Positions 1-64,000 of a stretch of 64,000 bases of DNA are shown here, piece by piece. The stretch spans positions 1 through 64,000 of the forward strand of contig JAJDXD010000108.1 in the NCBI GenBank assembly GCA_022823405.1. The letters run 5' to 3'. The notes beneath the pieces are model-generated. The model searched no databases. It worked only from the letters and a program-made list of their open reading frames with translations, and was not told the DNA's origin. This stretch comes from Gammaproteobacteria bacterium (GTDB taxonomy: Bacteria > Pseudomonadota > Gammaproteobacteria > Arenicellales > JAJDZL01). A program made the translations under genes and the position numbers. Within the stretch, counting starts at the first letter, position 1; each line of letters begins with the position of its first letter.

Positions 1-1
1 T

Positions 2-385
2 CACGGTATCATCACCGGAGTCTATGGCAGCCAGCGTATTCTAAATGGTGAACCGCGCAGACCCCATTTCGGCATCGACATTCATGCACCAACTGGAACC
101 CCCGTTCGCGCGCCGGCAGGTGGTGTAGTAACTGTTGCCCACCCGGACATGTTCTTTTCTGGCGCTACCATGATCATTGATCATGGACACGGCCTTTCAT
201 CTGCATTTCTGCATCTGGACGAAATTCAGGTTGAAGTTGGTGAATACGTCAAAAAGAACCAGGTGATTGGTACGGTTGGCTCATCTGGACGCAGTACCGG
301 ACCACACCTGGACTGGCGTATCAACCTATTCTCTACCCGTTTGGATCCGCAGTTTCTCGTTGATGAAATGCCTGCTGTTGAATAA
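2..385 (+). CDS. M23-family metallopeptidase, 3' part only
   Basis: C-terminal 127 residues of a LytM/M23 peptidase whose start lies outside the window. The frame is open from base 2. It shows the substrate-loop signature (NGEPRRPHFGIDIHAP), giving the first zinc ligands H and D of the HxxxD motif, then the GTPVRAPAGG segment, and near the end GPHLDWRIN. The family is usually a periplasmic peptidoglycan endopeptidase or an activator of amidases. In most active members the last motif reads HxH; here it is HLD. From memory, HLDWR is common in one proteobacterial subgroup, so it is not necessarily a dead enzyme. The next gene follows after 24 bases on the same strand. The family call is firm; activity is unknown. 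Confidence 0.88.
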   Translation, partial: HGIITGVYGSQRILNGEPRRPHFGIDIHAPTGTPVRAPAGGVVTVAHPDMFFSGATMIIDHGHGLSSAFLHLDEIQVEVGEYVKKNQVIGTVGSSGRSTGPHLDWRINLFSTRLDPQFLVDEMPAVE

Positions 386-409
386 CTTGTGGAGTGAGGG
401 CAAGCGATC

Positions 410-964
410 TTGATTCAAGCCGGCGTAGTTCGTTCTCTAATGCCGGGGATTGTCGCGATGGCGACAGTCATTACAGCCTCGAATATTCTGGTCGGCTATC
501 CGATTAACGATTGGTTAACGTGGGGGCATTTCAGCTTTCCCATTACCTTCTTCATTACCGACCTGATCAATAGGAGGCTCGGTGCAGAACGAGCACGGAA
601 AGTCGCCTATGTTGGGTTTGCTGTAGCTGTTGTGTTGTCTTTCTGGTTGGCCACACCGCGTATCGCGGCGGCATCAGGCAGCGCATTTATCATTGGCCAG
701 CTCACGAATATTGGTATCTTCGATCGACTGCGCCACAAAAACTGGTGGCACGCTCCGCTTATTTCATCCAGCATCGCCTCAACTGTTGACACAGTCATTT
801 TTTACAGCATCGCATTTGCTGGTACCGGCCTACCCTGGGTAAGCTGGTCGATTGGTGACTATGCAGTAAAGCTGATTTCAGCCCTTTTTCTGATTTTGCC
901 CTATTTTGTTGTCACTAAACGACTCTGGGCAAATGATCCGACAAACTCATCACCTGCCGTTTGA
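410..964 (+). CDS. VUT/YhhQ-family transporter (queuosine precursor type)
   Basis: A 184-residue integral membrane protein starting at TTG. It has about five to six hydrophobic segments and the signature stretch SNILVGYPINDWLTWG followed by FFITDLINRRLG, typical of the VUT (COG1738) family. E. coli YhhQ of this family takes up 7-cyano-7-deazaguanine for queuosine synthesis. Substrate here is inferred from family only. The protein is slightly shorter than YhhQ (about 220 residues). It ends 19 bases before the convergent ispE gene. No shared terminator hairpin was seen between them. Confidence 0.8.
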   Translation: MIQAGVVRSLMPGIVAMATVITASNILVGYPINDWLTWGHFSFPITFFITDLINRRLGAERARKVAYVGFAVAVVLSFWLATPRIAAASGSAFIIGQLTNIGIFDRLRHKNWWHAPLISSSIASTVDTVIFYSIAFAGTGLPWVSWSIGDYAVKLISALFLILPYFVVTKRLWANDPTNSSPAV

Positions 965-983
965 ACCAATTTAGTCGAGGCAG

Positions 984-1790
984 TCAGCTCGACTGTCCTA
1001 AACATACGCGTCCAATCCAGGCTGCGGGAAGTTCTGCTATTATCGATTCGCCAACCTCGCGACTCTGAATTGGCATAAATGCGGCACTGCCGGAACCCGT
1101 CATTCGAGTCAAGCCCCACTGCTTCAGAAAATCAATCAGCGCACCCACCTCAGGATAAAGAGTGCATGTGATTGCCTCAAGATCATTCACCATATCATCT
1201 GTGAAAAACGGCTCGTTGGCAACTTGCTCCGTAAACGGAGTTCCGTGGAACGCCTCAAAAACTCGTGCAGTCGATACTGAGAAGCCAGGGTAGACAACAA
1301 GGTAGAGTTGTTTGTTGACCGAAACGCCGGACAGAATTTCGCCTCTGCCTTCAGCCCAAGCGTTCTTTCCGAAAATGAAAACAGGCACATCAGCCCCGAT
1401 CTCTAAGCCAATTTCAGCTAATTGGCTGAGCTCGGCCCCTAACTCCCACAATTCGTTCAGTGCAAGCAGTGTCGTCGCGGCATCAGAGCTACCGCCGCCC
1501 AGGCCCGCACCGATCGGAATTTGCTTCTTGCAACGGATCATTACACCTTCAGAACCCGGGAAACGGGACCTTAGCTTGCGAGCGGCAAGGATGGTAATAT
1601 CGTTCGCTTCCTCAACGCCTTCGATGGTCCTGCCTCGGGCAATGCTTCCGTCTCTGGTGAGTTCAAATTCGATTTCATCACACCAGTCGATCAGATGGTA
1701 AGCGGTCTGCAATTCGTGATATCCATCATCGAATTGACCCGTAACATGTAGAAACAAATTAATCTTGGCAGGTGCCAGCCGCGTCAACAT
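984..1790 (-). CDS. ispE: 4-diphosphocytidyl-2-C-methyl-D-erythritol kinase
   Basis: A 268-residue GHMP-family kinase of the non-mevalonate isoprenoid (MEP) pathway. It phosphorylates the 2-hydroxyl of CDP-methylerythritol in the cytoplasm. It begins LAPAKINLFLHVTG, containing the conserved substrate-binding PAKIN stretch. The glycine-rich ATP loop reads PIGAGLGGGSSDAA at about residues 90-105, and a late GSGSAAF motif matches GHMP motif 3. Length is a little under the E. coli enzyme (283). It lies 19 bases downstream of lolB on the same strand, the usual lolB-ispE order of gammaproteobacteria, so the two are probably cotranscribed with the TPR gene upstream. Confidence 0.95.
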   Translation of the reverse strand: MLTRLAPAKINLFLHVTGQFDDGYHELQTAYHLIDWCDEIEFELTRDGSIARGRTIEGVEEANDITILAARKLRSRFPGSEGVMIRCKKQIPIGAGLGGGSSDAATTLLALNELWELGAELSQLAEIGLEIGADVPVFIFGKNAWAEGRGEILSGVSVNKQLYLVVYPGFSVSTARVFEAFHGTPFTEQVANEPFFTDDMVNDLEAITCTLYPEVGALIDFLKQWGLTRMTGSGSAAFMPIQSREVGESIIAELPAAWIGRVCLGQSS

Positions 1791-1809
1791 TCTGAAACTC
1801 TCAGTGTTA

Positions 1810-2445
1810 TCAGTTAAGTGACCAAGAGCTGATCACCAGCCTGATTTCGTTCGGCACCTCCGCTTGAGGCCCTTGTTCCGCCATCTCCTGCTGGAGATCA
1901 TCACTTGCAAAAAAACGAAATCGGGTCGGAAGGTCGTAGCCGTCAAACGTGTCGTACCGTGAGAACACGACCTGCCATCCCTCCTGCTCAATCTCGACGA
2001 CGTGACCGAGTGTATCCCACTTCTTCTCAGCAGATGAATACGGGTAAGCTTTACCAAGAATCCAGCTTTCCATCTCAGTCACTGGAAATCGCCAACCTAG
2101 GTAACCATCGAGAACACGTTGAGCATTAGCACCGACCGACGTCCAGCCATCCGAGTCAGTCAGTACAGCCCTGCGGGGATCGACAACGATTCGAATATGA
2201 CCGGAACCCAGGCTGCCGTAGATGTCTATCTGGTGACTTGTTCCGCTACGCACCCACACTATTCGACCAATGTGCCCACCTTTGTCCGTGCGTACACTAA
2301 GACGCCCTCGAATATTCCAGCTGTCAAGTAAATCCAGAGTGCTAAGATGGGAGTCAAGAATCGCCGGATCGAATGAATAATTGACAGTCTGCGTTGAGCA
2401 TCCCGTCATCACCAAAACAGCGACCAATACCAGCCGCGCAATCAT
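1810..2445 (-). CDS. lolB: Outer-membrane lipoprotein receptor LolB
   Basis: A 211-residue lipoprotein with a short signal sequence and lipobox MTGC (acylated Cys16). LolB accepts lipoproteins from the periplasmic chaperone LolA and inserts them into the outer membrane. The motif WNIRGRLSVRTDKGGHIGRIVW near residue 43 and the later stretch DGYLGWRFPVTEMESWILG are typical of LolB. Its ATG overlaps the stop of the preceding TPR lipoprotein gene by four bases, indicating translational coupling. ispE follows. The assignment rests on motifs plus synteny and is secure. Confidence 0.92.
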   Translation of the reverse strand: MIARLVLVAVLVMTGCSTQTVNYSFDPAILDSHLSTLDLLDSWNIRGRLSVRTDKGGHIGRIVWVRSGTSHQIDIYGSLGSGHIRIVVDPRRAVLTDSDGWTSVGANAQRVLDGYLGWRFPVTEMESWILGKAYPYSSAEKKWDTLGHVVEIEQEGWQVVFSRYDTFDGYDLPTRFRFFASDDLQQEMAEQGPQAEVPNEIRLVISSWSLN

Positions 2446-4172
2446 TGGCTGGTCAATCGTTCAATTGTCTCGATAAGGATTTCATTGTCGGGTGATTTCT
2501 TGCGCGCATCATCCCAAAGCTGTCTGGCTTTCTGCGTACGACCAATTGTCCAATACACCTCGCCCAAATGGGCTGCCATGACCGGATCGTCCCGGCGAGA
2601 GAGTGCGACACTCAACAACTCAATCGCGTCCTCGAAGTTGCCCATTTTGAAATGTGCCCAGCCCATGCTGTCCAAAATAAAGGGGTCGTTCGGTTTAATT
2701 TCCAATGCTTTCGCGATGTAATCCGTTCCCTCTGCCAACCGGTCCGTTTGATCAATCAGCGTATATCCCAATGCATTGAGCGCCAACGCATTGTCAGGTT
2801 GCTGTGCAAGAATAGCATTGACCGTCATTTCCACCTGATCAATCAGGTTCAATTCAGCGGCGGTATAGCTTTTTGCGAGCAGTAAAGTGATGTTTCCACG
2901 AAATTCCTCCAGCCCGGCTTCAAGCACGGAAAATGCATCGTCAAACCGGCCGTCATTTCGGTACAGATCTTCAACGACCAAAATTATTCGAATCCGTTCC
3001 TGCTGACTTTCCGTCGGGTGTTCTTCAAGCAATGCAACCGCCTCATCTATGCTGCGTGTACCTGCGATGTATTTTGCGGTGAGTAAATCCCTGCTGAATC
3101 CAAGGTTACGATTTGTGATACGACTGATCCAGGCAGCCGCCTCTTCATAATCTCTCTTTTCTAGAGCCAGTTCTGCGAGATTGATGAGGACCCGTTGATT
3201 TTCGGGTTGTAGTTTGTGAAATGCCAGGAACTTGTCTCGCGATAACTCTGGAAAATTTGCCTGTTCGTGCAGGGTTCCTTGCATATATAGCGATTCAGCA
3301 TCCGTGAGCATCTCATACTGTTTGATGGCTTCGCGGTTAAGCCCCTCACCAACTAGATGACGGGCGTAATGATGTCGAAGATTATGGGAGTCGGGATTGC
3401 GGGACAGAAACTTCTTTGCAAATTCAACTGCATCAGATACAGCACCGCGTCGGATGTGAACGAAGAACTTGGCCGATGCCATGTCATCAGAGTTGGGTGC
3501 CATCGCTAGCCCTTCGGTAACCAACTGATCGATGAATTCTTCGTCTTTTTCAGCAGTTACTGCAAGTTCGATCGAATACAACCGACCGAATATGCTCTCA
3601 GGAAATTCAGATATGACTCTGTCAAACAGATCAAAGGCTAAATTCGGGTCCACGCTGCCGCCTAACGCACGGCTGACTTTTTGAAATTTGATCTGATCTG
3701 GATCAGTTGACAATTCCAAATTATTCTGAAATCCTTCAACTGCTTCGTCATATCGCTGTGTCGCAATCATCGATACGGCGTTGGAAAACCATGCCTCTGC
3801 AGAATCCGGGCTCAGCATGACCCACAGGTATGTGGTATTGGAGGCGACATCATACTGTTGATTGCCGATTGCACGGAGCGAGGCGATTTCGGCAATACGA
3901 GGATCGTTCGTTTCAAACGCCAGCTTCTCAAGAATTTCAATCGAAGTCAAGACGTCATTTCGATAGTAGGCGAGCTCTGAAATCAGAAACTGGTGCAAAA
4001 TCTCCGCAGAAAGATCGACCTGTGGAGCGAGACGCGAGTCTTCGGCTTCGGCACTTTGTGCATCTGTACCATCTGCCGTAGGCTGAGTAGCAGTACAACC
4101 ACTCAAAACAAGCGCACTCAGAATAAGTGTTGCCAGAATAAGGTGCAATACTGATCTACGCATAATGTTCAT
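2442..4172 (-). CDS. TPR-repeat lipoprotein upstream of lolB
   Basis: About 576 residues from the chosen ATG at 4172 (MNIMRRSVLH); an ATG at 4163 is also possible. An upstream in-frame extension to 4250 would put a poor leader ahead of the signal peptide. The signal peptide ends in a lipobox LSGC (Cys26), so the mature protein is lipid-anchored. The rest is helical with many 34-residue TPR-like units. The clearest are toward the C-terminus, around LNALGYTLIDQTDRLAEGTDYIAKAL and DSMGWAHFKMGNFEDAIELL. A TPR protein of this kind sits before lolB in Pseudomonas and relatives; its function is not established. It overlaps lolB by ATGA and likely starts the operon TPR-lolB-ispE. Confidence 0.85.
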   Translation of the reverse strand: MNIMRRSVLHLILATLILSALVLSGCTATQPTADGTDAQSAEAEDSRLAPQVDLSAEILHQFLISELAYYRNDVLTSIEILEKLAFETNDPRIAEIASLRAIGNQQYDVASNTTYLWVMLSPDSAEAWFSNAVSMIATQRYDEAVEGFQNNLELSTDPDQIKFQKVSRALGGSVDPNLAFDLFDRVISEFPESIFGRLYSIELAVTAEKDEEFIDQLVTEGLAMAPNSDDMASAKFFVHIRRGAVSDAVEFAKKFLSRNPDSHNLRHHYARHLVGEGLNREAIKQYEMLTDAESLYMQGTLHEQANFPELSRDKFLAFHKLQPENQRVLINLAELALEKRDYEEAAAWISRITNRNLGFSRDLLTAKYIAGTRSIDEAVALLEEHPTESQQERIRIILVVEDLYRNDGRFDDAFSVLEAGLEEFRGNITLLLAKSYTAAELNLIDQVEMTVNAILAQQPDNALALNALGYTLIDQTDRLAEGTDYIAKALEIKPNDPFILDSMGWAHFKMGNFEDAIELLSVALSRRDDPVMAAHLGEVYWTIGRTQKARQLWDDARKKSPDNEILIETIERLTSQ

Positions 4173-4341
4173 AGTTGGAAAAGTTATCAAAATGCAGCAG
4201 CGAGAGAAGTTGTCCGGCACGGTAACCTGCGCCAAATTGCACCGAAGCAAGTCCGCTAAAGTGATTCGTCAAATGTTGCAATCCACGACATGGAACTCCA
4301 TTCAGTTTGACTTAACAAACTGGTCTTTACCCTTTGCCGTC

Positions 4342-4372
4342 TTGCCTTTGCCTCATTCAATTACATTATAAT
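4342..4372 (+). promoter_or_regulatory. Candidate sigma-70 promoter for prfA-prmC
   Basis: A perfect TATAAT at 4367-4372 is preceded by TTGCCT at 4342-4347, a 19-base spacer that is longer than ideal. It lies in the 305-base gap between the divergent TPR and prfA genes and would give a leader of roughly 100 bases. The gap shows no other gene. In many gammaproteobacteria hemA occupies this position next to prfA, and it is absent here. Confidence 0.45.
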
Positions 4373-4477
4373 GATAGTGCTGTCGGTCTCATCAGTTTCA
4401 AAATACCCCACCGACGATTTGCCGCCCATTCCAGGCCACTGAAAAACATTGTCCGCGGCCTTGCGATCATCCTTCTA

Positions 4478-5566
4478 ATGAAAGACACGTTAAGAGAAAA
4501 ACTTGAGGTTCTCATTAAACGATATGAGACACTCAATGAACAATTGTCAGACCCTGAGATCATTCAGCGTCCTGACCGGTTGCGCGAATTGTCGATTGAA
4601 CAGTCTGAAATTTCTGAAGTCGTGGAATCGTATGGAAAATTCCGCGATTTGGAAACAGAACTCGAAGAGGTGGAATCGCTTCTGAACGATCCGGACCCCC
4701 AAATTCAAACCGTCGCTGCTGAAGAAGTTGTCGACATTCAAGAACGGCTTGAAGCGACACTCAACAAGATTCAGAGCCTTCTACTTCCGCGCGACCCAAA
4801 CGATAGCCGTAACCTATTTCTTGAAATCCGCGCTGGCACAGGCGGAGATGAAGCTGCAATTTTTGCAGGTGACTTGTTTCGCATGTATCAGGTTTATGTC
4901 AAGAATCAAGGCTGGACCAGCGAAACTGTCAGCCAACATGAAGGTGAACACGGCGGTTTCAAGGTGGTCGTTATGCGAGTGGTCGGCAAAGGTGCCTATT
5001 CAAAATTAAAGTTCGAGTCTGGCACACACCGTGTTCAACGGGTTCCCAAAACAGAAGCCAAGGGACGCATTCACACCTCCGCGTGCACGGTTGCGGTTTT
5101 GCCTGAAGCTGACAAAATTGATGATGTCTCCATCGACCCCCAGGATTTGCGGGTCGATACCTACCGCGCGTCCGGCGCTGGTGGTCAACACGTCAATCGT
5201 ACGGACTCTGCTGTTCGTATCACTCACATGCCGACGGGAGTTGTGGTTGAGTGTCAAGATGAGCGCTCACAGCATCAGAACCGGGCAAGAGCAATGGCAA
5301 TGCTGCGTGCGCGCCTGCTTCAGGCTGAAATTCAAAAACAGCAGGAACAGGAATCTGAAGAGCGTAGACGTCTGGTCGGTAGCGGAGACCGTTCAGAGCG
5401 CATACGTACCTACAACTTCCCAGAGAACCGGGTAACCGACCACCGAATTAAGTTAACGCTCAATCGACTAGACGGACTTATGGCCGGCGACATTCAGCCT
5501 ATCATTGATCAGTTGACAACTGAGTATCAAGCCAGTCTGATGGCCGATATGAATACATTTCAGTGA
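4478..5566 (+). CDS. prfA: Peptide chain release factor 1
   Basis: A 362-residue class I release factor that reads UAA/UAG stop codons and triggers peptidyl-tRNA hydrolysis. The GGQ motif is at residues 235-237 ([16 protein letters not shown]). The recognition tripeptide reads PKT at residues 190-192, matching the PxT pattern of RF1 rather than the SPF of RF2. I chose the ATG at 4478 because [10 protein letters not shown] matches the usual N-terminus, although the frame is open further upstream. prmC, whose product methylates the GGQ glutamine, follows with a 4-base overlap. Confidence 0.96.
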
Positions 5567-6420
5567 AATTCCTGTCTGCGGTAAAGACGATCGGCAATGC
5601 TCGGCAGGCGGCCAGGGCGTTGCTCAGCGAAGAAACTGACACCGCGGCACTGGACGCAGACCTACTACTGTCTGCAGTACTTTCAGTCAATCGCAATCTA
5701 CTGGAAGTTCTTGAGGAAGTAGAACTTGGATCAAGCCAGGCGGCAGATTTTGAACATCTACTGCAGCGTCGACTGGCGGGCGAACCGATTGCGTACATTA
5801 CGCAGTCTAAAGCATTCTGGACCATTGACCTTCAGGTCAGCCCCGCAACCTTAGTCCCGCGGCCAGAGACTGAACTTGTTGTTGAGCGGGCATTATTTCA
5901 CTGTCAGTCCATAGAGAGTCCTAAATTGGCTGACCTCGGCACTGGGTCGGGATGCATTGCACTTGCGATTGCATCTACAGTTTCTGCCGCACATCTAGTC
6001 GCAACTGACATCTCAGCCGATGCACTTGAAGTGGCGAAACAGAATTGCAAAGCGTTAGAACTTGACAACGTCAGTTTTTTTTATGGCAGTTGGGCAGAAG
6101 CACTGCCGAATCACACCTTCGACATTATTGTTTCTAATCCGCCTTACATCGCTAGTGATGATCAATGCCTTGCAGACAAATTTATGCGCTTCGAACCACC
6201 TGTGGCACTAATTGGCGGATCTGATGGCCTGGAATCGATTCGAAGAATTGTGACCGGTGTTCGAAAACATCTCAAACCAGGAGGCTGGCTGATTATCGAA
6301 CATGGCTGCGATCAGGGCAACGCGGTACGCAATCTTTTCGAATCGAATGGCTTTAAGAACTACAGCACATTCAAAGACCTCGCTGATCTAGACCGTGTCA
6401 CTGAGGGACAAAACGGCTAG
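5563..6420 (+). CDS. prmC: Release factor glutamine N5-methyltransferase
   Basis: A 285-residue SAM-dependent methyltransferase that modifies the glutamine of the GGQ motif in RF1 and RF2. The SAM-binding motif reads [14 protein letters not shown] and the catalytic motif is NPPY (VSNPPYIAS), diagnostic for the amide-methylating HemK/PrmC group. The start is GTG at 5563, nested in the prfA stop region (GTGA), so translation is probably coupled to prfA. The run of eight T near 6075-6082 encodes Ser-Phe-Phe-Tyr and looks incidental. Length equals the family norm. Confidence 0.95.
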
Positions 6421-6442
6421 CTGCCCTTAGGCACTTGCAGAT

Positions 6443-7210
6443 TTACAGCTTGAATTCTGCCCATACGGGTGTATGATCTGAAGGCCGCTCCCACTTACGC
6501 GGCTCTTTGTCGATTACACAACGGCAGCAACTGTCACGTAGCGCTTCACTGATCAAAATCAGGTCAATTCGTAGCCCCAAATCTCGGCGGAACCCCGCTG
6601 CCCGATAGTCCCACCAGGAAAAACTCCGCTCTGGCTGTTCAAACAGACGAAACGCATCGATCAATCCCATTTCGATCAAATCTCTGTACTGCTGCCGCTC
6701 CGGTTCACTGCAGAGTATCTTTCCTTCCCAGGCTTCCGGGTCGTGAACATCAATGTCCTCTGGCGCAATATTGAAATCCCCAACAATGACCAACTTGCTG
6801 TGCTGCTCGATTTCTTGTTGGACAAATTCTTTGAGGTGAGCAAACCACTCCAGCTTGTATTGATACTTTTCAGAACCGACTGATTGGCCGTTCGGCACGT
6901 AGAGATTGATGATTCGAACCCCATTCACCGATGCAGCAATAACACGTCGCTGTTGATCTTCATACTCTGGAATTCCGCGGACAATATCTCCCATCTTTCC
7001 TTTGGCGAGAATTGCCACACCGTTATAGGTCTTCTGGCCAAAAAAACTCACGTTGTATCCTGCGTCAATGATCGGATCGACCGGAAATGCATCATCCATC
7101 GTCTTGGTTTCCTGAAGACAGATCACGTCTGGATCGGTTTGCTGAGACCAGCTCTTTAGGTGCTCAAGCCGTACTTTTAAGGAATTGACGTTCCAGGTGC
7201 AAATTTTCAC
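6443..7210 (-). CDS. xth: Exodeoxyribonuclease III
   Basis: A 255-residue member of the EEP (ExoIII/APE1) nuclease family, acting as AP endonuclease and 3' exonuclease in base excision repair. Visible motifs: KICTWNVNSLKVR at the N-terminus, CLQETK with the metal-binding Glu, NLYVPNG, VGDFNIAPEDID with the catalytic Asp/Asn, and the terminal SDHTPVW histidine. It is convergent with prmC (22 bases apart). A near-identical length to E. coli XthA (268) and complete motif set make this firm. Nothing suggests a shared operon with neighbours. Confidence 0.93.
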   Translation of the reverse strand: MKICTWNVNSLKVRLEHLKSWSQQTDPDVICLQETKTMDDAFPVDPIIDAGYNVSFFGQKTYNGVAILAKGKMGDIVRGIPEYEDQQRRVIAASVNGVRIINLYVPNGQSVGSEKYQYKLEWFAHLKEFVQQEIEQHSKLVIVGDFNIAPEDIDVHDPEAWEGKILCSEPERQQYRDLIEMGLIDAFRLFEQPERSFSWWDYRAAGFRRDLGLRIDLILISEALRDSCCRCVIDKEPRKWERPSDHTPVWAEFKL

Positions 7211-7486
7211 AGGTTTTATCTTTGATTAAGCTAGAAGAAGTATTGTGCCGTTTTATTTTATGTTGTTAAGCTCTGCTGACGCGATGTGTGTGCCAATCGG
7301 TACAAATTCATACTGTAACCAATGACTTCATTAATTCAAAGTCGAAATTTCTGCGGTCGACATCAATGTCAATTGATAAAATCTTCTTGTTCAAGTCTGC
7401 CAAAAATTTGTCCGTTTCATTGATTCTCGCAATCAGACTCGGCAAGTCCTGTTAGAGAATACAGACCAATCATGGTTGCCACAAGT

Positions 7487-7563
7487 GGCTATGTAGCTCA
7501 GTCGGTTAGAGCGCGGCACTCATAATGCCGAAGTCGGTGGTTCGAGTCCACCCATAGCCACCA
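7487..7563 (+). tRNA. tRNA-Met (anticodon CAT)
   Basis: A 77-base cloverleaf. The acceptor stem pairs GGCTATG (7487-7493) with CATAGCC (7553-7559), the discriminator is A and CCA is encoded. The D stem is GCTC/GAGC, the anticodon stem CGGCA/TGCCG and the loop CTCATAA gives anticodon CAT at 7521-7523. The acceptor closely resembles the E. coli elongator tRNA-Met rather than the initiator, which has a C-A mismatch at 1-72. A CAT anticodon could also be tRNA-Ile2 with lysidine, but the acceptor sequence argues for elongator Met. It stands alone, with no rRNA nearby. Confidence 0.95.
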
Positions 7564-7637
7564 GTCCGTCCCTTACTCCAAATTCCAGCCGCTGCAAACC
7601 CATTAGTATAGATGTGGGACGACAAGTTGAATCTCCT

Positions 7638-8870
7638 CTAACGATTCTGTGCCATGTGCTCGCGCCAGTCTTCACGATCAATCAGGATAGCAACGCCCAT
7701 GCCAATAACCAGTCCCCAAAATGGTGCGCCGATATTCCATATCGAAATGTCAGACGCCGTAACCAGCAGTGTAATCAGTGCGCTCATCTGAAACTTACTT
7801 GAAAAAGCGACGACAAAAGCTCGAAGCAAAACAGGTAATAGAGCCAGACCGGCCAATACGGCTATAAACTCTGGCGGCAACTTAAGAATTAACCAGGTTG
7901 CGGCAAACGCCATAATGCCGAACAGGATATTCATCACCCCAAACATCACGCCAGCTGTGTATTGACGGTTCTGTTTACCGCTGCTTACCAGCACTGCGTT
8001 GGATGGTCCTGTGACACACATCGAAACCGCACCGAACAACGCACACAACCCAGAACCCAAACCACAGGCCAGGGTCATGTTGTTGACTGGCGGTTTGTGA
8101 CCGCCACTAATCAGTACCGCAATGCCTTGAGCATTCTGTGCAACCAGTACTGTCACCACCAACGGCACAACCAACTCGAATAGCGACTGTTGGCTGAATT
8201 GTGGCATCTGTAAAGCAGGTAATGCAACCCACTGAACCATCTCCTGATCGGTTGTGAAATTGCCTGTCATTAGAACGACGACTATGCCGGCAACCAGGGT
8301 CATTACCACCGGTGGCACGCGCGCGCTCAAGCCTGGAACCAGTATTGTTCCAACATATGCCAGGACCATCACGGTCGAAAGCCATAGTTCACTTTCAAAT
8401 GCCAATACCAAGTCGAGACCAAACTGCAGAAATATGCCAGCCACCATGGCCAGCACAACCGGCATCGGAACATAGCGCATGGCTTTTCCTACTCCTCCAG
8501 ACACGCCGATCACAATCAACAGCAATGCAGTTGCCCAGTAAGCGCCAATAATCTCAGCAAAACTCAAGTGATCAAATGCTGATGCGAGCAGCACGGTTCC
8601 GGGAATAGTCCAGGCAAAGCTGATTGGCTGCCGATAGGCAAGTGAAAATCCGATTGTGATCAGGCCGCTGAAAACGCAGCCGGCAAAGAGCCACGAGCCG
8701 ATTTCGGCTTGCGTCAGACCTCCACCCAGACCCACCGAAATAATGATGGCGGTCGGTCCTGTCGAAGAAAAAAGAAATGCGACCGTGGCGGTGCCCAAAT
8801 AGGTGCCCCCAATGTCGCGAAGCAGGTCCTTTATGCCTGCTACAGGTCGGTTAATTTTTTCAAAAGTCAT
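7638..8870 (-). CDS. BenE-family (benzoate/H+ symporter type) transporter
   Basis: About 410 residues from the ATG at 8870 (MTFEKINRPV); a TTG five codons upstream is possible. The protein is highly hydrophobic, with roughly eleven to twelve membrane segments. The pattern matches BenE: an N-terminal STGPTAIIISVG stretch, the FAWTIPGTVLL segment and the central AQNAQGIAVLI followed by PPVNNMTLACGLGSGLCALFG. Characterised family members import benzoate with protons, but most homologues have unknown substrates and no aromatic-degradation genes are near here. It is convergent with the tRNA gene and its upstream side faces the A+T-rich island. Confidence 0.82.
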   Translation of the reverse strand: MTFEKINRPVAGIKDLLRDIGGTYLGTATVAFLFSSTGPTAIIISVGLGGGLTQAEIGSWLFAGCVFSGLITIGFSLAYRQPISFAWTIPGTVLLASAFDHLSFAEIIGAYWATALLLIVIGVSGGVGKAMRYVPMPVVLAMVAGIFLQFGLDLVLAFESELWLSTVMVLAYVGTILVPGLSARVPPVVMTLVAGIVVVLMTGNFTTDQEMVQWVALPALQMPQFSQQSLFELVVPLVVTVLVAQNAQGIAVLISGGHKPPVNNMTLACGLGSGLCALFGAVSMCVTGPSNAVLVSSGKQNRQYTAGVMFGVMNILFGIMAFAATWLILKLPPEFIAVLAGLALLPVLLRAFVVAFSSKFQMSALITLLVTASDISIWNIGAPFWGLVIGMGVAILIDREDWREHMAQNR

Positions 8871-9388
8871 AAAAGGTGTATTCAACTACAAAGTTTAGGG
8901 AAATCATGTACTTCAGTTGGCAAAGGCCAACTCGCTAATTCAAGAGGATTCAGTCAGTTGATTATTCATCTACTCTATGACGTTAATTTGTTTGCCCACC
9001 AGCAGAGGGAACAAAACTTTTTCCAACTGGTGACTTTTACTTTGTCGCCTAATCGCAACACTCGATGAAATTTGATATTCTGTATTTTTAACAATCGCCA
9101 TCACAACTGTCATCAGTAGCAATAGTATTCACTACAATTCTGCAAAATCTGATTATTGAGACAGTCACTCGCTTTGCGCCTTACCAGATTCTTAATGACA
9201 TTTTCAGAGGGGCTCACCGCCGTACCCAGCACTCAGATGCCCTACGAGTGCTTTCAGGTAAAGTGTTTCTGCATAAACATGCTCTTTGCCATCGATAAGT
9301 GTGTCAAGAAAGACTTCAAATTTGAGAGTATAAAATTGACTCGGCGAGCAATTATGTACCATCTAACGAAGTTCCAGTGTCAATCAAA
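8871..9388. other. Intergenic region at left edge of the island
   Basis: About 500 bases between the leftward transporter gene and the rightward GHKL gene. It must contain promoters for both, but no convincing -35/-10 pair stood out. A stretch from about 9122 to 9307 is open on the plus strand (frame of residues APYQILNDIFRGAHRR) and reads like protein, yet has no start and ends at TAA. It may be the decayed end of a former gene. A second overlapping frame from a TTG at 9156 reaches the GHKL start with an ATGA overlap, but has no recognisable content. Confidence 0.4.
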
Positions 9389-11371
9389 ATGAACAATCAA
9401 CAAACTAGTGGTAGTTGGAGATTTGCAGCTATGCAGCCTTCAGCCGTAAATCAAGATCCTTATCAAGGTGAGTTTTTTACTACAGAAGAAATCGATCTTC
9501 CACTTCGTCTGGTTAGAGAGTCAATCCAAAATTCATTGGATGCAATGGCACCCGATAATGATCAAGTTCAAATAAAGTTTGTGCTTAGCGGAGAAGGTCC
9601 TTTCGCATTATCGAGTAATGTTGCCAGCAAATATCACAGTGCTTTGAAGCGACACCTAAATTCAATCAATCTCCCTATATTTGGAGATGATGGCACCAGT
9701 AGCTTACAAGCATCTGAACTACTCAAAGAACCAATGTCGTATCTCATTATTGAAGACTTTGGTACAACAGGATTACAGGGAGAAGTCGAAGCGAACAGCC
9801 AAATGGAAAAAGGCAATGATTTTTGGGGATTGTTTAGAAGTGTTGGCATTACACCTAAAGACGATGACTCTGGCGGTTCTTGGGGCTTGGGTAAGTGGGT
9901 ATTTCCAGACGCGTCGATGATAAATTGTTTTTTTGGAATCACTTGTAGAAGGGAAGATGATGAAGTAAACAAATTGATGGGGATGACATTTCTTCAAACA
10001 CATCAAATTGAAAGCAAGAAGTTTCCGCCATATGGTTGGTATGCCAAATTCAGTTCTGACCCGGATGAATGTTGGTTACCGATGCCTATTGAATCAGATG
10101 ACGAAATTCTACAATTTTGTGAAGATTTCGAAATCAGTGACAGGATTTGTGAACCAGGTTTGTCAATTGTTGTTCCATACCCAAACAAAGAATTACAACT
10201 ATCGAAAATTGAGCATGCGGTAATTTCTCAGTACTTCCTACCCATTGTCAACGGTCGTCTACATGTCCAAATCTACGACAAAAATTCAAGAGAACAGAGA
10301 GAGATCAATGCTGATTCTATTTCCAAATTGATAAGCAATTTACCAAGCACAGAAACTGACGAAGATGGTCCATACGACACAAATCAAGAACTAATGTTGG
10401 CTGTTGAACTTGCACAATTTGCTCGACAATGTTTAAAACGTAACGATTTTATCGAGATTGACTCTGGTAACGCAGACCCCAGAAAGCTGGTTTTTAAAGA
10501 CTTAGAATCGCTGCAGGCAAAGTATGAAAATGGTATGAAATTGGCATTCAAAGTGGGTATTAATGTAAGGCATAGAATTAATGGTAATTCGGTCAATGAG
10601 TTTTATGTGTTTCTTAAAAAAAATCTTGAATTAAAACAAGGAATTCATTACTACGTTAGAGAAAATCTTCGAATTCCAGGCGTTCGACCTACCAGCAATC
10701 ATCAGGTAGAATCGCTTGTATTAATCGATGGGTCAACAGAACTAGGGCATATGCTGCGTGATGCTGAAGGACCGTCCCACGAAAAATGGAATAAATCATC
10801 TTCAAGACTAAAAGAAAACTGGATTGTTGGAAAGCGAGTTGACTTTGTCAGAGACATAATTGACCACCTTCTGAGGAATCTTCAACCTAGAACTGACAAA
10901 TTAAATTTTGGAACTTTAGCACATATCTTCCCGCGAACTGCATCGATCAATCCTTCACCAAGTCCAAAGCCTGACACTCCACCTGATACCCCCACTCCTC
11001 CCGATGTTCCTATTCCGCCAATACCTTCTAATCCAATACATTTCAATATTTCTCGATCAGGAAGTGAGCTGTTTGTAAAGAATACAAACAATCCCGTTGA
11101 GGAAAGAACCGAATGGAAACTCCAATTTGCATACGGACTGGCATATGAGAGATCAGGCGACCCATTCAGCATTTACGCAAATGCTTATAAAAATGGTTAT
11201 CCCGACTTCTCGCTTGATGACGGTAGCATTCAAATCGTCTCGAATTTTGGGTGTGTGATCAAAAATAGCTTCCGCAACGAAATTCACTTTACTGTCACTA
11301 AGGAGAGCTTCGAAATTAGATTAAGTGGTTTCGACAACCGAGATCTGACTACCCGAATCGATTCAAATTAA
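9389..11371 (+). CDS. Large GHKL-type ATPase, first gene of an uncharacterised defence-like cassette
   Basis: About 660 residues from the ATG at 9389 (a GTG four codons earlier is also open). The N-terminal part has the Bergerat ATP-binding fold. The N-box is RESIQNSLDA (E44, N48), the G1 box is IEDFGTTGLQG (D123) and the G2 box is GGSWGLGKW around 163-170, followed by VFPDAS. The middle third is unassigned. A proline-rich linker (repeated PPD/PTPP) near residues 530-555 leads to a C-terminal, probably beta-rich domain. This is the Hsp90/MutL/histidine-kinase ATPase superfamily, but no kinase or MutL domain is visible. Two companion genes follow, then a restriction-modification pair. I infer a role in defence from context; the function is not known to me. 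Confidence 0.75.
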   Translation: MNNQQTSGSWRFAAMQPSAVNQDPYQGEFFTTEEIDLPLRLVRESIQNSLDAMAPDNDQVQIKFVLSGEGPFALSSNVASKYHSALKRHLNSINLPIFGDDGTSSLQASELLKEPMSYLIIEDFGTTGLQGEVEANSQMEKGNDFWGLFRSVGITPKDDDSGGSWGLGKWVFPDASMINCFFGITCRREDDEVNKLMGMTFLQTHQIESKKFPPYGWYAKFSSDPDECWLPMPIESDDEILQFCEDFEISDRICEPGLSIVVPYPNKELQLSKIEHAVISQYFLPIVNGRLHVQIYDKNSREQREINADSISKLISNLPSTETDEDGPYDTNQELMLAVELAQFARQCLKRNDFIEIDSGNADPRKLVFKDLESLQAKYENGMKLAFKVGINVRHRINGNSVNEFYVFLKKNLELKQGIHYYVRENLRIPGVRPTSNHQVESLVLIDGSTELGHMLRDAEGPSHEKWNKSSSRLKENWIVGKRVDFVRDIIDHLLRNLQPRTDKLNFGTLAHIFPRTASINPSPSPKPDTPPDTPTPPDVPIPPIPSNPIHFNISRSGSELFVKNTNNPVEERTEWKLQFAYGLAYERSGDPFSIYANAYKNGYPDFSLDDGSIQIVSNFGCVIKNSFRNEIHFTVTKESFEIRLSGFDNRDLTTRIDSN

Positions 11372-11389
11372 ACATTTTTGGGAGACCTT

Positions 11390-12172
11390 ATGCTACGGCA
11401 TCTCAACGCGACTAATCGCAAAACAATTTCACCTCAAAACTACTCGCTGACTCTACATAAAACTGTTGAGACTGCTTCACCACATTTTAATTTGACGCTA
11501 AATTTAGGCAAATATAACTTCCCAGATTCAGCAAATATATGTGTAGAAGCTTGGCGCGGTAATGTTTGTCAACGATGGAACGTTGGAACTGTCGGTTTTA
11601 TCGATCTAGGAGACGATGCCTCTAGAAGACTTAAAGAACTTCCAATATCTGCCCGATTTCGAATTACTGTCATATCAAATGAAACTCATGGGTTAATTTT
11701 GGGAGAAACGAAGCCAGTTACTCGTAGCTTTCAACCATCAACACATCAATCATTTCTGCCAGTTCAATTCGTAGACAACATGAACGAAATTTGGCGGGTA
11801 GATCATGGTAACTCTGACGATGTTCCTGTGCTACAACTAAATCGTAGATTAAGAAATGTTGAGGATCAGATCGGTAAACCGACTAGTTTTTTGTGTTTAA
11901 CCATTCTCCCGGCAGTGTTAAGGACGGTTCTTACTCGTTTTCTACTTATCGAGAATAACAGTTTGACCGAATCAGAGCCAGAGCAAGCAATGTATCAATG
12001 GCTTAATTTTTCTAATGAACTTGTACCGTACGATAACCTTCTGGATGAATTAGAAAATGAGAGTGACATCGAACAACGGCACAAAGAGTTATCCAGTTGG
12101 ATCGAATCTGTCGTAGAGCATTTTGCGGAAACTCGATTAAAACTAAAAGATCACGTATCTAGCGTCACTTGA
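11390..12172 (+). CDS. Uncharacterised second gene of the GHKL cassette
   Basis: About 260 residues. The start at ATG 11390 is decided by the Shine-Dalgarno GGGAG at 11380-11384; an in-frame TTG at 11378 lies upstream of that site. The N-terminal 130 residues look like a beta-sandwich (alternating hydrophobic strands, for example FRITVISNETHGLILGE). The second half is helical and contains the phrase SFLPVQFVDNMNEIWRVD and then FLCLTILPAVLRTVLTRFL. From memory, proteins of this shape recur directly after GHKL ATPases like the one here, but I cannot name a family. Only 18 bases separate it from the ATPase gene, so cotranscription is likely. Confidence 0.7.
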   Translation: MLRHLNATNRKTISPQNYSLTLHKTVETASPHFNLTLNLGKYNFPDSANICVEAWRGNVCQRWNVGTVGFIDLGDDASRRLKELPISARFRITVISNETHGLILGETKPVTRSFQPSTHQSFLPVQFVDNMNEIWRVDHGNSDDVPVLQLNRRLRNVEDQIGKPTSFLCLTILPAVLRTVLTRFLLIENNSLTESEPEQAMYQWLNFSNELVPYDNLLDELENESDIEQRHKELSSWIESVVEHFAETRLKLKDHVSSVT

Positions 12173-12224
12173 ACAGTCATCTGAATTTCAACTACCGACA
12201 CCGCAACACAAAAAATCAACAGAA

Positions 12225-12947
12225 ATGGAAAATGTTCGACAACTTACTCTACACGGGATAAGTGAAGCTAAAAATATTATCGCTCAAACAGAAAATTCGA
12301 CTCGTTTTTCAAAAGCAGAAGCTTATCAATTTCTATTTTCTGACGGATACTCCCAACCAATCGAACATAATATTTTCATTGAAAAAAGAGAATTTAGAAG
12401 CAGAAAAAACGTTGTAGAGTATTTCCGCCCGATTTTTGATCCGTTTACTGAATTTCTTGCTGAAAGAGGAGAAATTTGGTCTTGGTTAGGCATGTATTAC
12501 CTGTTGAACAATTGTGTCGATTTAAGTAATCGAAAAGGTAAAAAGTTTCCTGCGGAAATTTTTGTATTTGGGGACGTTAGTACGCAAACTTATCGACGTC
12601 GCTATAAACATTGCCTTTGGGGTACATGGCGTCTTGGTAAACAGCACGGTGACTCGCTGCCATTTATATTGGGTAGAAGTCCTCTGGTTTGGAGCGATTT
12701 GGAAGACCGCGCTTTTAGCAAAGCTAGGGTATTCAATTCTATTGGTGTAATTCAGCTCATGGAACACCTGTATACGCGTAATGGTAAACTTGTGAAAAAC
12801 TATTCTAAAAATCGTGGCGGTCTCAGACATCTCCTTATCGTTCTAGATCAACTAGCACTCACGTACGACGTGTATGGGATGAAGATGGCGCAAATACTCT
12901 CCATCTTGCCACCGGAATTCGAAGAATGGGCAACTAGAACCAAATAA
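12225..12947 (+). CDS. Uncharacterised third gene of the GHKL cassette
   Basis: 240 residues, starting at an ATG with no clear ribosome-binding site, 52 bases after the previous gene. Notable stretches are EIWSWLGMYYLLN, RRRYKHCLWGTWRL and a C-terminal QLALTYDVYGM followed by ILSILPPEFEEW. I recall short proteins with this ending (LTYD-Y-M ... LLP-EF) next to restriction or GHKL genes, but no biochemical function. No signal peptide or membrane segment is visible. Composition is A+T-rich like its neighbours. A 188-base gap follows before the methyltransferase, so the cassette and the restriction-modification pair may have separate promoters. Confidence 0.68.
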   Translation: MENVRQLTLHGISEAKNIIAQTENSTRFSKAEAYQFLFSDGYSQPIEHNIFIEKREFRSRKNVVEYFRPIFDPFTEFLAERGEIWSWLGMYYLLNNCVDLSNRKGKKFPAEIFVFGDVSTQTYRRRYKHCLWGTWRLGKQHGDSLPFILGRSPLVWSDLEDRAFSKARVFNSIGVIQLMEHLYTRNGKLVKNYSKNRGGLRHLLIVLDQLALTYDVYGMKMAQILSILPPEFEEWATRTK

Positions 12948-13135
12948 CGAATTCAAAACATGCAATTTACGACTTGGAACTTACATTCAATTTAACTATG
13001 TTAGTTTCAAGTATTGCAATCGATATCTAATTGAAATCACGAAATGTTTCAGAATTTGTTCCAGAGAAAAGATAGATCAGATGTTGTTTTTGGACAGGGA
13101 CAGAATAGATCGAAATGTGAAGTGCTTATTGCAGA

Positions 13136-14431
13136 ATGACTAAACGGGAACAAGATTGGTCATCAGACATAAAAATGATCTTCAATGAAGTTGAATTGGA
13201 CGAGTCTTGGTCATTTGCAGACAAGACAAGGAAAGATACTGCGTATGTCACGCATGGATTCCACAGATATCCAGCTAAATTTATCCCCCAACTGGCCAAT
13301 CGTCTCATTTGCAAATATTCGCGGACCGAAGATTTGGTAGTAGATCCGTTTTGCGGTTGTGGCACTACCAGCGTAGAGTCGAAAATCAATGGAAGGCGAT
13401 CTATTGGTGTAGACATCAATCCTGTGGCTACGATGATATCCAAGGCAAAGATAACAGCGATTGAGCCTAGTCGATTAGCTACAAATGTTGTAGGACTTCA
13501 AAACAAACTGCAATCGTACAAAGTGGAGTTAGTAAAGCAATACCCGCAGCACTCTCGAATTGACTATTGGTTTTATGAGGATCAGAAGATGAAGCTTGCC
13601 TATTTGCTTCAACTGATCAATGAGACTCCAGATACCGATATAAGAAACTTTTATCTTTGCGGTTTTTCAAACATACTGAAGAATTGTTCAATCTGGTTGC
13701 AGAAAAGCAGTAAGCCAACGAGGGATTTTCGTAAGAATGTTTCTGACCCGTTCATTGCATTTAACCGGCACCTAAAGGTTATGATGCGAGGCAACAATTC
13801 ATTTTTTAGGCATCTTCAAAAAGATGACCGCTTCGACATTCAAAGCGATATTCATATCTCCGATGCTCGCTGCCTCCCACTCGAATCTGAATCAACTATG
13901 CTGATAGTTACTTCGCCGCCATACGTAACTTCCTACGAGTACGCAGATTTACACCAACTCACAGCATTCTGGTTCGATTACACTGATTCCCTGCCATCTT
14001 TCAGAAAGAAATTTATTGGAACGGCTCACCACGAATCAAAACAACTGAATTTGAACAGTCAGGTTGCTGAGAAAATAGTTAGTCAATTGAAAGCGAACAG
14101 CCGCAAGATTGCCATTGAAGTGCAGACTTATTTTGGAGAGATGTATCAGGTATTTCATGAAATGAAACGTATTTTGAGGGGGGGGGGTAAAGCTTGTGTA
14201 GTCATTGGCAATACGGGATTGAAAGGTGTGGAAATCTTGAATGCCGAGGTATTTGCAGAACAGTTTTTGCATTTGGGATTTACTGTGGAGAGCATAATCA
14301 AGCGAGAAATTCCATCCAAAATTTTGCCTTCGATTCGAGACCCGAATACCGGCAAATTCGCAAAATCCTCATGCAACGCCAAAGTTCTGGCATATCCAAC
14401 AGAGTTCATTCTGGTTATGAGGAAATCATGA
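13136..14431 (+). CDS. TSPPY-type DNA methyltransferase (N4-cytosine or N6-adenine)
   Basis: 431 residues. Motifs in order: FHRYPAKF at 42-49, the SAM-binding motif DPFCGCGTT at 70-78 followed by GVDINPVA, and the catalytic motif TSPPY at 259-263 followed by VTSYEYADLHQLTAFWF. This arrangement is found in type II modification enzymes that methylate an exocyclic amine; the base cannot be decided by eye. A run of ten G (14178-14187) encodes R348-G349-G350-G351. Gain or loss of one G would cause a stop within four codons and remove the last 80 or so residues. The stop overlaps the start of the endonuclease gene (ATGA). It most likely protects the host against that enzyme. Confidence 0.88.
   Translation: MTKREQDWSSDIKMIFNEVELDESWSFADKTRKDTAYVTHGFHRYPAKFIPQLANRLICKYSRTEDLVVDPFCGCGTTSVESKINGRRSIGVDINPVATMISKAKITAIEPSRLATNVVGLQNKLQSYKVELVKQYPQHSRIDYWFYEDQKMKLAYLLQLINETPDTDIRNFYLCGFSNILKNCSIWLQKSSKPTRDFRKNVSDPFIAFNRHLKVMMRGNNSFFRHLQKDDRFDIQSDIHISDARCLPLESESTMLIVTSPPYVTSYEYADLHQLTAFWFDYTDSLPSFRKKFIGTAHHESKQLNLNSQVAEKIVSQLKANSRKIAIEVQTYFGEMYQVFHEMKRILRGGGKACVVIGNTGLKGVEILNAEVFAEQFLHLGFTVESIIKREIPSKILPSIRDPNTGKFAKSSCNAKVLAYPTEFILVMRKS
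14178..14187 (+). repeat. G10 homopolymer tract inside the methyltransferase gene
   Basis: Ten consecutive G in an otherwise A+T-rich gene. In the window the reading frame is intact (AGG GGG GGG GGT). With eleven G the next codon would be TAA (14188-14190). With nine G the frame reaches TAG at 14199-14201. Such tracts are the classical slipped-strand substrates of phase-variable genes. A homopolymer sequencing error cannot be excluded. Confidence 0.9.
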
Positions 14432-15138
14432 ACTTTAAATCCGTGGCAATTGCTTATGACCAAGCTAGGGAAAAATACGGGTTAAGTGCTTACCGACACA
14501 TTTCTAAGGTTTTAGAATCACTAAAAGAAACCCACAAACAAGATTTCAAAGGGAATGACCATGAGCAATCATGGAGATCATTTAAAGGTAAAAATCTGGA
14601 AAAACTCATCGAACATGTTCTCAAGACAGAGTTGGAAAAAATAGGATTGGCAATTGAAAACGGAAGTTCATTGGAAAGGCGCAGTGAGGCAAACTTATCT
14701 GTATTGAGTGCTAAACTAAAGAGGCAGTTACTGGTGGACTATGGAGAATACGGTTACCATTTTCCGGATTCTGACCTTATTATCTACAACCCCGAGACTT
14801 GCAAAGTTATAGCTTCTGTATCTGTAAAGACCACACTTCGGGAACGTGTGGCCCAAACTGGATACTGGAATTTGAAACTAAAGAGTCAACCAACAACGAA
14901 AGTGATCAAAGTTATTTTCATCAGTCCTGATGAAGACAACACTCTCGCTCAGCGTAAACCGGCAAAAAAAGGAAGAGCAATTGTCGAGGTTGATACGGAT
15001 GGAACTTACGTAATGAGTCAAACAACGATAGAAGAAAGTGATAAGGTCAAGATGTTTGACAAGCTGATAGAAGACTTAGCTGTTTGGAGAGATCAAGACA
15101 TAGCGACTTCAAATTCAGTTGATGCAAGGCGATCATGA
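14428..15138 (+). CDS. Type II restriction endonuclease, PD-(D/E)XK-like
   Basis: 236 residues from the ATG at 14428, which overlaps the methyltransferase stop by four bases. The core reads FPDSDLIIY (PD at 113-114, D116) and, 16 residues on, SVSVKTTLRERVAQT (K134, E139). The order PD-x-D ... S-x-K with a following TLRER is seen in several type II enzymes; SxK instead of (D/E)xK recalls the CCGG group (BsaWI, Cfr10I, Ecl18kI). I lean towards a BsaWI-like enzyme but cannot prove specificity. The N-terminal motif SWRSFKGKNLEKLIEHVL also fits restriction enzymes. A longer reading from a TTG at 14194 in the same frame exists but lies inside the methyltransferase and has no support. Confidence 0.8.
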   Translation: MNFKSVAIAYDQAREKYGLSAYRHISKVLESLKETHKQDFKGNDHEQSWRSFKGKNLEKLIEHVLKTELEKIGLAIENGSSLERRSEANLSVLSAKLKRQLLVDYGEYGYHFPDSDLIIYNPETCKVIASVSVKTTLRERVAQTGYWNLKLKSQPTTKVIKVIFISPDEDNTLAQRKPAKKGRAIVEVDTDGTYVMSQTTIEESDKVKMFDKLIEDLAVWRDQDIATSNSVDARRS

Positions 15139-15521
15139 TCAAAAGAATCGAAACCATCGGTCGATTTCAAACACCGACCCTGCCAACAACCTCTATACAT
15201 ACTTCGACAAATTTTGGAGCTCAAAATTGTTTATTGCTGAAGCGTATGATTCTTCAACTATAGCTTCAGGAGCAAACGAGTAGGCAAATCTACACCTTCT
15301 CAACGTCGTTCACTGTCTGAATGAAGAATACGGAGGTGGTGAGTGGTGTTCGGCTATAACACCAATCCGATTCATCTCTACCGCCTATTACAAACTTCAA
15401 GACAAATTGGATTATTTCTAATCTAAAGGGTGCGATACCGAATGTCATTTGAAACCTAGAAACATAAATCCCTTTTTATATTTAAGTTAGAGTCAAATAT
15501 TTTGATAGATGGAACCGAAAT
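15139..15521. other. Intergenic region at right edge of the island
   Basis: 383 bases after the endonuclease gene. A small inverted repeat GGTGTT/AACACC with a 7-base loop occurs near 15343-15361, without a T run. About 45 codons are open in one frame (containing NEEYGGGEWCSAI) without a start; this might be a gene remnant. No direct repeat matching the tRNA end or the left edge was seen. The aminotransferase promoter should lie in the A+T-rich stretch near 15470-15510. Confidence 0.35.
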
Positions 15522-16694
15522 ATGAAGTTTGCCAGCCTCACTGACCGCGTTGACGGGCCTGGCTCAGATGCCTGGGAAATTCACTACGCAGCAGCAAATC
15601 GCCAATTGAATGGCGAAAACGTGATTATTCTCTCAATCGGACAGGAAATGCTTGAATCCACACCCGCGGCTGTGCTTGAAGCCGCAGTTGACAGTCTGAA
15701 CAACGGACGGCATCACTATAGTGAAATCGGCGGTGAACTACACCTGCGCGAATCAGTCGCTGCTCGTTATACAAAACTTTGGGGCAAACCTGTCTCACCA
15801 TCCAACGTTTCCATCATGTCAGGTGCTCAGAACGCTTTATTTGCAACATCACTGTGCCTCCTGGAAAAAGGTGATGAAGCGATTCTGATCGAACCCTATT
15901 ACGCAACTTATCCAGCCACACTTTCAATTGGCGGAGCTGCAATTACAGCAGTACCAACACTTCCGGAAAATGATTTCTTACCATTAATTGATGATATTTC
16001 CAGCCGAATTACGGATAAAACCCGTGCAATTCTAATTAATTCGCCACAAAACCCGTCAGGCATGGTTTATCCAGATATGCTCATTGTCGATCTCGTCAAT
16101 TTATGTAAGGACAAAGGCATATGGCTGATTTCCGATGAAGTTTACGCTTTTTTCCCCGAACCCGGCACTTTTCGTTCGCCTGCATCGCTGCCTGACGCAT
16201 TCGAGCATTGCGTAACCGTCTCCAGCGTCTCTAAATCTCACCGTATGACAGGCTGGCGCGTGGGTTGGGTTATTGCCAGTGAGCCACTGATCGAAAAACT
16301 GTTTAGTCTGTCGCTCTGCATGAGTTATGGACTGCCCCCTTTTACCCAGGATGCCGCAAGTAAAGCGCTCGCGCTCTCAGAGGATATTGAAGGGACAATT
16401 CGAAATGAAATCAACCGCAAACGAAACTGGGTCATTTCCAAATTAAGTGAAATTTCAGGGGTGATGATACGCGGATCAAAAGTCGGTATGTTTGTTACAT
16501 TCGATGTTAGAGGCCTGGGAATTGATGGAAACGATTTTGCCTGGCGGCTGCTCAATGAATACGATGTCGCACTACTACCTTGCACAGCATTTGGACCGAG
16601 TGGGGAAGGCATACTTAGAATGAATATTGGCGAGTCGGACCAAAACCTGCGGTTGGCGTGCGAACGGATTTACAATCTGATTTCGAAACTCTAG
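15522..16694 (+). CDS. PLP-dependent class I/II aminotransferase
   Basis: 390 residues of fold-type I aminotransferase (AspC/AAT-I superfamily). The cofactor signatures are ILINSPQNPSGMVY (substrate carboxylate/PLP loop), ISDEVYAFF (Asp binding the PLP nitrogen), and SVSKSHRMTGWRVGW, where the Lys is the Schiff-base residue. An N-terminal SLTDRVDGPGSDAWEIHYAAANRQ and ILSIGQEMLES match the branch of aspartate or arginine:pyruvate type aminotransferases. The amino-group donor cannot be decided. It is followed after 83 bases by the acyl-CoA dehydrogenase pair; a functional link is not evident. Confidence 0.85.
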   Translation: MKFASLTDRVDGPGSDAWEIHYAAANRQLNGENVIILSIGQEMLESTPAAVLEAAVDSLNNGRHHYSEIGGELHLRESVAARYTKLWGKPVSPSNVSIMSGAQNALFATSLCLLEKGDEAILIEPYYATYPATLSIGGAAITAVPTLPENDFLPLIDDISSRITDKTRAILINSPQNPSGMVYPDMLIVDLVNLCKDKGIWLISDEVYAFFPEPGTFRSPASLPDAFEHCVTVSSVSKSHRMTGWRVGWVIASEPLIEKLFSLSLCMSYGLPPFTQDAASKALALSEDIEGTIRNEINRKRNWVISKLSEISGVMIRGSKVGMFVTFDVRGLGIDGNDFAWRLLNEYDVALLPCTAFGPSGEGILRMNIGESDQNLRLACERIYNLISKL

Positions 16695-16777
16695 GGTGCA
16701 TAAACCAACCATATCGCTGATATAAAATTGAAGGAACCCAACAGAAATTTCCAAGTAGAACAAGTCAAAAAGATTGA

Positions 16778-17980
16778 ATGTTAAGCACCCCTCAGTTCAG
16801 CCCAGAACTTGAAGAATTTCGACTGACTGTTCGGCAGTTCATCCAGCAAAACCTGCCCGATGATATTCGTCAAATGGTTGCCTGCGAACGTATGGACCTT
16901 CCACGAGAGGCTCAAGTACGCTGGCATCAAATTTTGCGCGGTCAGGGTGGATGGTGCTGTCCTTCGTGGCCAGAGCACTACGGTGGTCCGGGTTGGAGCG
17001 ATGAGCAGCAATATATTTTTGAACAGGAACTGTCTTTGAATGATGCACCGCGTTTGATGATCTATGGTGTCGGCATGCTAGGACCAACGCTCTTCAAGTA
17101 TGGCACCAAGGAACAGAAAAAACGCATTTTACCGGACATTCTTGAAGGAAACATTTTTTGGTGTCAGGGTTTTTCGGAACCTGATTCTGGTTCTGATCTC
17201 GCCTCATTGCAGTGCCGAATGACAGAAGACGGCGACAAGTATTTGATCAATGGTTCAAAAATTTGGACCAGTGATGCGCATCTCGCTGATTGGATTTTCG
17301 GACTGTTTCGCTCGGGCGGCGGTGAACGCAAACAACAAGGCATTTCGTTCCTGATGATTGATCTTTCTTCACCCGGGGTAACGATTCGACCGCTCAAGAT
17401 ATTTGAAGATACCCACGAGGTAAATCAGGTGTTCTTCGATCAGGTGCGAGTTCCCAAAGAGAACGTTGTTGGCGTGGCCGGACAAGGCTGGGAAATCGGC
17501 AAGTATCTATTGAGCCTGGAACGCTTCGGTACAGCAGAGGTATCTCGAACCAAAGCCAGCATGAAGCGGCTCACACGGCTGGCGTACGCACCCGTTGCAG
17601 GTGGAATGCGGTTGATCGACAACGTAGATTTTGCCGAGCGCTACTGCAAAATTGAACGTTCCCTGCATGCACTGGAAATGACTGAAAGGCGCTTGCTGCT
17701 TGGTGACCAGCGGGCTGAATCGGTGGACACCGGTGCTTCACTGCTAAAAATTCGCGGCACTGAAATTCAGTCGGATGTCTTTCGCCTGACAGCAGAAGCC
17801 AGTGCCCACTTCGCAGCAATTGACATCGCTCGGAGCTTTACCGAACTTCAAGCTGACAACCCCTACCAGGTTGGAGATGCCACGAGGAATTACTTCAACT
17901 ATCGAAAGACTCCCATTTATTCAGGTTCAAACGAAATTCAGCGCAACATTATTGCCAAAGCCGAACTTGGGCTGTCGTAA
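16778..17980 (+). CDS. Acyl-CoA dehydrogenase, large-subunit type
   Basis: 400 residues of flavin-dependent acyl-CoA dehydrogenase. Visible: CCPSWPEHYGGPGWSDEQQYIFEQEL, the FAD-binding FSEPDSGSDLASLQC, INGSKIWTSDAH, and the C-terminal YSGSNEIQRNIIAKAELGLS. The pattern, with a partner gene directly after, is typical of the pimeloyl-CoA dehydrogenase-like large/small subunit pairs, which oxidise dicarboxylyl- or other unusual acyl-CoAs. Substrate is inferred only from that resemblance. Its TAA overlaps the ATG of the partner by one base, so the two are surely cotranslated. Confidence 0.87.
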   Translation: MLSTPQFSPELEEFRLTVRQFIQQNLPDDIRQMVACERMDLPREAQVRWHQILRGQGGWCCPSWPEHYGGPGWSDEQQYIFEQELSLNDAPRLMIYGVGMLGPTLFKYGTKEQKKRILPDILEGNIFWCQGFSEPDSGSDLASLQCRMTEDGDKYLINGSKIWTSDAHLADWIFGLFRSGGGERKQQGISFLMIDLSSPGVTIRPLKIFEDTHEVNQVFFDQVRVPKENVVGVAGQGWEIGKYLLSLERFGTAEVSRTKASMKRLTRLAYAPVAGGMRLIDNVDFAERYCKIERSLHALEMTERRLLLGDQRAESVDTGASLLKIRGTEIQSDVFRLTAEASAHFAAIDIARSFTELQADNPYQVGDATRNYFNYRKTPIYSGSNEIQRNIIAKAELGLS

Positions 17981-19128
17981 TGACAGACACATCACTCTAC
18001 GAACAGCAGTCGCTAATTGAGGACTCCGCCAGACGGTTTCTCGACCATCACTACAGCTTCGAAGCACGCCGAAAAATCATCCACGAAGAAGTAGGGTACT
18101 CTACCCAACAGTGGAAAGAGATGGCTGAGCTCGGTTGGATGCTGTTGCCGATGTCGGCAGACTATGGTGGGTTGGGCGGAGACATGGCATTGGTTTCAAC
18201 ACTCACGAAAGAATTTGGTCGATCGTTATTCGTCAACCCATTTCTTGGAAGCGCTGTAGTTTCGACGAAGATCATTGAGGAATCTGACCGTGAATCACTG
18301 CGCTCTGAGATTCTCGACGGAATTGGTGCAGGAGGGGTCATTGTATCTCCGGCGCTTTATGAATCTCAAGTCCGCTATGATCTTGATAACATTGCGACAA
18401 CAGCGAGTGAAAATGATGATTCTATTGTTTTGAATGGTACGAAAACCGCAGCTCTCTACGGCAACGTTGCGTCGGAACTATTGGTTTTGGCGCGTAGTGA
18501 AGCTGAACATAAGAATGCTGATTTTTCTCTCTACCTGGTGCCAGTCGATCAGCAGGGCGTCGCAATGATTCATCATCGCACACACGACGGCGGGAGAATG
18601 TCCGATGTGCTGCTCAATGACGTTAAAGTTAACAGAAATCAGATTCTGCTTCGCGGTCAGAAAACATTGCCAATCGTCAAACGTGCCATAAGATATGCGA
18701 ACGCATCCATATGTGCTGAACTGGTGGGTGCAATGGAAGCGACATTTGAAATGACTCTGGAATATCTAAAATCGCGTCAGCAATTCGGAAAACAACTCAG
18801 TTCCTTTCAAGCACTTCAACACCGCATGGTCGATATGTTCATGCGCTGTCAATTAGCTGAATCAATGCGCCGTGAAGCGGCTCGTGCGATCGAGTCCGCA
18901 AACGAAACTGAACAGGATATGATTATCTCAGCGGCCAAATGCGAAATCGCGCGCTCGGCACTGCTCAATGCTGAAGAAGCCGTGCAGTTGCATGGCGCAA
19001 TGGGAATGATGGATGAAATGCCCGTTGGACACTACCTTAAACGAGTATTCACACTTGGCCTCTTGTTTGGTGATGCCGACTATCATCAGAATTGCTATCG
19101 AAACATGAGAGTTCAGGCATCAGAATAA
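17980..19128 (+). CDS. Acyl-CoA dehydrogenase, small-subunit type
   Basis: 382 residues. The N-terminus (YEQQSLIEDSARRFLDHHYSFEARRKI) and ELGWMLLPMSADYGGLGG match the small-subunit acyl-CoA dehydrogenases found beside a large-subunit paralogue. The C-terminal half has KSRQQFGKQLSSFQALQHRMVDM and LHGAMGMMDEMPVGHYLKR. These pairs form a heteromeric FAD enzyme in which only some subunits keep the catalytic Glu; I could not assign it here. It shares the TAATG junction with the upstream gene. apaG starts 53 bases after it, apparently in the same transcript. Confidence 0.86.
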   Translation: MTDTSLYEQQSLIEDSARRFLDHHYSFEARRKIIHEEVGYSTQQWKEMAELGWMLLPMSADYGGLGGDMALVSTLTKEFGRSLFVNPFLGSAVVSTKIIEESDRESLRSEILDGIGAGGVIVSPALYESQVRYDLDNIATTASENDDSIVLNGTKTAALYGNVASELLVLARSEAEHKNADFSLYLVPVDQQGVAMIHHRTHDGGRMSDVLLNDVKVNRNQILLRGQKTLPIVKRAIRYANASICAELVGAMEATFEMTLEYLKSRQQFGKQLSSFQALQHRMVDMFMRCQLAESMRREAARAIESANETEQDMIISAAKCEIARSALLNAEEAVQLHGAMGMMDEMPVGHYLKRVFTLGLLFGDADYHQNCYRNMRVQASE

Positions 19129-19181
19129 GAATCACAGGACAATTAGAAGCGAACCAACAATACCATCAGAGAGCTACAGCA

Positions 19182-19559
19182 ATGGCCGATGACTACGATA
19201 TTCACGTAAGTGTTGAAACACACTATCTTGATCACCGTTCAAGTCCAAACGAAGATCGCTTTGTATTTGCCTATACCATCACCATTACCAACCATGGTAG
19301 GGTTGGCGCCCAACTCCTTCGACGTCACTGGATCGTTAAAGACAGTGATGAACGGGTACAGGAGGTGCGCGGCGATGGCGTCGTTGGTGAACAGCCGCAC
19401 CTCATGCCGGGAGAGTCTTACCAGTACACCAGCGGAACCGTGCTTGAGACACCGGTCGGGACGATGGAAGGAAGCTACCAGATGATCGCCGATGACGGTG
19501 CGCAGTTTGATGCCACAATCCCACTATTTGTACTGTCTGCGAAGCAAACGCTACACTAG
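19182..19559 (+). CDS. apaG: ApaG domain protein
   Basis: 125 residues of the ApaG fold (immunoglobulin-like, fibronectin-type). Start at ATG 19182 (MADDYDIHVSVETHYL). Signature stretches: FAYTITITNHGRVGAQLLRRHWIVKD, VRGDGVVGEQPHLMPGESYQYTSGT and the final GSYQMIADDGAQFDATIP. ApaG in enterics lies with ksgA and apaH and has been linked to Co/Mg homeostasis; its molecular role is unclear. Here it is separated from those genes and follows acyl-CoA dehydrogenases. It is convergent with gyrB, 31 bases apart. Confidence 0.93.
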   Translation: MADDYDIHVSVETHYLDHRSSPNEDRFVFAYTITITNHGRVGAQLLRRHWIVKDSDERVQEVRGDGVVGEQPHLMPGESYQYTSGTVLETPVGTMEGSYQMIADDGAQFDATIPLFVLSAKQTLH

Positions 19560-19590
19560 GCTAGGGGCAGCGGGAACTCAAGTATCGAAT

Positions 19591-22041
19591 CTAGATATCG
19601 ATATTTTTTGCCGAGAGAGCTCTGGTTTCAATAAATTCACGTCGAGGCGGCACTTTGTCACCCATTAAAATTTCAAAAGTTCCCTCGGTACCCACTATGT
19701 CTTCGATCTTAACCTTTCGCAGTAAGCGCTCATTCATATCCATGGTGGTATCGCGCAGCTGATCTGCGTTCATTTCACCAAGGCCCTTGTAGCGCTGAAT
19801 AGTCATTCCCTTGCGGGCGTCCTGCATCAGCCAGTCTACTGCTTCGGTCAGATCAACATGTTTGGCGGATTTTGCACCGCGCTGAGCAATAACTGCCGAT
19901 ACATCGTGCTTGTGCATTTCATTGGCCAGGGCAGTCATCAGCTTGTAGCTGGATGAGCTCACAATCAGCTTGTCTATTAAAGACTCCTTACGGCTTCCCA
20001 TATGCTCTCTAACAAACTTAATGTGGTAGCGAGCCTCAGACCCTTCACGTTCTGCAGGAATGACCTCGACAAAATAATCACCGCGTTCGTCTTCCAATGC
20101 TTCTGAGATCTTTTCAACGAATGATTCGAGATAAGCCTGGTCACCGAATTTTTCTGGATCAAGTGGCTGCAGCTTACTCAGGACAGACAGCACCCGCGGG
20201 TCAATGTTGCGATTTGACAGTTTTTCGGTTGCCAGTCGAGCATTAATTCGAGTCTGGCAAAGCTTTTCAAGCGCCTCCTTTTCAAGCACAATTGCAGCAC
20301 TGTCTGAACCATTCATCAGTTCGACTTTCGCATCCAACAGGGCATTCTCCAAAACATAGTCATCCAGTTCACTATCATCGCTAAGATACTTTTCCGACTT
20401 TTTGTACTTCGCCTTGTACAGTGGCGGCTGTGCGATATACAGGTGTCCGTCTTCGATCAGACGACGCATTTTGTTGAAGAAAAATGTCAACAGCAGGGTA
20501 CGAATGTGAGAGCCGTCGATATCCGCATCAGTCATGATGATGATGCGATGATAGCGCAGATTTTCGATTTCAAAATCATTGTCAACACCGGTTCCCAGTG
20601 CAGCAATCAGTGTTTGAATTTCTTCAGACGCCACAATCTTGTCAATCGAAGCTTTCTGCACATTAAGAATTTTGCCTTTGAGGGGCAGGATCGCTTGATA
20701 TTTTCGATCTCGAGCCTGCTTGGCCGAACCACCAGCAGATTCCCCCTCAACCAGGAATAGCTCACTGAGTGCCGGGTCCTGCTCCTGACAATCTGCCAGT
20801 TTCCCAGGCAGGGTGGTTGATTCAAAGCCATTTTTTCGAGCGGCCTTTCGCGCCTGTTGTGCCCGCTCGCGAACCGCAGCTGCGTGAACGACTTTATCGC
20901 AAATCATGCGAGCTATTCTGGGGTTTTCTACCAGAAATTCATTCAGCCCTTGAGAAACCACTTGCCGTACTGCACCTTCGACAGATGAAGATACCAGTTT
21001 GTCCTTTGTCTGAGAGGAGAATTTGGGATCATTCACCCTAACCGACAGAATTGAAGTCAAACCCTCACGAATATCGTCTCCATTGATTGAAATTTTTTTA
21101 CCGATACCCAACTCGTCCATGTACGCGGTTATTGTGGTGGTTAAACCCTTACGAAAACCTGTCGTATGGGTGCCGCCATCGCGTTGATAGATATTATTCG
21201 TGTAACTTCGGGAATTATCCTGGTAATAGTTATTGCACCACTGCAGAGCTGCGTTAACAACCACACCGTCACGTTCACCAGACAGCGAAATCACGTCGTG
21301 GTTGATAGGGTCGCGCGAGTGATTCAGATCAGCTACATACTGTACGATGCCACCATCGTTTTTCATGACCTCTCGACGCCCGTCACGCTCATCGTAAAGT
21401 TCAATATGAATGCCAGAATTCAGATAGGCCAACTCCCGCAACCGCTGATGAATAATTTCAAAATGAAATTCAGTGTCGCTGAAATACTCATCCGACGGTT
21501 TGAAAAGGATTGTGGTTCCGGTCTTGTTGGAGTGACCCGTTGCCCGAATCGGTTCGACGGGTTCACCGTTTACGAATTCCTGATAGTGAACTTCGCCTTC
21601 CCGGTGGATCGTCATGTGCAGCTTTTCCGAAAGTGCATTCACCACAGATACGCCAACACCATGCAAGCCTCCTGAAGCACTGTACGACTCGTCGTCAAAT
21701 TTGCCACCGGCGTGCAGAACAGTCATCACAACTGTCGCACCAGGCATATCTTCGCCGTTTGGTCCGCCTTCTTTAACGATATCCGTCGGAATGCCTCGGC
21801 CGTTATCTTCAACGGAAACCGCCCCGTCTGCATGAATAATTACAATAATCCGGTCGCAAAATCCCTGCAAAACCTCATCGATCGAGTTGTCAACGACTTC
21901 GGTCACCATGTGATGTAATCCGGTTCCGTCATCGGTGTCACCAATGTACATGCCAGGACGTTTACGGACTGGTTCCAAGCCGCGTAAAACCTTAATGTTT
22001 TCGGCTCCGTAAGAACTTCCGTTGTTCTTGTTTTCTGTCAT
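19591..22041 (-). CDS. gyrB: DNA gyrase subunit B
   Basis: 816 residues from ATG 22041 (MTENKNNGSSYGAENIKVLRG); a TTG three codons upstream is possible. GHKL ATPase domain: VVDNSIDEVLQG, VEDNGRGIPTDIV and GGLHGVGVSVVNALS. TOPRIM domain: LVEGESAGGSAKQARDR and DADIDGSHIRTLLL. The C-terminal IQRYKGLGEMNADQLRDTTM is typical of GyrB, and the gammaproteobacterial TOPRIM-region insertion is present, which explains the length above 800. Gyrase introduces negative supercoils. Position directly after dnaN, with recF missing, is discussed under findings. Confidence 0.97.
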   Translation of the reverse strand: MTENKNNGSSYGAENIKVLRGLEPVRKRPGMYIGDTDDGTGLHHMVTEVVDNSIDEVLQGFCDRIIVIIHADGAVSVEDNGRGIPTDIVKEGGPNGEDMPGATVVMTVLHAGGKFDDESYSASGGLHGVGVSVVNALSEKLHMTIHREGEVHYQEFVNGEPVEPIRATGHSNKTGTTILFKPSDEYFSDTEFHFEIIHQRLRELAYLNSGIHIELYDERDGRREVMKNDGGIVQYVADLNHSRDPINHDVISLSGERDGVVVNAALQWCNNYYQDNSRSYTNNIYQRDGGTHTTGFRKGLTTTITAYMDELGIGKKISINGDDIREGLTSILSVRVNDPKFSSQTKDKLVSSSVEGAVRQVVSQGLNEFLVENPRIARMICDKVVHAAAVRERAQQARKAARKNGFESTTLPGKLADCQEQDPALSELFLVEGESAGGSAKQARDRKYQAILPLKGKILNVQKASIDKIVASEEIQTLIAALGTGVDNDFEIENLRYHRIIIMTDADIDGSHIRTLLLTFFFNKMRRLIEDGHLYIAQPPLYKAKYKKSEKYLSDDSELDDYVLENALLDAKVELMNGSDSAAIVLEKEALEKLCQTRINARLATEKLSNRNIDPRVLSVLSKLQPLDPEKFGDQAYLESFVEKISEALEDERGDYFVEVIPAEREGSEARYHIKFVREHMGSRKESLIDKLIVSSSSYKLMTALANEMHKHDVSAVIAQRGAKSAKHVDLTEAVDWLMQDARKGMTIQRYKGLGEMNADQLRDTTMDMNERLLRKVKIEDIVGTEGTFEILMGDKVPPRREFIETRALSAKNIDI

Positions 22042-22138
22042 CTTATCCAATGAGGCTATGTTGAGTGCGTTGGATTGGCTGGCGAACGCATATCGCGCGA
22101 ACGAAAGTTACTGGATTATTGTGTTGCTTTTGCGAACA

Positions 22139-23335
22139 CTAACTGTCTTTCAGAAGCATAACCAGAAAACTGGTTGATTCATCTTCAGGAAACTTCACAT
22201 GGCAGGCGGACTGAGTATCCCGCAAATACACATCGACGTTCTCGCAATCGGACATTGCTTCGAGCGCGTCTAACAGGTATCTGTAATTGATCTGGAACAC
22301 GTGTTTTTCAACATTCTCTTCTACATTCATTGTGTGTTCAACTTTCTTTTGAACAATGTCGGCTCGAATGTCCAGCCGGCCGTTGCCCACATCTACTTTG
22401 GCCGCAATTCGCCCTTTGTTTGGATCCCGTTGTGACATGCCGAGAATACCGACCGTCCTCAAGCCATTAGCAAGTTCCTCTCTGTCAGCACGAAACGCCA
22501 GTTCCAGATCCCCCGGAACTGCCGCGCGCCAATCCGGAAATGCGCCTTCCAGTAGCTTCGAAGTAAACGAGTAATAAGGCGTCGACACCTGAATGTGAGT
22601 GTTCTTGATCTTTACTGTTACTCTTGAAGTCAAGGTTCCGAGTACTTTACTGAGTTCAAGTGCAGTTTTCCTCGGTAGCACAGCACGATGTCGAAAAAAT
22701 GCATCGCCAATATCTGTATCCAGCTTCGTTTCGCTGATTGCCAGGCGATGGCTGTCTGTCGTAACCGCGCGTACTGAAGTATTCGAAACCTCCAATAAAG
22801 TGGAATTCAAATACATACGCGGCTCGTTGAGTCCCATCGCATGCTCCGTCCGCTTAAGAATGCTGCGCAACGCAAAACGATCAATATCAAACTGCAGCGC
22901 CCACTCATCTTCACCAACACTGAGATATGGAAAATCGTCGGGATCCAGTAATGTTTCGGTAAATGCATTCTTAAAATCCTCCGATGCATCCCCATTGGCC
23001 TCGGACGGAGTACCCGATACAGCCGTATCAATATTCTCAACCACCAAATCCCTGTTGCTACGAAAAAAGCTCAGTCGACTGCCATTTCGCTGACGACGAC
23101 AATACTCCAGTAACAACTGCGCAGAGCAGACAAACTTGCCTTCAGCAGCGACATCAACATCAACAATTCGCTCGCTGGCTTCCATATCAATGTTGGAACC
23201 CCACAGGCGAATACCCTCACTATTTGACTCAATCAAAACCTGCGACAGGATCGGAATTGTTGGGCCGGAATCAATGACCGATGAAACTCGGGTCAAAGGA
23301 TCAATAATCGCATCTTTTTCAATCAGGAATTGCAT
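22139..23335 (-). CDS. dnaN: DNA polymerase III beta sliding clamp
   Basis: 398 residues, slightly longer than E. coli DnaN (366). It starts MQFLIEKDAIIDPLTRVSSVID and contains TIPILSQVLIE, TDSHRLAISE and INYRYLLDALEAM, all conserved. The extra length lies mainly near residues 108-130, an acidic stretch with GTPSEANGDASED. The C-terminus ends FLVMLLKDS instead of the usual VMPMRL, so the last strand near the clamp-loader and polymerase-binding pocket is altered. The clamp tethers the replicase to DNA. dnaA lies upstream and gyrB follows after about 90 bases. Confidence 0.95.
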   Translation of the reverse strand: MQFLIEKDAIIDPLTRVSSVIDSGPTIPILSQVLIESNSEGIRLWGSNIDMEASERIVDVDVAAEGKFVCSAQLLLEYCRRQRNGSRLSFFRSNRDLVVENIDTAVSGTPSEANGDASEDFKNAFTETLLDPDDFPYLSVGEDEWALQFDIDRFALRSILKRTEHAMGLNEPRMYLNSTLLEVSNTSVRAVTTDSHRLAISETKLDTDIGDAFFRHRAVLPRKTALELSKVLGTLTSRVTVKIKNTHIQVSTPYYSFTSKLLEGAFPDWRAAVPGDLELAFRADREELANGLRTVGILGMSQRDPNKGRIAAKVDVGNGRLDIRADIVQKKVEHTMNVEENVEKHVFQINYRYLLDALEAMSDCENVDVYLRDTQSACHVKFPEDESTSFLVMLLKDS

Positions 23336-23752
23336 GGTAACCAGTAAAGTTGTTTATTAAATATTTTCTTTTTTTATTAGGCTTGCAAATTGTGTCAAAA
23401 ACCTCAATACTCACCTTTTATCAATGAGATAGAGAGCAGAATTCTGTGAAGAAAATGGTGAAGAAACTGTGGAAGAATGTGGATGGATTTCAACTCGAAC
23501 AAAATCCGTATCTAGTTATTCACATTTGTTAGCAAATTATACACTTAATCCTTGTTAATTGATAAATTTCCGTTGAGTTTCAAGCACAAATAAGGAGGAA
23601 AGATCTTCGCGACGGGTGCTTAACCATTCCATCGAAAACAGTGAGTCAGGGAAGCCGCTCCAGGCTCATACGAAACTAGCGAAAATGGGGTGTTCGGGAG
23701 ACTTCGCAAAAATTTGACAGGAAGCCGGTTATGGAATAGTTGAACTGACCGG
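23336..23752. other. Probable chromosomal replication origin (oriC)
   Basis: A 417-base non-coding gap between dnaA and dnaN. It holds one perfect DnaA box (TTATTCACA) and one 8/9 box on the plus strand, and two 7/9 boxes on the minus strand (23468-23476 and 23478-23486). A very A+T-rich stretch at about 23350-23385 could be the unwinding element. Gap position, box cluster and A+T-rich tract are the usual signs of oriC, and parABS is nearby. The gap between dnaA and rpmH (25109-25422) has only one near-match box (25396-25404) and is less likely. Confidence 0.7.
23516..23545 (+). promoter_or_regulatory. DnaA box pair in the origin
   Basis: TTATTCACA at 23516-23524 matches the TTATNCACA consensus fully. 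TTATACACT at 23537-23545 matches 8 of 9. The starts are 21 bases apart, two helical turns, so bound DnaA molecules would lie on the same face. Confidence 0.7.
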
Positions 23753-25108
23753 TTACCGTCTGAATTGGTCCTGCAGGTTTTCGTATTCCTCCTTGAATCG
23801 CCTGTTTTCTTTCATTTGCGCTTTAACTCTCTTTTGTGCGTGAATAATCGTTCCATGATGCCTACCCCCGAATGCCTTGCCGATCTCAGGCAGGCTGTTA
23901 CTGGTAAACTCACGTGCCAGGCTCATAGCAACATGACGTGCTGACACCAAGTCGCCTCGTCTATTTTTGGAGAGCATGTCCGAATGCCTGATGCCATAAA
24001 AGTGTGATACCGTTTGTTGTATGAATTCAACGGTAATCGGTCGCGCATCATATTCCAGAAAATCTGCCAACTGTTCCCTGACAAATCCGACCGTAATATC
24101 TTTTCCTGTAAGGCGGTGTGTGGCTGCCAGCTTGTTAAGAGCACCTTCGAGTTCCCGGACGCTGGCAGTGATGTTGTCTGCCAAATATCTCAAAACCTCG
24201 GGTGCTAGCGTAATCGACCGCAATCTAGCCTTGGTTTCCAAAATCGCAATCCGGGTTTCCAACTCTGGCTGCCTGATTCGGACGGTCAAACCCTGGCTCA
24301 GTCTTGAAGTAATGCGTTCTTCAACATGGACAAGTTCCCTTGCAAACTTATCGCTGGTTAAAATCACCTGTTTACCGCCCTCAAGCAGCAAATTGAATGT
24401 TTGCAGAAACTCGCTCTGGGAAGATTCACCGCCCGAAAACAGGTGTATGTCATCAATCAGCAACGCATCCAGTTCTCGGTAGGCGGATTTCATTCGCTCA
24501 GCAGCGTTATTGTTGCGTTGCATGATGGCCTGTATGGTGTGCTGTACGAAATTTTGGGCATTAACGTAGCCAACCTTCGCATTCGGAAAATTCGACTCTA
24601 GTGCATGCCCTGCCGCCTGCATCAAATGAGTTTTGCCAATACCAACGGTACCATAGATAAACAGCGGATTGTATTCCCTTTGACCAGGGTCTCTGCTCGC
24701 CGCCTCCGCAGCAGATCTTGCGAGCTGGTTTGATTCGCCAACAATATGTTGTTCAAAAGTGAAGTCCGGGTTTAACTGGCTGAATCCGTACGGCAGTTTT
24801 TTCGGGCCTTTTGATTTACTGGTGGAGTTACTTGGTTTGGTCCGATTACGATGAGAAGAACCGTTTCCCGATTCCAATTCGATCTTCACTGCAACACGGT
24901 CGCCCTGGTAAGCACAGGCTAACTCAGTAATTCTGTCCAGCCATTTGGATTCAATGCCGGATTTGACATAAGCATTTGGAGCCCTAAGTACCAGTACACC
25001 GTTTTCTGAATCGGCACTCAATGTACGCAGCCAAGCGTGGCGGTCTTTTTCACTAACCTCCAGCTCCAGCTGTTCTAAGATGCTCTCCCAAAGATTCAAG
25101 GGTACCAT
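23753..25108 (-). CDS. dnaA: Chromosomal replication initiator DnaA
   Basis: About 451 residues from ATG 25108 (MVPLNLWESILEQLELEVS), preferred because the usual DnaA N-terminus places the LW pair 5-8 residues in; a TTG nine codons upstream is also open. Domain I is followed by a short Ser/Thr/Lys-rich linker. The AAA+ domain has the Walker A GTVGIGKTHLMQAAGH and Walker B DALLIDDIHLFSG. The C-terminal domain carries the DNA-binding HTH with KAFGGRHHGTIIHAQKRV (signature GGRxHxTI; here GGRHHGTI). ATP-DnaA opens the origin. The adjacent gap on its downstream side is the probable oriC. Confidence 0.96.
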   Translation of the reverse strand: MVPLNLWESILEQLELEVSEKDRHAWLRTLSADSENGVLVLRAPNAYVKSGIESKWLDRITELACAYQGDRVAVKIELESGNGSSHRNRTKPSNSTSKSKGPKKLPYGFSQLNPDFTFEQHIVGESNQLARSAAEAASRDPGQREYNPLFIYGTVGIGKTHLMQAAGHALESNFPNAKVGYVNAQNFVQHTIQAIMQRNNNAAERMKSAYRELDALLIDDIHLFSGGESSQSEFLQTFNLLLEGGKQVILTSDKFARELVHVEERITSRLSQGLTVRIRQPELETRIAILETKARLRSITLAPEVLRYLADNITASVRELEGALNKLAATHRLTGKDITVGFVREQLADFLEYDARPITVEFIQQTVSHFYGIRHSDMLSKNRRGDLVSARHVAMSLAREFTSNSLPEIGKAFGGRHHGTIIHAQKRVKAQMKENRRFKEEYENLQDQFRR

Positions 25109-25317
25109 TGGAATGTGGCTCAAATGTTTCTTCAAGTAAAATTCGACAACCCTGTTAAGAGTGACGAAGTGAGGCTCAAATTTGATTTTCGTTTCAAATC
25201 CGCACCTTGCAGGACATGGCCAAGCGCAGATGTTGTAACTAATCGTGAACTGCTATCTTACAACAATAATACACTCGCGGTTTTGGTAATTTTCACTCAG
25301 TTTACAAAATTTTCGTT

Positions 25318-25326
25318 TGCTATAAT
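25318..25326 (+). promoter_or_regulatory. Extended -10 promoter for rpmH-rnpA
   Basis: TGCTATAAT is a perfect extended -10 element (TGnTATAAT). TTTACA at 25301-25306 is only 14 bases upstream, too close for a standard -35, so the extended -10 is probably what matters. It lies 97 bases before the rpmH start. Confidence 0.5.
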
Positions 25327-25422
25327 TTTCCATTCGATTTTGCGGATGACTGAAGCAGATGTTACGATCTCGGCTGGTAGTCGTCAAGCCTCTTTTGTGT
25401 ATATTGAAGCCAGTTAATTACT

Positions 25423-25557
25423 ATGAAACGCACCTTTCAGCCAAGCAATTTAAAACGAAAGCGCAAGCACGGGTTTAGAGCACGGATGCGTACACGTGGC
25501 GGACGCGCAGTGATCAATTCGCGCCGAGCCAAGGGTCGTTCACGTCTAAGTGCATGA
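25423..25557 (+). CDS. rpmH: Ribosomal protein bL34
   Basis: 44 residues, [20 protein letters not shown] onward, ending SRLSA. This is the full-length, very basic large-subunit protein L34, with the invariant TFQPS and HGFR stretches. It is the first gene of the conserved rpmH-rnpA-yidD-yidC-mnmE cluster. The start of rnpA lies eight bases inside its 3' end, so translation of the two is tightly linked. Confidence 0.98.
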
Positions 25558-25918
25558 AATTCAAGAGCAAAAGTTAGAATACCAACTCCCAAAACGTTGC
25601 AGATTGACAGGTTCTGCACAATTTAGGGCAGTCTTCAGTCAGCATAAAAAAGTCTCAAATCGCCATTTCCGCATACTGGTTCGATACAAGCACGATCAGT
25701 TTGATTCGAGGATCGGAATCATCGTCTCCCGCCGGGTGTCGCGAAAAGCTGTCAACCGCAATCGTATCAAACGCCAACTACGCGAAGCGTTCAGACTGAA
25801 TCGACATAAACTGAAAAACATGGACTTGATTGTTATCGCTAATCGCATTTGCGAAACTGCGACTAATGATGAGTTGTCTGGAAGCGTTGTCAAGCTGTTA
25901 GGAAAACTGGAATCATGA
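25550..25918 (+). CDS. rnpA: Ribonuclease P protein component
   Basis: 122 residues, the protein subunit that helps the catalytic RNA of RNase P bind and mature the 5' ends of tRNAs. The diagnostic RNR motif is present as [16 protein letters not shown] at about 68-83, preceded by [14 protein letters not shown]. The only credible start is GTG 25550, which overlaps the end of rpmH by eight bases. yidD follows with an ATGA overlap. Size and motifs are as expected. Confidence 0.96.
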
Positions 25919-26142
25919 AACGACTGTTCATTTTTGCAGTGAAGTTCTATCGTTATGCGATCAGCCCTCTGATGCCGCCAAGTTGCCGTTTTCATCCGAC
26001 CTGTTCTAGCTACGCGTTGCAAGCGATCGAAAAACACGGTGCACTTAAGGGCAGCTGGTACGCACTACGCCGGATTGGACGCTGCCATCCGTGGAATGCG
26101 GGTGGTTATGATCCGGTTCCAGGAACGACTGAACAGAAATGA
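25915..26142 (+). CDS. yidD: YidD membrane protein insertion efficiency factor
   Basis: 75 residues. The family signature [30 protein letters not shown], with its conserved cysteines, is followed by [18 protein letters not shown]. YidD is a small membrane-associated protein found between rnpA and yidC and thought to assist insertion of inner-membrane proteins. It overlaps rnpA and yidC by four bases each, so all three are probably translated together. Confidence 0.96.
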
Positions 26143-27836
26143 TGGATTTTCGCCGCGCGCTTCTGGCTATTTCGCTAGGCTTGATACTGCTGCTGATTTG
26201 GCAGGCATGGGTTGATTTTCAGAATACACCGCAAATCAATACGCTCCCGACTGAATCGGTAGTCGATGCAGAATTACCGCAGACTCCGGAGCCCAGACCG
26301 CAGGCGGAAACATCAACTACGCCTCAGGCGCCAGATTCATCCGCCACTCCCCTTCCTCAAACTGTTCTACCCACTACATCAGATGAATCAGGCACAATCG
26401 TATCTGTTGAGACTGATCTGCTTAAGGTTAGAATCGATACACTTGGTGCACAGTTAAAAGATACTCGTTTAATTCAATACCCGGTTGAAGTTGAGATGCC
26501 GGATGTGCCGTTCAGACTGCTTAAAGATCAGCCGCCTGAAGTCCTGATTGCACAATCCGGATTAGTCGGTAATGATTTTGAATTTCCAAACCACAAGACC
26601 CAATTTCAAGCAGAGTTACAGTCATATACATTGGCTGAGGGGGCAGACTTCATCGAAGTTCCACTGCACTGGGAATCGCCTGATGGAGTCGAGTACATCA
26701 AACTGTTTACCTTTCACCGCGACAGTTACTTAATTGATATTGAATATCAAATTTCAAACAAGAGCGGTCGTGAATGGCAAGGATATGACTACGGACAGTA
26801 TGTATCCACCGAGCATCAGCCTGATGGCGAAGGCTTCCTTTTCCTTAGGGCGCTGCCAAGTTATCAAGGTGCAGCAATTTATACCCCGGAAGACAAGTAC
26901 GATAAGGTTGATTTCAAAGAAATTCGAAATGAGCGACCTGAATTTCTAACCCAGTCGGGGTGGGTTGCTATGTTGCAGCACTATTTTGTGACCGCATGGC
27001 TGCCTGAAGAAAATGCCCCCTATCGCTTTTATACGGGGCCGCTGGACGGGCACGGTGCAAATATGCGCTATCAGGTCGGATACATATCGCAGAGCCCATT
27101 GACGGTTGCCAATGACTCAGTTGGGTCGATCAACACCCGACTTTATGTGGGTCCCAAGGAACAAGACCGGATCAAAGACCCGGCTGAGGGTCTGATTCTG
27201 ACCGTCGATTACGGATGGCTGACGCCTGTTTCATCTCCACTTTTCTGGATTCTGGATAGAATCAACGACTTTATTCAGAACTGGGGTTTTTCCATCATCG
27301 TTCTGACCTTACTGGTCAAAATAGTCTTTTACCCGCTATCGGCAGCCAGTTACAAATCGATGGCGAGAATGAAAAAACTACAGCCGCGCCTTAAGACACT
27401 TAAGGAGAGGTACGGAGATGACAAACAGAAACTGAACCAGGAGATGATGCAGATCTACAAGAAAGAGAAGATCAATCCCCTGGGAGGCTGTTTGCCGATT
27501 CTTATCCAAATTCCAGTGTTCATTGCGCTCTACTGGGTGTTGCTGGAAAGTGTGGAACTTCGACAGGCACCGTTTATTTTTTGGTTGACAGATCTTTCCC
27601 GCTCAGATCCCTTTTATGTGTTGCCAGTCCTGATGGGTGCCTCCATGTTTGCCCAGCAGTTCCTGAATCCAACTCCGCTGGATGCAATGCAGAAAAACAT
27701 CATGATGGCACTGCCTATTGTATTTACAGTATTTTTCCTGTGGTTTCCTTCCGGACTTGTGCTTTACTGGTTGGTCAATAACATCCTTTCAATTGCGCAG
27801 CAGTGGTATATCACCCGCAAACTGATCGCGGAATAG
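26139..27836 (+). CDS. yidC: Membrane protein insertase YidC
   Basis: 565 residues, gammaproteobacterial length. After the N-terminal membrane segment ([16 protein letters not shown]) comes a Pro/Thr/Gln-rich stretch, then the large periplasmic beta-supersandwich domain (about 85-350). The conserved core begins near [20 protein letters not shown], continues with [30 protein letters not shown] and [23 protein letters not shown], and ends with [22 protein letters not shown]. It inserts proteins into the inner membrane alone or with SecYEG. The start ATG overlaps yidD; an adjacent ATG one codon later is equivalent. Its 3' end overlaps the likely mnmE start by 34 bases. Confidence 0.97.
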
Positions 27837-29185
27837 ATGGTGGTGATACCGATACGATTGCTGCCGTATCAACACCCGCCGGCGTGGGTGGCATTGGAAT
27901 TGTTCGTCTTTCCGGACCCGATTCAGCAGAAATCGCAACCCGCCTGAGTAGTTCGGTACCGGCGCCGAGAAACGCCGGCTATCGTATTTTCTGCGATGCC
28001 GAGGGTGGTGAAATTGACCGGGGAATATTGCTTTATTTTCCAGCACCAAACTCCTACACTGGCGAGGACGTTGTTGAATTTCAATGTCACGGCGGCCCGG
28101 TGGTGCTTGGTATGCTGTTGGCAAGAGTGCTTGATTTAGGCGCTCGCACTGCTGAACCTGGGGAATTCACCCGTCGTGCTTTTTTGAACTCGAAAATGGA
28201 CCTCGCCCAGGCTGAGGCGGTTGTCGATTTGATCAACAGTTCGACTGAAGCTGCGGCACGTTGTGCACTGCGTTCGCTAAAGGGAGACTTTTCTGAAAAA
28301 GTATCTCAAATCATGGATCAACTGCAGAATCTGCGAATCTATGTTGAATCTGCCATTGATTTTCCGGACGAAGAGATTGATTTTCTGGATGATCAGCAAC
28401 TGATCACGTCAGTAGTTGGGATTAGAAATGAACTTGCCGATCTGTTGGATTCTGCAGAGAGGGGAAAGGTGATGCGCGAGGGGATGGAAGTCGTCATTGC
28501 GGGGTTGCCCAATGCTGGAAAGTCAAGCCTGCTAAACCAACTCGCCGGTCTTGAGCGCTCAATTGTGACACCCTATGCCGGAACCACCCGGGATACGGTG
28601 GATCTTGTCGTTGACATTGAGGGTCTGGCGGTTGGCCTGACGGATACTGCTGGTCTTCGCGTTAGTGACAATCCCGTCGAACAAGAAGGTATATCACGCG
28701 CTTGGCAAAGCATCGGTGATGCAGACCTCGTACTGTATCTGATAGATGTTACGCAAGACATCAGTGACACGGACCGTGAAAATTTGGGCAAAATAGAAGA
28801 TTCTAAATTGTTGATTGTGTGGAATAAAATAGATCTTGATGATTCTTTTGTTCCATCTCCAACCGGATGTCAGGCGAATGAGGTCGCAATATCCGCCAAG
28901 AATGCATTCGGGATTGATGCAATTCGCGACCACATTCGGGTCTTCGCAGGCATTACAGCAAGCGATGAAGGTATGTTTCTTGCACGAAGGCGACACCTTG
29001 AGGCGATTGAAAATGCGCTGAGTTATGTGGTCAGTGCGCATGCTGCGCTCAGTAATAATCAGTCTGGAGAACTGGCGGCACAGGATTTGCGAGATGCAAT
29101 GGATGAGCTTGGCAAAATTGTTGGCATTCGATCAGCCGATGAGTTGCTAGGTGAAATATTTGCCAGCTTTTGTATCGGGAAATAG
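27803..29185 (+). CDS. mnmE: tRNA modification GTPase MnmE
   Basis: 460 residues with an N-terminal tetrahydrofolate-binding domain (TIAAVSTPAGVGGIGIVRLSG), a helical domain, and an inserted G domain: GLPNAGKSSLLNQL (P-loop), DTAGLR, NKID (WNKID). The C-terminus FCIGK has the catalytic cysteine of the family. With MnmG it makes the cmnm5U34 modification of tRNA wobble uridine. The only usual start codon before the conserved sequence is GTG 27803, giving a 34-base overlap with yidC and a leader of about 16 residues that is longer than typical; a non-standard ATT start further in cannot be excluded. mnmG is normally next but is displaced 4.3 kb here by the two following genes. Confidence 0.94.
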   Translation: MVYHPQTDRGIDGGDTDTIAAVSTPAGVGGIGIVRLSGPDSAEIATRLSSSVPAPRNAGYRIFCDAEGGEIDRGILLYFPAPNSYTGEDVVEFQCHGGPVVLGMLLARVLDLGARTAEPGEFTRRAFLNSKMDLAQAEAVVDLINSSTEAAARCALRSLKGDFSEKVSQIMDQLQNLRIYVESAIDFPDEEIDFLDDQQLITSVVGIRNELADLLDSAERGKVMREGMEVVIAGLPNAGKSSLLNQLAGLERSIVTPYAGTTRDTVDLVVDIEGLAVGLTDTAGLRVSDNPVEQEGISRAWQSIGDADLVLYLIDVTQDISDTDRENLGKIEDSKLLIVWNKIDLDDSFVPSPTGCQANEVAISAKNAFGIDAIRDHIRVFAGITASDEGMFLARRRHLEAIENALSYVVSAHAALSNNQSGELAAQDLRDAMDELGKIVGIRSADELLGEIFASFCIGK

Positions 29186-29215
29186 AGCGAACTCATCAAA
29201 TTGGGAGTAAACTAT

Positions 29216-30184
29216 TTGAAAACCCCTGCAAGGAAAAAGCCTACCATCAGTGCAAAAATGCGAAAAAATCAATCAGAACGAATTTTGATCCAGATTGCTG
29301 TTGTTCTGGCCCTTCTTGTTGCCGTCGTCATATGGCAATTCGATTATCTGTCGGATTTGTATATTGAAAATCAACTCACCAGAGTTGGGTGGGTGATCAA
29401 TAGCGCAATCTTGGTATTGTTTTTGGTTGGGATGGGGCGGATGATCCATCTTTTTGTTCACTACCGGAAGGAAGAAGTGGCGATGAATGCTTTTTCCAGT
29501 GCCATCGCCTCCGGAAGGGAAGAAGATATAGGGGATGTCCTGCCGAAAGATTCCATCATTGGTCAGCGTTATTGGACCATCGCTGGATTTTTCAGAGCAC
29601 GAACTGAAATCAACCACAATGCGCTAGCTTCAACGTTGCTCGCCCGAGAGACGAGCAAGACAAGTTTTGTCAAATTTATCAATAACATACTGATTTTGGC
29701 AGGTGTCTTTGGTACGATTGTATCGCTGACCGTAGCACTGCTCGGCGCATCGACGGCAATGTCGGCAACAGAAAGTTTGCGCGGCATTGATATTGTGATT
29801 CATGGAATGTCGACCGCGCTCTCAACGACGATGACTGCGATTGTGTCATATTTTATGTTCGGGTATTTTTACCTGAAGTTACTCGACACCCAGTCTTACA
29901 TCCTGGGTTGGGTAGAGCATGAGACTGCAACTCAGATGATTCCGCGCTATCAGGTTGCAACCCGTTCACCAGAGCAGGCATTGAGTGAGATGTTGGCCAG
30001 CACGGTTGAGACGATCGACAAATTCAATTCCTTCATCAATCAAATTCAGTCCCTTGGTGTCGCGCAAAAGGAGATGCTGGATAATTTTGAAAAGCTCAAC
30101 GAACAGAACATGCATTTGCTAAGTGATATTCGGAGCATTCTGCGAGCTGGTTTCCGTTTGCGGGACGATTCCAATTCTGATTAG
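29216..30184 (+). CDS. MotA/TolQ/ExbB-type proton channel protein
   Basis: 322 residues from TTG 29216, chosen because GGGAG at 29203-29207 lies eight bases upstream; a TTG at 29201 and an ATG at 29258 are alternatives. Four membrane segments are visible (about residues 22-41, 56-78, 145-173 and 187-220). The last two carry the family pattern: GVFGTIVSLTVALLG, then GMSTALSTTMTAIVSYFMFG with the polar Thr pair. TolQ, ExbB and MotA use this pair of helices as the ring of a proton-driven motor. The C-terminal 80 residues are amphipathic helix. The next gene, 22 bases on, encodes the matching single-span partner. Confidence 0.82.
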   Translation: MKTPARKKPTISAKMRKNQSERILIQIAVVLALLVAVVIWQFDYLSDLYIENQLTRVGWVINSAILVLFLVGMGRMIHLFVHYRKEEVAMNAFSSAIASGREEDIGDVLPKDSIIGQRYWTIAGFFRARTEINHNALASTLLARETSKTSFVKFINNILILAGVFGTIVSLTVALLGASTAMSATESLRGIDIVIHGMSTALSTTMTAIVSYFMFGYFYLKLLDTQSYILGWVEHETATQMIPRYQVATRSPEQALSEMLASTVETIDKFNSFINQIQSLGVAQKEMLDNFEKLNEQNMHLLSDIRSILRAGFRLRDDSNSD

Positions 30185-30206
30185 GAGCTAAGGTCCAACC
30201 ACCGTT

Positions 30207-33107
30207 ATGACGGGGAACTCTGGCGGATTCGTTGACCTGCGCGTTCACCGCGCCACTGAAAGTAGTCATTCTGACGACAGTATCTGGCCATCATTTACTG
30301 ACATCATGATGGTCATTGTGATGATATTTCTTATGGCGGCGGTTATTTTCATGCTGCGTAATATCCAGTTAGGCGAAGATATGGAACTCGCTTCTGAGGC
30401 GCGCAGCCAGGCTATTTCGGAAACTGAGTCTTTACGAGAGAGAGCCACCTATCTTGCTGAAATTATTGAACAAACCAAAGAGCAACTCAGTCTCACAGAG
30501 TTTCAAAAGGCAGAACTTGAGCAATTGTCAAAAGAACGTGGCGCCCGAATTTCTGAACTGGAAATTGAAACCGCTGAACTCTATCAAGTCCAACAGCAGC
30601 TTGACGCTGAAGTCAGCAGCTTAACCAAGAGTCTTCAGGAGATTCGAGGCCATCGCGATCAGTTGACAGAACAAGTCAGTTCGATGAACCTGACCATAAC
30701 TGAGCTGAATTCGCTGATCGAAACACGAGCGGAAGAACTGGAAACACTGCAAACAGGTCTTCTTGATAAGCAGAACCAGTTGGCGGCTCTGGAAGAGCAT
30801 TTAAGCCAGCGAAGCAGTGAAGTGGAGGAGTTGCGTCTCACTCTCGCCGATCTACAGGCACTTGAGACAGAACAGCGCAATCAGATTGCAGTACTTGAAA
30901 AAGTCAGAGCGGAAAGCGAAGTCAAAATTCAAGACTTGATTGCTGAATCGGGCCTGAAGGACGAACAGATTGCTGCGCTATCTGAGGCCACAAAGCAGCA
31001 GAGTGCCGAGTTGGCAGAGCGGTTGACTGAGTTGGAAGAACTGGAACAGGCGTATAGCGAGAGTCTTGCAGCGGTGGAGGAACTTCGCACCGGTCTGGTC
31101 AGTCGAGAGGATGAAATCCAGAGTTTGAAACTTGCCAGTGCACAGTTGCAGGGTGTTGTAGAGCAATTGGAGGCCGTTAGACTGGAACAAGGGCTGACTA
31201 TTGAACGCCAACAGGAGTCACAGGCACAGTTGCGCGAAACATTAACACAGCGAGCTGCTGAAATTTCCGATATCGAGCGTCAGCTAAACGTTAAATCAGA
31301 CCAGGTAGTTCAGTTAACTGAATCGCAAATCGGATTGCTAAGGGATCTTGAAGCTCTTCAGGTGGACCATGCGGAAAGTGAACGCATCATTGAATCCCAG
31401 CAGCAGGAGCTTGCGTCATTGCAGGCTTTACAAGCTGAACAGCTGACAGAACTCACTCAAGCAGAAGCGCAATTCCTTGAACAGGAGCGCGAACTGGTAC
31501 GAACCAAGTCCGAATTGGATCGAGCGTTGACAGATTTACAGCAAGTGAGGTTATCAAGTGCGGCATTAAGTGAGACTCAACAGGCCGACATAGCGAGACT
31601 GACTGAGTCTGAGACGCAAAGCGCCCTGACTATCGAACGTCAGCAGCAGGAGCTTGCATCGCTACAGGCACTGTACGCTGAACGCTTGGCGGAACTCAAT
31701 CGAATAGAGGAGAATTTTCTCGACCGAGAGCGTGAACTGGCGCGAACAAAGTCTCAATTGGACGAGGTGTTGAGCCAATTGCAGCAAGTGAAGATTACCA
31801 GCGCAGCATTGAGCGATACCCAGCAGGCTGACATAACGAGACTGACTGAGTCTGAGACACAGAGCGCACTGACTATCGAACGTCAGCAGCAGGAACTTGC
31901 ATCGCTACAGGCGCTGTACGATGAAAGGCTTGTAGAGTTGAATCGAGTTGAAGCAGAGTTTATAGCGAGGGATCGGGACCTGGTTCGTACTCAATCGGAG
32001 CTAGAAGCAGCGTTAGAGGAATTGCAGAAGGTTCGATTGGCCAGTGCAGCCTTGAGTGAAAGCCAGAAAGCCGACATCGCTCGTCTGACTGAATCTGAGT
32101 CACAGAGTACGCAGACCATAGAAAGCCAGAAACAGGAACTTGCCGCGCTACAGGCGCTCTACACAGAACGTTTGGCTGATCTTGGTCGGATGGAGTCGGA
32201 ATTCATTGAAAACGAGCGTAGTCTGGCGCGATTACAGGAACAGATGGTGTCCGCAGTTGAAATGATTAGTTCCTTGAGACTGGATCTACAGGAGCGCAAC
32301 GACAAGATCAATTCTCTTAATGCGAAAGTTGCCACACTAAGTGACGAAGTCAGCGCGCTAAGCACTTCCAGCGATGAGTCAAAAAGTCAAATAGATCAAT
32401 TACTAACAGATAAATTACAGGACCAGAACCGAATCGCCCAACAGCAGCAGCAACTGGTGGAACTTGAGCGGACGATACAGCAGATAACGATTGAAAATGA
32501 AGACTTGCTGCGAGAGCTTGACTACAGTCGCAGGTTGCAGGCGGACCGACAACAGCAGTTTGAAACTCTGCAATCTGTAATGGCGCAATTGAGTGCTGAT
32601 TTAAAGACTCGGGACGAAAGGATTGAAAGTCTGCAGACAGAGAAGGAAGAATTGTTTCAGACGGGTGTGAAAAGCGACCACGAAATTACCGAATTGCGCG
32701 AGGCCTATCAGCAGCGGCTGGCAGAATTGGCCAATCTACAAACCGCATTGACATCAAGAAGTGGTGAAGTTGAACAGCTTCAAAGTGAAATTGTTGAACT
32801 TCAGGAGGAGCGTCAAATTCTATTGCGGCCTGCGCGAAGTCCAGTTAACCGCTATGTTGTCGATGTGATATTCAACAAGTCACTTGAAGGTCAAAACGTA
32901 TTTCACTATCGGTTGCCAGGTGAGGCTGCCGCAGTTCGTGTATCGCGCGAGGAGCTTGAAGCAGTATTGGCACGACTCAAAAGAGAGCGGTCAGAAGGTC
33001 TTTACACCAGAGTAATTTTTCCTGATGAGGACAGGTTGACTTTTTCTGAAGCCTGGGCCTTTACTCAACATATTCAGTCGAACTACGACTACTACTCCAA
33101 TCAATGA
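30207..33107 (+). CDS. Single-span MotB/TolR-like protein with giant coiled coil
   Basis: 966 residues. After 26 residues comes one membrane segment, SIWPSFTDIMMVIVMIFLMA, with Asp32 just inside it. This is where MotB, TolR and ExbD have their proton-accepting Asp. Residues 55 to about 870 are almost wholly Gln/Glu/Leu-rich coiled coil, with three tandem 81-residue repeats and a partial fourth. The last 90 residues form a different, globular-looking domain (NRYVVDVIFNKSLEGQNVF ... RVIFPDEDRLTFSEAWAFTQHI), which could be a degenerate TolR/ExbD-like periplasmic domain; that is inference. Together with the preceding channel gene it looks like a motor and lever arm. No peptidoglycan-binding OmpA motif is seen. 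Function unknown. Confidence 0.8.
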   Translation: MTGNSGGFVDLRVHRATESSHSDDSIWPSFTDIMMVIVMIFLMAAVIFMLRNIQLGEDMELASEARSQAISETESLRERATYLAEIIEQTKEQLSLTEFQKAELEQLSKERGARISELEIETAELYQVQQQLDAEVSSLTKSLQEIRGHRDQLTEQVSSMNLTITELNSLIETRAEELETLQTGLLDKQNQLAALEEHLSQRSSEVEELRLTLADLQALETEQRNQIAVLEKVRAESEVKIQDLIAESGLKDEQIAALSEATKQQSAELAERLTELEELEQAYSESLAAVEELRTGLVSREDEIQSLKLASAQLQGVVEQLEAVRLEQGLTIERQQESQAQLRETLTQRAAEISDIERQLNVKSDQVVQLTESQIGLLRDLEALQVDHAESERIIESQQQELASLQALQAEQLTELTQAEAQFLEQERELVRTKSELDRALTDLQQVRLSSAALSETQQADIARLTESETQSALTIERQQQELASLQALYAERLAELNRIEENFLDRERELARTKSQLDEVLSQLQQVKITSAALSDTQQADITRLTESETQSALTIERQQQELASLQALYDERLVELNRVEAEFIARDRDLVRTQSELEAALEELQKVRLASAALSESQKADIARLTESESQSTQTIESQKQELAALQALYTERLADLGRMESEFIENERSLARLQEQMVSAVEMISSLRLDLQERNDKINSLNAKVATLSDEVSALSTSSDESKSQIDQLLTDKLQDQNRIAQQQQQLVELERTIQQITIENEDLLRELDYSRRLQADRQQQFETLQSVMAQLSADLKTRDERIESLQTEKEELFQTGVKSDHEITELREAYQQRLAELANLQTALTSRSGEVEQLQSEIVELQEERQILLRPARSPVNRYVVDVIFNKSLEGQNVFHYRLPGEAAAVRVSREELEAVLARLKRERSEGLYTRVIFPDEDRLTFSEAWAFTQHIQSNYDYYSNQ
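31386..32230 (+). repeat. Tandem 243-bp (81-residue) coding repeats
   Basis: Units start at 31386, 31629 and 31872, with a partial fourth from 32115. Each begins with a (T/I)IE(R/S)Q(Q/K)QELASLQAL phrase and ends with QADIARLTESETQS. Units two and three are near-identical over long DNA stretches (for example the block at 31641 and its copy at 31884). 81 residues equals ten heptads plus one hendecad, so a continuous coiled coil is preserved through each copy. Confidence 0.92.
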
Positions 33108-33499
33108 CAAACTGGAGTATCGTCTTCAGCTTCGTCCAGTCACCAGTGATATAGTGATAAGATATTGATAATAAAGACTAATGATGCCATTACTTTGCGA
33201 TTAAACGGCATCGGTTGAAAATTATTATGGCAGGCAAAAAGCGTAAGCCAGGCTCTACTGGGTAATCTCAGTTGAAATTGAAGCATTCAGAGAATTGAAT
33301 TTGGTGGATAATGCACAATCCGAACCGCGGGTTCAACCGCAAGACTTGAAGAACTGTCGCTTAATGTCCTAATTTCAAGTATTTACGCATCACTTAACAG
33401 ACCTCGTTACATGACTAGATTCACGTTCAGCAATATTAAAGGCTCCTGTCCTGCGAGTCTGGGGTGTGTTGCACCTTTATTCGAGTTGGGAGCATCGTC
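33108..33499. other. Intergenic region before mnmG
   Basis: 392 bases without a credible gene. It separates the coiled-coil gene from mnmG and should contain the promoter for mnmG-rsmG-parAB. A 13-codon open reading beginning ATGGCAGGCAAAAAGCG near 33225 is too short to support. No hairpin with a T run was recognised. Confidence 0.4.
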
Positions 33500-35395
33500 A
33501 TGCCGTCAATGATGAATTACGATGTCGTTGTTGTGGGTGGTGGTCATGCCGGTGCTGAAGCCGCGATGGCCGCGGCTCGGACTGGTAGTCGTACACTGCT
33601 ATTGACCCAAAACATTGAAACCATTGGACAAATGTCCTGTAATCCAGCAATTGGCGGAATCGGCAAGGGACATATCGTTCGTGAAATTGATGCACTGGGT
33701 GGTCTCATGGCGCATGCGACCGACCGTAGCGGGATTCAGTTTCGTCGGTTAAATGTTCGAAAAGGGCCGGCGGTACGCGCCACGAGAGCCCAGACAGATC
33801 GGTCGCTTTACCGATCGGCTGTTCGAAAGATGTTGGAAGAGCAGGACAATCTGACCTTTTTTCAGCAGGAAGTCGATGATCTGGTGATTGATGGTGATCG
33901 CGTGACGGGTGTGGTTACCCGATTTGGTGTTCAAATAAGCGCTAGAAGCGTGGTTCTTGCGACAGGCACTTTTCTAGGCGGTATTTTGCATGTCGGTCTT
34001 CAGCAGCGAAGTGGAGGCCGTGCCGGCGATGCACCGTCGAATCGGCTGGCTGTCAGGTTGCGAGACATGATGTTCCACGTGGAACGTCTCAAAACCGGTA
34101 CGCCTCCCCGAATCGATGGTCGAACCATTGATTATTCAAGACTGATTGAGCAGCCCGGCGATCAACCAACACTGGTATTTTCTTTTATCGGCTCTGTCGA
34201 TGAGCATCCGCGTCAGGTATCCTGCCATATCGCTCGTACCAACGAGAGGACGCACGACATCATTCGCAAGCATTTGCATGAATCGGCGATGTACGGTGGT
34301 GCTATCGACTCTATTGGACCGCGCTACTGTCCGTCAGTCGAAGACAAGGTGGTTCGATTTGCGGAACGCACCTCTCATCAGATCTTTGTTGAGCCCGAAG
34401 GTCTTGATTCATATGAAATTTATCCAAACGGAATTTCAACTAGCCTGCCTTTTGAAGCACAGTGTGACTTTGTCAAATCCATCGAAGGCTTTGAAAATGC
34501 AGTGATTACTCGTCCAGGTTATGCGATTGAGTACGACTTTTTGGACCCGCGGGATCTGCACCCAAGTCTCGAAACAAAAGTTCTTGGCGGGCTTTTTTTC
34601 GCAGGCCAGATCAACGGTACAACTGGCTATGAAGAAGCCGCGTGCCAGGGCTTGATTGCTGGACTTAATGCCTCCCGACAGGCTCAGGACATGGAGACAT
34701 GGTGGCCCAGGCGAGATCAGGCTTATATAGGCGTGCTTATCGACGATCTGGTGACGAAAGGTGCCGATGAACCCTATCGTATGTTTACCTCGCGTGCAGA
34801 GAATCGACTGCTGCTGCGTGAAGACAATGCGGACCTTCGTTTGACCGAAATAGGGCGTGAAATTGGGCTGGTAGACAATCGACGCTGGAAAATATTCAAC
34901 AATAAGCGTAACTTACTTGAGAGTGAACGTTCCCGCCTTGAGGCTGTTAAAGTTACACCAACGGCTGATACACAGGCGGTCAGCGAAAAAATCATGGGCC
35001 GTGCATTGACGAGTGAAACAACGCTGTATGCTCTTCTGAGAGATCCCGAAGTGAACTACGACGCAATTATGCAGCTTCCAGGCGCCGGTGATCCGATTAC
35101 TGACCGCTCAGTGCAGGAACAGCTTGAAATAGAAGCGCGTTATGAAGGCTACATTCAGCGTCAAAAAACGGCGCTTCGTAAAACAATGAAGCTGGAAAGT
35201 GTCGATTTACCCTCAGCCATTGACTATTTTAGAGTCCATGGACTGTCGAATGAGGTGCGGCAGAAGTTGGACCGGCATCGTCCACAGAATTTAGGTCTTG
35301 CATCCAGAATCCCTGGTGTTACACCAGCAGCGGTATCGGCTCTGGCCGTACACCTGAAAAAAGAGACCATGCAAAAACCCGAACCGGTGACTTAA
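33500..35395 (+). CDS. mnmG: tRNA uridine 5-carboxymethylaminomethyl modification enzyme MnmG
   Basis: 631 residues from ATG 33500, supported by the Shine-Dalgarno GGGAG at 33488-33492; ATGs at 33509 and 33512 are alternatives. The FAD-binding N-terminus reads [21 protein letters not shown]. Family signatures follow: [62 protein letters not shown] and [20 protein letters not shown]. The C-terminal helical domain that contacts MnmE is present. It works with MnmE on tRNA wobble uridine. A parS-like site lies within this gene. rsmG follows after 16 bases. Confidence 0.96.
34071..34086. promoter_or_regulatory. parS-like ParB-binding site within mnmG
   Basis: TGTTCCACGTGGAACG matches the palindromic parS consensus TGTTnCACGTGnAACA at every defined position but the last. 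It lies 2 kb upstream of parAB and about 10 kb from the probable oriC, the region where chromosomal parS sites cluster. The host codons encode MFHVERL. Confidence 0.8.
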
Positions 35396-35411
35396 CGGTA
35401 ATCTTTGAAAT

Positions 35412-36125
35412 ATGGTCCGTTCAGCGGAACTTGGTGAAACCTCAGAACGGCTGGCTCAACAGGCAAGGGAAGAGGCCTGTGGCAACGATGCGCATGTTAC
35501 TATGGCAAATCGAATGCGGCAAGCATCGTCGATGATGTCATTGGATCTGACCGACGGACAAATTGAGTGCGCCATAGCGTATTCCGAACTTCTGCTCAGG
35601 TGGAATCTGCGCAGGAATCTGACAGCGATTCGAACACTGGAGGGTGTTGTAATTAAACACTTTTTAGATAGTCTAGCGATCGTTGGACACATTCAGGGTC
35701 AGCGTATTATTGATATTGGTAGCGGTGCGGGTTTTCCAGGCATTGCGGTGGCTTTGGTGAGGCCAAATATTCAGGTTGTGTTGCTGGATGCAAAAGGCAA
35801 AAAAGTGCAGTTTCTGCGTCATGCCATCGCAAAATTTGGATTTGATAATGTTGAGGTTGTTCACCAGCGCATTCAGAATTATTCCTCCAGAGGCGGTTTC
35901 GACACTGCGCTGGTCAGGAGTCTTGGTTCACTTTCTGCGATTGCGGAATTTGCGTTACCAGTATTAACCAAGCGCGGCAGGGTGATTGCAATGAAAGGGA
36001 AAAAGCCTGAGGCGGAACTCGCAGCGCTCAAAATACCCTGTCGAGTGGAAGTTAAAAAAGTCGATGTGCCCTACCTTGATAGCGATCGCCACTGCGTGAT
36101 ATTGAAACACCCAGTTCAGTCGTGA
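35412..36125 (+). CDS. rsmG: 16S rRNA (guanine-527 N7) methyltransferase
   Basis: 237 residues if the ATG at 35412 is used. The conserved part begins around residue 41 (MMSLDLTDGQIE), so starts at 35502 or 35514 giving about 205 residues, the usual length, are equally possible; no clear ribosome-binding site decides. Motifs: LLLRWNLRRNLTAIR, HFLDSLAI, and the SAM loop IIDIGSGAGFPGIAVALVRP, then ALVRSLGSL. RsmG methylates G527 of 16S rRNA; its loss gives low-level streptomycin resistance. It precedes parA by 10 bases. Confidence 0.94.
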   Translation: MVRSAELGETSERLAQQAREEACGNDAHVTMANRMRQASSMMSLDLTDGQIECAIAYSELLLRWNLRRNLTAIRTLEGVVIKHFLDSLAIVGHIQGQRIIDIGSGAGFPGIAVALVRPNIQVVLLDAKGKKVQFLRHAIAKFGFDNVEVVHQRIQNYSSRGGFDTALVRSLGSLSAIAEFALPVLTKRGRVIAMKGKKPEAELAALKIPCRVEVKKVDVPYLDSDRHCVILKHPVQS

Positions 36126-36135
36126 GGATTGAATT

Positions 36136-36903
36136 ATGAACAGCGTAATCGCAGTTGCGAGTCAGAAAGGCGGTGTCGGCAAAACAACAACAGCGATCAA
36201 TGTCGCAGCCACGCTTGCCAGAGCCAAGCGTAAGGTATTGGCCATTGATCTGGACCCGCAGGCCAATTTGACTACGGGTGTTGGAATTGACCCAGTAGAC
36301 GGCCAACGCGGTGTGTATGGAGCCTTGTTGGGTCTCGAATCTATTGAAGATGCCATCGTTTCCAATGAAGCGGGCTTTGATATTGTTCCAGCGAACAGGG
36401 ATCTTGCTGGCGCTCAAGTTGAGTTGATTACTGTACACCGACGCGAGTTCCAACTCAGGGATTCGCTAAGCAGCGTACGCAAAGAATATAATTGGATTCT
36501 GTTGGATTGCCCTCCATCCCTGAATATTGTGGTTATCAATGCAATGGTTGCTGCCGACAGTGTAATTATTCCTACACAGTGTGAATTTTTTGCATTGCAA
36601 GGGCTTGTTGAACTGCTTTCTACAATCAAAACTGTGCAGCGCAATTTCAATCCTGACCTTAAACTGAATGGCATTCTCAGAACTATGTATGACACTCGAA
36701 ATAAATTAAGCCGTGAAGTATCTGATCAGTTGAAGGCTCATTTTGATGCTAAACTGTACCGAACAATCATTCCTAGAAATGTGCGGCTTGCTGAGGCATC
36801 CAGTCACGGAAAATCTGTCCTTGAATACGATAAAAACTGTTTAGGAACAATAGCTTACATGGCGTTCGCGGGTGAGTTATTAAATCAGGAATCAGACATA
36901 TGA
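36136..36903 (+). CDS. parA: Chromosome-partitioning ATPase ParA/Soj
   Basis: 255 residues of the short chromosomal ParA type, lacking the N-terminal HTH of plasmid ParA. Deviant Walker A: ASQKGGVGKTTTAINVAATLA with the signature lysine. Walker A' AIDLDPQANLTTG and Walker B YNWILLDCPPSLN are clear. It forms an ATP-dependent gradient on the nucleoid that moves ParB-parS complexes. GAGGATT lies before the ATG. It overlaps parB by ATGA. Confidence 0.96.
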   Translation: MNSVIAVASQKGGVGKTTTAINVAATLARAKRKVLAIDLDPQANLTTGVGIDPVDGQRGVYGALLGLESIEDAIVSNEAGFDIVPANRDLAGAQVELITVHRREFQLRDSLSSVRKEYNWILLDCPPSLNIVVINAMVAADSVIIPTQCEFFALQGLVELLSTIKTVQRNFNPDLKLNGILRTMYDTRNKLSREVSDQLKAHFDAKLYRTIIPRNVRLAEASSHGKSVLEYDKNCLGTIAYMAFAGELLNQESDI

Positions 36904-37763
36904 CAAGCCGCGACAAGCTGGGCCGAGGTCTGGATGCATTGCTTGGCTCAGTCGAACCCAGTCACACGTTTTCTAAGCCCGGTCCAAGTGGTATCGAGAT
37001 GATTGCGATCGAAAAACTGCGGCCTGGGCCCTTTCAGCCTCGTACCCAGTTCAGCGAATCTTCAATCCGGGAACTCGCTGATTCGATCGTTGCGCATGGG
37101 ATTATTCAACCCATAGTTGTTCGCGCATCGGATGGTGATCAATACGACATTATCACTGGTGAGCGGCGCTGGCGTGCAGCACAGATGGCGGCGCAACATG
37201 AAGTACCGGTAATCGTGCGATCAATTGCAGATCAGGATGCGATGGCATTGGCGCTGATCGAAAATATTCAGCGCGAAGATCTCAATGTTACCGAAGTCGC
37301 CCGTCTTCTGAAGCGCCTCATTGATGAATTTGGCATGACGCACGCTGAAATTGCCGCCAGTGTCGGATTGTCGCGGGCATCGGTAACGAATCTAATCCGC
37401 TTGCTAAGTCTTACACAACCAGTATTTAATATGCTTGCTCAGAGCCAGATTGAAGCAGGACATGCGAAGGTGCTGTTAGCACTGAGCGATCAGGATCAAA
37501 TTGAGGCAGCTGGAATTGTGGTATCCAAGATGCTGTCGGTACGAAATACCGAAGACCTGGTCAAAAACTGGCACAAACGAAAATCGACGGGGGGTAAGCA
37601 GCAAAAAAGCAAGGTCGATGCCGATATATTGAACCTTGAACGCAAATTATCCGAACGTCTGGCGGCGAAAGTTACCATTCATGATCGAAAGGGCAAAGGG
37701 CACATTAAGATCAATTATCAAAACTTGGACGAATTGGATGGCGTCCTGGAACGGATTGGCTAA
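36900..37763 (+). CDS. parB: Chromosome-partitioning protein ParB
   Basis: 287 residues. N-terminal ParA-interacting sequence RDKLGRGLDALLG, then the CTPase/ParB-N domain with LRPGPFQPRTQFSESSIRELADSI and ITGERRWRAAQMA (GERRxR motif), followed by the HTH region (MTHAEIAASVGLSRASVTNLIRLL) that reads parS, and a C-terminal dimer domain. It binds the parS-like site in mnmG and spreads as a CTP clamp. It starts inside the parA stop (ATGA). Confidence 0.96.
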   Translation: MTSRDKLGRGLDALLGSVEPSHTFSKPGPSGIEMIAIEKLRPGPFQPRTQFSESSIRELADSIVAHGIIQPIVVRASDGDQYDIITGERRWRAAQMAAQHEVPVIVRSIADQDAMALALIENIQREDLNVTEVARLLKRLIDEFGMTHAEIAASVGLSRASVTNLIRLLSLTQPVFNMLAQSQIEAGHAKVLLALSDQDQIEAAGIVVSKMLSVRNTEDLVKNWHKRKSTGGKQQKSKVDADILNLERKLSERLAAKVTIHDRKGKGHIKINYQNLDELDGVLERIG

Positions 37764-37814
37764 TGGGTTTGTCAAACACTGCTGCTGAATCGCTGAACTA
37801 GAAGGGTCACTGTA

Positions 37815-38972
37815 ATGACTGAATCATCTCAACTAAAGACAAAACGATTTCAAATACTTACAACGGTAGTCGCTTGTACCCTACTGATTGTCGGGTGTGC
37901 AGAGTTCGGAGGCAAGAGTGTTTCTCTGCTACCGGGTGCGAAGCTTTCAGATCCTTTGGAAGTTCCGCCTGGACTTTCGCCGCTACCGGAACCGGAGCAG
38001 TTCGTTGTACCTGGTGACTTAGAATCTGACCCATCGTCACCACCAAATCTGGGTCCGGAACAGTTAAGAGCCTATCAGCTTTGGCTTGAGTTTGAAGAAT
38101 ACCAGAAATACAAGGATCAGATTGAAGGCGTTGGACTGTCTGAAATTGAGTTTCAAACCGCCAGACTGAGTGGTGAAGGCATCTTTAAGGTTTCGGTGCT
38201 CGAAGACAGGAAGGCCGAGACACTTCGATTATTGGTCCATGAGAATGCGGATGTAGTCTGGAACATATTACCATCTGTATTGGCTGATATGTCTGTATTT
38301 GTTCTTGAAATTCAGAACACTGACCGAATCATTTTGGTGGCCAATACCGGTGTTAAGCAAAGCAGAAAGTTTCTGGATCGTTTGCTTCTCAGAGAATTTT
38401 CTGGTAGTGTCGATAAAGTTCAGGTCCGTTCCGTTGGACCCAATCAAACAGAGATTACCGGCCTTTCCGATTTGGATGTAGAGGTTAATCCAACAGCAGG
38501 TCAGGAGTTTTTCCAGCGGTTGCGATTCTATCTGCTGGCACACTTTGAGGCTGAGGAGCAGACTGATGCCGCTTCTGGGTCAGCTTCTATCGACAAGCGG
38601 CTGATTCAGGGAGTTGATGGTCAACAGAGCATCTTGCTTGGAGAGAGTTTTGAGACTGTCTGGGTAAAAGTAGGTCGAACATTACAAGGTGCCGGCGCAG
38701 GTATTGAGGACATTAATCGAAACGAAGGCATTTACTACGTCAGCTTTGCTCAAAGTACCAAAGGAAAGAAGAAGAAAAAATTCAGGTGGCGGTTCTGGAG
38801 GGCTGCGGACGTTGTGGTGCCAGACCAATACGAGTACGAAGTGTTAGTCAAGAGGCAAGGTGAGATGACCGAAGTATCGGTTGTAGGTACAGATACTGAG
38901 CTAGAACCTGAGAAGCGTCAGGAAGCTGCTCAGGGCATTTTGCTGATCATATACGAGCGCTTGTCTGTTTGA
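37815..38972 (+). CDS. bamC: BamC-like outer-membrane assembly lipoprotein
   Basis: 385 residues with signal peptide and lipobox IVGC (Cys28). The N-terminal lipoprotein arm is long and unstructured, as in BamC. Two helix-grip domains follow. The second is the best match: GESFETVWVKVGRTLQGAG, then NEGIYYVSF and a short FRWRFWR, with the closing AAQGILLIIYERL. BamC is a non-essential lipoprotein of the BamABCDE machine. Here it lies 51 bases after parB, not next to dapA where gammaproteobacteria usually keep it, which lowers confidence slightly. The arm carries YQLWLEFEEYQKYK at 87-100, a motif repeated in the small lipoprotein encoded nearby. Confidence 0.78.
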   Translation: MTESSQLKTKRFQILTTVVACTLLIVGCAEFGGKSVSLLPGAKLSDPLEVPPGLSPLPEPEQFVVPGDLESDPSSPPNLGPEQLRAYQLWLEFEEYQKYKDQIEGVGLSEIEFQTARLSGEGIFKVSVLEDRKAETLRLLVHENADVVWNILPSVLADMSVFVLEIQNTDRIILVANTGVKQSRKFLDRLLLREFSGSVDKVQVRSVGPNQTEITGLSDLDVEVNPTAGQEFFQRLRFYLLAHFEAEEQTDAASGSASIDKRLIQGVDGQQSILLGESFETVWVKVGRTLQGAGAGIEDINRNEGIYYVSFAQSTKGKKKKKFRWRFWRAADVVVPDQYEYEVLVKRQGEMTEVSVVGTDTELEPEKRQEAAQGILLIIYERLSV

Positions 38973-38981
38973 GCGGAGACT

Positions 38982-39101
38982 ATGAAAGAGGATTCCAGCT
39001 GGATCAAAGACGGATGCACACAAGATGAAATTCTTGCAAAGCAGCTGGATAGTGATGAAATGAAAGGAGAAGAAACAAATCGGTTAGAAGCCGACTGTTA
39101 A
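38982..39101 (+). CDS. Possible 39-residue peptide after bamC
   Basis: Begins ATG at 38982, three bases after GGAG (38975-38978), and runs to a TAA at 39099. The peptide is strongly acidic with two cysteines (start MKEDSSWIKDGCTQDEIL). Spacing of the ribosome-binding site is short and no family is recognised. It lies ten bases after bamC. The rest of the 39102-39334 gap is empty. Confidence 0.25.
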   Translation: MKEDSSWIKDGCTQDEILAKQLDSDEMKGEETNRLEADC

Positions 39102-39334
39102 ATCTCGTCATCGATCATCGCAACTGAATAGAGTGGAGTTGAAACAGGGTGTTTTTTTGACTCTATTCTGAAATTTCTTGCTGATCTTGTCTTGTGAGAT
39201 ATGGAGATGTCAGTTTCAGAAAAACAAAATAACTTCATATACTTAAGAAGTCAAGATTCAACATCCTTCAGAGCGAATCGTACCTTTTTTAGATCATCCC
39301 CTTCGATAAGAGGAAAGCAACCTTAGCGCGTAAG

Positions 39335-39667
39335 TTATTCGTTTTCCGTTTGACCGGAATTGATACCGTCTCTGCCCTGCGACTTCAAAAATTCCTTGTA
39401 GCGCTGGTATTCCTTCCATTCTTTCCAGAGTAGGTAGTCCTGATATTCAGGGTCATCAGCACCGGGCCTTGAGCGCGCGCCGCCCGCACCAAATAGACGA
39501 ATTGGTGTTCCAGTGCCTTTATATGCCCTAGGTGAATCAGGAATGGGTGGGCCTGCGGCAGTGTCCTCACTTTGTCCGCCGCAACCTGATAGCATCAGCA
39601 GGGAGCCAATCAATACAGCGATCAACAAATTGACGGACAATCGAATACGATCGAAAAAGAAATACAT
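39335..39667 (-). CDS. Small lipoprotein with YQ-rich C-terminal helix
   Basis: 110 residues. Signal peptide ends in lipobox LSGC (Cys29). Then a Gly/Pro-rich linker (about 30-75) leads to a charged aromatic helix, YLLWKEWKEYQRYKEF (78-93). That motif aligns with YQLWLEFEEYQKYK in the BamC-like protein (9 of 14 identical), suggesting related function or common descent. No family is recognised. The gene is transcribed towards bamC and is not in an operon with it. Confidence 0.7.
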   Translation of the reverse strand: MYFFFDRIRLSVNLLIAVLIGSLLMLSGCGGQSEDTAAGPPIPDSPRAYKGTGTPIRLFGAGGARSRPGADDPEYQDYLLWKEWKEYQRYKEFLKSQGRDGINSGQTENE

Positions 39668-39779
39668 TTTGATTTTTGGTAGGTTTGAGCGAGCAAATTC
39701 GCAAGGTAGCTGAACGTCGTGCTTATTATATGACTCAAACCTTTAAATTCATTCTCCGTAACCTGATTTTGACCTTTAA

Positions 39780-40484
39780 TTATTCAGAAACCTGATGAAT
39801 CAGTTGTTCCACATAGGGAATGATGCGATCCACAATAAAGGCAACGCCAGCCTTGTTTGGGTGAATGCCATCACCTTGGTTCAGACTCGGATCGGTAGCG
39901 ACACCATCTAGAAAAAACGGGTAGAAAATCAGATCGTATTTTTCTGCCAAATCTGGAAATATCGAATCAAATTCAAGGTAATAGTCAGGCCCCAGGTTTC
40001 TAGGTGCCATTGCACCCGACATGACAATCGGCAACCCCCGCTGCTTGATATCTGCAATCAACCTATCCATGTTGCTACGCACCTGCTCAGCAGCAATTCC
40101 ACGAAAGGCATCATTGTGCCCCAGATGCAATATCACACCGGAGTAGTCGTCTGACAGTACCCAGTCAATTCGTGCAAGGCCACCACTCGTTGTATCGCCA
40201 GATACGCCAGCGTTGATGATCTGTACATCAAATGACCTCGCTTTCAGTGCATTCTCCAGTTGTGTGACGAATCCGTCCTTTACAGGCAGACCGTAGCCTG
40301 CAATAAGGCTGTCACCTATTGCGACCAGACGAATGGTGCTACCGTGGCTGGTATTGAACAAAAGGAACGTCAATAACAATCCAACGATAATTCTGTATGA
40401 ACTAGGCAGTACCACAGTCAAGTTGTATTCTTCAACGTGTGCAAGATGAGATGTGTTCTCAAAAGTGGGTCTCAAACACACCAA
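39780..40484 (-). CDS. tesA: SGNH-family lysophospholipase/thioesterase TesA-type
   Basis: 234 residues from the outermost TTG (40484). A signal peptide starting at TTG 40421 or GTG 40415 (VVLPSSYRIIVGLLLTFLLF) looks more natural. GDSL block: LVAIGDSLIAGYGLP (Ser nucleophile); block II NAGVSGDTTSGGLARIDW with Gly; block III LGHNDAFRG with Asn (most family members have GxND); block V GIHPNKAG with Asp-x-x-His here written DGIHPN. TesA is a periplasmic thioesterase I/protease I/lysophospholipase L1. The adjacent divergent genes encode the YbbA/YbbP pair, the usual synteny. Confidence 0.88.
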   Translation of the reverse strand: MVCLRPTFENTSHLAHVEEYNLTVVLPSSYRIIVGLLLTFLLFNTSHGSTIRLVAIGDSLIAGYGLPVKDGFVTQLENALKARSFDVQIINAGVSGDTTSGGLARIDWVLSDDYSGVILHLGHNDAFRGIAAEQVRSNMDRLIADIKQRGLPIVMSGAMAPRNLGPDYYLEFDSIFPDLAEKYDLIFYPFFLDGVATDPSLNQGDGIHPNKAGVAFIVDRIIPYVEQLIHQVSE

Positions 40485-40866
40485 GTACGGGATCTTGAAT
40501 TAAATGAGGTACTTAATGACACTCATATTTTGTCATTTTAACGTTCGAATTTCTTTTATGAGTAAGACATTGGAGTCTGAAGATAGGGATGACTATCGAT
40601 GTAGAAAACGGTTGGTCGGTTGTCGTCATCTTGGTTTTTGAGTCGGATTTGCAAAAAATATCTTGAAGTAATGTGCGTGTTCACTTTTCCGGACTCTTTA
40701 AAGTAATTTCCCTTATAGCAGATAAAACTCTTGTTTATTTGTTTCGAATCCGCATATTGTTTGAATGCCCAGTTTCAAGGACAGAGTCAGTGTCCAGCCT
40801 GATGGCCTGCTTGAAAAATAACAATCGATCAGCTTGGGCTGTTCTTCGCCAGAGAGGTCAAACATA
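40485..40866. other. Divergent intergenic region tesA/ybbA
   Basis: 382 bases between tesA (leftward) and the ABC ATPase gene (rightward). It must contain promoters for both. I saw no convincing consensus promoter, hairpin or further gene. Confidence 0.4.
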
Positions 40867-41571
40867 ATGCAAAAATCTGCTGAAAGCATCGTATCTCTGA
40901 GTAAGGTCTGGCTGGTGCTTGAAAGCCAGGCAGGTCCTGTGGAAATCCTGCGCGGTGTTGATTTGGATGTCAAAGCTGGTGAAAGTGTCTGTATTTCCGG
41001 GCCATCCGGTGCCGGCAAGACAAGTCTGATGATGATCATAGGAGGTTTGGAGAGAGCCACCCGGGGTGACGCCGTAGTAGCAGGTCACGATCTAGGGCGT
41101 CTGAACGAAGATACCCTGGCAAAGTATAGACGCGATCGAATAGGTATCGTATTTCAGTCGTTTCACCTGATCCCCACTATGACTGCTCTCGAGAATGCGG
41201 CACTACCACTTGAGCTTGCCGGTGAGTCAGATGCGGTCGACCGGGCGCAACAGGCTTTGGCCTATGTTAGCCTTGAAAAACGGTGGCATCACTATCCGAG
41301 TCAGCTTTCGGGAGGCGAACAGCAGCGGGTCGCCATTGTTCGGGCGCTGATCTCTCAACCCGACCTGATTCTGGCCGATGAACCAACCGGTAACCTGGAT
41401 GCTACCAACAGTGTAAAACTGATGAACCTGCTGTTCGACCTTTGCGGCGAGAGTGGAGCGACATTACTACTGATCACCCATCAAATTGATCTCGCAAGCC
41501 GTTGCGAGAGACAGGTGAATATGTCAGATGGCAGAATTATTGTTCCTGCGGATGCTCCGATTTTGACATGA
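40867..41571 (+). CDS. ybbA: ABC transporter ATPase YbbA (LolD-type)
   Basis: 234 residues from ATG 40867. Walker A GPSGAGKTSLM, Q-loop FQSFHLIP, signature LSGGEQQRVAIVRALI, Walker B LILADEPTGNLD, switch ITHQ. It belongs to the MacB/LolD/FtsE class that pairs with FtsX-type permeases and drives mechanical work in the envelope rather than import. Its partner permease gene overlaps the stop by ATGA. tesA lies divergently upstream, as in E. coli. The exact substrate of YbbAP is not fixed; hydrophobic compounds or lipid handling are suggested by the TesA neighbour. Confidence 0.92.
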   Translation: MQKSAESIVSLSKVWLVLESQAGPVEILRGVDLDVKAGESVCISGPSGAGKTSLMMIIGGLERATRGDAVVAGHDLGRLNEDTLAKYRRDRIGIVFQSFHLIPTMTALENAALPLELAGESDAVDRAQQALAYVSLEKRWHHYPSQLSGGEQQRVAIVRALISQPDLILADEPTGNLDATNSVKLMNLLFDLCGESGATLLLITHQIDLASRCERQVNMSDGRIIVPADAPILT

Positions 41572-44093
41572 ACGCGACAGCCATAAGGATAGCGCTGCGC
41601 GATCTTCGGCGCGGTTATCGGGGGTTTTGGATATTTTTCAGTTGTCTGGCGCTAGGGGTTGCCGCTATCACTACAGTCGCTGTTTTATCTTCCAGTCTGA
41701 CCAAGGGGATTGAGCGCGATGGCAAAAAGATATTAGGTGGCGATATCGCTGTTCAGCAGCAGTTTCGCAACCTGAGCGAAGAACAGTTTGAGGCATTAGC
41801 CAGTGAATCGCTTGAAATCGCTGAATTCATTGAATTAAGCACTCTGCTGAGGGCCAAGGAAGCAAATAACAGTATCCTCGTTTCGTTGAAGGCCGTCGAT
41901 GGTGCCTACCCACTTTATGGCGAGGTAAGGATTGAAGGCGAACAGCAATTTGCACAGTTAATTAGCTTTCAGGAAGGTGCGTGGGGTGCTGTAGTTGATC
42001 CTTTTCTGGTCGAATCGGAGCGCGTGGAAATCGGTGATCTGGTAGATTTTGGCACCAATAGATTTCGCATAACCGGGGTCATTGAGGATGAACCCGACCG
42101 TGTGGCAAGTTCTGGTCGATTTGCGTTTTGGCCGCGAGTCATTGTGCACCGAGACTCAATTGAAAATTCTGGACTATTGGGTTTCGGTAGCCGCAGTAAT
42201 TTCGAGTATCGATCAATTCTGAAGGAAGGTGTAGATACGGTAGCGCTGCAGTCAATGTTTGAAACGCAGTGGACGAATCTGAGTTTTCGCGATTATCGCA
42301 ACGCTTCGCCTGACCTTTCTGAGATTGTTCAGCGAATTGGTGTCTTGCTTTCACTTGCGGGGTTGACAACATTACTGGTTGGTGGTGTAGGTGTCAGCAA
42401 TGCAGTGAGAGCCTATATGGAAACCCGACTTGTAACGATAGCGATTCTCAAGTGTATCGGCGGGACCAACCGATTTGTATTTCGCACTTTTCTGTTTCAG
42501 ATAGTGCTGCTATCCGCAATCGGAGTTTTGATTGGTATCCTTGCTGGTACGGGCATTGCAGTATTCGCTTCGACCGCGGTGGAGCGTCTGCTGTCGGTAC
42601 CGCTTGACATTACACTGGACCCGGTACTTATGGGCATAGTCATCGCCTATGGCATGCTGACCGCGATGCTGTTTACTCTATGGCCACTAGCCTGCGCTCT
42701 CAACACCTCACCCGCCACTCTGTTTCGAAATGCGGTTTCTGTGGAACGGCAGCGCGCATCATGGATTTTTGTAGCCATTACAGTCGGAATAGCTGTACTG
42801 TTGGCAGTGATTGTGATTGCAACGGCTTACCAAAGGTCATTTGCCATTTGGTTCGTTATTGGAGTCAGCGTTGCATGGATTGTTTTTCGCTTGATCAGTC
42901 TGCTTGTGATGAAACTAGCCAAACTCGCGGGCGGGCGATTTTCACCAATTGTTCAGTTAGCCCTTGCCAATCTGCATCGCCCTGGCGCGGCAACAGCAGA
43001 TACCATTCTGGCAATTGGGCTCGGACTGTCAGTACTGATTGCCACTGCAATGGTTTCTGCAAACCTCAACCGGCAGATCTCCAACATGATTCCAGAGGCA
43101 GCGCCGGAATTCTTTTTCATTGGCATTCAGTCAGATCAGTTTGACGAGTTTCACCAGATAGTTGAAGAAATTGGTGGTGTAACAGAGGTTGAAGTCATGC
43201 CGTATATACCAGGCCGGATAACCCGAATCAAAGGACTTGACCCTCTTGATGCGCTAGTCAATGAGGACGGTCGATGGATTGTTGATGACGGAGGGGAAAG
43301 GTCTTTTTCTTATACCGCTGAACCGCTCAAAGATGTGAAAATGATTGCGGGAGACTGGTGGCCGCCAGACTATGCGGGAGAGCCGCTACTATCAATTCAT
43401 GAGGAAGTTGCCGACAACTTTGACGTGGGCATTGGCGATGAGATATCGATCAACATACTGGGACGGGAGATCACAGGTAAGGTTCGCAATATCCGCGACC
43501 TTGAGTGGCGTTCGATGCGATTGAATTTCGCGATAACTCTGTCGCCTGAACCCTTACGCTCAATTCCGCACTCGAGTGTTGCGACGGCACATGTTGCCGA
43601 CGAGTCAGAATTTATTCTGCAGGATCGGATTGCCAGTGCGATGCCAAGCGTGACGGTCATTCGGGTAAAAGAAGCGCTCAATCGGGTTGCAGAACTGGCT
43701 GGTCGGGCACAAAACGCTGCGCGTTCAATCAGTGCAGTTACTATTGCCGCAGGCATACTGGTATTGGCAGGTATCGTTATTTCTGAAAACCGTCGCCGTG
43801 CTTATGAAAGTGTACTGCTAAAGACGATTGGCGCTACTCGCCGATACATTTTGGCCACATTTTCACTTGAGTATTTGCTGCAAGGCACGGTATCTGCTTT
43901 GGCGGCGACATTTCTGGGATCGCTGACATCGTGGGCTGTTGTGTCTGGGCTGATGGGGTGGGATTGGTCATTCCTTCCACTTTCGGCGGTCAATACTGCC
44001 ATTTTGGGGCTCGCGATTTCTTTGATATTAGGCATGCTCGGAATTTGGCAGGCGCTGCGACACAGACCTCTGTACTATTTACGAAACGAGTGA
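41568..44093 (+). CDS. ybbP: FtsX-type ABC permease YbbP
   Basis: 841 residues from ATG 41568 (MNATAIRIALRDLRRGYRGFWIF). One membrane segment near the N-terminus is followed by a periplasmic MacB-PCD domain (about 50-260), a three- or four-helix FtsX domain (about 265-350), further hydrophobic helices to about 430, a second FtsX-like half with periplasmic domain, and a final helix trio to residue 835. This double arrangement (ten spans) is the YbbP/LolCE-like organisation. It overlaps ybbA by four bases. It is 841 residues versus about 804 in E. coli. The gap after it is empty. Confidence 0.9.
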   Translation: MNATAIRIALRDLRRGYRGFWIFFSCLALGVAAITTVAVLSSSLTKGIERDGKKILGGDIAVQQQFRNLSEEQFEALASESLEIAEFIELSTLLRAKEANNSILVSLKAVDGAYPLYGEVRIEGEQQFAQLISFQEGAWGAVVDPFLVESERVEIGDLVDFGTNRFRITGVIEDEPDRVASSGRFAFWPRVIVHRDSIENSGLLGFGSRSNFEYRSILKEGVDTVALQSMFETQWTNLSFRDYRNASPDLSEIVQRIGVLLSLAGLTTLLVGGVGVSNAVRAYMETRLVTIAILKCIGGTNRFVFRTFLFQIVLLSAIGVLIGILAGTGIAVFASTAVERLLSVPLDITLDPVLMGIVIAYGMLTAMLFTLWPLACALNTSPATLFRNAVSVERQRASWIFVAITVGIAVLLAVIVIATAYQRSFAIWFVIGVSVAWIVFRLISLLVMKLAKLAGGRFSPIVQLALANLHRPGAATADTILAIGLGLSVLIATAMVSANLNRQISNMIPEAAPEFFFIGIQSDQFDEFHQIVEEIGGVTEVEVMPYIPGRITRIKGLDPLDALVNEDGRWIVDDGGERSFSYTAEPLKDVKMIAGDWWPPDYAGEPLLSIHEEVADNFDVGIGDEISINILGREITGKVRNIRDLEWRSMRLNFAITLSPEPLRSIPHSSVATAHVADESEFILQDRIASAMPSVTVIRVKEALNRVAELAGRAQNAARSISAVTIAAGILVLAGIVISENRRRAYESVLLKTIGATRRYILATFSLEYLLQGTVSALAATFLGSLTSWAVVSGLMGWDWSFLPLSAVNTAILGLAISLILGMLGIWQALRHRPLYYLRNE

Positions 44094-44747
44094 GGTAATC
44101 ACGTTCAAGCAAAGTAGTTGATTCGATGCGCTAAAGAGTACGTCTGGGCGATATGATGGCGCGTGTACCAAGTGATGCACTTTGAGGATCTTAAGCAGTA
44201 TTACGCAACAGAATTCCGACCAGGTACGTACACCAAGGTGGTACAGCTTTCGGTTGTGATCAGTTCAACAGGTCACGGCCGCGGGTTTTACTGCGGTTAC
44301 AATACATTGCTGGTAGTGGTGGCTTTATTCGTTCGAATTTGGTATACATAGGACCATAAGTAATCATAGTTCAAGTTTCGAGCGGTTCATTCTGGTTGGC
44401 GAAGTTAAAATGCGTCTTGCAAAGACCAGTGAGATCGGATGTGGTCGCCCAATGCACGAAAATTGAGTCGTACAACACCAAACATAGGCGTCGACGTACG
44501 AACTTATCCTAAAGTGAGTTCAAGAGCCGCGGTTGTGTAGAACAATTCAAGATACTGTATATCAGAGCTATTTGACATCAAATTTATAGCGTGGGAAACA
44601 TCGGCTGTTTCGGGTAGTCTGAAACAAATATTTTTATAATTGACATGAAGAATATGTAACTGAATTGAAGATGTGAATTTCACTAGGAGTGTCAGATAAC
44701 TCCCACAGTTAAATAATCTCCCCATCCGTTAGGTAAACCTCTGAAAC
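44094..44747. other. Long gap before mlaD
   Basis: About 650 bases. In most gammaproteobacteria mlaF and mlaE precede mlaD, but neither is found here, nor any recognisable remnant. An open frame at 44163-44351 (62 codons) has no ribosome-binding site or family signature and is not accepted. A promoter for the mlaD unit is expected but was not identified. Confidence 0.45.
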
Positions 44748-45206
44748 TTGAACAGATCTTTCATTGAATTCTGGGTTGGCGTTTTCGTTGTCGGTGGCAT
44801 TTGTGCCATCGCACTTCTAGCCTTTCAAGCGGATGGTACCGGTGTCTTTTCAGCGGATCGACATTACAAGGTTTACGCAAAATTCAACAACATTGGCGGT
44901 CTTCGAGTCAAAGCCCCCGTCACAATTGCCGGCGTAACTGTCGGCCGGGTATCAGACATTTCAGTCGATATGGATGAATTTAACGCGCAGGTTGAATTCG
45001 CCATTTTGGAGCAGTTTGACAGCATCCCGATTGACTCCAGTGCAAGAATTGTAACGGCAGGCTTGCTTGGTGCTCAATACATTAGTCTTGAGCAGGGTGC
45101 TGAAGACCTATTTCTCCAAAGTGGCGATGTGATTGAATTTACACAGTCGTCCTTGAGATTTGAGGATCTGATCGGCGAGTTTTTGGTCAATCAAGGCACC
45201 GAATAA
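44748..45206 (+). CDS. mlaD: MlaD: MCE-domain lipid-transport protein
   Basis: 152 residues starting at TTG 44748. One N-terminal membrane helix (FWVGVFVVGGICAIALLAFQ) then a single MCE domain: YKVYAKFNNIGGLRVKAPVTIAGVTVGRVSDI, and ARIVTAGLLGAQYISLEQG. MlaD forms a hexameric periplasmic ring on the inner-membrane MlaFEDB complex that moves phospholipids between membranes. mlaF, mlaE and mlaC are missing from this locus; only a STAS protein of MlaB type follows ten bases later. The retained part could work with subunits encoded elsewhere. Confidence 0.92.
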   Translation: MNRSFIEFWVGVFVVGGICAIALLAFQADGTGVFSADRHYKVYAKFNNIGGLRVKAPVTIAGVTVGRVSDISVDMDEFNAQVEFAILEQFDSIPIDSSARIVTAGLLGAQYISLEQGAEDLFLQSGDVIEFTQSSLRFEDLIGEFLVNQGTE

Positions 45207-45215
45207 CAGCACCTG

Positions 45216-45524
45216 ATGACTTCTGCAAAAATAGTACAACACAATGATGGATTGGTTGAGGTGCATGGTTCTCTGCAACACGATACGGTCAGTTCGCTCT
45301 ACGATCGAATCAAATTCAACCAATTGTCAGATCAGAATATTCTGATTGATTTAAGCGCTGTTGAGAGCGTAGATAGTGCCGGACTGGCGCTTTGTCTTTT
45401 CTGGATCAGTCAGGCGCAAAGCCATATTGTTTCTATTGCATTTAGAGGAGTGCCCGAACAGATGCGACGACTAGCGAGCGTGAATCGGGTGGAAGACCTG
45501 TTCTTTAGGCACAATTCAGAATAA
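45216..45524 (+). CDS. mlaB: STAS-domain protein, MlaB-like
   Basis: 102 residues with a STAS fold: ILIDLSAVESVDSAGLALCLFWI, where the Ser-Ala-Gly site is the usual switch position, and RLASVNRVEDLF at the end. In the Mla system MlaB binds the ATPase MlaF and supports its activity. MlaC normally sits between mlaD and mlaB; here the genes are nine bases apart with no mlaC. Name rests on context plus the fold, so a little less certain than mlaD. Confidence 0.8.
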   Translation: MTSAKIVQHNDGLVEVHGSLQHDTVSSLYDRIKFNQLSDQNILIDLSAVESVDSAGLALCLFWISQAQSHIVSIAFRGVPEQMRRLASVNRVEDLFFRHNSE

Positions 45525-45656
45525 GCAATCGTTGGAATCGAAAAGCGTAACGTCCGGCATGTATTCTTCGGTTTCGATTGAAATCTGCGAACTGCGCTCT
45601 ATATTCGGTATGATAAAATTTAGACAATTGAAACTTTAACTTCTGAAATTGATCAA

Positions 45657-45893
45657 ATGCCAACTCCTGACGAGGTTAAATGCTGGATCGAAGCGGGTCT
45701 TGATGGCTCATCAGCCGAAGTGGTGGGGGATGGACGTCATTTTGAAGCGGTAGTCATTTGCTCTGAATTCGCCGGAAAAATTATGCTTGAGCAGCATCGG
45801 ATGGTTTACTCCGGGTTAGGCGATAAAATGGAATTTATTCACGCACTGTCGCTTAGAACCTATACTCCGGAACAATGGGCGAACGGCGCATAA
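45657..45893 (+). CDS. ibaG: BolA-family protein IbaG
   Basis: 78 residues. BolA-type pattern [32 protein letters not shown], with the conserved RH/H positions, and [13 protein letters not shown] at the C-terminus. IbaG-type proteins sit beside murA and the mla cluster and bind Fe-S clusters together with monothiol glutaredoxins. The next gene is exactly such a glutaredoxin, so the two likely act as a pair. Confidence 0.92.
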
Positions 45894-45942
45894 CCACGTT
45901 GATTGCTTGTTAACCTTAACAACTATCGGAGACAAAATCAAT

Positions 45943-47608
<1,666 letters not shown>

Positions 47609-47790
47609 GCGTCAAAGAAGAGCTCAGAACGTCGGCTAGTTTTCCTAGTATCTGCTGAGCTTATAGCTTTCTCACCCGGTCAAGAGGTGGACCGCGAAGC
47701 GGGCAGTCATTTTTCAAGCCAATATAATTTTTAAAGTTATCCCATATCAGGAAATCAACTGTTCCACCAGCTTCTGTCTGTGAATTTGCA

Positions 47791-48459
47791 ATGGAGTTTC
47801 AAAATGATCGAATAGCCATCGCGGTTTCGAAGGGGCGAATTACACAGGCTGTCCAGCCGCTTCTGGAGGCTGCTGGAGTAGGTCCGCTGTCGGATATGTA
47901 CAAATCACGCAGCCTTCAGTTTGAAACACGCACTCCAAATGTCCAACTCATTGTCGTTCGAAGCACTGATGTACCGACTTATGTTCGACAGGGAGGCGCC
48001 GACCTTGGTATTGTGGGCAAGGATGTTCTGCTTGAATTAGATGGTGAAGGTTATTACGAACTGGTTGACCTCGGTGTGTCACGCTGTGAACTGGTTCTAG
48101 CTGAAAGGCAAGACATCGACGAGCGATCACAGAATGCCGAGCGAAAGGCGAGAATTGCTACTAAATATGCGAACACGACGCGCCGGCACTTTGCACAGAA
48201 AGGTGTCTATGTGGAAGTGATCAAACTGTATGGTTCAGTTGAACTTGCCCCTTTGTGTGACATGGCCGACCGAATTGTTGACCTGTCTCAGAGCGGAGAA
48301 ACACTGCGTAGCAATGGTCTCAAGAAAGTTGAAAAGATTGCATCTATCAGTGCCCGTCTCATCGCAAACAAGGCGTCAATGCGACTCAAGGAAAAGGCAC
48401 TGAAGTCGATCGCCCGCAATCTTGAAAATGCTGCAAGGGAGCAAATCAGTGGAACTTGA
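47791..48459 (+). CDS. hisG: ATP phosphoribosyltransferase, short form
   Basis: 222 residues, so the short HisG(S) type that needs the regulatory subunit HisZ, which is not in the window. It catalyses the first step of histidine synthesis. Motifs: IAIAVSKGRITQAVQPLLEAAG and DLGIVGKDVLLE, followed near the C-terminus by GSVELAPLCDMADRIVDLSQSGETL. A 182-base gap after murA separates it from the upstream genes. It is followed by hisD (overlapping), hisC and hisB. Confidence 0.95.
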   Translation: MEFQNDRIAIAVSKGRITQAVQPLLEAAGVGPLSDMYKSRSLQFETRTPNVQLIVVRSTDVPTYVRQGGADLGIVGKDVLLELDGEGYYELVDLGVSRCELVLAERQDIDERSQNAERKARIATKYANTTRRHFAQKGVYVEVIKLYGSVELAPLCDMADRIVDLSQSGETLRSNGLKKVEKIASISARLIANKASMRLKEKALKSIARNLENAAREQISGT

Positions 48460-49771
48460 GATCAGTCAGTTTTCAACATCCGATGCAGATTTTGAGCTGA
48501 AGATGCAGGAGTTACTGGAGCGCGGGTCGGAGTTTGATCCGGAAATTGATGCAGCGGTAGCCGGCATCATCAAGGATGTAAGGGCGCGCGGCGACCAAGC
48601 TTTGCTAGAGTATACGCATAAATTCGACAGAAACAGCGCTGAGACAGTAGCTGATCTTGAAGTAAACAGTGATGCACTGGAAGAAGCTTGCAGGAAATTA
48701 TCACCCGTCACTTTCAAAGCGCTAAGTGAAGCAAGTTGGAGGATTGCGGACTATCACGAGATTCAGGCAGAGGATGATTTGTCGTGGCAATTCAAAGATG
48801 AGAATGGTTCAGAATTCGGCCAATTTACGAGTGCGATAGATCGGGTTGGTATTTATGTTCCTGGTGGATTGGCCGCATATCCTTCGTCTGTTTTGATGAC
48901 GGCCATTCCAGCAATAATTGCTGGAGTGCAGGAGGTTGTGATGGTGGTACCTGCGCCTGATGGGAAAGTTAACGATGCGGTACTGGCGGCTGCCTATCTT
49001 ACAGAAGTGGATCGGGTGATTAAGATCGGCGGTGCACAGGCTGTTGCAGCACTTGCTTATGGTACTGAGACAGTGCCTAAAGTTGACAAAATTGTTGGAC
49101 CCGGTAATGCCTGGGTATCTGCGGCCAAACGCCAAGTGTTTGGACAGGTTGGCATTGATATGATCGCTGGACCGTCGGAAGTTGTAGTGGCCTGTGATAC
49201 CAGCACCAAAGCCGATTGGGCAGCGATGGACATGTTTGCTCAAGCCGAGCACGATGAATCTGCGCAGTCAGTGTTGATTTCAGCCAGCCGAAAAAAGATA
49301 GACGAAGTACGGTCGGTAATGGAAACTATGCTCCCCAAAATGACGCGAAAGCATATTATTGCTCGCTCGCTTGCCCAAAATGGAGCCATGATTCATGTTC
49401 GCAGTCGAAAAGAGCTTGCCAAATTGATTAATCGAATTGCGCCAGAGCATCTCGGTTTGATGATCGCAAGACCTATGGAGGTGTTTGCAGAAGTTTCGCA
49501 CGCAGGAGCTGTATTTATCGGGCCACACAGTACCGAAGTATTCGGTGACTACTGCGCCGGTCCGAACCATGTCCTACCCACTTCGGGTGCGGCAAGATTC
49601 AGCTCACCACTCGGGGTTCATGACTTTTGGAAGCGCACCTCCTTCGTTCAGTGCACTTCAAAAACCGCGGGTGAATTGGCCGTTATTGCCAGTCACCTGG
49701 CAACGGAAGAAGGGTTGTCGGCACACGCAGAAGCGGCGAAGTGTCGGATACCCAAGAAACCAGCCCAATAG
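48449..49771 (+). CDS. hisD: Histidinol dehydrogenase
   Basis: About 440 residues from GTG 48449, chosen because AAGGGAG (48435-48441) sits seven bases upstream; the coding overlap with hisG is eleven bases. Histidinol is oxidised to histidine in two NAD-dependent steps. Conserved: [49 protein letters not shown], and [10 protein letters not shown] with the zinc ligands, then PEHLGL and [20 protein letters not shown]. Highly canonical. Confidence 0.96.
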
Positions 49772-50844
49772 AAATAGTGACAGATTTAGTCCATCCTCAG
49801 ATTCGCGAATTGAGCGCCTACCAGACCGTACCATTTACCGGTTCGGTGAAATTAGACGCAATGGAATCCCCCTATGGCATTCCTCAGTCGCTAATTTCAC
49901 AACTTCAGAAATTGCTCGGCAGTATTGATGTCAATCGCTATCCGGACCCAGATGCGGTGGGACTCAAACAAAGATTACGAGATGTCTTTCAAATTTCAGA
50001 CAGCCACCTGATTACACTAGGCAACGGTTCAGATGAATTATTGCAAATAATTCAACTACTTGTAGGTGGATATGGTCGAACTATCCTTGCTCCACAGCCC
50101 TCATTTTCCATGTATGAGATCATTGCCCGCTATACACGAGCAGAGTATATTGGAGTCGACTTGAATGCCGGTTTTGATTTGCCAGAAAGCAAGTGGCTGG
50201 AGGCAGTGGAGAAACATCAACCAGCTTGCGTATTTTTTGCTTATCCGAATAATCCAACCGGAAATTTCTTTGACCCCGCATTGATCGAAAAGACAGCCGA
50301 GATGATTGATGGCATGGTTATTTCGGATGAAGCTTATTTTGCCTACTCAGGTCGAAGTTTGTTGCCAGCCATGGAGAGGCATGAAAACCTGGCCATCGTG
50401 CGAACGCTGTCAAAGAGTGGATTGGCTGGACTTCGGCTTGGCTATATGATCAGCCACCCTGTTTGGGCCGTTGAGTTAGAGAAACTCCGAATGCCTTACA
50501 ACGTTGGAGTCCTCAATCAGGCTTGTGCAACGTTTGCACTGGACCATTGGGATGAGATTTGCGGCAGCATCGACAGCGTTCTTTCTGAACGAAAAAGACT
50601 TAGTGTAGCACTCTCGTCATTTAAAGAACTCCTGGTTTATCCATCCGAAACAAACTTTATTACAGTTCAGGTGACAGGCACGACTGCAATGCAAGTATTC
50701 GATGGTCTTAAGGATCGAGGCGTACTGATCAGGAAACTCTCAGGAATGCATCCCATGCTGGAGAATTACCTTAGAATTTCGGTTGGCGCGCCTAAGGAAA
50801 ATGATGCAATGCTGTCAGCACTGACTGAGGTCCTGTCCGGGTAA
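49741..50844 (+). CDS. hisC: Histidinol-phosphate aminotransferase
   Basis: 367 residues from GTG 49741, overlapping hisD by 31 bases. PLP-dependent fold-type I enzyme: VKLDAMESPYGIP, NRYPDPDAVGLKQRL, GNGSDELLQIIQLL, FAYPNNPTGNFF and the cofactor lysine segment RTLSKSGLAGLRLGYM. It transaminates imidazole-acetol phosphate. Placed between hisD and hisB it is clearly part of the same pathway block. The next gene starts 111 bases later with its own start region. Confidence 0.95.
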   Translation: MSDTQETSPIEIVTDLVHPQIRELSAYQTVPFTGSVKLDAMESPYGIPQSLISQLQKLLGSIDVNRYPDPDAVGLKQRLRDVFQISDSHLITLGNGSDELLQIIQLLVGGYGRTILAPQPSFSMYEIIARYTRAEYIGVDLNAGFDLPESKWLEAVEKHQPACVFFAYPNNPTGNFFDPALIEKTAEMIDGMVISDEAYFAYSGRSLLPAMERHENLAIVRTLSKSGLAGLRLGYMISHPVWAVELEKLRMPYNVGVLNQACATFALDHWDEICGSIDSVLSERKRLSVALSSFKELLVYPSETNFITVQVTGTTAMQVFDGLKDRGVLIRKLSGMHPMLENYLRISVGAPKENDAMLSALTEVLSG

Positions 50845-50955
50845 ACAAATTTTGATTTGACTGAACTTACGAATATACAGAAATATACCATTCAACATTA
50901 ATCTTGCGTAGCAAGAGAAGTGAAATGAAATACACGGTGAGAGACCACTACTGCG

Positions 50956-51555
50956 ATGACTGACTCACAAAGAACAGCTAGCATACAAAGAACCACCCGA
51001 GAAACCGATATCCAGGTTGACCTAAATCTCGACGGCAGCGGAATTTCCAAGCTGGATACGGGATTGCCGTTTTTCGAACACATGCTTGATCAGGTGGCGC
51101 GACACGGAATGATTGATTTGGACATCTCAGCTAAAGGCGACCTGCACATTGATGCGCACCATACCGTGGAAGATGTGGGGATTACTCTTGGTCAGGCAAT
51201 TGATAAAGCAATCGGGGACAAGTCCGGAATTGTTCGTTATGGACATGCCTATGTTCCACTAGACGAAGCGCTTTCCCGAACGGTTATTGACTTTTCCGGG
51301 CGACCAACGCTGGAATATGATGTCACGTATCCTAGGGAACGTGTCGGTACATTTGACGTTGACTTGTTTCGCGAATTTTTTCAGGCGCTTTGCAATCATG
51401 CTGGCATCACGCTGCACATTAGTAATTTGAGCGGTCGGAATGCGCACCATATCGCCGAAACCATTTTCAAATCATTTGGTCGCGCCTTGCGCATGGCAGC
51501 CCAGTACGACCCTCAATCATCGGGTGTCATTCCTTCGACCAAAGGCAGCCTGTAA
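50956..51555 (+). CDS. hisB: Imidazoleglycerol-phosphate dehydratase
   Basis: 199 residues, the monofunctional dehydratase without the phosphatase domain of the enteric bifunctional enzyme. Manganese-binding motifs: [29 protein letters not shown] and [17 protein letters not shown]. In many gammaproteobacteria hisH, hisA and hisF follow directly. Here the reading stops and a decayed IS3-type transposase begins on the opposite strand immediately after the stop codon. Confidence 0.96.
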
Positions 51556-51835
51556 ATCGAATTGCAGTGAGCCCTGTTCCGAATGATGAATCACGCCGAC
51601 ATGGTTGTGATTCAATAGCGTCATCTGTAGAGCCTTAACCATCAGACTGAACTGCTGGTTCTTCTTCATGACCCAGCCCGCGATGCGCCTACTGCAGGCA
51701 TGCTGAATTCCCACCAGTTTCAGAAAGCCGTCAGGGTATACAGATATGTCATGTCTGACGGCCATGGCTGCTCCAATTCGCTGACGGTGAATTCACGCAC
51801 CACCGGATTACTGATGCCATGGGCTATGGCACCAT
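51556..51835 (-). pseudogene. Decayed IS3-family transposase fragment
   Basis: On the minus strand the sequence reads as part of an IS3 OrfB integrase core. One frame gives FTVSELEQPWPSDMTYLYT (compare W-SDITYI-T in intact enzymes). A one-base frame change then leads to LKLVGIQHACSRRIAGWVM and ALQMTLLNHNHVGVIHHSEQGS (intact: HHSDQGSQY). The frameshift, the Asp-to-Glu change at a catalytic position and the absence of both ends show that it is dead. It begins exactly at the hisB stop codon. Confidence 0.75.
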
Positions 51836-52268
51836 TCATCATTGTTTTGAATTAGGTTCGAAAAATTCAGCCCTTAATCCAGTTGGCTTTCATCTGATGC
51901 GCTACCCAATTCGAGTTGACCTGGCTGCAATATTTTTGCAAATGATGCAGTCACACTAAGCGTACTATTGGTCGATTGTTTTTCGACCATGATAGTGCGG
52001 ATCTTCTCCGTCTGTCTGGTAGTGGCCACCGCACGTGTACTCGGCTTAATCTGGTATTCATTTATTCTAAAATAACCGGCATTAACCGGGCCGCCGCACG
52101 GTACCCGTCGTAACGCTGGATCACACTGATTTGAACTGCGCTGAACGGCATCACACCTCTTGACGGATCAAGATGTAGACTCCATGCTCAAGACAAGGAA
52201 AAGCTGACCTACGTGGAGTTGGATTTAGATTAAGATGCAACAAACATCCGACGGAGGAGAGTAGAACA
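51836..52268. other. Intergenic debris between the IS remnant and the RidA-like gene
   Basis: About 430 bases. No open frame with recognisable content was found. It may contain more insertion-sequence debris, but no second transposase motif could be read. A purine-rich Shine-Dalgarno (GGAGGAGAG, about 52253-52261) precedes the next gene. Confidence 0.4.
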
Positions 52269-52730
52269 ATGTCACAATTTGACCAACGTTTGAAGAAACT
52301 TGGAATTACCTTGCCGGAAGTGGAGCCTGCCTTAGGTAACTTCTTGCCCTACCGTATCAGCCGCAGTCAAGTTTTCATCGCTGGCCAGGTATCAATCATT
52401 GCTGGCGAGCGCATTACCGGCAAGCTTGGCGGTGATTTATCCGTCGAAGACGGATATCGGGGATCGCGTCTTTACGGCCTCAATATCTTAGCGCAGCTCA
52501 AGGCGGCGCTGAAGGACGACATTGACCGGGCGAGGGCCGTCGAGCTAAGCGGGTTCGTGAACGCGGTGCCGGAATTTACGCAGATCCCCGCAGTCATGAA
52601 CGGCGTATCTGACCTTCTGATCGAAGTGCTGGGCGAGGAAAAGGGCAGCCATGCCCGATCCTCCGCCGGGGTTTCTTCGCTCCCTGTCGGCGCGGCTGTT
52701 GGTGTGAAAGCACTGTTCGAAGTTGAGTAA
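52269..52730 (+). CDS. RidA/YjgF-family protein
   Basis: 153 residues, longer at the N-terminus than enteric RidA (128), as in the group that begins LKKLGITLPEVEPALGNFLPYRI. The C-terminal block HARSSAGVSSLPVGAAVGVKALFEV contains the arginine that in RidA binds the imine carboxylate. RidA hydrolyses reactive enamine/imine intermediates released by PLP enzymes, but this subgroup is poorly studied. A strong GGAGG precedes the ATG. It lies alone after the IS debris. Confidence 0.85.
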   Translation: MSQFDQRLKKLGITLPEVEPALGNFLPYRISRSQVFIAGQVSIIAGERITGKLGGDLSVEDGYRGSRLYGLNILAQLKAALKDDIDRARAVELSGFVNAVPEFTQIPAVMNGVSDLLIEVLGEEKGSHARSSAGVSSLPVGAAVGVKALFEVE

Positions 52731-52957
52731 GGTGTTCGCTCCAACCATTGTTTGAAACCGAAGAGTGGCGAACTCCGCGAGGATTGATGCTACGGATCCT
52801 TGGACTATTTCGGGAAATTTGAACAGTCCTGGGCTTTGGGGAAGTGCCGATTGTCGCCAGTGATGAAGATCTCGGGTGTGGTGTTGCTGAACATGCGTTT
52901 ACACTAAGGGTGGTTACCATAACAACACCTTCGACAAGGTGCTACAAGGGATCCAAT

Positions 52958-53785
52958 ATGAACAACAATGCGCAATATACGATGGGCCGCACCGAGGCGG
53001 AAACGAAACGTTTGATCCAAAATGCACGGCTGTATGACGAAATGACTCGCCGTTTTCTCCAGAGAGCCGGTATTACGAAAGGAATGAAAGTGCTCGATGT
53101 TGGAAGCGGTGCTGGAGATGTAGCTTTCACCCTCGCCGAATATGTCGGTCCCGATGGTTCTGTTGTTGGAGTAGATGTCAACGCTGAAATTCTCGATACG
53201 GCACGCGATCGGGCTAATGCGTCAGGCTTCAAGAATGTTCACTTCATTGCAGGCGATGCCCGATCTCTTGAACTCTTGGACACCTTTGACGCCGTTGTTG
53301 GAAGATTGGTGCTGATGTACATCCCAGATCCAGCGGATACATTAAAACAGTTGACGACGCGCCTGCGCCCCGGCGGTATCGTTGCATTTCAAGAGGTTGA
53401 TCTCGCACTCCACAAAGCACTTGCTAGCCCAGAGACACCACTTCTCAGAAAGCTGGTTGACTGGGAATGCACCATATTCAAGCGAACGGGAGCGCACATT
53501 GACATGGGTATAGGATTGTATCGCGCTTTCGTTGAAGCAGGGTTGCCCGAACCAACTTTAAATTTAGAGACACCGATAGGCGGAGCTGCCGTATGGCCGG
53601 GTTACCAACAACGAGCTGCCACGTTCAGAAACCTCCTTCCTTTAATTGAGAAATATGAAATTGCAACGGCCGAGGAGCTAGACATAGAAACTCTGGCGGA
53701 ACGGTTAAGAGCAGAAGCTGTCGTCGCGAAAAGGCCTGTATCCCTGCCGCCGCATATCACAGCGCATGCAGTAAAGGGGAGATAA
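52958..53785 (+). CDS. Class I SAM-dependent methyltransferase
   Basis: 275 residues from ATG 52958, with AAGGGAT upstream. SAM-binding motif I: VLDVGSGAGDVAFTLAEYVGPDGSVVGVDVN; motif II region GDARSLELLDTFDAVVGRLVLMYIPDP. This is a Methyltransf_11/31-type fold of unknown substrate. It follows the RidA-like gene after 227 bases. No partner gene hints at the substrate. Confidence 0.82.
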   Translation: MNNNAQYTMGRTEAETKRLIQNARLYDEMTRRFLQRAGITKGMKVLDVGSGAGDVAFTLAEYVGPDGSVVGVDVNAEILDTARDRANASGFKNVHFIAGDARSLELLDTFDAVVGRLVLMYIPDPADTLKQLTTRLRPGGIVAFQEVDLALHKALASPETPLLRKLVDWECTIFKRTGAHIDMGIGLYRAFVEAGLPEPTLNLETPIGGAAVWPGYQQRAATFRNLLPLIEKYEIATAEELDIETLAERLRAEAVVAKRPVSLPPHITAHAVKGR

Positions 53786-54020
53786 CGGCGTAGGTGGTAT
53801 GATTTTCGGAAAGCCTGCCAGCACATGTTCATGGAGGAAAGAAAGCAACAGGCAGCTGTGGTCCACATTCTAATTGGGAGGGGTTCAGAGCATGACTGTC
53901 TTCGACGCGCACTTCGACGCTCAGCCACCGCGACACATCTCAATTCTACCGTCATGACATTCGATGTTTGGACAGTCCTCTGATCCAAATGCACTAAAGA
54001 CAGAATAAAAAATACTGAGA

Positions 54021-55772
54021 ATGACACCTGAATCTGGAAGCCCTCGTTACGAGCCGCACGAAAGCCCGTCCCTTCCAAGTTCTCTGGGTCTGGGCGCGCA
54101 ACCATGTTTCATATATGCAGCAGGAGTCTTGATTACACCGGTTATCGTGGTGAATTCATCGGGAGGGGGTGATTCTTATCTGGTCTGGATGATCTTCGCC
54201 ACGCTTGCGACCATCGGGATTACCACTCTACTGCAGGTTGCCAGAATTGGACGCATGGGGACAGGACTAGTTCTTCCCATGCGTACATCCTTTATTTCCA
54301 TCCCGTTTTGCATTATGGCGCTGGTGGATGGGGGACCGTCGACGCTGACAGCCCTGGTGCTCGTTACGGCGGCGTTTCAGATCCTCATTTCCAGGTGGCT
54401 GTTCCTCCTGAGGCGAATCGTCACACCGCTGGTAGGCGGTACAGTGTTGATGATCGTTTCACTATCCCTTGCCTCCGTAGTTTTCGATCTGCTAAATACA
54501 GAGACAGAGTCCGGAGGCGAGGACGCCTTCATGGTCGCCCTGACGACCGGTATCGTGATTGTAGTCCTCACTCTACGCGGCTCGGCCGCGGTTCGGCTTT
54601 GGGCCCCTATTATCTGTATATTTGTCGGCTGCGTAGCCGCCGTGGTTCTGGGTATCTACGACTTCGAGAGAGTGACGCAGGCCAGCTGGGTGGGGTTTCC
54701 GGTGAGTGGCTGGCCGGGACCCGGGCTTGCCTTCGGTACCGCCTTCTGGACGCTTCTTCCGGCCTTCCTGTTCATCGGAGCAATCATCTCCATCCAGGTG
54801 AATGGAGATGTGATCGCCGTGCAACAGGTCTCATGGCGTCAGTCACGAGCGATTGACTTCCGCAGGGTGCAGGGAGCGATCTGTAGTACCGGCGTGGGTA
54901 ATTTAATTTGCGGTATTACCGGTACGGTACCCAATGTCACAACCGGAGGTATCGTCTCGTTTATTCAGATCACTGGAGCAGCTTCCCGAAGAGTTGGATA
55001 TTGCATCGGTGGCATATTTCTCGCGTTCGCGTTTTTACCCAAGGTGTCGAGCCTTTTCAGCAACCTCCCCGGATCTGTCATTGCAGGATATTTTGTGGTG
55101 GTGATCGGGTTCATGTTTATCGAGGGCGCGCGTACCGTTATACAATTCGGAACCGACAGGCAGAAAATTCTGATTGCAGGAGTCTCTTTCTGGATCGGTG
55201 CTGCGTTTGAGTATAGACTGTTCATGCCGCCGGACTTCGGCCCGTTGTGGGGGACGATGTTCCAGAGCGGTGTGACTACTGGAGGTCTCACCGCAATCAT
55301 CTTGACTCTGTTCATGGAGCTTACGAACCCGCGGCGTATGCGCTTTCGGTCGCAGTTGGACATCGAAACCCTGCCGGAACTCAATGAGTTTATCGCAAAG
55401 TTCTCTGAGCGGAAAGGCTGGGACTCGGATATGACTCAGCGATTGAGCATGGTTGCGGAAGAAACTCTCCTGACGCTGGCCCGGAAGGATGAAAGCAAGA
55501 GTCTCGGAAATCAACGGCGACTGGTCGTCATAGCGTCCCGCGATGGCCTGCAGGCGGAGCTGGAATTCATTGTCGCGAAGAGTGAAGAGAACTTGGAAGA
55601 CCGGATCCAACAGCACAAGCAATACAACCTGGAAACTTCGGGGGAACGTGAGATCTCGCTGCAGTTATTGCAGCATTACGCTTCATCCGTGCGGCATCAG
55701 CAGTATCATGAAATTGAAATCGTGACGATTCGGGTTGATCCAGTAGGAGAGGCGACATCCCCGGCCAGTTGA
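54021..55772 (+). CDS. NCS2-type permease with C-terminal RsbW/ATPase-like domain
   Basis: 583 residues. Residues 1-430 form a transporter of about 12-14 hydrophobic segments with NCS2 (xanthine/uracil permease) features such as GNLICGITGTVPNVTTGGIVSFIQITGAASRRVGYCIGGIFL. From about residue 440 a soluble domain follows: MRFRSQLDIETLPELNEFIAKFSERKGW, RLSMVAEETLLTLARK and, at the end, EISLQLLQHYASSVRHQQYHEI. The pattern resembles RsbW/SpoIIAB-type HATPase domains (acid helix then late G-x-x-L-hh region), but the usual N-box Asn is not evident. Substrate and role of the extra domain are unknown. The region is visibly G+C-richer than flanks. Confidence 0.75.
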   Translation: MTPESGSPRYEPHESPSLPSSLGLGAQPCFIYAAGVLITPVIVVNSSGGGDSYLVWMIFATLATIGITTLLQVARIGRMGTGLVLPMRTSFISIPFCIMALVDGGPSTLTALVLVTAAFQILISRWLFLLRRIVTPLVGGTVLMIVSLSLASVVFDLLNTETESGGEDAFMVALTTGIVIVVLTLRGSAAVRLWAPIICIFVGCVAAVVLGIYDFERVTQASWVGFPVSGWPGPGLAFGTAFWTLLPAFLFIGAIISIQVNGDVIAVQQVSWRQSRAIDFRRVQGAICSTGVGNLICGITGTVPNVTTGGIVSFIQITGAASRRVGYCIGGIFLAFAFLPKVSSLFSNLPGSVIAGYFVVVIGFMFIEGARTVIQFGTDRQKILIAGVSFWIGAAFEYRLFMPPDFGPLWGTMFQSGVTTGGLTAIILTLFMELTNPRRMRFRSQLDIETLPELNEFIAKFSERKGWDSDMTQRLSMVAEETLLTLARKDESKSLGNQRRLVVIASRDGLQAELEFIVAKSEENLEDRIQQHKQYNLETSGEREISLQLLQHYASSVRHQQYHEIEIVTIRVDPVGEATSPAS

Positions 55773-56025
55773 CACTGAGATAAGTATTGTCGTTTGGTAG
55801 CATCTAGTTAATACCAGCGAGGGTGCGACGATGCCGAACCCTTTGAAGACAAAAAACAATCCATGACGCGACAGCTTTACAAAAGGCTGTTGATAGTACC
55901 GTTTGAGTGACTTGAATTCATACTACGGTACGATCCAATTCATTCAATTTCAAGTGTTTGTTATGTTAACGGCACCGATGCGATTTACTGCAAGGAAGAG
56001 TATTGGATTCAAACTGTGCTTCCAA

Positions 56026-57492
56026 CTAAACAGAGGTATATGTCTTCAGTGCTGATTCACAGCCGTTAGACCAAATTTCAGTAAGCCAGTACTCAAACTT
56101 CCTGGCAAAGTCCTCTGCATCAGCAAGATCTCCGTATACCCTACTTTGTTCCAGCCAAACCCTAGGCTCATGCCGAGCCAAACGTGCTGTGTATTGAAGC
56201 TCATTCCAGAATGGATCATTCGGTTCAATTATCGACCCGTCTTCTCGGATTCCCTCGCACATGCGTGCCCATAACGCTTCAACCAGTGCCAAACCCTCGA
56301 CTGAAGTACCGGAACTCAATCCGTTACGGATGATTGGGAGAATGAATCCTGCATGGCGAGAACTCCCGTCAAAGCAAACACGTCTCGTTGTATCTTCAAG
56401 AGCAGGGTTGGAAAAGCGCTGTACGAGTAGTTCTAGGTAGTTCTCTGGTGTGATGTCTGGAACCGGTTTTATATGAGGCATGATTTCGTCGCTCTGCACT
56501 TTGCGAAAGAATGTCTCCATCAGAGTATCTGATATGCAGTCTGAGACGGTTTCAATAGACAGTATTTCACCGGGTATCGCAACGATCTGATGACCGGCGT
56601 TGAGCATGCGAATCTTCATCGTCTCATAATCCTGGACCCTGTCGGAAAATGTCACACCGACTTGACTCCAGTCAGGACGTCCAGCGCAGAAGTTATCTTC
56701 AATGACCCACTGGCGGAAGTTCTCATGTGTTACTGGTACTGCGTCGTCAATGCCAAATTCCCGAACCAGTGCAAGTTCGTCCGGACCAGTTGCGGGTACG
56801 ATGCAGTCGACCATTGAGCAAGGAAAAGCACAGTTCGTATCAATCCATTCGGCAAGATCTGGATCAATGTTACTCGCCAGCGAAATGATGGTTCTGTGCA
56901 TTACCTTACCGTTACCTTGCAGGTTGTCACAACTTTGGCAAGTAAATGGCCCACTACCCTGTAAGCGTCGTACTTTTAACGCCGCAACGATTGCGCCGAA
57001 TGCTGTGCGAGGACTTTCTATGTGAGCAATGTCATACCTGATATCAGGATGGGACGCATCAAATTCCCCTGTTGAAGGATTGATGTAGTATCCGCCTTCC
57101 GTTACCGTCAAAGTAACAATTCGGGTTGCTTTGTCTGCCATACGGCGAATGAGGGTAGTGTTTCCGTCTTCGACTGGCACATAGTCGACCATCGATCCGA
57201 CAATTTCTGCCGACCTACCTGAAGGTGCCAACTCAATCAAAGTTGACAGACAGTCCTGTTTCAGAAATTTTTCGCGTTGTTTCGCATCATATGGGCGAAC
57301 ACCTGCACCGACCACTGCCCAGTCATGGTCCAGGCCAAGGTTGAACAGTTGTTGCAAGTACCAGGCTTGATGTGCACGCTGGAAATTTCCGAGTCCGATA
57401 TGGACAATTCCCGGCTTAAGGGAGGACCTGTCATACGCTGGGCGCTTTATCAGCGTCGGCAGGTCGTTCAGCACGGATTCCGACAGATGCAT
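56026..57492 (-). CDS. mtlK: Mannitol 2-dehydrogenase family enzyme
   Basis: 488 residues from ATG 57492 (a GTG directly precedes it). Polyol dehydrogenase of the long-chain (MtlD/UxuB/MtlK) superfamily: VHIGLGNFQRAHQAWYLQQL is the NAD-binding start, TVTEGGYYINPSTGEFD follows, KIRMLNAGHQIVAI holds the catalytic Lys/His pair. It oxidises mannitol, arabinitol or similar polyols to ketoses. In Rhodobacter smo-type operons such a gene (mtlK) lies after the ABC transporter and a short-chain sorbitol dehydrogenase. Here that dehydrogenase is decayed. Confidence 0.88.
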   Translation of the reverse strand: MHLSESVLNDLPTLIKRPAYDRSSLKPGIVHIGLGNFQRAHQAWYLQQLFNLGLDHDWAVVGAGVRPYDAKQREKFLKQDCLSTLIELAPSGRSAEIVGSMVDYVPVEDGNTTLIRRMADKATRIVTLTVTEGGYYINPSTGEFDASHPDIRYDIAHIESPRTAFGAIVAALKVRRLQGSGPFTCQSCDNLQGNGKVMHRTIISLASNIDPDLAEWIDTNCAFPCSMVDCIVPATGPDELALVREFGIDDAVPVTHENFRQWVIEDNFCAGRPDWSQVGVTFSDRVQDYETMKIRMLNAGHQIVAIPGEILSIETVSDCISDTLMETFFRKVQSDEIMPHIKPVPDITPENYLELLVQRFSNPALEDTTRRVCFDGSSRHAGFILPIIRNGLSSGTSVEGLALVEALWARMCEGIREDGSIIEPNDPFWNELQYTARLARHEPRVWLEQSRVYGDLADAEDFARKFEYWLTEIWSNGCESALKTYTSV

Positions 57493-57519
57493 CACAGTTG
57501 TGACGTCGTATGTTCGACA

Positions 57520-57894
57520 ATCTTCAGCTCATCCATTGGCATTCACATTGATGCCATGCGCTATTAGACTCAAACCAGCAGATTGCGTCAGGCTGATGAC
57601 TACGGCGTTCGGTGCTGTGAAACAGATAGCGGCATTATTGATCAAAATGTCTAACTGCCCAAGTGTATCAACCATTTCGGCAATCGCTGAATCAATGCTT
57701 TGCTAATATGTAAGATGAATTTCAATCGCGACGGCCGATTACACCACTGCCACTGAGGATATTTTCGTTCGTACAACACCGAAATTGGCGATGGTAACGC
57801 ACATTCATTGCCAAACCCAGGGTTCGACAATGGCCAGTCCAATTCTTCTTGCGGCACCGTTAATCATAACGCACTTGCCTGCAAGACGCTTCAA
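57520..57894 (-). pseudogene. Decayed short-chain dehydrogenase (sorbitol dehydrogenase type)
   Basis: Starts at TTG 57894 and reads [24 protein letters not shown], an SDR N-terminus (intact TGAARGIG). It then stops. Later pieces read MVDTLGQLDILINNAAI and, joined directly, AVVISLTQSAGLSLIAHGINVNA, which in a whole protein would be over 100 residues apart; the Tyr-x-x-x-Lys catalytic stretch is partly lost. So there are frameshifts and a large internal deletion. Its position between the ABC ATPase gene and mtlK matches smoS, the sorbitol dehydrogenase of the Rhodobacter smo operon. Confidence 0.8.
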
Positions 57895-58895
57895 TCGACT
57901 CGCAACCCGTGATCGTCGAACCGATAGATATGACCTTTATCTGGAGTCAGGTAAATCGTATCACCGTGGTGAATATCCACCTCTCCTCCAGATCGAACAG
58001 TAATCGGTTCAGCGTGCTTTTCCATATGTACATGAAGAAAGGTGTCCGAACCCAAATGCTCCGATAGTCCCACTTGACCTTTCCAGAGACCCTCCGTCGG
58101 TGAAGGAACAAGATGCTCTGAACGAATTCCGATTGTGTGAGCGTTGAATTCCTCTGCTTTCTCGCCATCGATAAAATTCATCTTTGGCGAGCCAATAAAT
58201 CCGGCAACGAACAGGTTGCATGGTGCGCGGTAGAGCTCCAGCGGCGAACCGACTTGCTCGATTTTACCGTCATGCAGGACAACGATTTTATCCGCCATGG
58301 TCATTGCTTCTACTTGATCGTGTGTAACATAGATCATGGTTGTCTCAAGCCGTTTGTGAAGACCGCTAATCTCTAGCCGCATACCGACCCGCAGGGCCGC
58401 GTCAAGATTCGATAGGGGTTCGTCGAATAAGAAGGCCGCAGGTTCGCGTACGATTGCGCGGCCGATGGCAACCCGTTGCCGCTGGCCGCCTGAGAGCTGT
58501 CCTGGTCGGCGGTCGAGATAATCAGTCAAATTCAATACTGCGGCCGCCTGCTCAACCCGTCGCTCCTGTTCAGCCTTGTCCATTTTTGCCATTCGAAGTG
58601 GAAAACTGATGTTTTTGCGCACAGTCATATGCGGATACAACGCGTAGGATTGAAACACCATGGCAAGTCCACGTTTCGCAGGTGGTACTGATGTGGCATC
58701 TTGTCCGTTGATGCGGATAACCCCGCTCGATACGTCTTCAAGTCCCGCAATTAGTCTTAACAGTGTCGACTTTCCACAACCTGATGGTCCAACGAATACG
58801 ACGAATTCGCCATCCTCGACTTCAAGGTCCAGAGGTGGAATGACTGTAACGTCGCCAAATTTTTTCTTTACTTTTTCGAGTACGATGTGTCCCAC
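57891..58895 (-). CDS. smoK: Polyol ABC transporter ATP-binding protein
   Basis: 334 residues from GTG 58895, with AAGGAG eight bases upstream. MalK/UgpC-type ATPase: Walker [19 protein letters not shown], signature [19 protein letters not shown], Walker [12 protein letters not shown], switch YVTHDQ, and C-terminal TOBE/OB domain (GIRSEHL). It energises the two permeases encoded upstream. Its 3' end overlaps the start of the decayed dehydrogenase by four bases. Confidence 0.92.
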
Positions 58896-59060
58896 ACCTA
58901 AATCTCCTTGTTCATCATGATTCCCGTCCAGTTAAATCGGAATAGCAAAATTTATTCGCTTTATTGAAAAACAGTGTAGCGGCCAGACTCGAAGAAATTG
59001 AAAAGTGTGATTCAATACTTGAATATACCATCCTGTCAAGTCGAACTGTTCTACGAAAAC

Positions 59061-59891
59061 TCACTTGACTGCACCGAATGTCAGACCGCGGACTAGCTGT
59101 TTCTGGCTGAACCAGCCCAATATGAGGATGGGAGCGATGGCCATCGTCGATGCTGCACTGAGTTTTGCATAGAACAGTCCCTCGGGGCTTGAATAGCTTG
59201 CAATAAATGCGGTTAACGGTCCAGCTTTTGCAGCAGTCAGGTTCAAAGTCCAGAATGCTTCATTCCAGGCAAGAATGAAATTAAGCAAAATGGTAGATGC
59301 AATGCCCGGCACAGCCATAGGAGTTAACACATGCAGAATTTCCTTCTGCAGCGATGCACCGTCCATTCGCGCAGCTTCCAGAATCTCCTTTGGTATTTCC
59401 CTGAAATAGGTGTAGAGCATCCACACAATGATTGGCAGGTTGATCATCATCAAGACTACGATTAAGCCGATAAGCGTGTCCAGAAGGTTGAGTTGAATAA
59501 AAATTAGATAAATTGGATAGAGAACGCCCACAGCCGGTAGCATTTTGGTCGAAAGCATCCAAAGGAGAATGTCTTTCGTGCGCTTGGACGGAGTGAAGGC
59601 CATGGACCACGCAGCAGGAACCGCCACAAGTATGCCAAGCAATGTGGACACACCAGCGATAATCACCGAGTTCCATAAGTATCGCAGGTAATCTGAACGT
59701 TCTTGAACGATCGAATAATTTTCCAGTGTCCAATCGAAAAACAAAAATACCGGTGGATCTGCGATTGCCTGAGCTTCCGATTTGAAACTCGTCAGGATGG
59801 TCCAAAGAACCGGAAAGAAGATTAAAAGACCTATCGTCCATGCGATGGCGGTGATGATAATCTTACGTTGTATTGTGGCGGTACGGACCAT
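59061..59891 (-). CDS. smoG: Polyol ABC transporter permease (MalG-type)
   Basis: 276 residues with six membrane segments. The EAA loop near the C-terminus reads EILEAARMDGASLQKEILHVLTPM (EAA-x3-G). It resembles the MalG-like inner-membrane subunit of CUT1 sugar/polyol importers (SmoG). It forms a heterodimer with the product of the gene 12 bases upstream. A 165-base gap separates it from the ATPase gene. Confidence 0.9.
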   Translation of the reverse strand: MVRTATIQRKIIITAIAWTIGLLIFFPVLWTILTSFKSEAQAIADPPVFLFFDWTLENYSIVQERSDYLRYLWNSVIIAGVSTLLGILVAVPAAWSMAFTPSKRTKDILLWMLSTKMLPAVGVLYPIYLIFIQLNLLDTLIGLIVVLMMINLPIIVWMLYTYFREIPKEILEAARMDGASLQKEILHVLTPMAVPGIASTILLNFILAWNEAFWTLNLTAAKAGPLTAFIASYSSPEGLFYAKLSAASTMAIAPILILGWFSQKQLVRGLTFGAVK

Positions 59892-59903
59892 AGCTTGCTA
59901 TTC

Positions 59904-60770
59904 CTATTTGTCCAAATTCTTGCCGACGATGCGCATCAGAAAGATCGCCACGATATTAGCAAGGATGATCGCGTAAACACCGCCAGCGGATCCTAATCCC
60001 ACATTCTGGCTTTCCAGAACGCGCTGGAATATGAGGTAGGTTAACGTTTTCGTTCCAAACGAGCCTTGCGTAGTTACGAAAATTTCGGCGAATATTGATA
60101 ACAGAAAGATGGTTTGAATCAGTATGACAATGGTAATAGCCTGTCCGAGGTGCGGCAAAATGATGTGGTAGAATCTTGCCAGCGTCGAAGCACCATCGAT
60201 TTCAGCCGCCTCAAGTTGTTCGCGATCAAGTGACTGAATGGCTGTGAGCAGGATCAATGTCGCAAAAGGCAGCCACTGCCAAGAAACAATCATGGTGACA
60301 GATAAAAGCGATGCCTGGCTTAGCCATTCAAAAGGCGCAAGACCGAAGAACTTCCACAAGTGTGCGAAAAGCCCATTGACGGGGTCCATGAACATATTCT
60401 TCCACACTAGGGCGGATACGGTTGGCATCACAAAAAACGGCGCAATGACCAGAATTCGAACGATACCCTGTCCCCACATCGGTTGGTCGAGCAGTAGTGC
60501 CAGCAGTATGGCGAAAAATACTGTAATTAGCAGCACACCACCGACGATCGCAAGCGTCGCCTGAACGCTTGGCCAAAATGAACTTGAAGTGACGAAGCGT
60601 ATGTAGTTCTCGAATCCAACCCACCCCAGATCGCCGCCGCGTAGTGGAAGAAATTTTTTGAACGAGAAGTAGAAGGTCATCGTCAGTGGCACAAGCATCC
60701 ACACAAGCAATAGAAACACTGCAGGAGCCATCATCATTCGGGAGATGGTTCTTGAATCCAGCGTAGCCAC
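59904..60770 (-). CDS. smoF: Polyol ABC transporter permease (MalF-type)
   Basis: 288 residues from GTG 60770, preceded by AGAGG. Six membrane spans; EAA loop EQLEAAEIDGASTLARFYHIILPHLG. This is the first permease of the CUT1 importer. A 235-base gap containing a strong hairpin lies between it and the binding-protein gene upstream; the second permease follows after 12 bases. Confidence 0.9.
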   Translation of the reverse strand: MATLDSRTISRMMMAPAVFLLLVWMLVPLTMTFYFSFKKFLPLRGGDLGWVGFENYIRFVTSSSFWPSVQATLAIVGGVLLITVFFAILLALLLDQPMWGQGIVRILVIAPFFVMPTVSALVWKNMFMDPVNGLFAHLWKFFGLAPFEWLSQASLLSVTMIVSWQWLPFATLILLTAIQSLDREQLEAAEIDGASTLARFYHIILPHLGQAITIVILIQTIFLLSIFAEIFVTTQGSFGTKTLTYLIFQRVLESQNVGLGSAGGVYAIILANIVAIFLMRIVGKNLDK

Positions 60771-60825
60771 GACGGTTGCCTCTTGAGACTGGGGTTACAC
60801 TAGCCGGCAATCACTAGGACTGTGG

Positions 60826-60852
60826 CTGAAGGAGGAGCGTGTCCTCCTTCAG
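60826..60852. other. Perfect 11-bp stem hairpin between binding-protein and permease genes
   Basis: CTGAAGGAGGA pairs exactly with TCCTCCTTCAG around a 5-base loop. No T run follows on the transcribed (minus) strand, so it is not a classical terminator. In the mal operon a hairpin at this place stabilises the binding-protein part of the mRNA so that it is made in excess. The same role is plausible here. Confidence 0.75.
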
Positions 60853-61005
60853 TCAAGCGTGAACAAATAACTTCGAATTTGCACATCGGTAGAATGGCAA
60901 TGACCCCGAAAACCGATTAAATTTCAGACGAGAGAGATTATTCGGCTGTCTAATACTGATCATTCGAATTCATCTTAATCATTCGGTCTTTGAACAATCC
61001 GACTC

Positions 61006-62328
61006 CTAGTAGCCAGCAGCTTCCATTTCGTCCGTCGTCAGAGCTTGTGCCTTTTCGAGCGCTTCGGCAACAGATTGCTGACCAGCGAGTGCTGCGGAAA
61101 ATTCTTGCCCAACCTGTGTGGCGATGCCGGCGAATTCGGGGATCGCGACGAACTGTACGCCGGTATAAGGAACAGGATCAACTGTCGGCTGTGTCGGATC
61201 GGCAGCGTTGATTGAATTCAATGTCATTTCAGCAAAGGAAGCAGCTTCCTGATAAGCTGGATTCGCGTAAAGCGATTTGCGGGTACCTGGTGGAACATTG
61301 GCCCAGCCTTCTTTGGAAGCAACCAGCTCAGTGTATTCTCTGCTGGTTGCCCAAGAGATGAATTTCTTTGCCGCGTCTGTTGCATCCGAACCTGCTGGGA
61401 TTGCCAAAGACCATGCCCATAGCCAGTTTCCCCGTTTACCCAGACCGTTATCCGGTGCCAATGCAAAACCGACGCTATCAGTTACGGTTGAGTCATTCTG
61501 GTTGGTTACAAATGAGGCGGCCACGGTTGCGTCAATCCACATTCCGCACTTGCCTTGCTGGAAAAGCGACAGGTTTTCGTTGAATCCATTGGTTGATGCT
61601 CCTGGAGGGCCGTAGCTGTTCATCAGGTCAACGTAAAAGTTGAGCGTGTCGGCCCACTCACGGCTATCGAATTGAGGCTTCCAGTCCTCATCAAACCAGC
61701 GAGCACCGAATGAGTTCGCAGTAGCAGTTAGAAATGCCATATTTTCACCCCAACCGGCTTTACCGCGGAGGCACACGCCGTAGACTTCGTTGTCTTTATC
61801 GGTCATCGCCGCCGCAGCTTCCTTAATGAAATCCCAGGTTGGCGCATCGGGCATCTCGAGACCAGCTTTCGCCATTAAGTCTTTACGAAACATAACCATG
61901 GAACTCTCGCCGTAAAACGGAGCTGCATAGAGCTGGCCATCGACAGTGAGGCCGTTACGGATAGCCGGCAGAAGGTCGTCAACATCCCAATCTGGTGGAA
62001 GATCGTTCAAAGATACCAGCCAACCGTTATTACCCCAGATTGGCACCTCATAGGTACCAATCGTAAGAACATCAAATTGGCCTCCCTTTGCCGCGATGTC
62101 CTGGGTGACGCGCTGACGTAGCACATTCTCCTCCAAAGTAACCCACTCGAGGGTAATGTCTGGATTTTTGGCTGTGAAATCGTCAGTTAGACCCTGCATT
62201 CGGATCATGTCGCCGTTGTTGACAGTCGCAATGGTAACTACGGTAGCGGCGTGCGATTGATTGAATGTTCCTCCAACAACTGCGAACACGAGCAAACCGG
62301 CTGCAAATAGTGCTGACTTCTTGCGCAT
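61006..62328 (-). CDS. smoE: Polyol ABC transporter substrate-binding protein
   Basis: 440 residues. Signal peptide (MRKKSALFAAGLLVFAVVGG) with cleavage after SHA at about 27. The mature protein is an SBP-type extracellular solute-binding protein: VTIATVNNGDMIRMQGLTDDF and FDVLTIGTYEVPIWGNNGWL match the sorbitol/mannitol-binding SmoE group. AGGAG lies ten bases before the ATG. It is the first gene of the transport operon and should be the most strongly expressed. The ROK regulator gene lies 274 bases upstream. Confidence 0.9.
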   Translation of the reverse strand: MRKKSALFAAGLLVFAVVGGTFNQSHAATVVTIATVNNGDMIRMQGLTDDFTAKNPDITLEWVTLEENVLRQRVTQDIAAKGGQFDVLTIGTYEVPIWGNNGWLVSLNDLPPDWDVDDLLPAIRNGLTVDGQLYAAPFYGESSMVMFRKDLMAKAGLEMPDAPTWDFIKEAAAAMTDKDNEVYGVCLRGKAGWGENMAFLTATANSFGARWFDEDWKPQFDSREWADTLNFYVDLMNSYGPPGASTNGFNENLSLFQQGKCGMWIDATVAASFVTNQNDSTVTDSVGFALAPDNGLGKRGNWLWAWSLAIPAGSDATDAAKKFISWATSREYTELVASKEGWANVPPGTRKSLYANPAYQEAASFAEMTLNSINAADPTQPTVDPVPYTGVQFVAIPEFAGIATQVGQEFSAALAGQQSVAEALEKAQALTTDEMEAAGY

Positions 62329-62380
62329 GATGAAATTTCTCCTAGGAAAATAATTAATTTATCAATGTGATTTATATATA

Positions 62381-62397
62381 CAGCAAATTTTTTGCTG
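62381..62397. promoter_or_regulatory. Candidate operator upstream of the transport operon
   Basis: CAGCAAATTTTTTGCTG is a perfect 7-bp inverted repeat with a 3-base centre. On the minus strand it directly precedes TATATA, a possible -10, about 50 bases upstream of the binding-protein start. Such a site overlapping the promoter would suit a repressor, most simply the ROK protein encoded next door. Confidence 0.5.
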
Positions 62398-62602
62398 AGT
62401 CAAGCATAAATGTTCAATTTTTATAGGTTACCGGTTCAGTCCTTACCGAAATTCAGATAACGATCAGTTTCTGGTTGGAACGCTCTAAAGGACAGTAAGC
62501 AAGTAGCTGTTGTACAGATGCGAAAGTCTGTTTGCTACCGTGCGACAGGTTATTAGTGAAATCGATTTACCCGTCAGAGTGCTACTTTCATTGCGGTAGC
62601 AT

Positions 62603-63826
62603 TTAGTTACTCGGATGGACCGCTGGAATCGTCTCAGCTGAGCGCAGATTCTTCCCGGTTTTAACCAACAAATCAGAATCCGGAGAGAATCTCTGAATCA
62701 GCGGCATTAGTGCAGCACCCATCACTCGGGCAGATGGACCAATCGATCCGATTGCGATCTCAAATGGTGAAAGACCAGCATGATTGAACTTCGCACAAGC
62801 TTTTGAAACAGCATTGACAATTCGCTGTCTCCATGTTGGGCACAGCAGTCCGTCTATCACGACTTCCTGGAAATCGATTACGCTGGTTGCTGAAATGATT
62901 GCGTGCGACAGAGCGGGTACAGTGCGACGCATCCAATTGTTGAACACGAATTCAGCGTCATTGACAGGCGAGAAGTTAAACATGTCCGAAATGTCAAATC
63001 CAGCGGAAGCCAGTGAACGTTCAAGTTCAATGACAGATGTTAGGTGAATCAACTGATTGGGCTGGCCGTCAGAATTTTTCCCGCCCATTGGCAAGGAGCC
63101 GATGGCACCCGCGTTAATTTGTTCGCCTCGATGCAACCGGCCATCAATCACCACACCGCCTCCGACGAAAGTGCCAAGGAAAAAATACAATGCACTACGT
63201 TTTCGAATCCGGTCGCCTGCAATCATCTCCGCAGCACAGGCTGCAGTGGCGTCATTGAATAGCGATACTGCCAGTCCGGTTGATCTCTCAAGCTGCTGCG
63301 TAACGTTGATTTTGCGCCAGCCTTTAAGTGCAGCTGGATCCAGGCCCAGCACATCTGACCACTCGTGCAGGTCCCACGGAATCGCGACACCGAGCCCCGT
63401 AATTCGCTGTTGAAGTTGGGAATCTACGCACTCTATCAGATCCTTTGAAACCTCTATAGCAGCAGTCATGGTTGGCTCAGGCAGCGGTGCGTCGTAGCGT
63501 TTGGTTCGCGATGCGATGACATTGCCATTAAAATCGACCAGTATCGCTTCAAGACTGCGACGCCCTATTTTTACGCCGATAGAAAACGCACCTTGAGAAT
63601 TGAGAGCTATTGGGGTGTACGGTTTACCTACCTGTCCACGCACACGTTCAAGCTCAACAAGTAGTCCTTCGTCGATGAGAGCGTTAACGATTACCGTAGC
63701 AGCCTGGCCGCTGAGCCCGGTGGTTCGAGCAATTTCCGCCTTCGACAATGCACCTTCCTGGCGAATGGCTGCGATCATCAGCCGTTCATTGTAAGCTCGC
63801 AGACCTATGGAATCTCCGCCTCGCAT
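62603..63826 (-). CDS. ROK-family transcriptional regulator
   Basis: 407 residues. An N-terminal winged helix-turn-helix (LSKAEIARTTGLSGQAATVIVNALIDEGLLVE) is followed by a ROK kinase-like sugar-binding domain with LFNDATAACAAEM and LGTFVGGGVVIDGRLHRG. The canonical ROK zinc cysteine cluster is not evident. ROK repressors of this type (XylR/NagC-like) control sugar and polyol genes. Its position directly upstream of, and in line with, the transport operon suggests it senses a polyol and represses it. An inverted repeat near its own start hints at autoregulation. Confidence 0.9.
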   Translation of the reverse strand: MRGGDSIGLRAYNERLMIAAIRQEGALSKAEIARTTGLSGQAATVIVNALIDEGLLVELERVRGQVGKPYTPIALNSQGAFSIGVKIGRRSLEAILVDFNGNVIASRTKRYDAPLPEPTMTAAIEVSKDLIECVDSQLQQRITGLGVAIPWDLHEWSDVLGLDPAALKGWRKINVTQQLERSTGLAVSLFNDATAACAAEMIAGDRIRKRSALYFFLGTFVGGGVVIDGRLHRGEQINAGAIGSLPMGGKNSDGQPNQLIHLTSVIELERSLASAGFDISDMFNFSPVNDAEFVFNNWMRRTVPALSHAIISATSVIDFQEVVIDGLLCPTWRQRIVNAVSKACAKFNHAGLSPFEIAIGSIGPSARVMGAALMPLIQRFSPDSDLLVKTGKNLRSAETIPAVHPSN

Positions 63827-63853
63827 CAGTTCGCTACACTCCTCAATTTGAAT

Positions 63854-63894
63854 CCGAATTAATCAAGATTTTAAACAAAACTGATTAAATTCGG
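63854..63894. promoter_or_regulatory. Imperfect inverted repeat upstream of the ROK gene
   Basis: CCGAATTAATCA (63854-63865) and TGATTAAATTCGG (63882-63894) form an inverted repeat with one extra base and a 16-base spacer, 28 bases upstream of the start. It could be an autoregulatory operator or simply A+T-rich promoter sequence. It does not match the repeat at 62381. Confidence 0.3.
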
Positions 63895-64000
63895 GCAAAT
63901 AGTAAATCAATCTAATTTATAAATTGTAAGGAAGTAAATTAGTAGACAGCTCAATTCAGGTGTGACTACGGTTTGGGCATTCGTGCACTGAGGACTGGAT

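What the first reader, a model, noticed from the sequence alone, without database searches (positions are those of the whole stretch)
29216..33107. Proton-channel plus giant coiled-coil pair inserted between mnmE and mnmG
A TolQ/ExbB/MotA-like channel protein is followed by a single-span protein with Asp32 in the MotB/TolR position, then more than 800 residues of coiled coil and a small C-terminal domain. Zorya ZorA/ZorB and the Tol, Exb and Mot motors are the closest concepts, but no OmpA domain or nuclease is present. A continuous helix of this length would be far longer than the periplasm, so it must fold back or lie otherwise. I know of no described system of this form.
Basis: partly seen in the sequence, partly recalled or inferred. 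Interest (0 to 1): 0.78.

Follow-up and report, generated by a model that had tools for sequence, protein, structure and literature searches.

The report
Proton motor with heptad-locked coiled-coil shaft
Two neighbouring genes encode what looks like a relative of the TolQR/ExbBD proton-driven membrane motors, whose axle protein carries a very long continuous coiled coil, up to 940 residues, between its membrane helix and a TolR-like tip; the pair is conserved in many marine and symbiotic gammaproteobacteria, and I found no published description of it.

Summary
Gene A (29201 or 29258-30184) is a four-helix channel protein. Its fold model matches ExbB/TolQ best (Z 13.5), and both channel threonines are invariant. 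Gene B (30207-33107, 966 aa) has an invariant membrane Asp32, about 815 residues of proline-free coiled coil and a C-terminal domain whose model matches TolR (Z 7.3) and ExbD (Z 6.7) before any other chain. So B looks like a TolR/ExbD-type subunit whose short linker is replaced by a coiled coil. It is not a Zorya: no OmpA domain and no effector genes.

The pair is an old, vertically inherited, stand-alone unit. It occurs in 38 of 60 relatives and 55 of 369 class genomes, with no constant third gene.

New finding: across 74 non-redundant B proteins the distance from Asp32 to the C-terminal domain is 6 mod 7 in 58, and the rest fit added four-residue stutters. The window's three stutters fall in its repeat-bearing region. 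This points to one unbroken register-locked rod, not a hairpin. Most are 21-34 nm, about the periplasm's width; the window's would be about 121 nm.

Most likely a proton motor that carries its own periplasmic shaft. Its biological task is untested.

The parts
29201..30184 (+). Gene A: four-helix TolQ/ExbB-like channel subunit (327 aa from TTG 29201; homology favours ATG 29258, 308 aa)
29669..29764 (+). A, membrane helix 3 with invariant G171-T172 (T172 codon 29714-29716), equivalent of the TolQ/ExbB GT(V) threonine
29774..29884 (+). A, membrane helix 4 with invariant GMSxALSTT (T210 codon 29828-29830), equivalent of the TolQ/ExbB ALxAT threonine
29894..30181 (+). A, C-terminal helical tail (cytoplasmic by inference) ending in the conserved L..GFRL motif
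30207..33107 (+). Gene B: single-span Asp subunit with giant coiled coil and TolR/ExbD-like tip (966 aa)
30225..30242 (+). B, N-terminal motif GFVDLR (F8, D10, R12 invariant in 24 relatives), cytoplasmic by homology
30285..30356 (+). B, transmembrane helix WPSFTDIMMVIVMIFLMAAVIFML; Asp32 codon 30300-30302, invariant
30363..32810 (+). B, coiled coil (about residues 53-868): no proline, hydrophobic period 3.51, register shifts 6>3>0>4 at three places
31485..32176 (+). B, tandem 243-bp (81-residue) repeats inside the coil
32820..33104 (+). B, C-terminal domain with ARS...YT...EAW.FT...YDYY motif; model resembles the TolR and ExbD periplasmic domains
27803..29185 (+). mnmE, upstream neighbour on the same strand (15-nt gap to A)
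33464..35395 (+). mnmG, downstream neighbour (356-nt gap after B)

Best explanation
A and B form a proton-driven inner-membrane motor of the TolQR/ExbBD type, probably A5B2. Protons pass between Asp32 of B and the threonine ring of A (T172, T210). B differs from TolR/ExbD in that the roughly 20-residue flexible linker is replaced by a continuous, parallel, two-stranded coiled coil. Its register is fixed to the membrane helix at one end and to a TolR/ExbD-like domain at the other. In most relatives the coil is about 21-34 nm long, enough to cross the periplasm, so B would combine the motor subunit (TolR/ExbD) and the long-reach transducer (TolA/TonB) in one chain. It would carry torque or position to a peptidoglycan- or outer-membrane-bound tip. 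In the window's lineage the rod grew to about 120-140 nm by heptad and hendecad additions and must run obliquely or tangentially. Shown: the conserved pair, the invariant channel residues, the fold matches, heptad-quantised length, vertical inheritance. Inferred: 5:2 stoichiometry, the ion, periplasmic side, rotation, and what the tip holds.
For: A: profile against TolQ/ExbB score 45 (E 1.1e-5) against at most 22.8 for 30 column-shuffled controls; model Z 13.5 ExbB and 13.3 TolQ, with the first 18 rows all ExbB/TolQ; 29 of 31 members match PF01618, weakly. B: Asp invariant in 74 of 74; its membrane segment aligns with the ExbD/TolR Asp segment, 17.5 against a shuffled maximum of 15.7; C-terminal model pLDDT 83, with TolR and ExbD as the two best of 998 aligned chains. 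Coil: 135 of 137 without proline; distance mod 7 = 6 in 58 of 74, and 11 of 14 distinct short lengths in that class; a/d positions at the same offsets from Asp in 52 short coils, and three stutters in the window that match its length class. Single-heptad steps argue against a hairpin. Purifying selection; vertical inheritance; no link to flagella, about 32 of 55 against 201 of 369. Periplasm 15-40 nm and a roughly 20-residue TolR/ExbD linker are from PMC12905483.
Against: No profile-level sequence match of the C-terminal domain to ExbD/TolR beyond shuffled controls, and its Z values lie in the range where chance arrangements occur. B does not reach the PF02472 family in any genome searched. 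Flanking charges of the B helix do not follow the positive-inside rule, so the periplasmic side rests on homology. The 966-residue form cannot span a normal periplasm radially. No partner at the tip was identified, and nothing on function is experimental.
Confidence: 0.62

Rival explanations
1. A further TolQR/ExbBD energiser whose real output is a separate TolA/TonB-like transducer; the coil only places the TolR-like domain at a set height.
For: A and the B tip are closest to TolQ/ExbB and TolR/ExbD, and those always work with a transducer.
Against: No gene of any kind recurs beside the pair across the diverse contexts examined. The own genome already has a separate TolQR. A coil of 24 nm or more would lift the tip far beyond TolR's position.
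Confidence: 0.13
2. A motor for surface movement or for holding or secreting a surface protein, like AglRQS, GldLM or SiiAB.
For: GldM also forms a long periplasmic shaft, 18 nm (PMC9389320). The pair occurs with or without flagella.
Against: No neighbouring gene recurs that could be an adhesin, secretion or gliding component.
Confidence: 0.12
3. A Zorya-like phage-defence trigger in which B senses envelope damage.
For: Weak ZorA profile hits; ZorA models rank just behind TolQ/ExbB.
Against: No ZorC/D/E or nuclease in the neighbourhood. In Zorya the long tail is on ZorA in the cytoplasm and ZorB has a Pal-like peptidoglycan-binding domain (PMC11890865). Here the pair is syntenic with mnmE/mnmG over many genera and its distances track core genes (r 0.80-0.90).
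Confidence: 0.06
4. B has inverted topology, so the giant coil is a cytoplasmic tether, for example to the nearby-encoded origin or division machinery.
For: Charges flanking the B helix do not favour N-in. The locus lies next to yidC-mnmE-mnmG-rsmG-parAB near dnaA, and in another lineage next to dnaA-dnaN-gyrB.
Against: Known Asp subunits (TolR, ExbD, MotB, ZorB) are N-in (own knowledge), and the Asp position matches that of TolR/ExbD. The E. coli ExbD N-terminus is also acidic (own knowledge). The tip resembles periplasmic TolR/ExbD domains.
Confidence: 0.07

Closest known systems
TolQ-TolR (Tol-Pal system)
   Same: Channel fold, two channel threonines, membrane Asp, and a TolR-like distal domain by model
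   Different: TolR has a roughly 20-residue disordered linker (PMC12905483), not a 120-940-residue coiled coil; no TolA/TolB/Pal beside the pair; the own genome has a separate TolQR; PF02472 is not reached
ExbB-ExbD (Ton system)
   Same: Best structural match of A (5sv1, Z 13.5); ExbD domain is the second-best match of the B tip
   Different: No TonB nearby; A has an extra N-terminal membrane helix and a conserved GFRL tail; coiled-coil shaft in B
ZorA-ZorB (Zorya defence)
   Same: Membrane core of the same superfamily
   Different: The long tail is on ZorA in the cytoplasm and ZorB ends in a Pal-like peptidoglycan-binding domain (PMC11890865); no effector genes here; core, not island, location
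GldL-GldM (type 9 secretion and gliding)
   Same: Dimeric Asp subunit with a long periplasmic shaft, 18 nm (PMC9389320)
   Different: The GldM shaft is four folded domains, not a coiled coil; it belongs to Bacteroidota and the T9SS
MotA-MotB (flagellar stator)
   Same: Four-helix A subunit, Asp subunit
   Different: Lower structural rank of MotA (Z about 9), no OmpA-like domain, occurs in genomes without flagella

Membership tests
MotA/TolQ/ExbB proton channel superfamily (for A) | Profile-level sequence relation and common fold | tested here: met
   hhalign score 45, E 1.1e-5, against shuffled maximum 22.8; Z 13.5 to ExbB; 29 of 31 members hit PF01618, but the window protein is below its cut-off
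MotA/TolQ/ExbB proton channel superfamily (for A) | Polar channel residues on the two inner helices | tested here: met
   T172 and T210 invariant in 31 members and aligned to the TolQ/ExbB threonines
ExbD/TolR family (for B) | Single membrane helix with a proton-carrying Asp | tested here: met
   Asp in 74 of 74; helix aligns with ExbD/TolR above shuffled controls
ExbD/TolR family (for B) | Recognised by the family profile PF02472 | tested here: not met
   No B locus found in 41 genomes with PF02472; only 2 of 24 isolated C-terminal domains hit, E 0.07 at best
ExbD/TolR family (for B) | TolR/ExbD-type periplasmic domain fold | tested here: inconclusive
   Two best of 998 chains, but Z 7.3 and 6.7 only; Foldseek E 0.27; hhalign not above shuffles
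ExbD/TolR family (for B) | Short flexible linker between helix and domain | tested here: not met
   Coil of 120-939 residues, heptad period 3.5
Zorya (ZorAB plus effectors) | ZorA/ZorB family match | tested here: not met
   ZorA E 2.5e-5 over 76 residues only; NCBIfam ZorA 11.7 bits against cut-off 500; B has no ZorB match
Zorya (ZorAB plus effectors) | Adjacent ZorC/D or ZorE effector | tested here: not met
   Neighbours are yidC, mnmE, mnmG, rsmG, parA
Flagellar stator MotAB | OmpA-like peptidoglycan-binding domain in B and linkage to flagella | tested here: not met
   No OmpA domain; no FlhA in the own genome, and about 32 of 55 carriers against 201 of 369 overall have FlhA
5:2 ion-driven rotary motors | Pentamer-dimer assembly and ion-driven rotation | not testable with these tools
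   Needs complex modelling, a structure or biophysics

The most novel reading that the evidence does not exclude
A previously undescribed class of envelope rotary machine in which a motor dimer drives an unbroken, register-locked coiled-coil shaft that in some lineages exceeds 100 nm, several times the width of the periplasm, delivering torque or reach along or across the envelope without a separate TonB/TolA transducer.
Probability: 0.25. Interest if true: 0.88.

Novelty: new variant of a known kind. Interest (0 to 1): 0.68.

Why it matters
Whether the axle of 5:2 motors rotates and how force reaches the outer membrane are open questions in the Tol and Ton reviews read here. This family gives a natural test case: axle and shaft appear to be one chain, its length varies about 6-fold, and evolution has allowed only changes that keep the helical register, which suggests that torsional or positional continuity matters. 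The short, typical form occurs in a strain-collection organism (Sedimenticola selenatireducens DSM 17993), so the idea can be tested by genetics.

Tried and rejected
Phmmer of A against the PDB gave only chance matches, and the A and C-terminal profiles hit only coiled-coil or chance chains. hhalign of the C-terminal domain with ExbD/TolR was not significant. SMC/Rad50/MukB-like hits of B are coiled-coil composition. A conserved third partner gene was sought in the Chromatiales-type loci and 20 further loci and not found; glycerate kinase, lpxH and tsaB next to the pair are lineage synteny. Association with flagella was tested and not seen. Replacement of Tol-Pal was rejected because the own genome has TolQR. 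Promoter and terminator scans were at the level of shuffles. Apparent A fusions of 760-773 aa look like open frames opposite a minus-strand gene (my reading). Paper searches for mnmE-mnmG with ExbB, for coiled-coil TolR/ExbD proteins and for SiiAB-like systems found no description of this family; subscription papers and preprints are mostly not held.
Full report
Observation. The two ORFs exist at the stated place, same strand, directly after mnmE (15-nt gap) and before mnmG. A has several in-frame starts (TTG 29201 to ATG 29258); the alignment of 31 relatives favours 29258. B is 966 aa. Both are under purifying selection (dN/dS 0.08 and 0.14; mnmE 0.11, rsmG 0.17), and B has the same length in an independent genome.

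Distribution. A search with A found 38 of 60 close and order-level relatives, 55 of 369 sampled genomes of the class and, in a phylum-wide sample of 398 genomes, 28 with a match: the own genome plus 27 from two families outside the class. A scan of named genomes gave 339 related stretches; the best 80 include Arenicellales, Candidatus Thiodiazotropha, Sedimenticola, a Solemya gill symbiont and Chromatiales. B, recognised by its WPSFTD motif, is found beside A in 48 of 56 further loci; some of the remaining loci are truncated or may carry a variant motif.

Context. In the window's order the pair lies between mnmE and mnmG in most loci, sometimes with other genes inserted. In Chromatiales-type genomes it lies elsewhere, often beside glycerate kinase. 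In one lineage it follows dnaA-dnaN-gyrB. No third gene is constant, so the unit is the pair itself. In the mnmE/mnmG lineages the pairwise distances of A correlate with those of MnmE, MnmG, YidC and RsmG at r 0.80-0.90, close to the values among those core genes (0.84-0.92), so it is inherited with them.

Protein A. Four membrane helices and a helical C-terminal tail. Pfam MotA_ExbB is hit weakly in 29 of 31 members. A profile comparison with TolQ/ExbB gives score 45.1, E 1.1e-5; 30 column-shuffled controls reach 22.8 at most. It aligns GVFGTI with GLFGTV and ALSTT with ALIAT, so T172 and T210 take the places of the TolQ/ExbB channel threonines. The fold model (pLDDT 76) matches ExbB (Z 13.5, 207 residues, 3.4 A) and TolQ (13.3) first, then ZorA (about 11) and MotA (about 9). 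All-helical models can reach such Z by chance, but the first 18 rows are all ExbB/TolQ.

Protein B. Asp32 is invariant. The helix segment aligns with the ExbD/TolR Asp segment slightly above shuffled controls (17.5 against at most 15.7). The C-terminal domain (24 members) folds with pLDDT 83 as beta-beta-beta-alpha-beta-alpha. Foldseek alone is inconclusive (TolR rank 28, E 0.27); the second aligner puts TolR (5by4, Z 7.3, 88 residues) and ExbD (8vgd, Z 6.7, 69 residues) first and second of 998 chains. The Z values are moderate and sequence profiles do not confirm them, so the assignment rests on two independent pointers, the helix and the tip, meeting in one family.

Coiled coil. 135 of 137 coils have no proline; the dominant hydrophobic period is 3.47-3.52. 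I measured the distance from the invariant Asp to the invariant ARS motif of the tip. Of 74 representatives (tips under 70% identical) it is 6 mod 7 in 58, 3 in 11, 0 in 3, 4 in 2, and never 1, 2 or 5. Among 55 short coils, 52 are 6 mod 7, over 11 of 14 distinct lengths (174, 181, 188 ... 258). The other moduli I tabulated show no such concentration. Relatedness inflates any p-value; the count of distinct lengths is the more cautious measure. The classes 3, 0 and 4 equal 6 plus one, two or three insertions of four residues. In the window (distance 844, class 4) the register along the chain shifts 6, 3, 0, 4 near residues 390, 525 and 616, in or close to the region that carries the 81-residue repeats (81 = 10 heptads + 11). 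In 52 short coils the hydrophobic a/d positions fall at the same offsets from the Asp along the whole rod, although the first quarter is less regular. Steps of single heptads, with no preference for pairs, argue against an antiparallel hairpin, where arms should change together (inference).

Lengths. At 0.1485 nm per residue, the main range of 143-227 residues is 21-34 nm, against a periplasm of 15-40 nm (PMC12905483). The window's 813 residues would be 121 nm and the longest, 939, 139 nm. Within the window's own genus B varies from 612 to 966 aa.

Interpretation. What it works like: a TolQR/ExbBD-type proton motor in which the disordered linker of about 20 residues has become a rigid rod, so that motor subunit and long-range transducer are one chain. 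Membership: A is in the MotA/TolQ/ExbB superfamily; B is not filed as ExbD/TolR, because the family profile and the short linker were tested and not met. It is best called a new family of the 5:2 motor superfamily. Published modelling treats the flagellar MotB dimer itself as a coiled coil (PMC10659934), so a shaft that keeps register with the membrane helices is mechanically plausible.

Limits. Stoichiometry, ion, side of the membrane, rotation and purpose are inferred. Charges around the B helix do not support N-in on their own. The literature search covers open-licence papers only.

Noticed in passing
L002 (own genome, contig C158): Another MotA/ExbB-family protein (251 aa) next to a single-span protein with LAFLDVMACG helix, short coiled coil and VWA domain, and a formylglycine-enzyme-like protein (the last by eye): a third motor-like pair in this genome.
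   Followed up: partly
window 9377-15138: Defence-like island: a PDC-M33A-like protein, two unknown proteins, a type II DNA methyltransferase (13136-14431) and an overlapping BsaWI-type restriction endonuclease frame (14194-15138).
   Followed up: partly
L115 and L238: In a different lineage the AB pair sits just after dnaA-dnaN-gyrB, again beside the origin genes, although the mnmE/mnmG context is absent.
   Followed up: no
L175-L201: The pair is frequent in two families outside the window's class (27 genomes), with some of the shortest coils (127-174 residues); their identity is hidden by the handles.
   Followed up: no
L131: In Sedimenticola hydrogenitrophicus AB is followed by a response regulator with a CheC-like domain and a GGDEF protein; homologues of these two genes follow AB in some other Sedimenticola genomes (L136, L143).
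   Followed up: no
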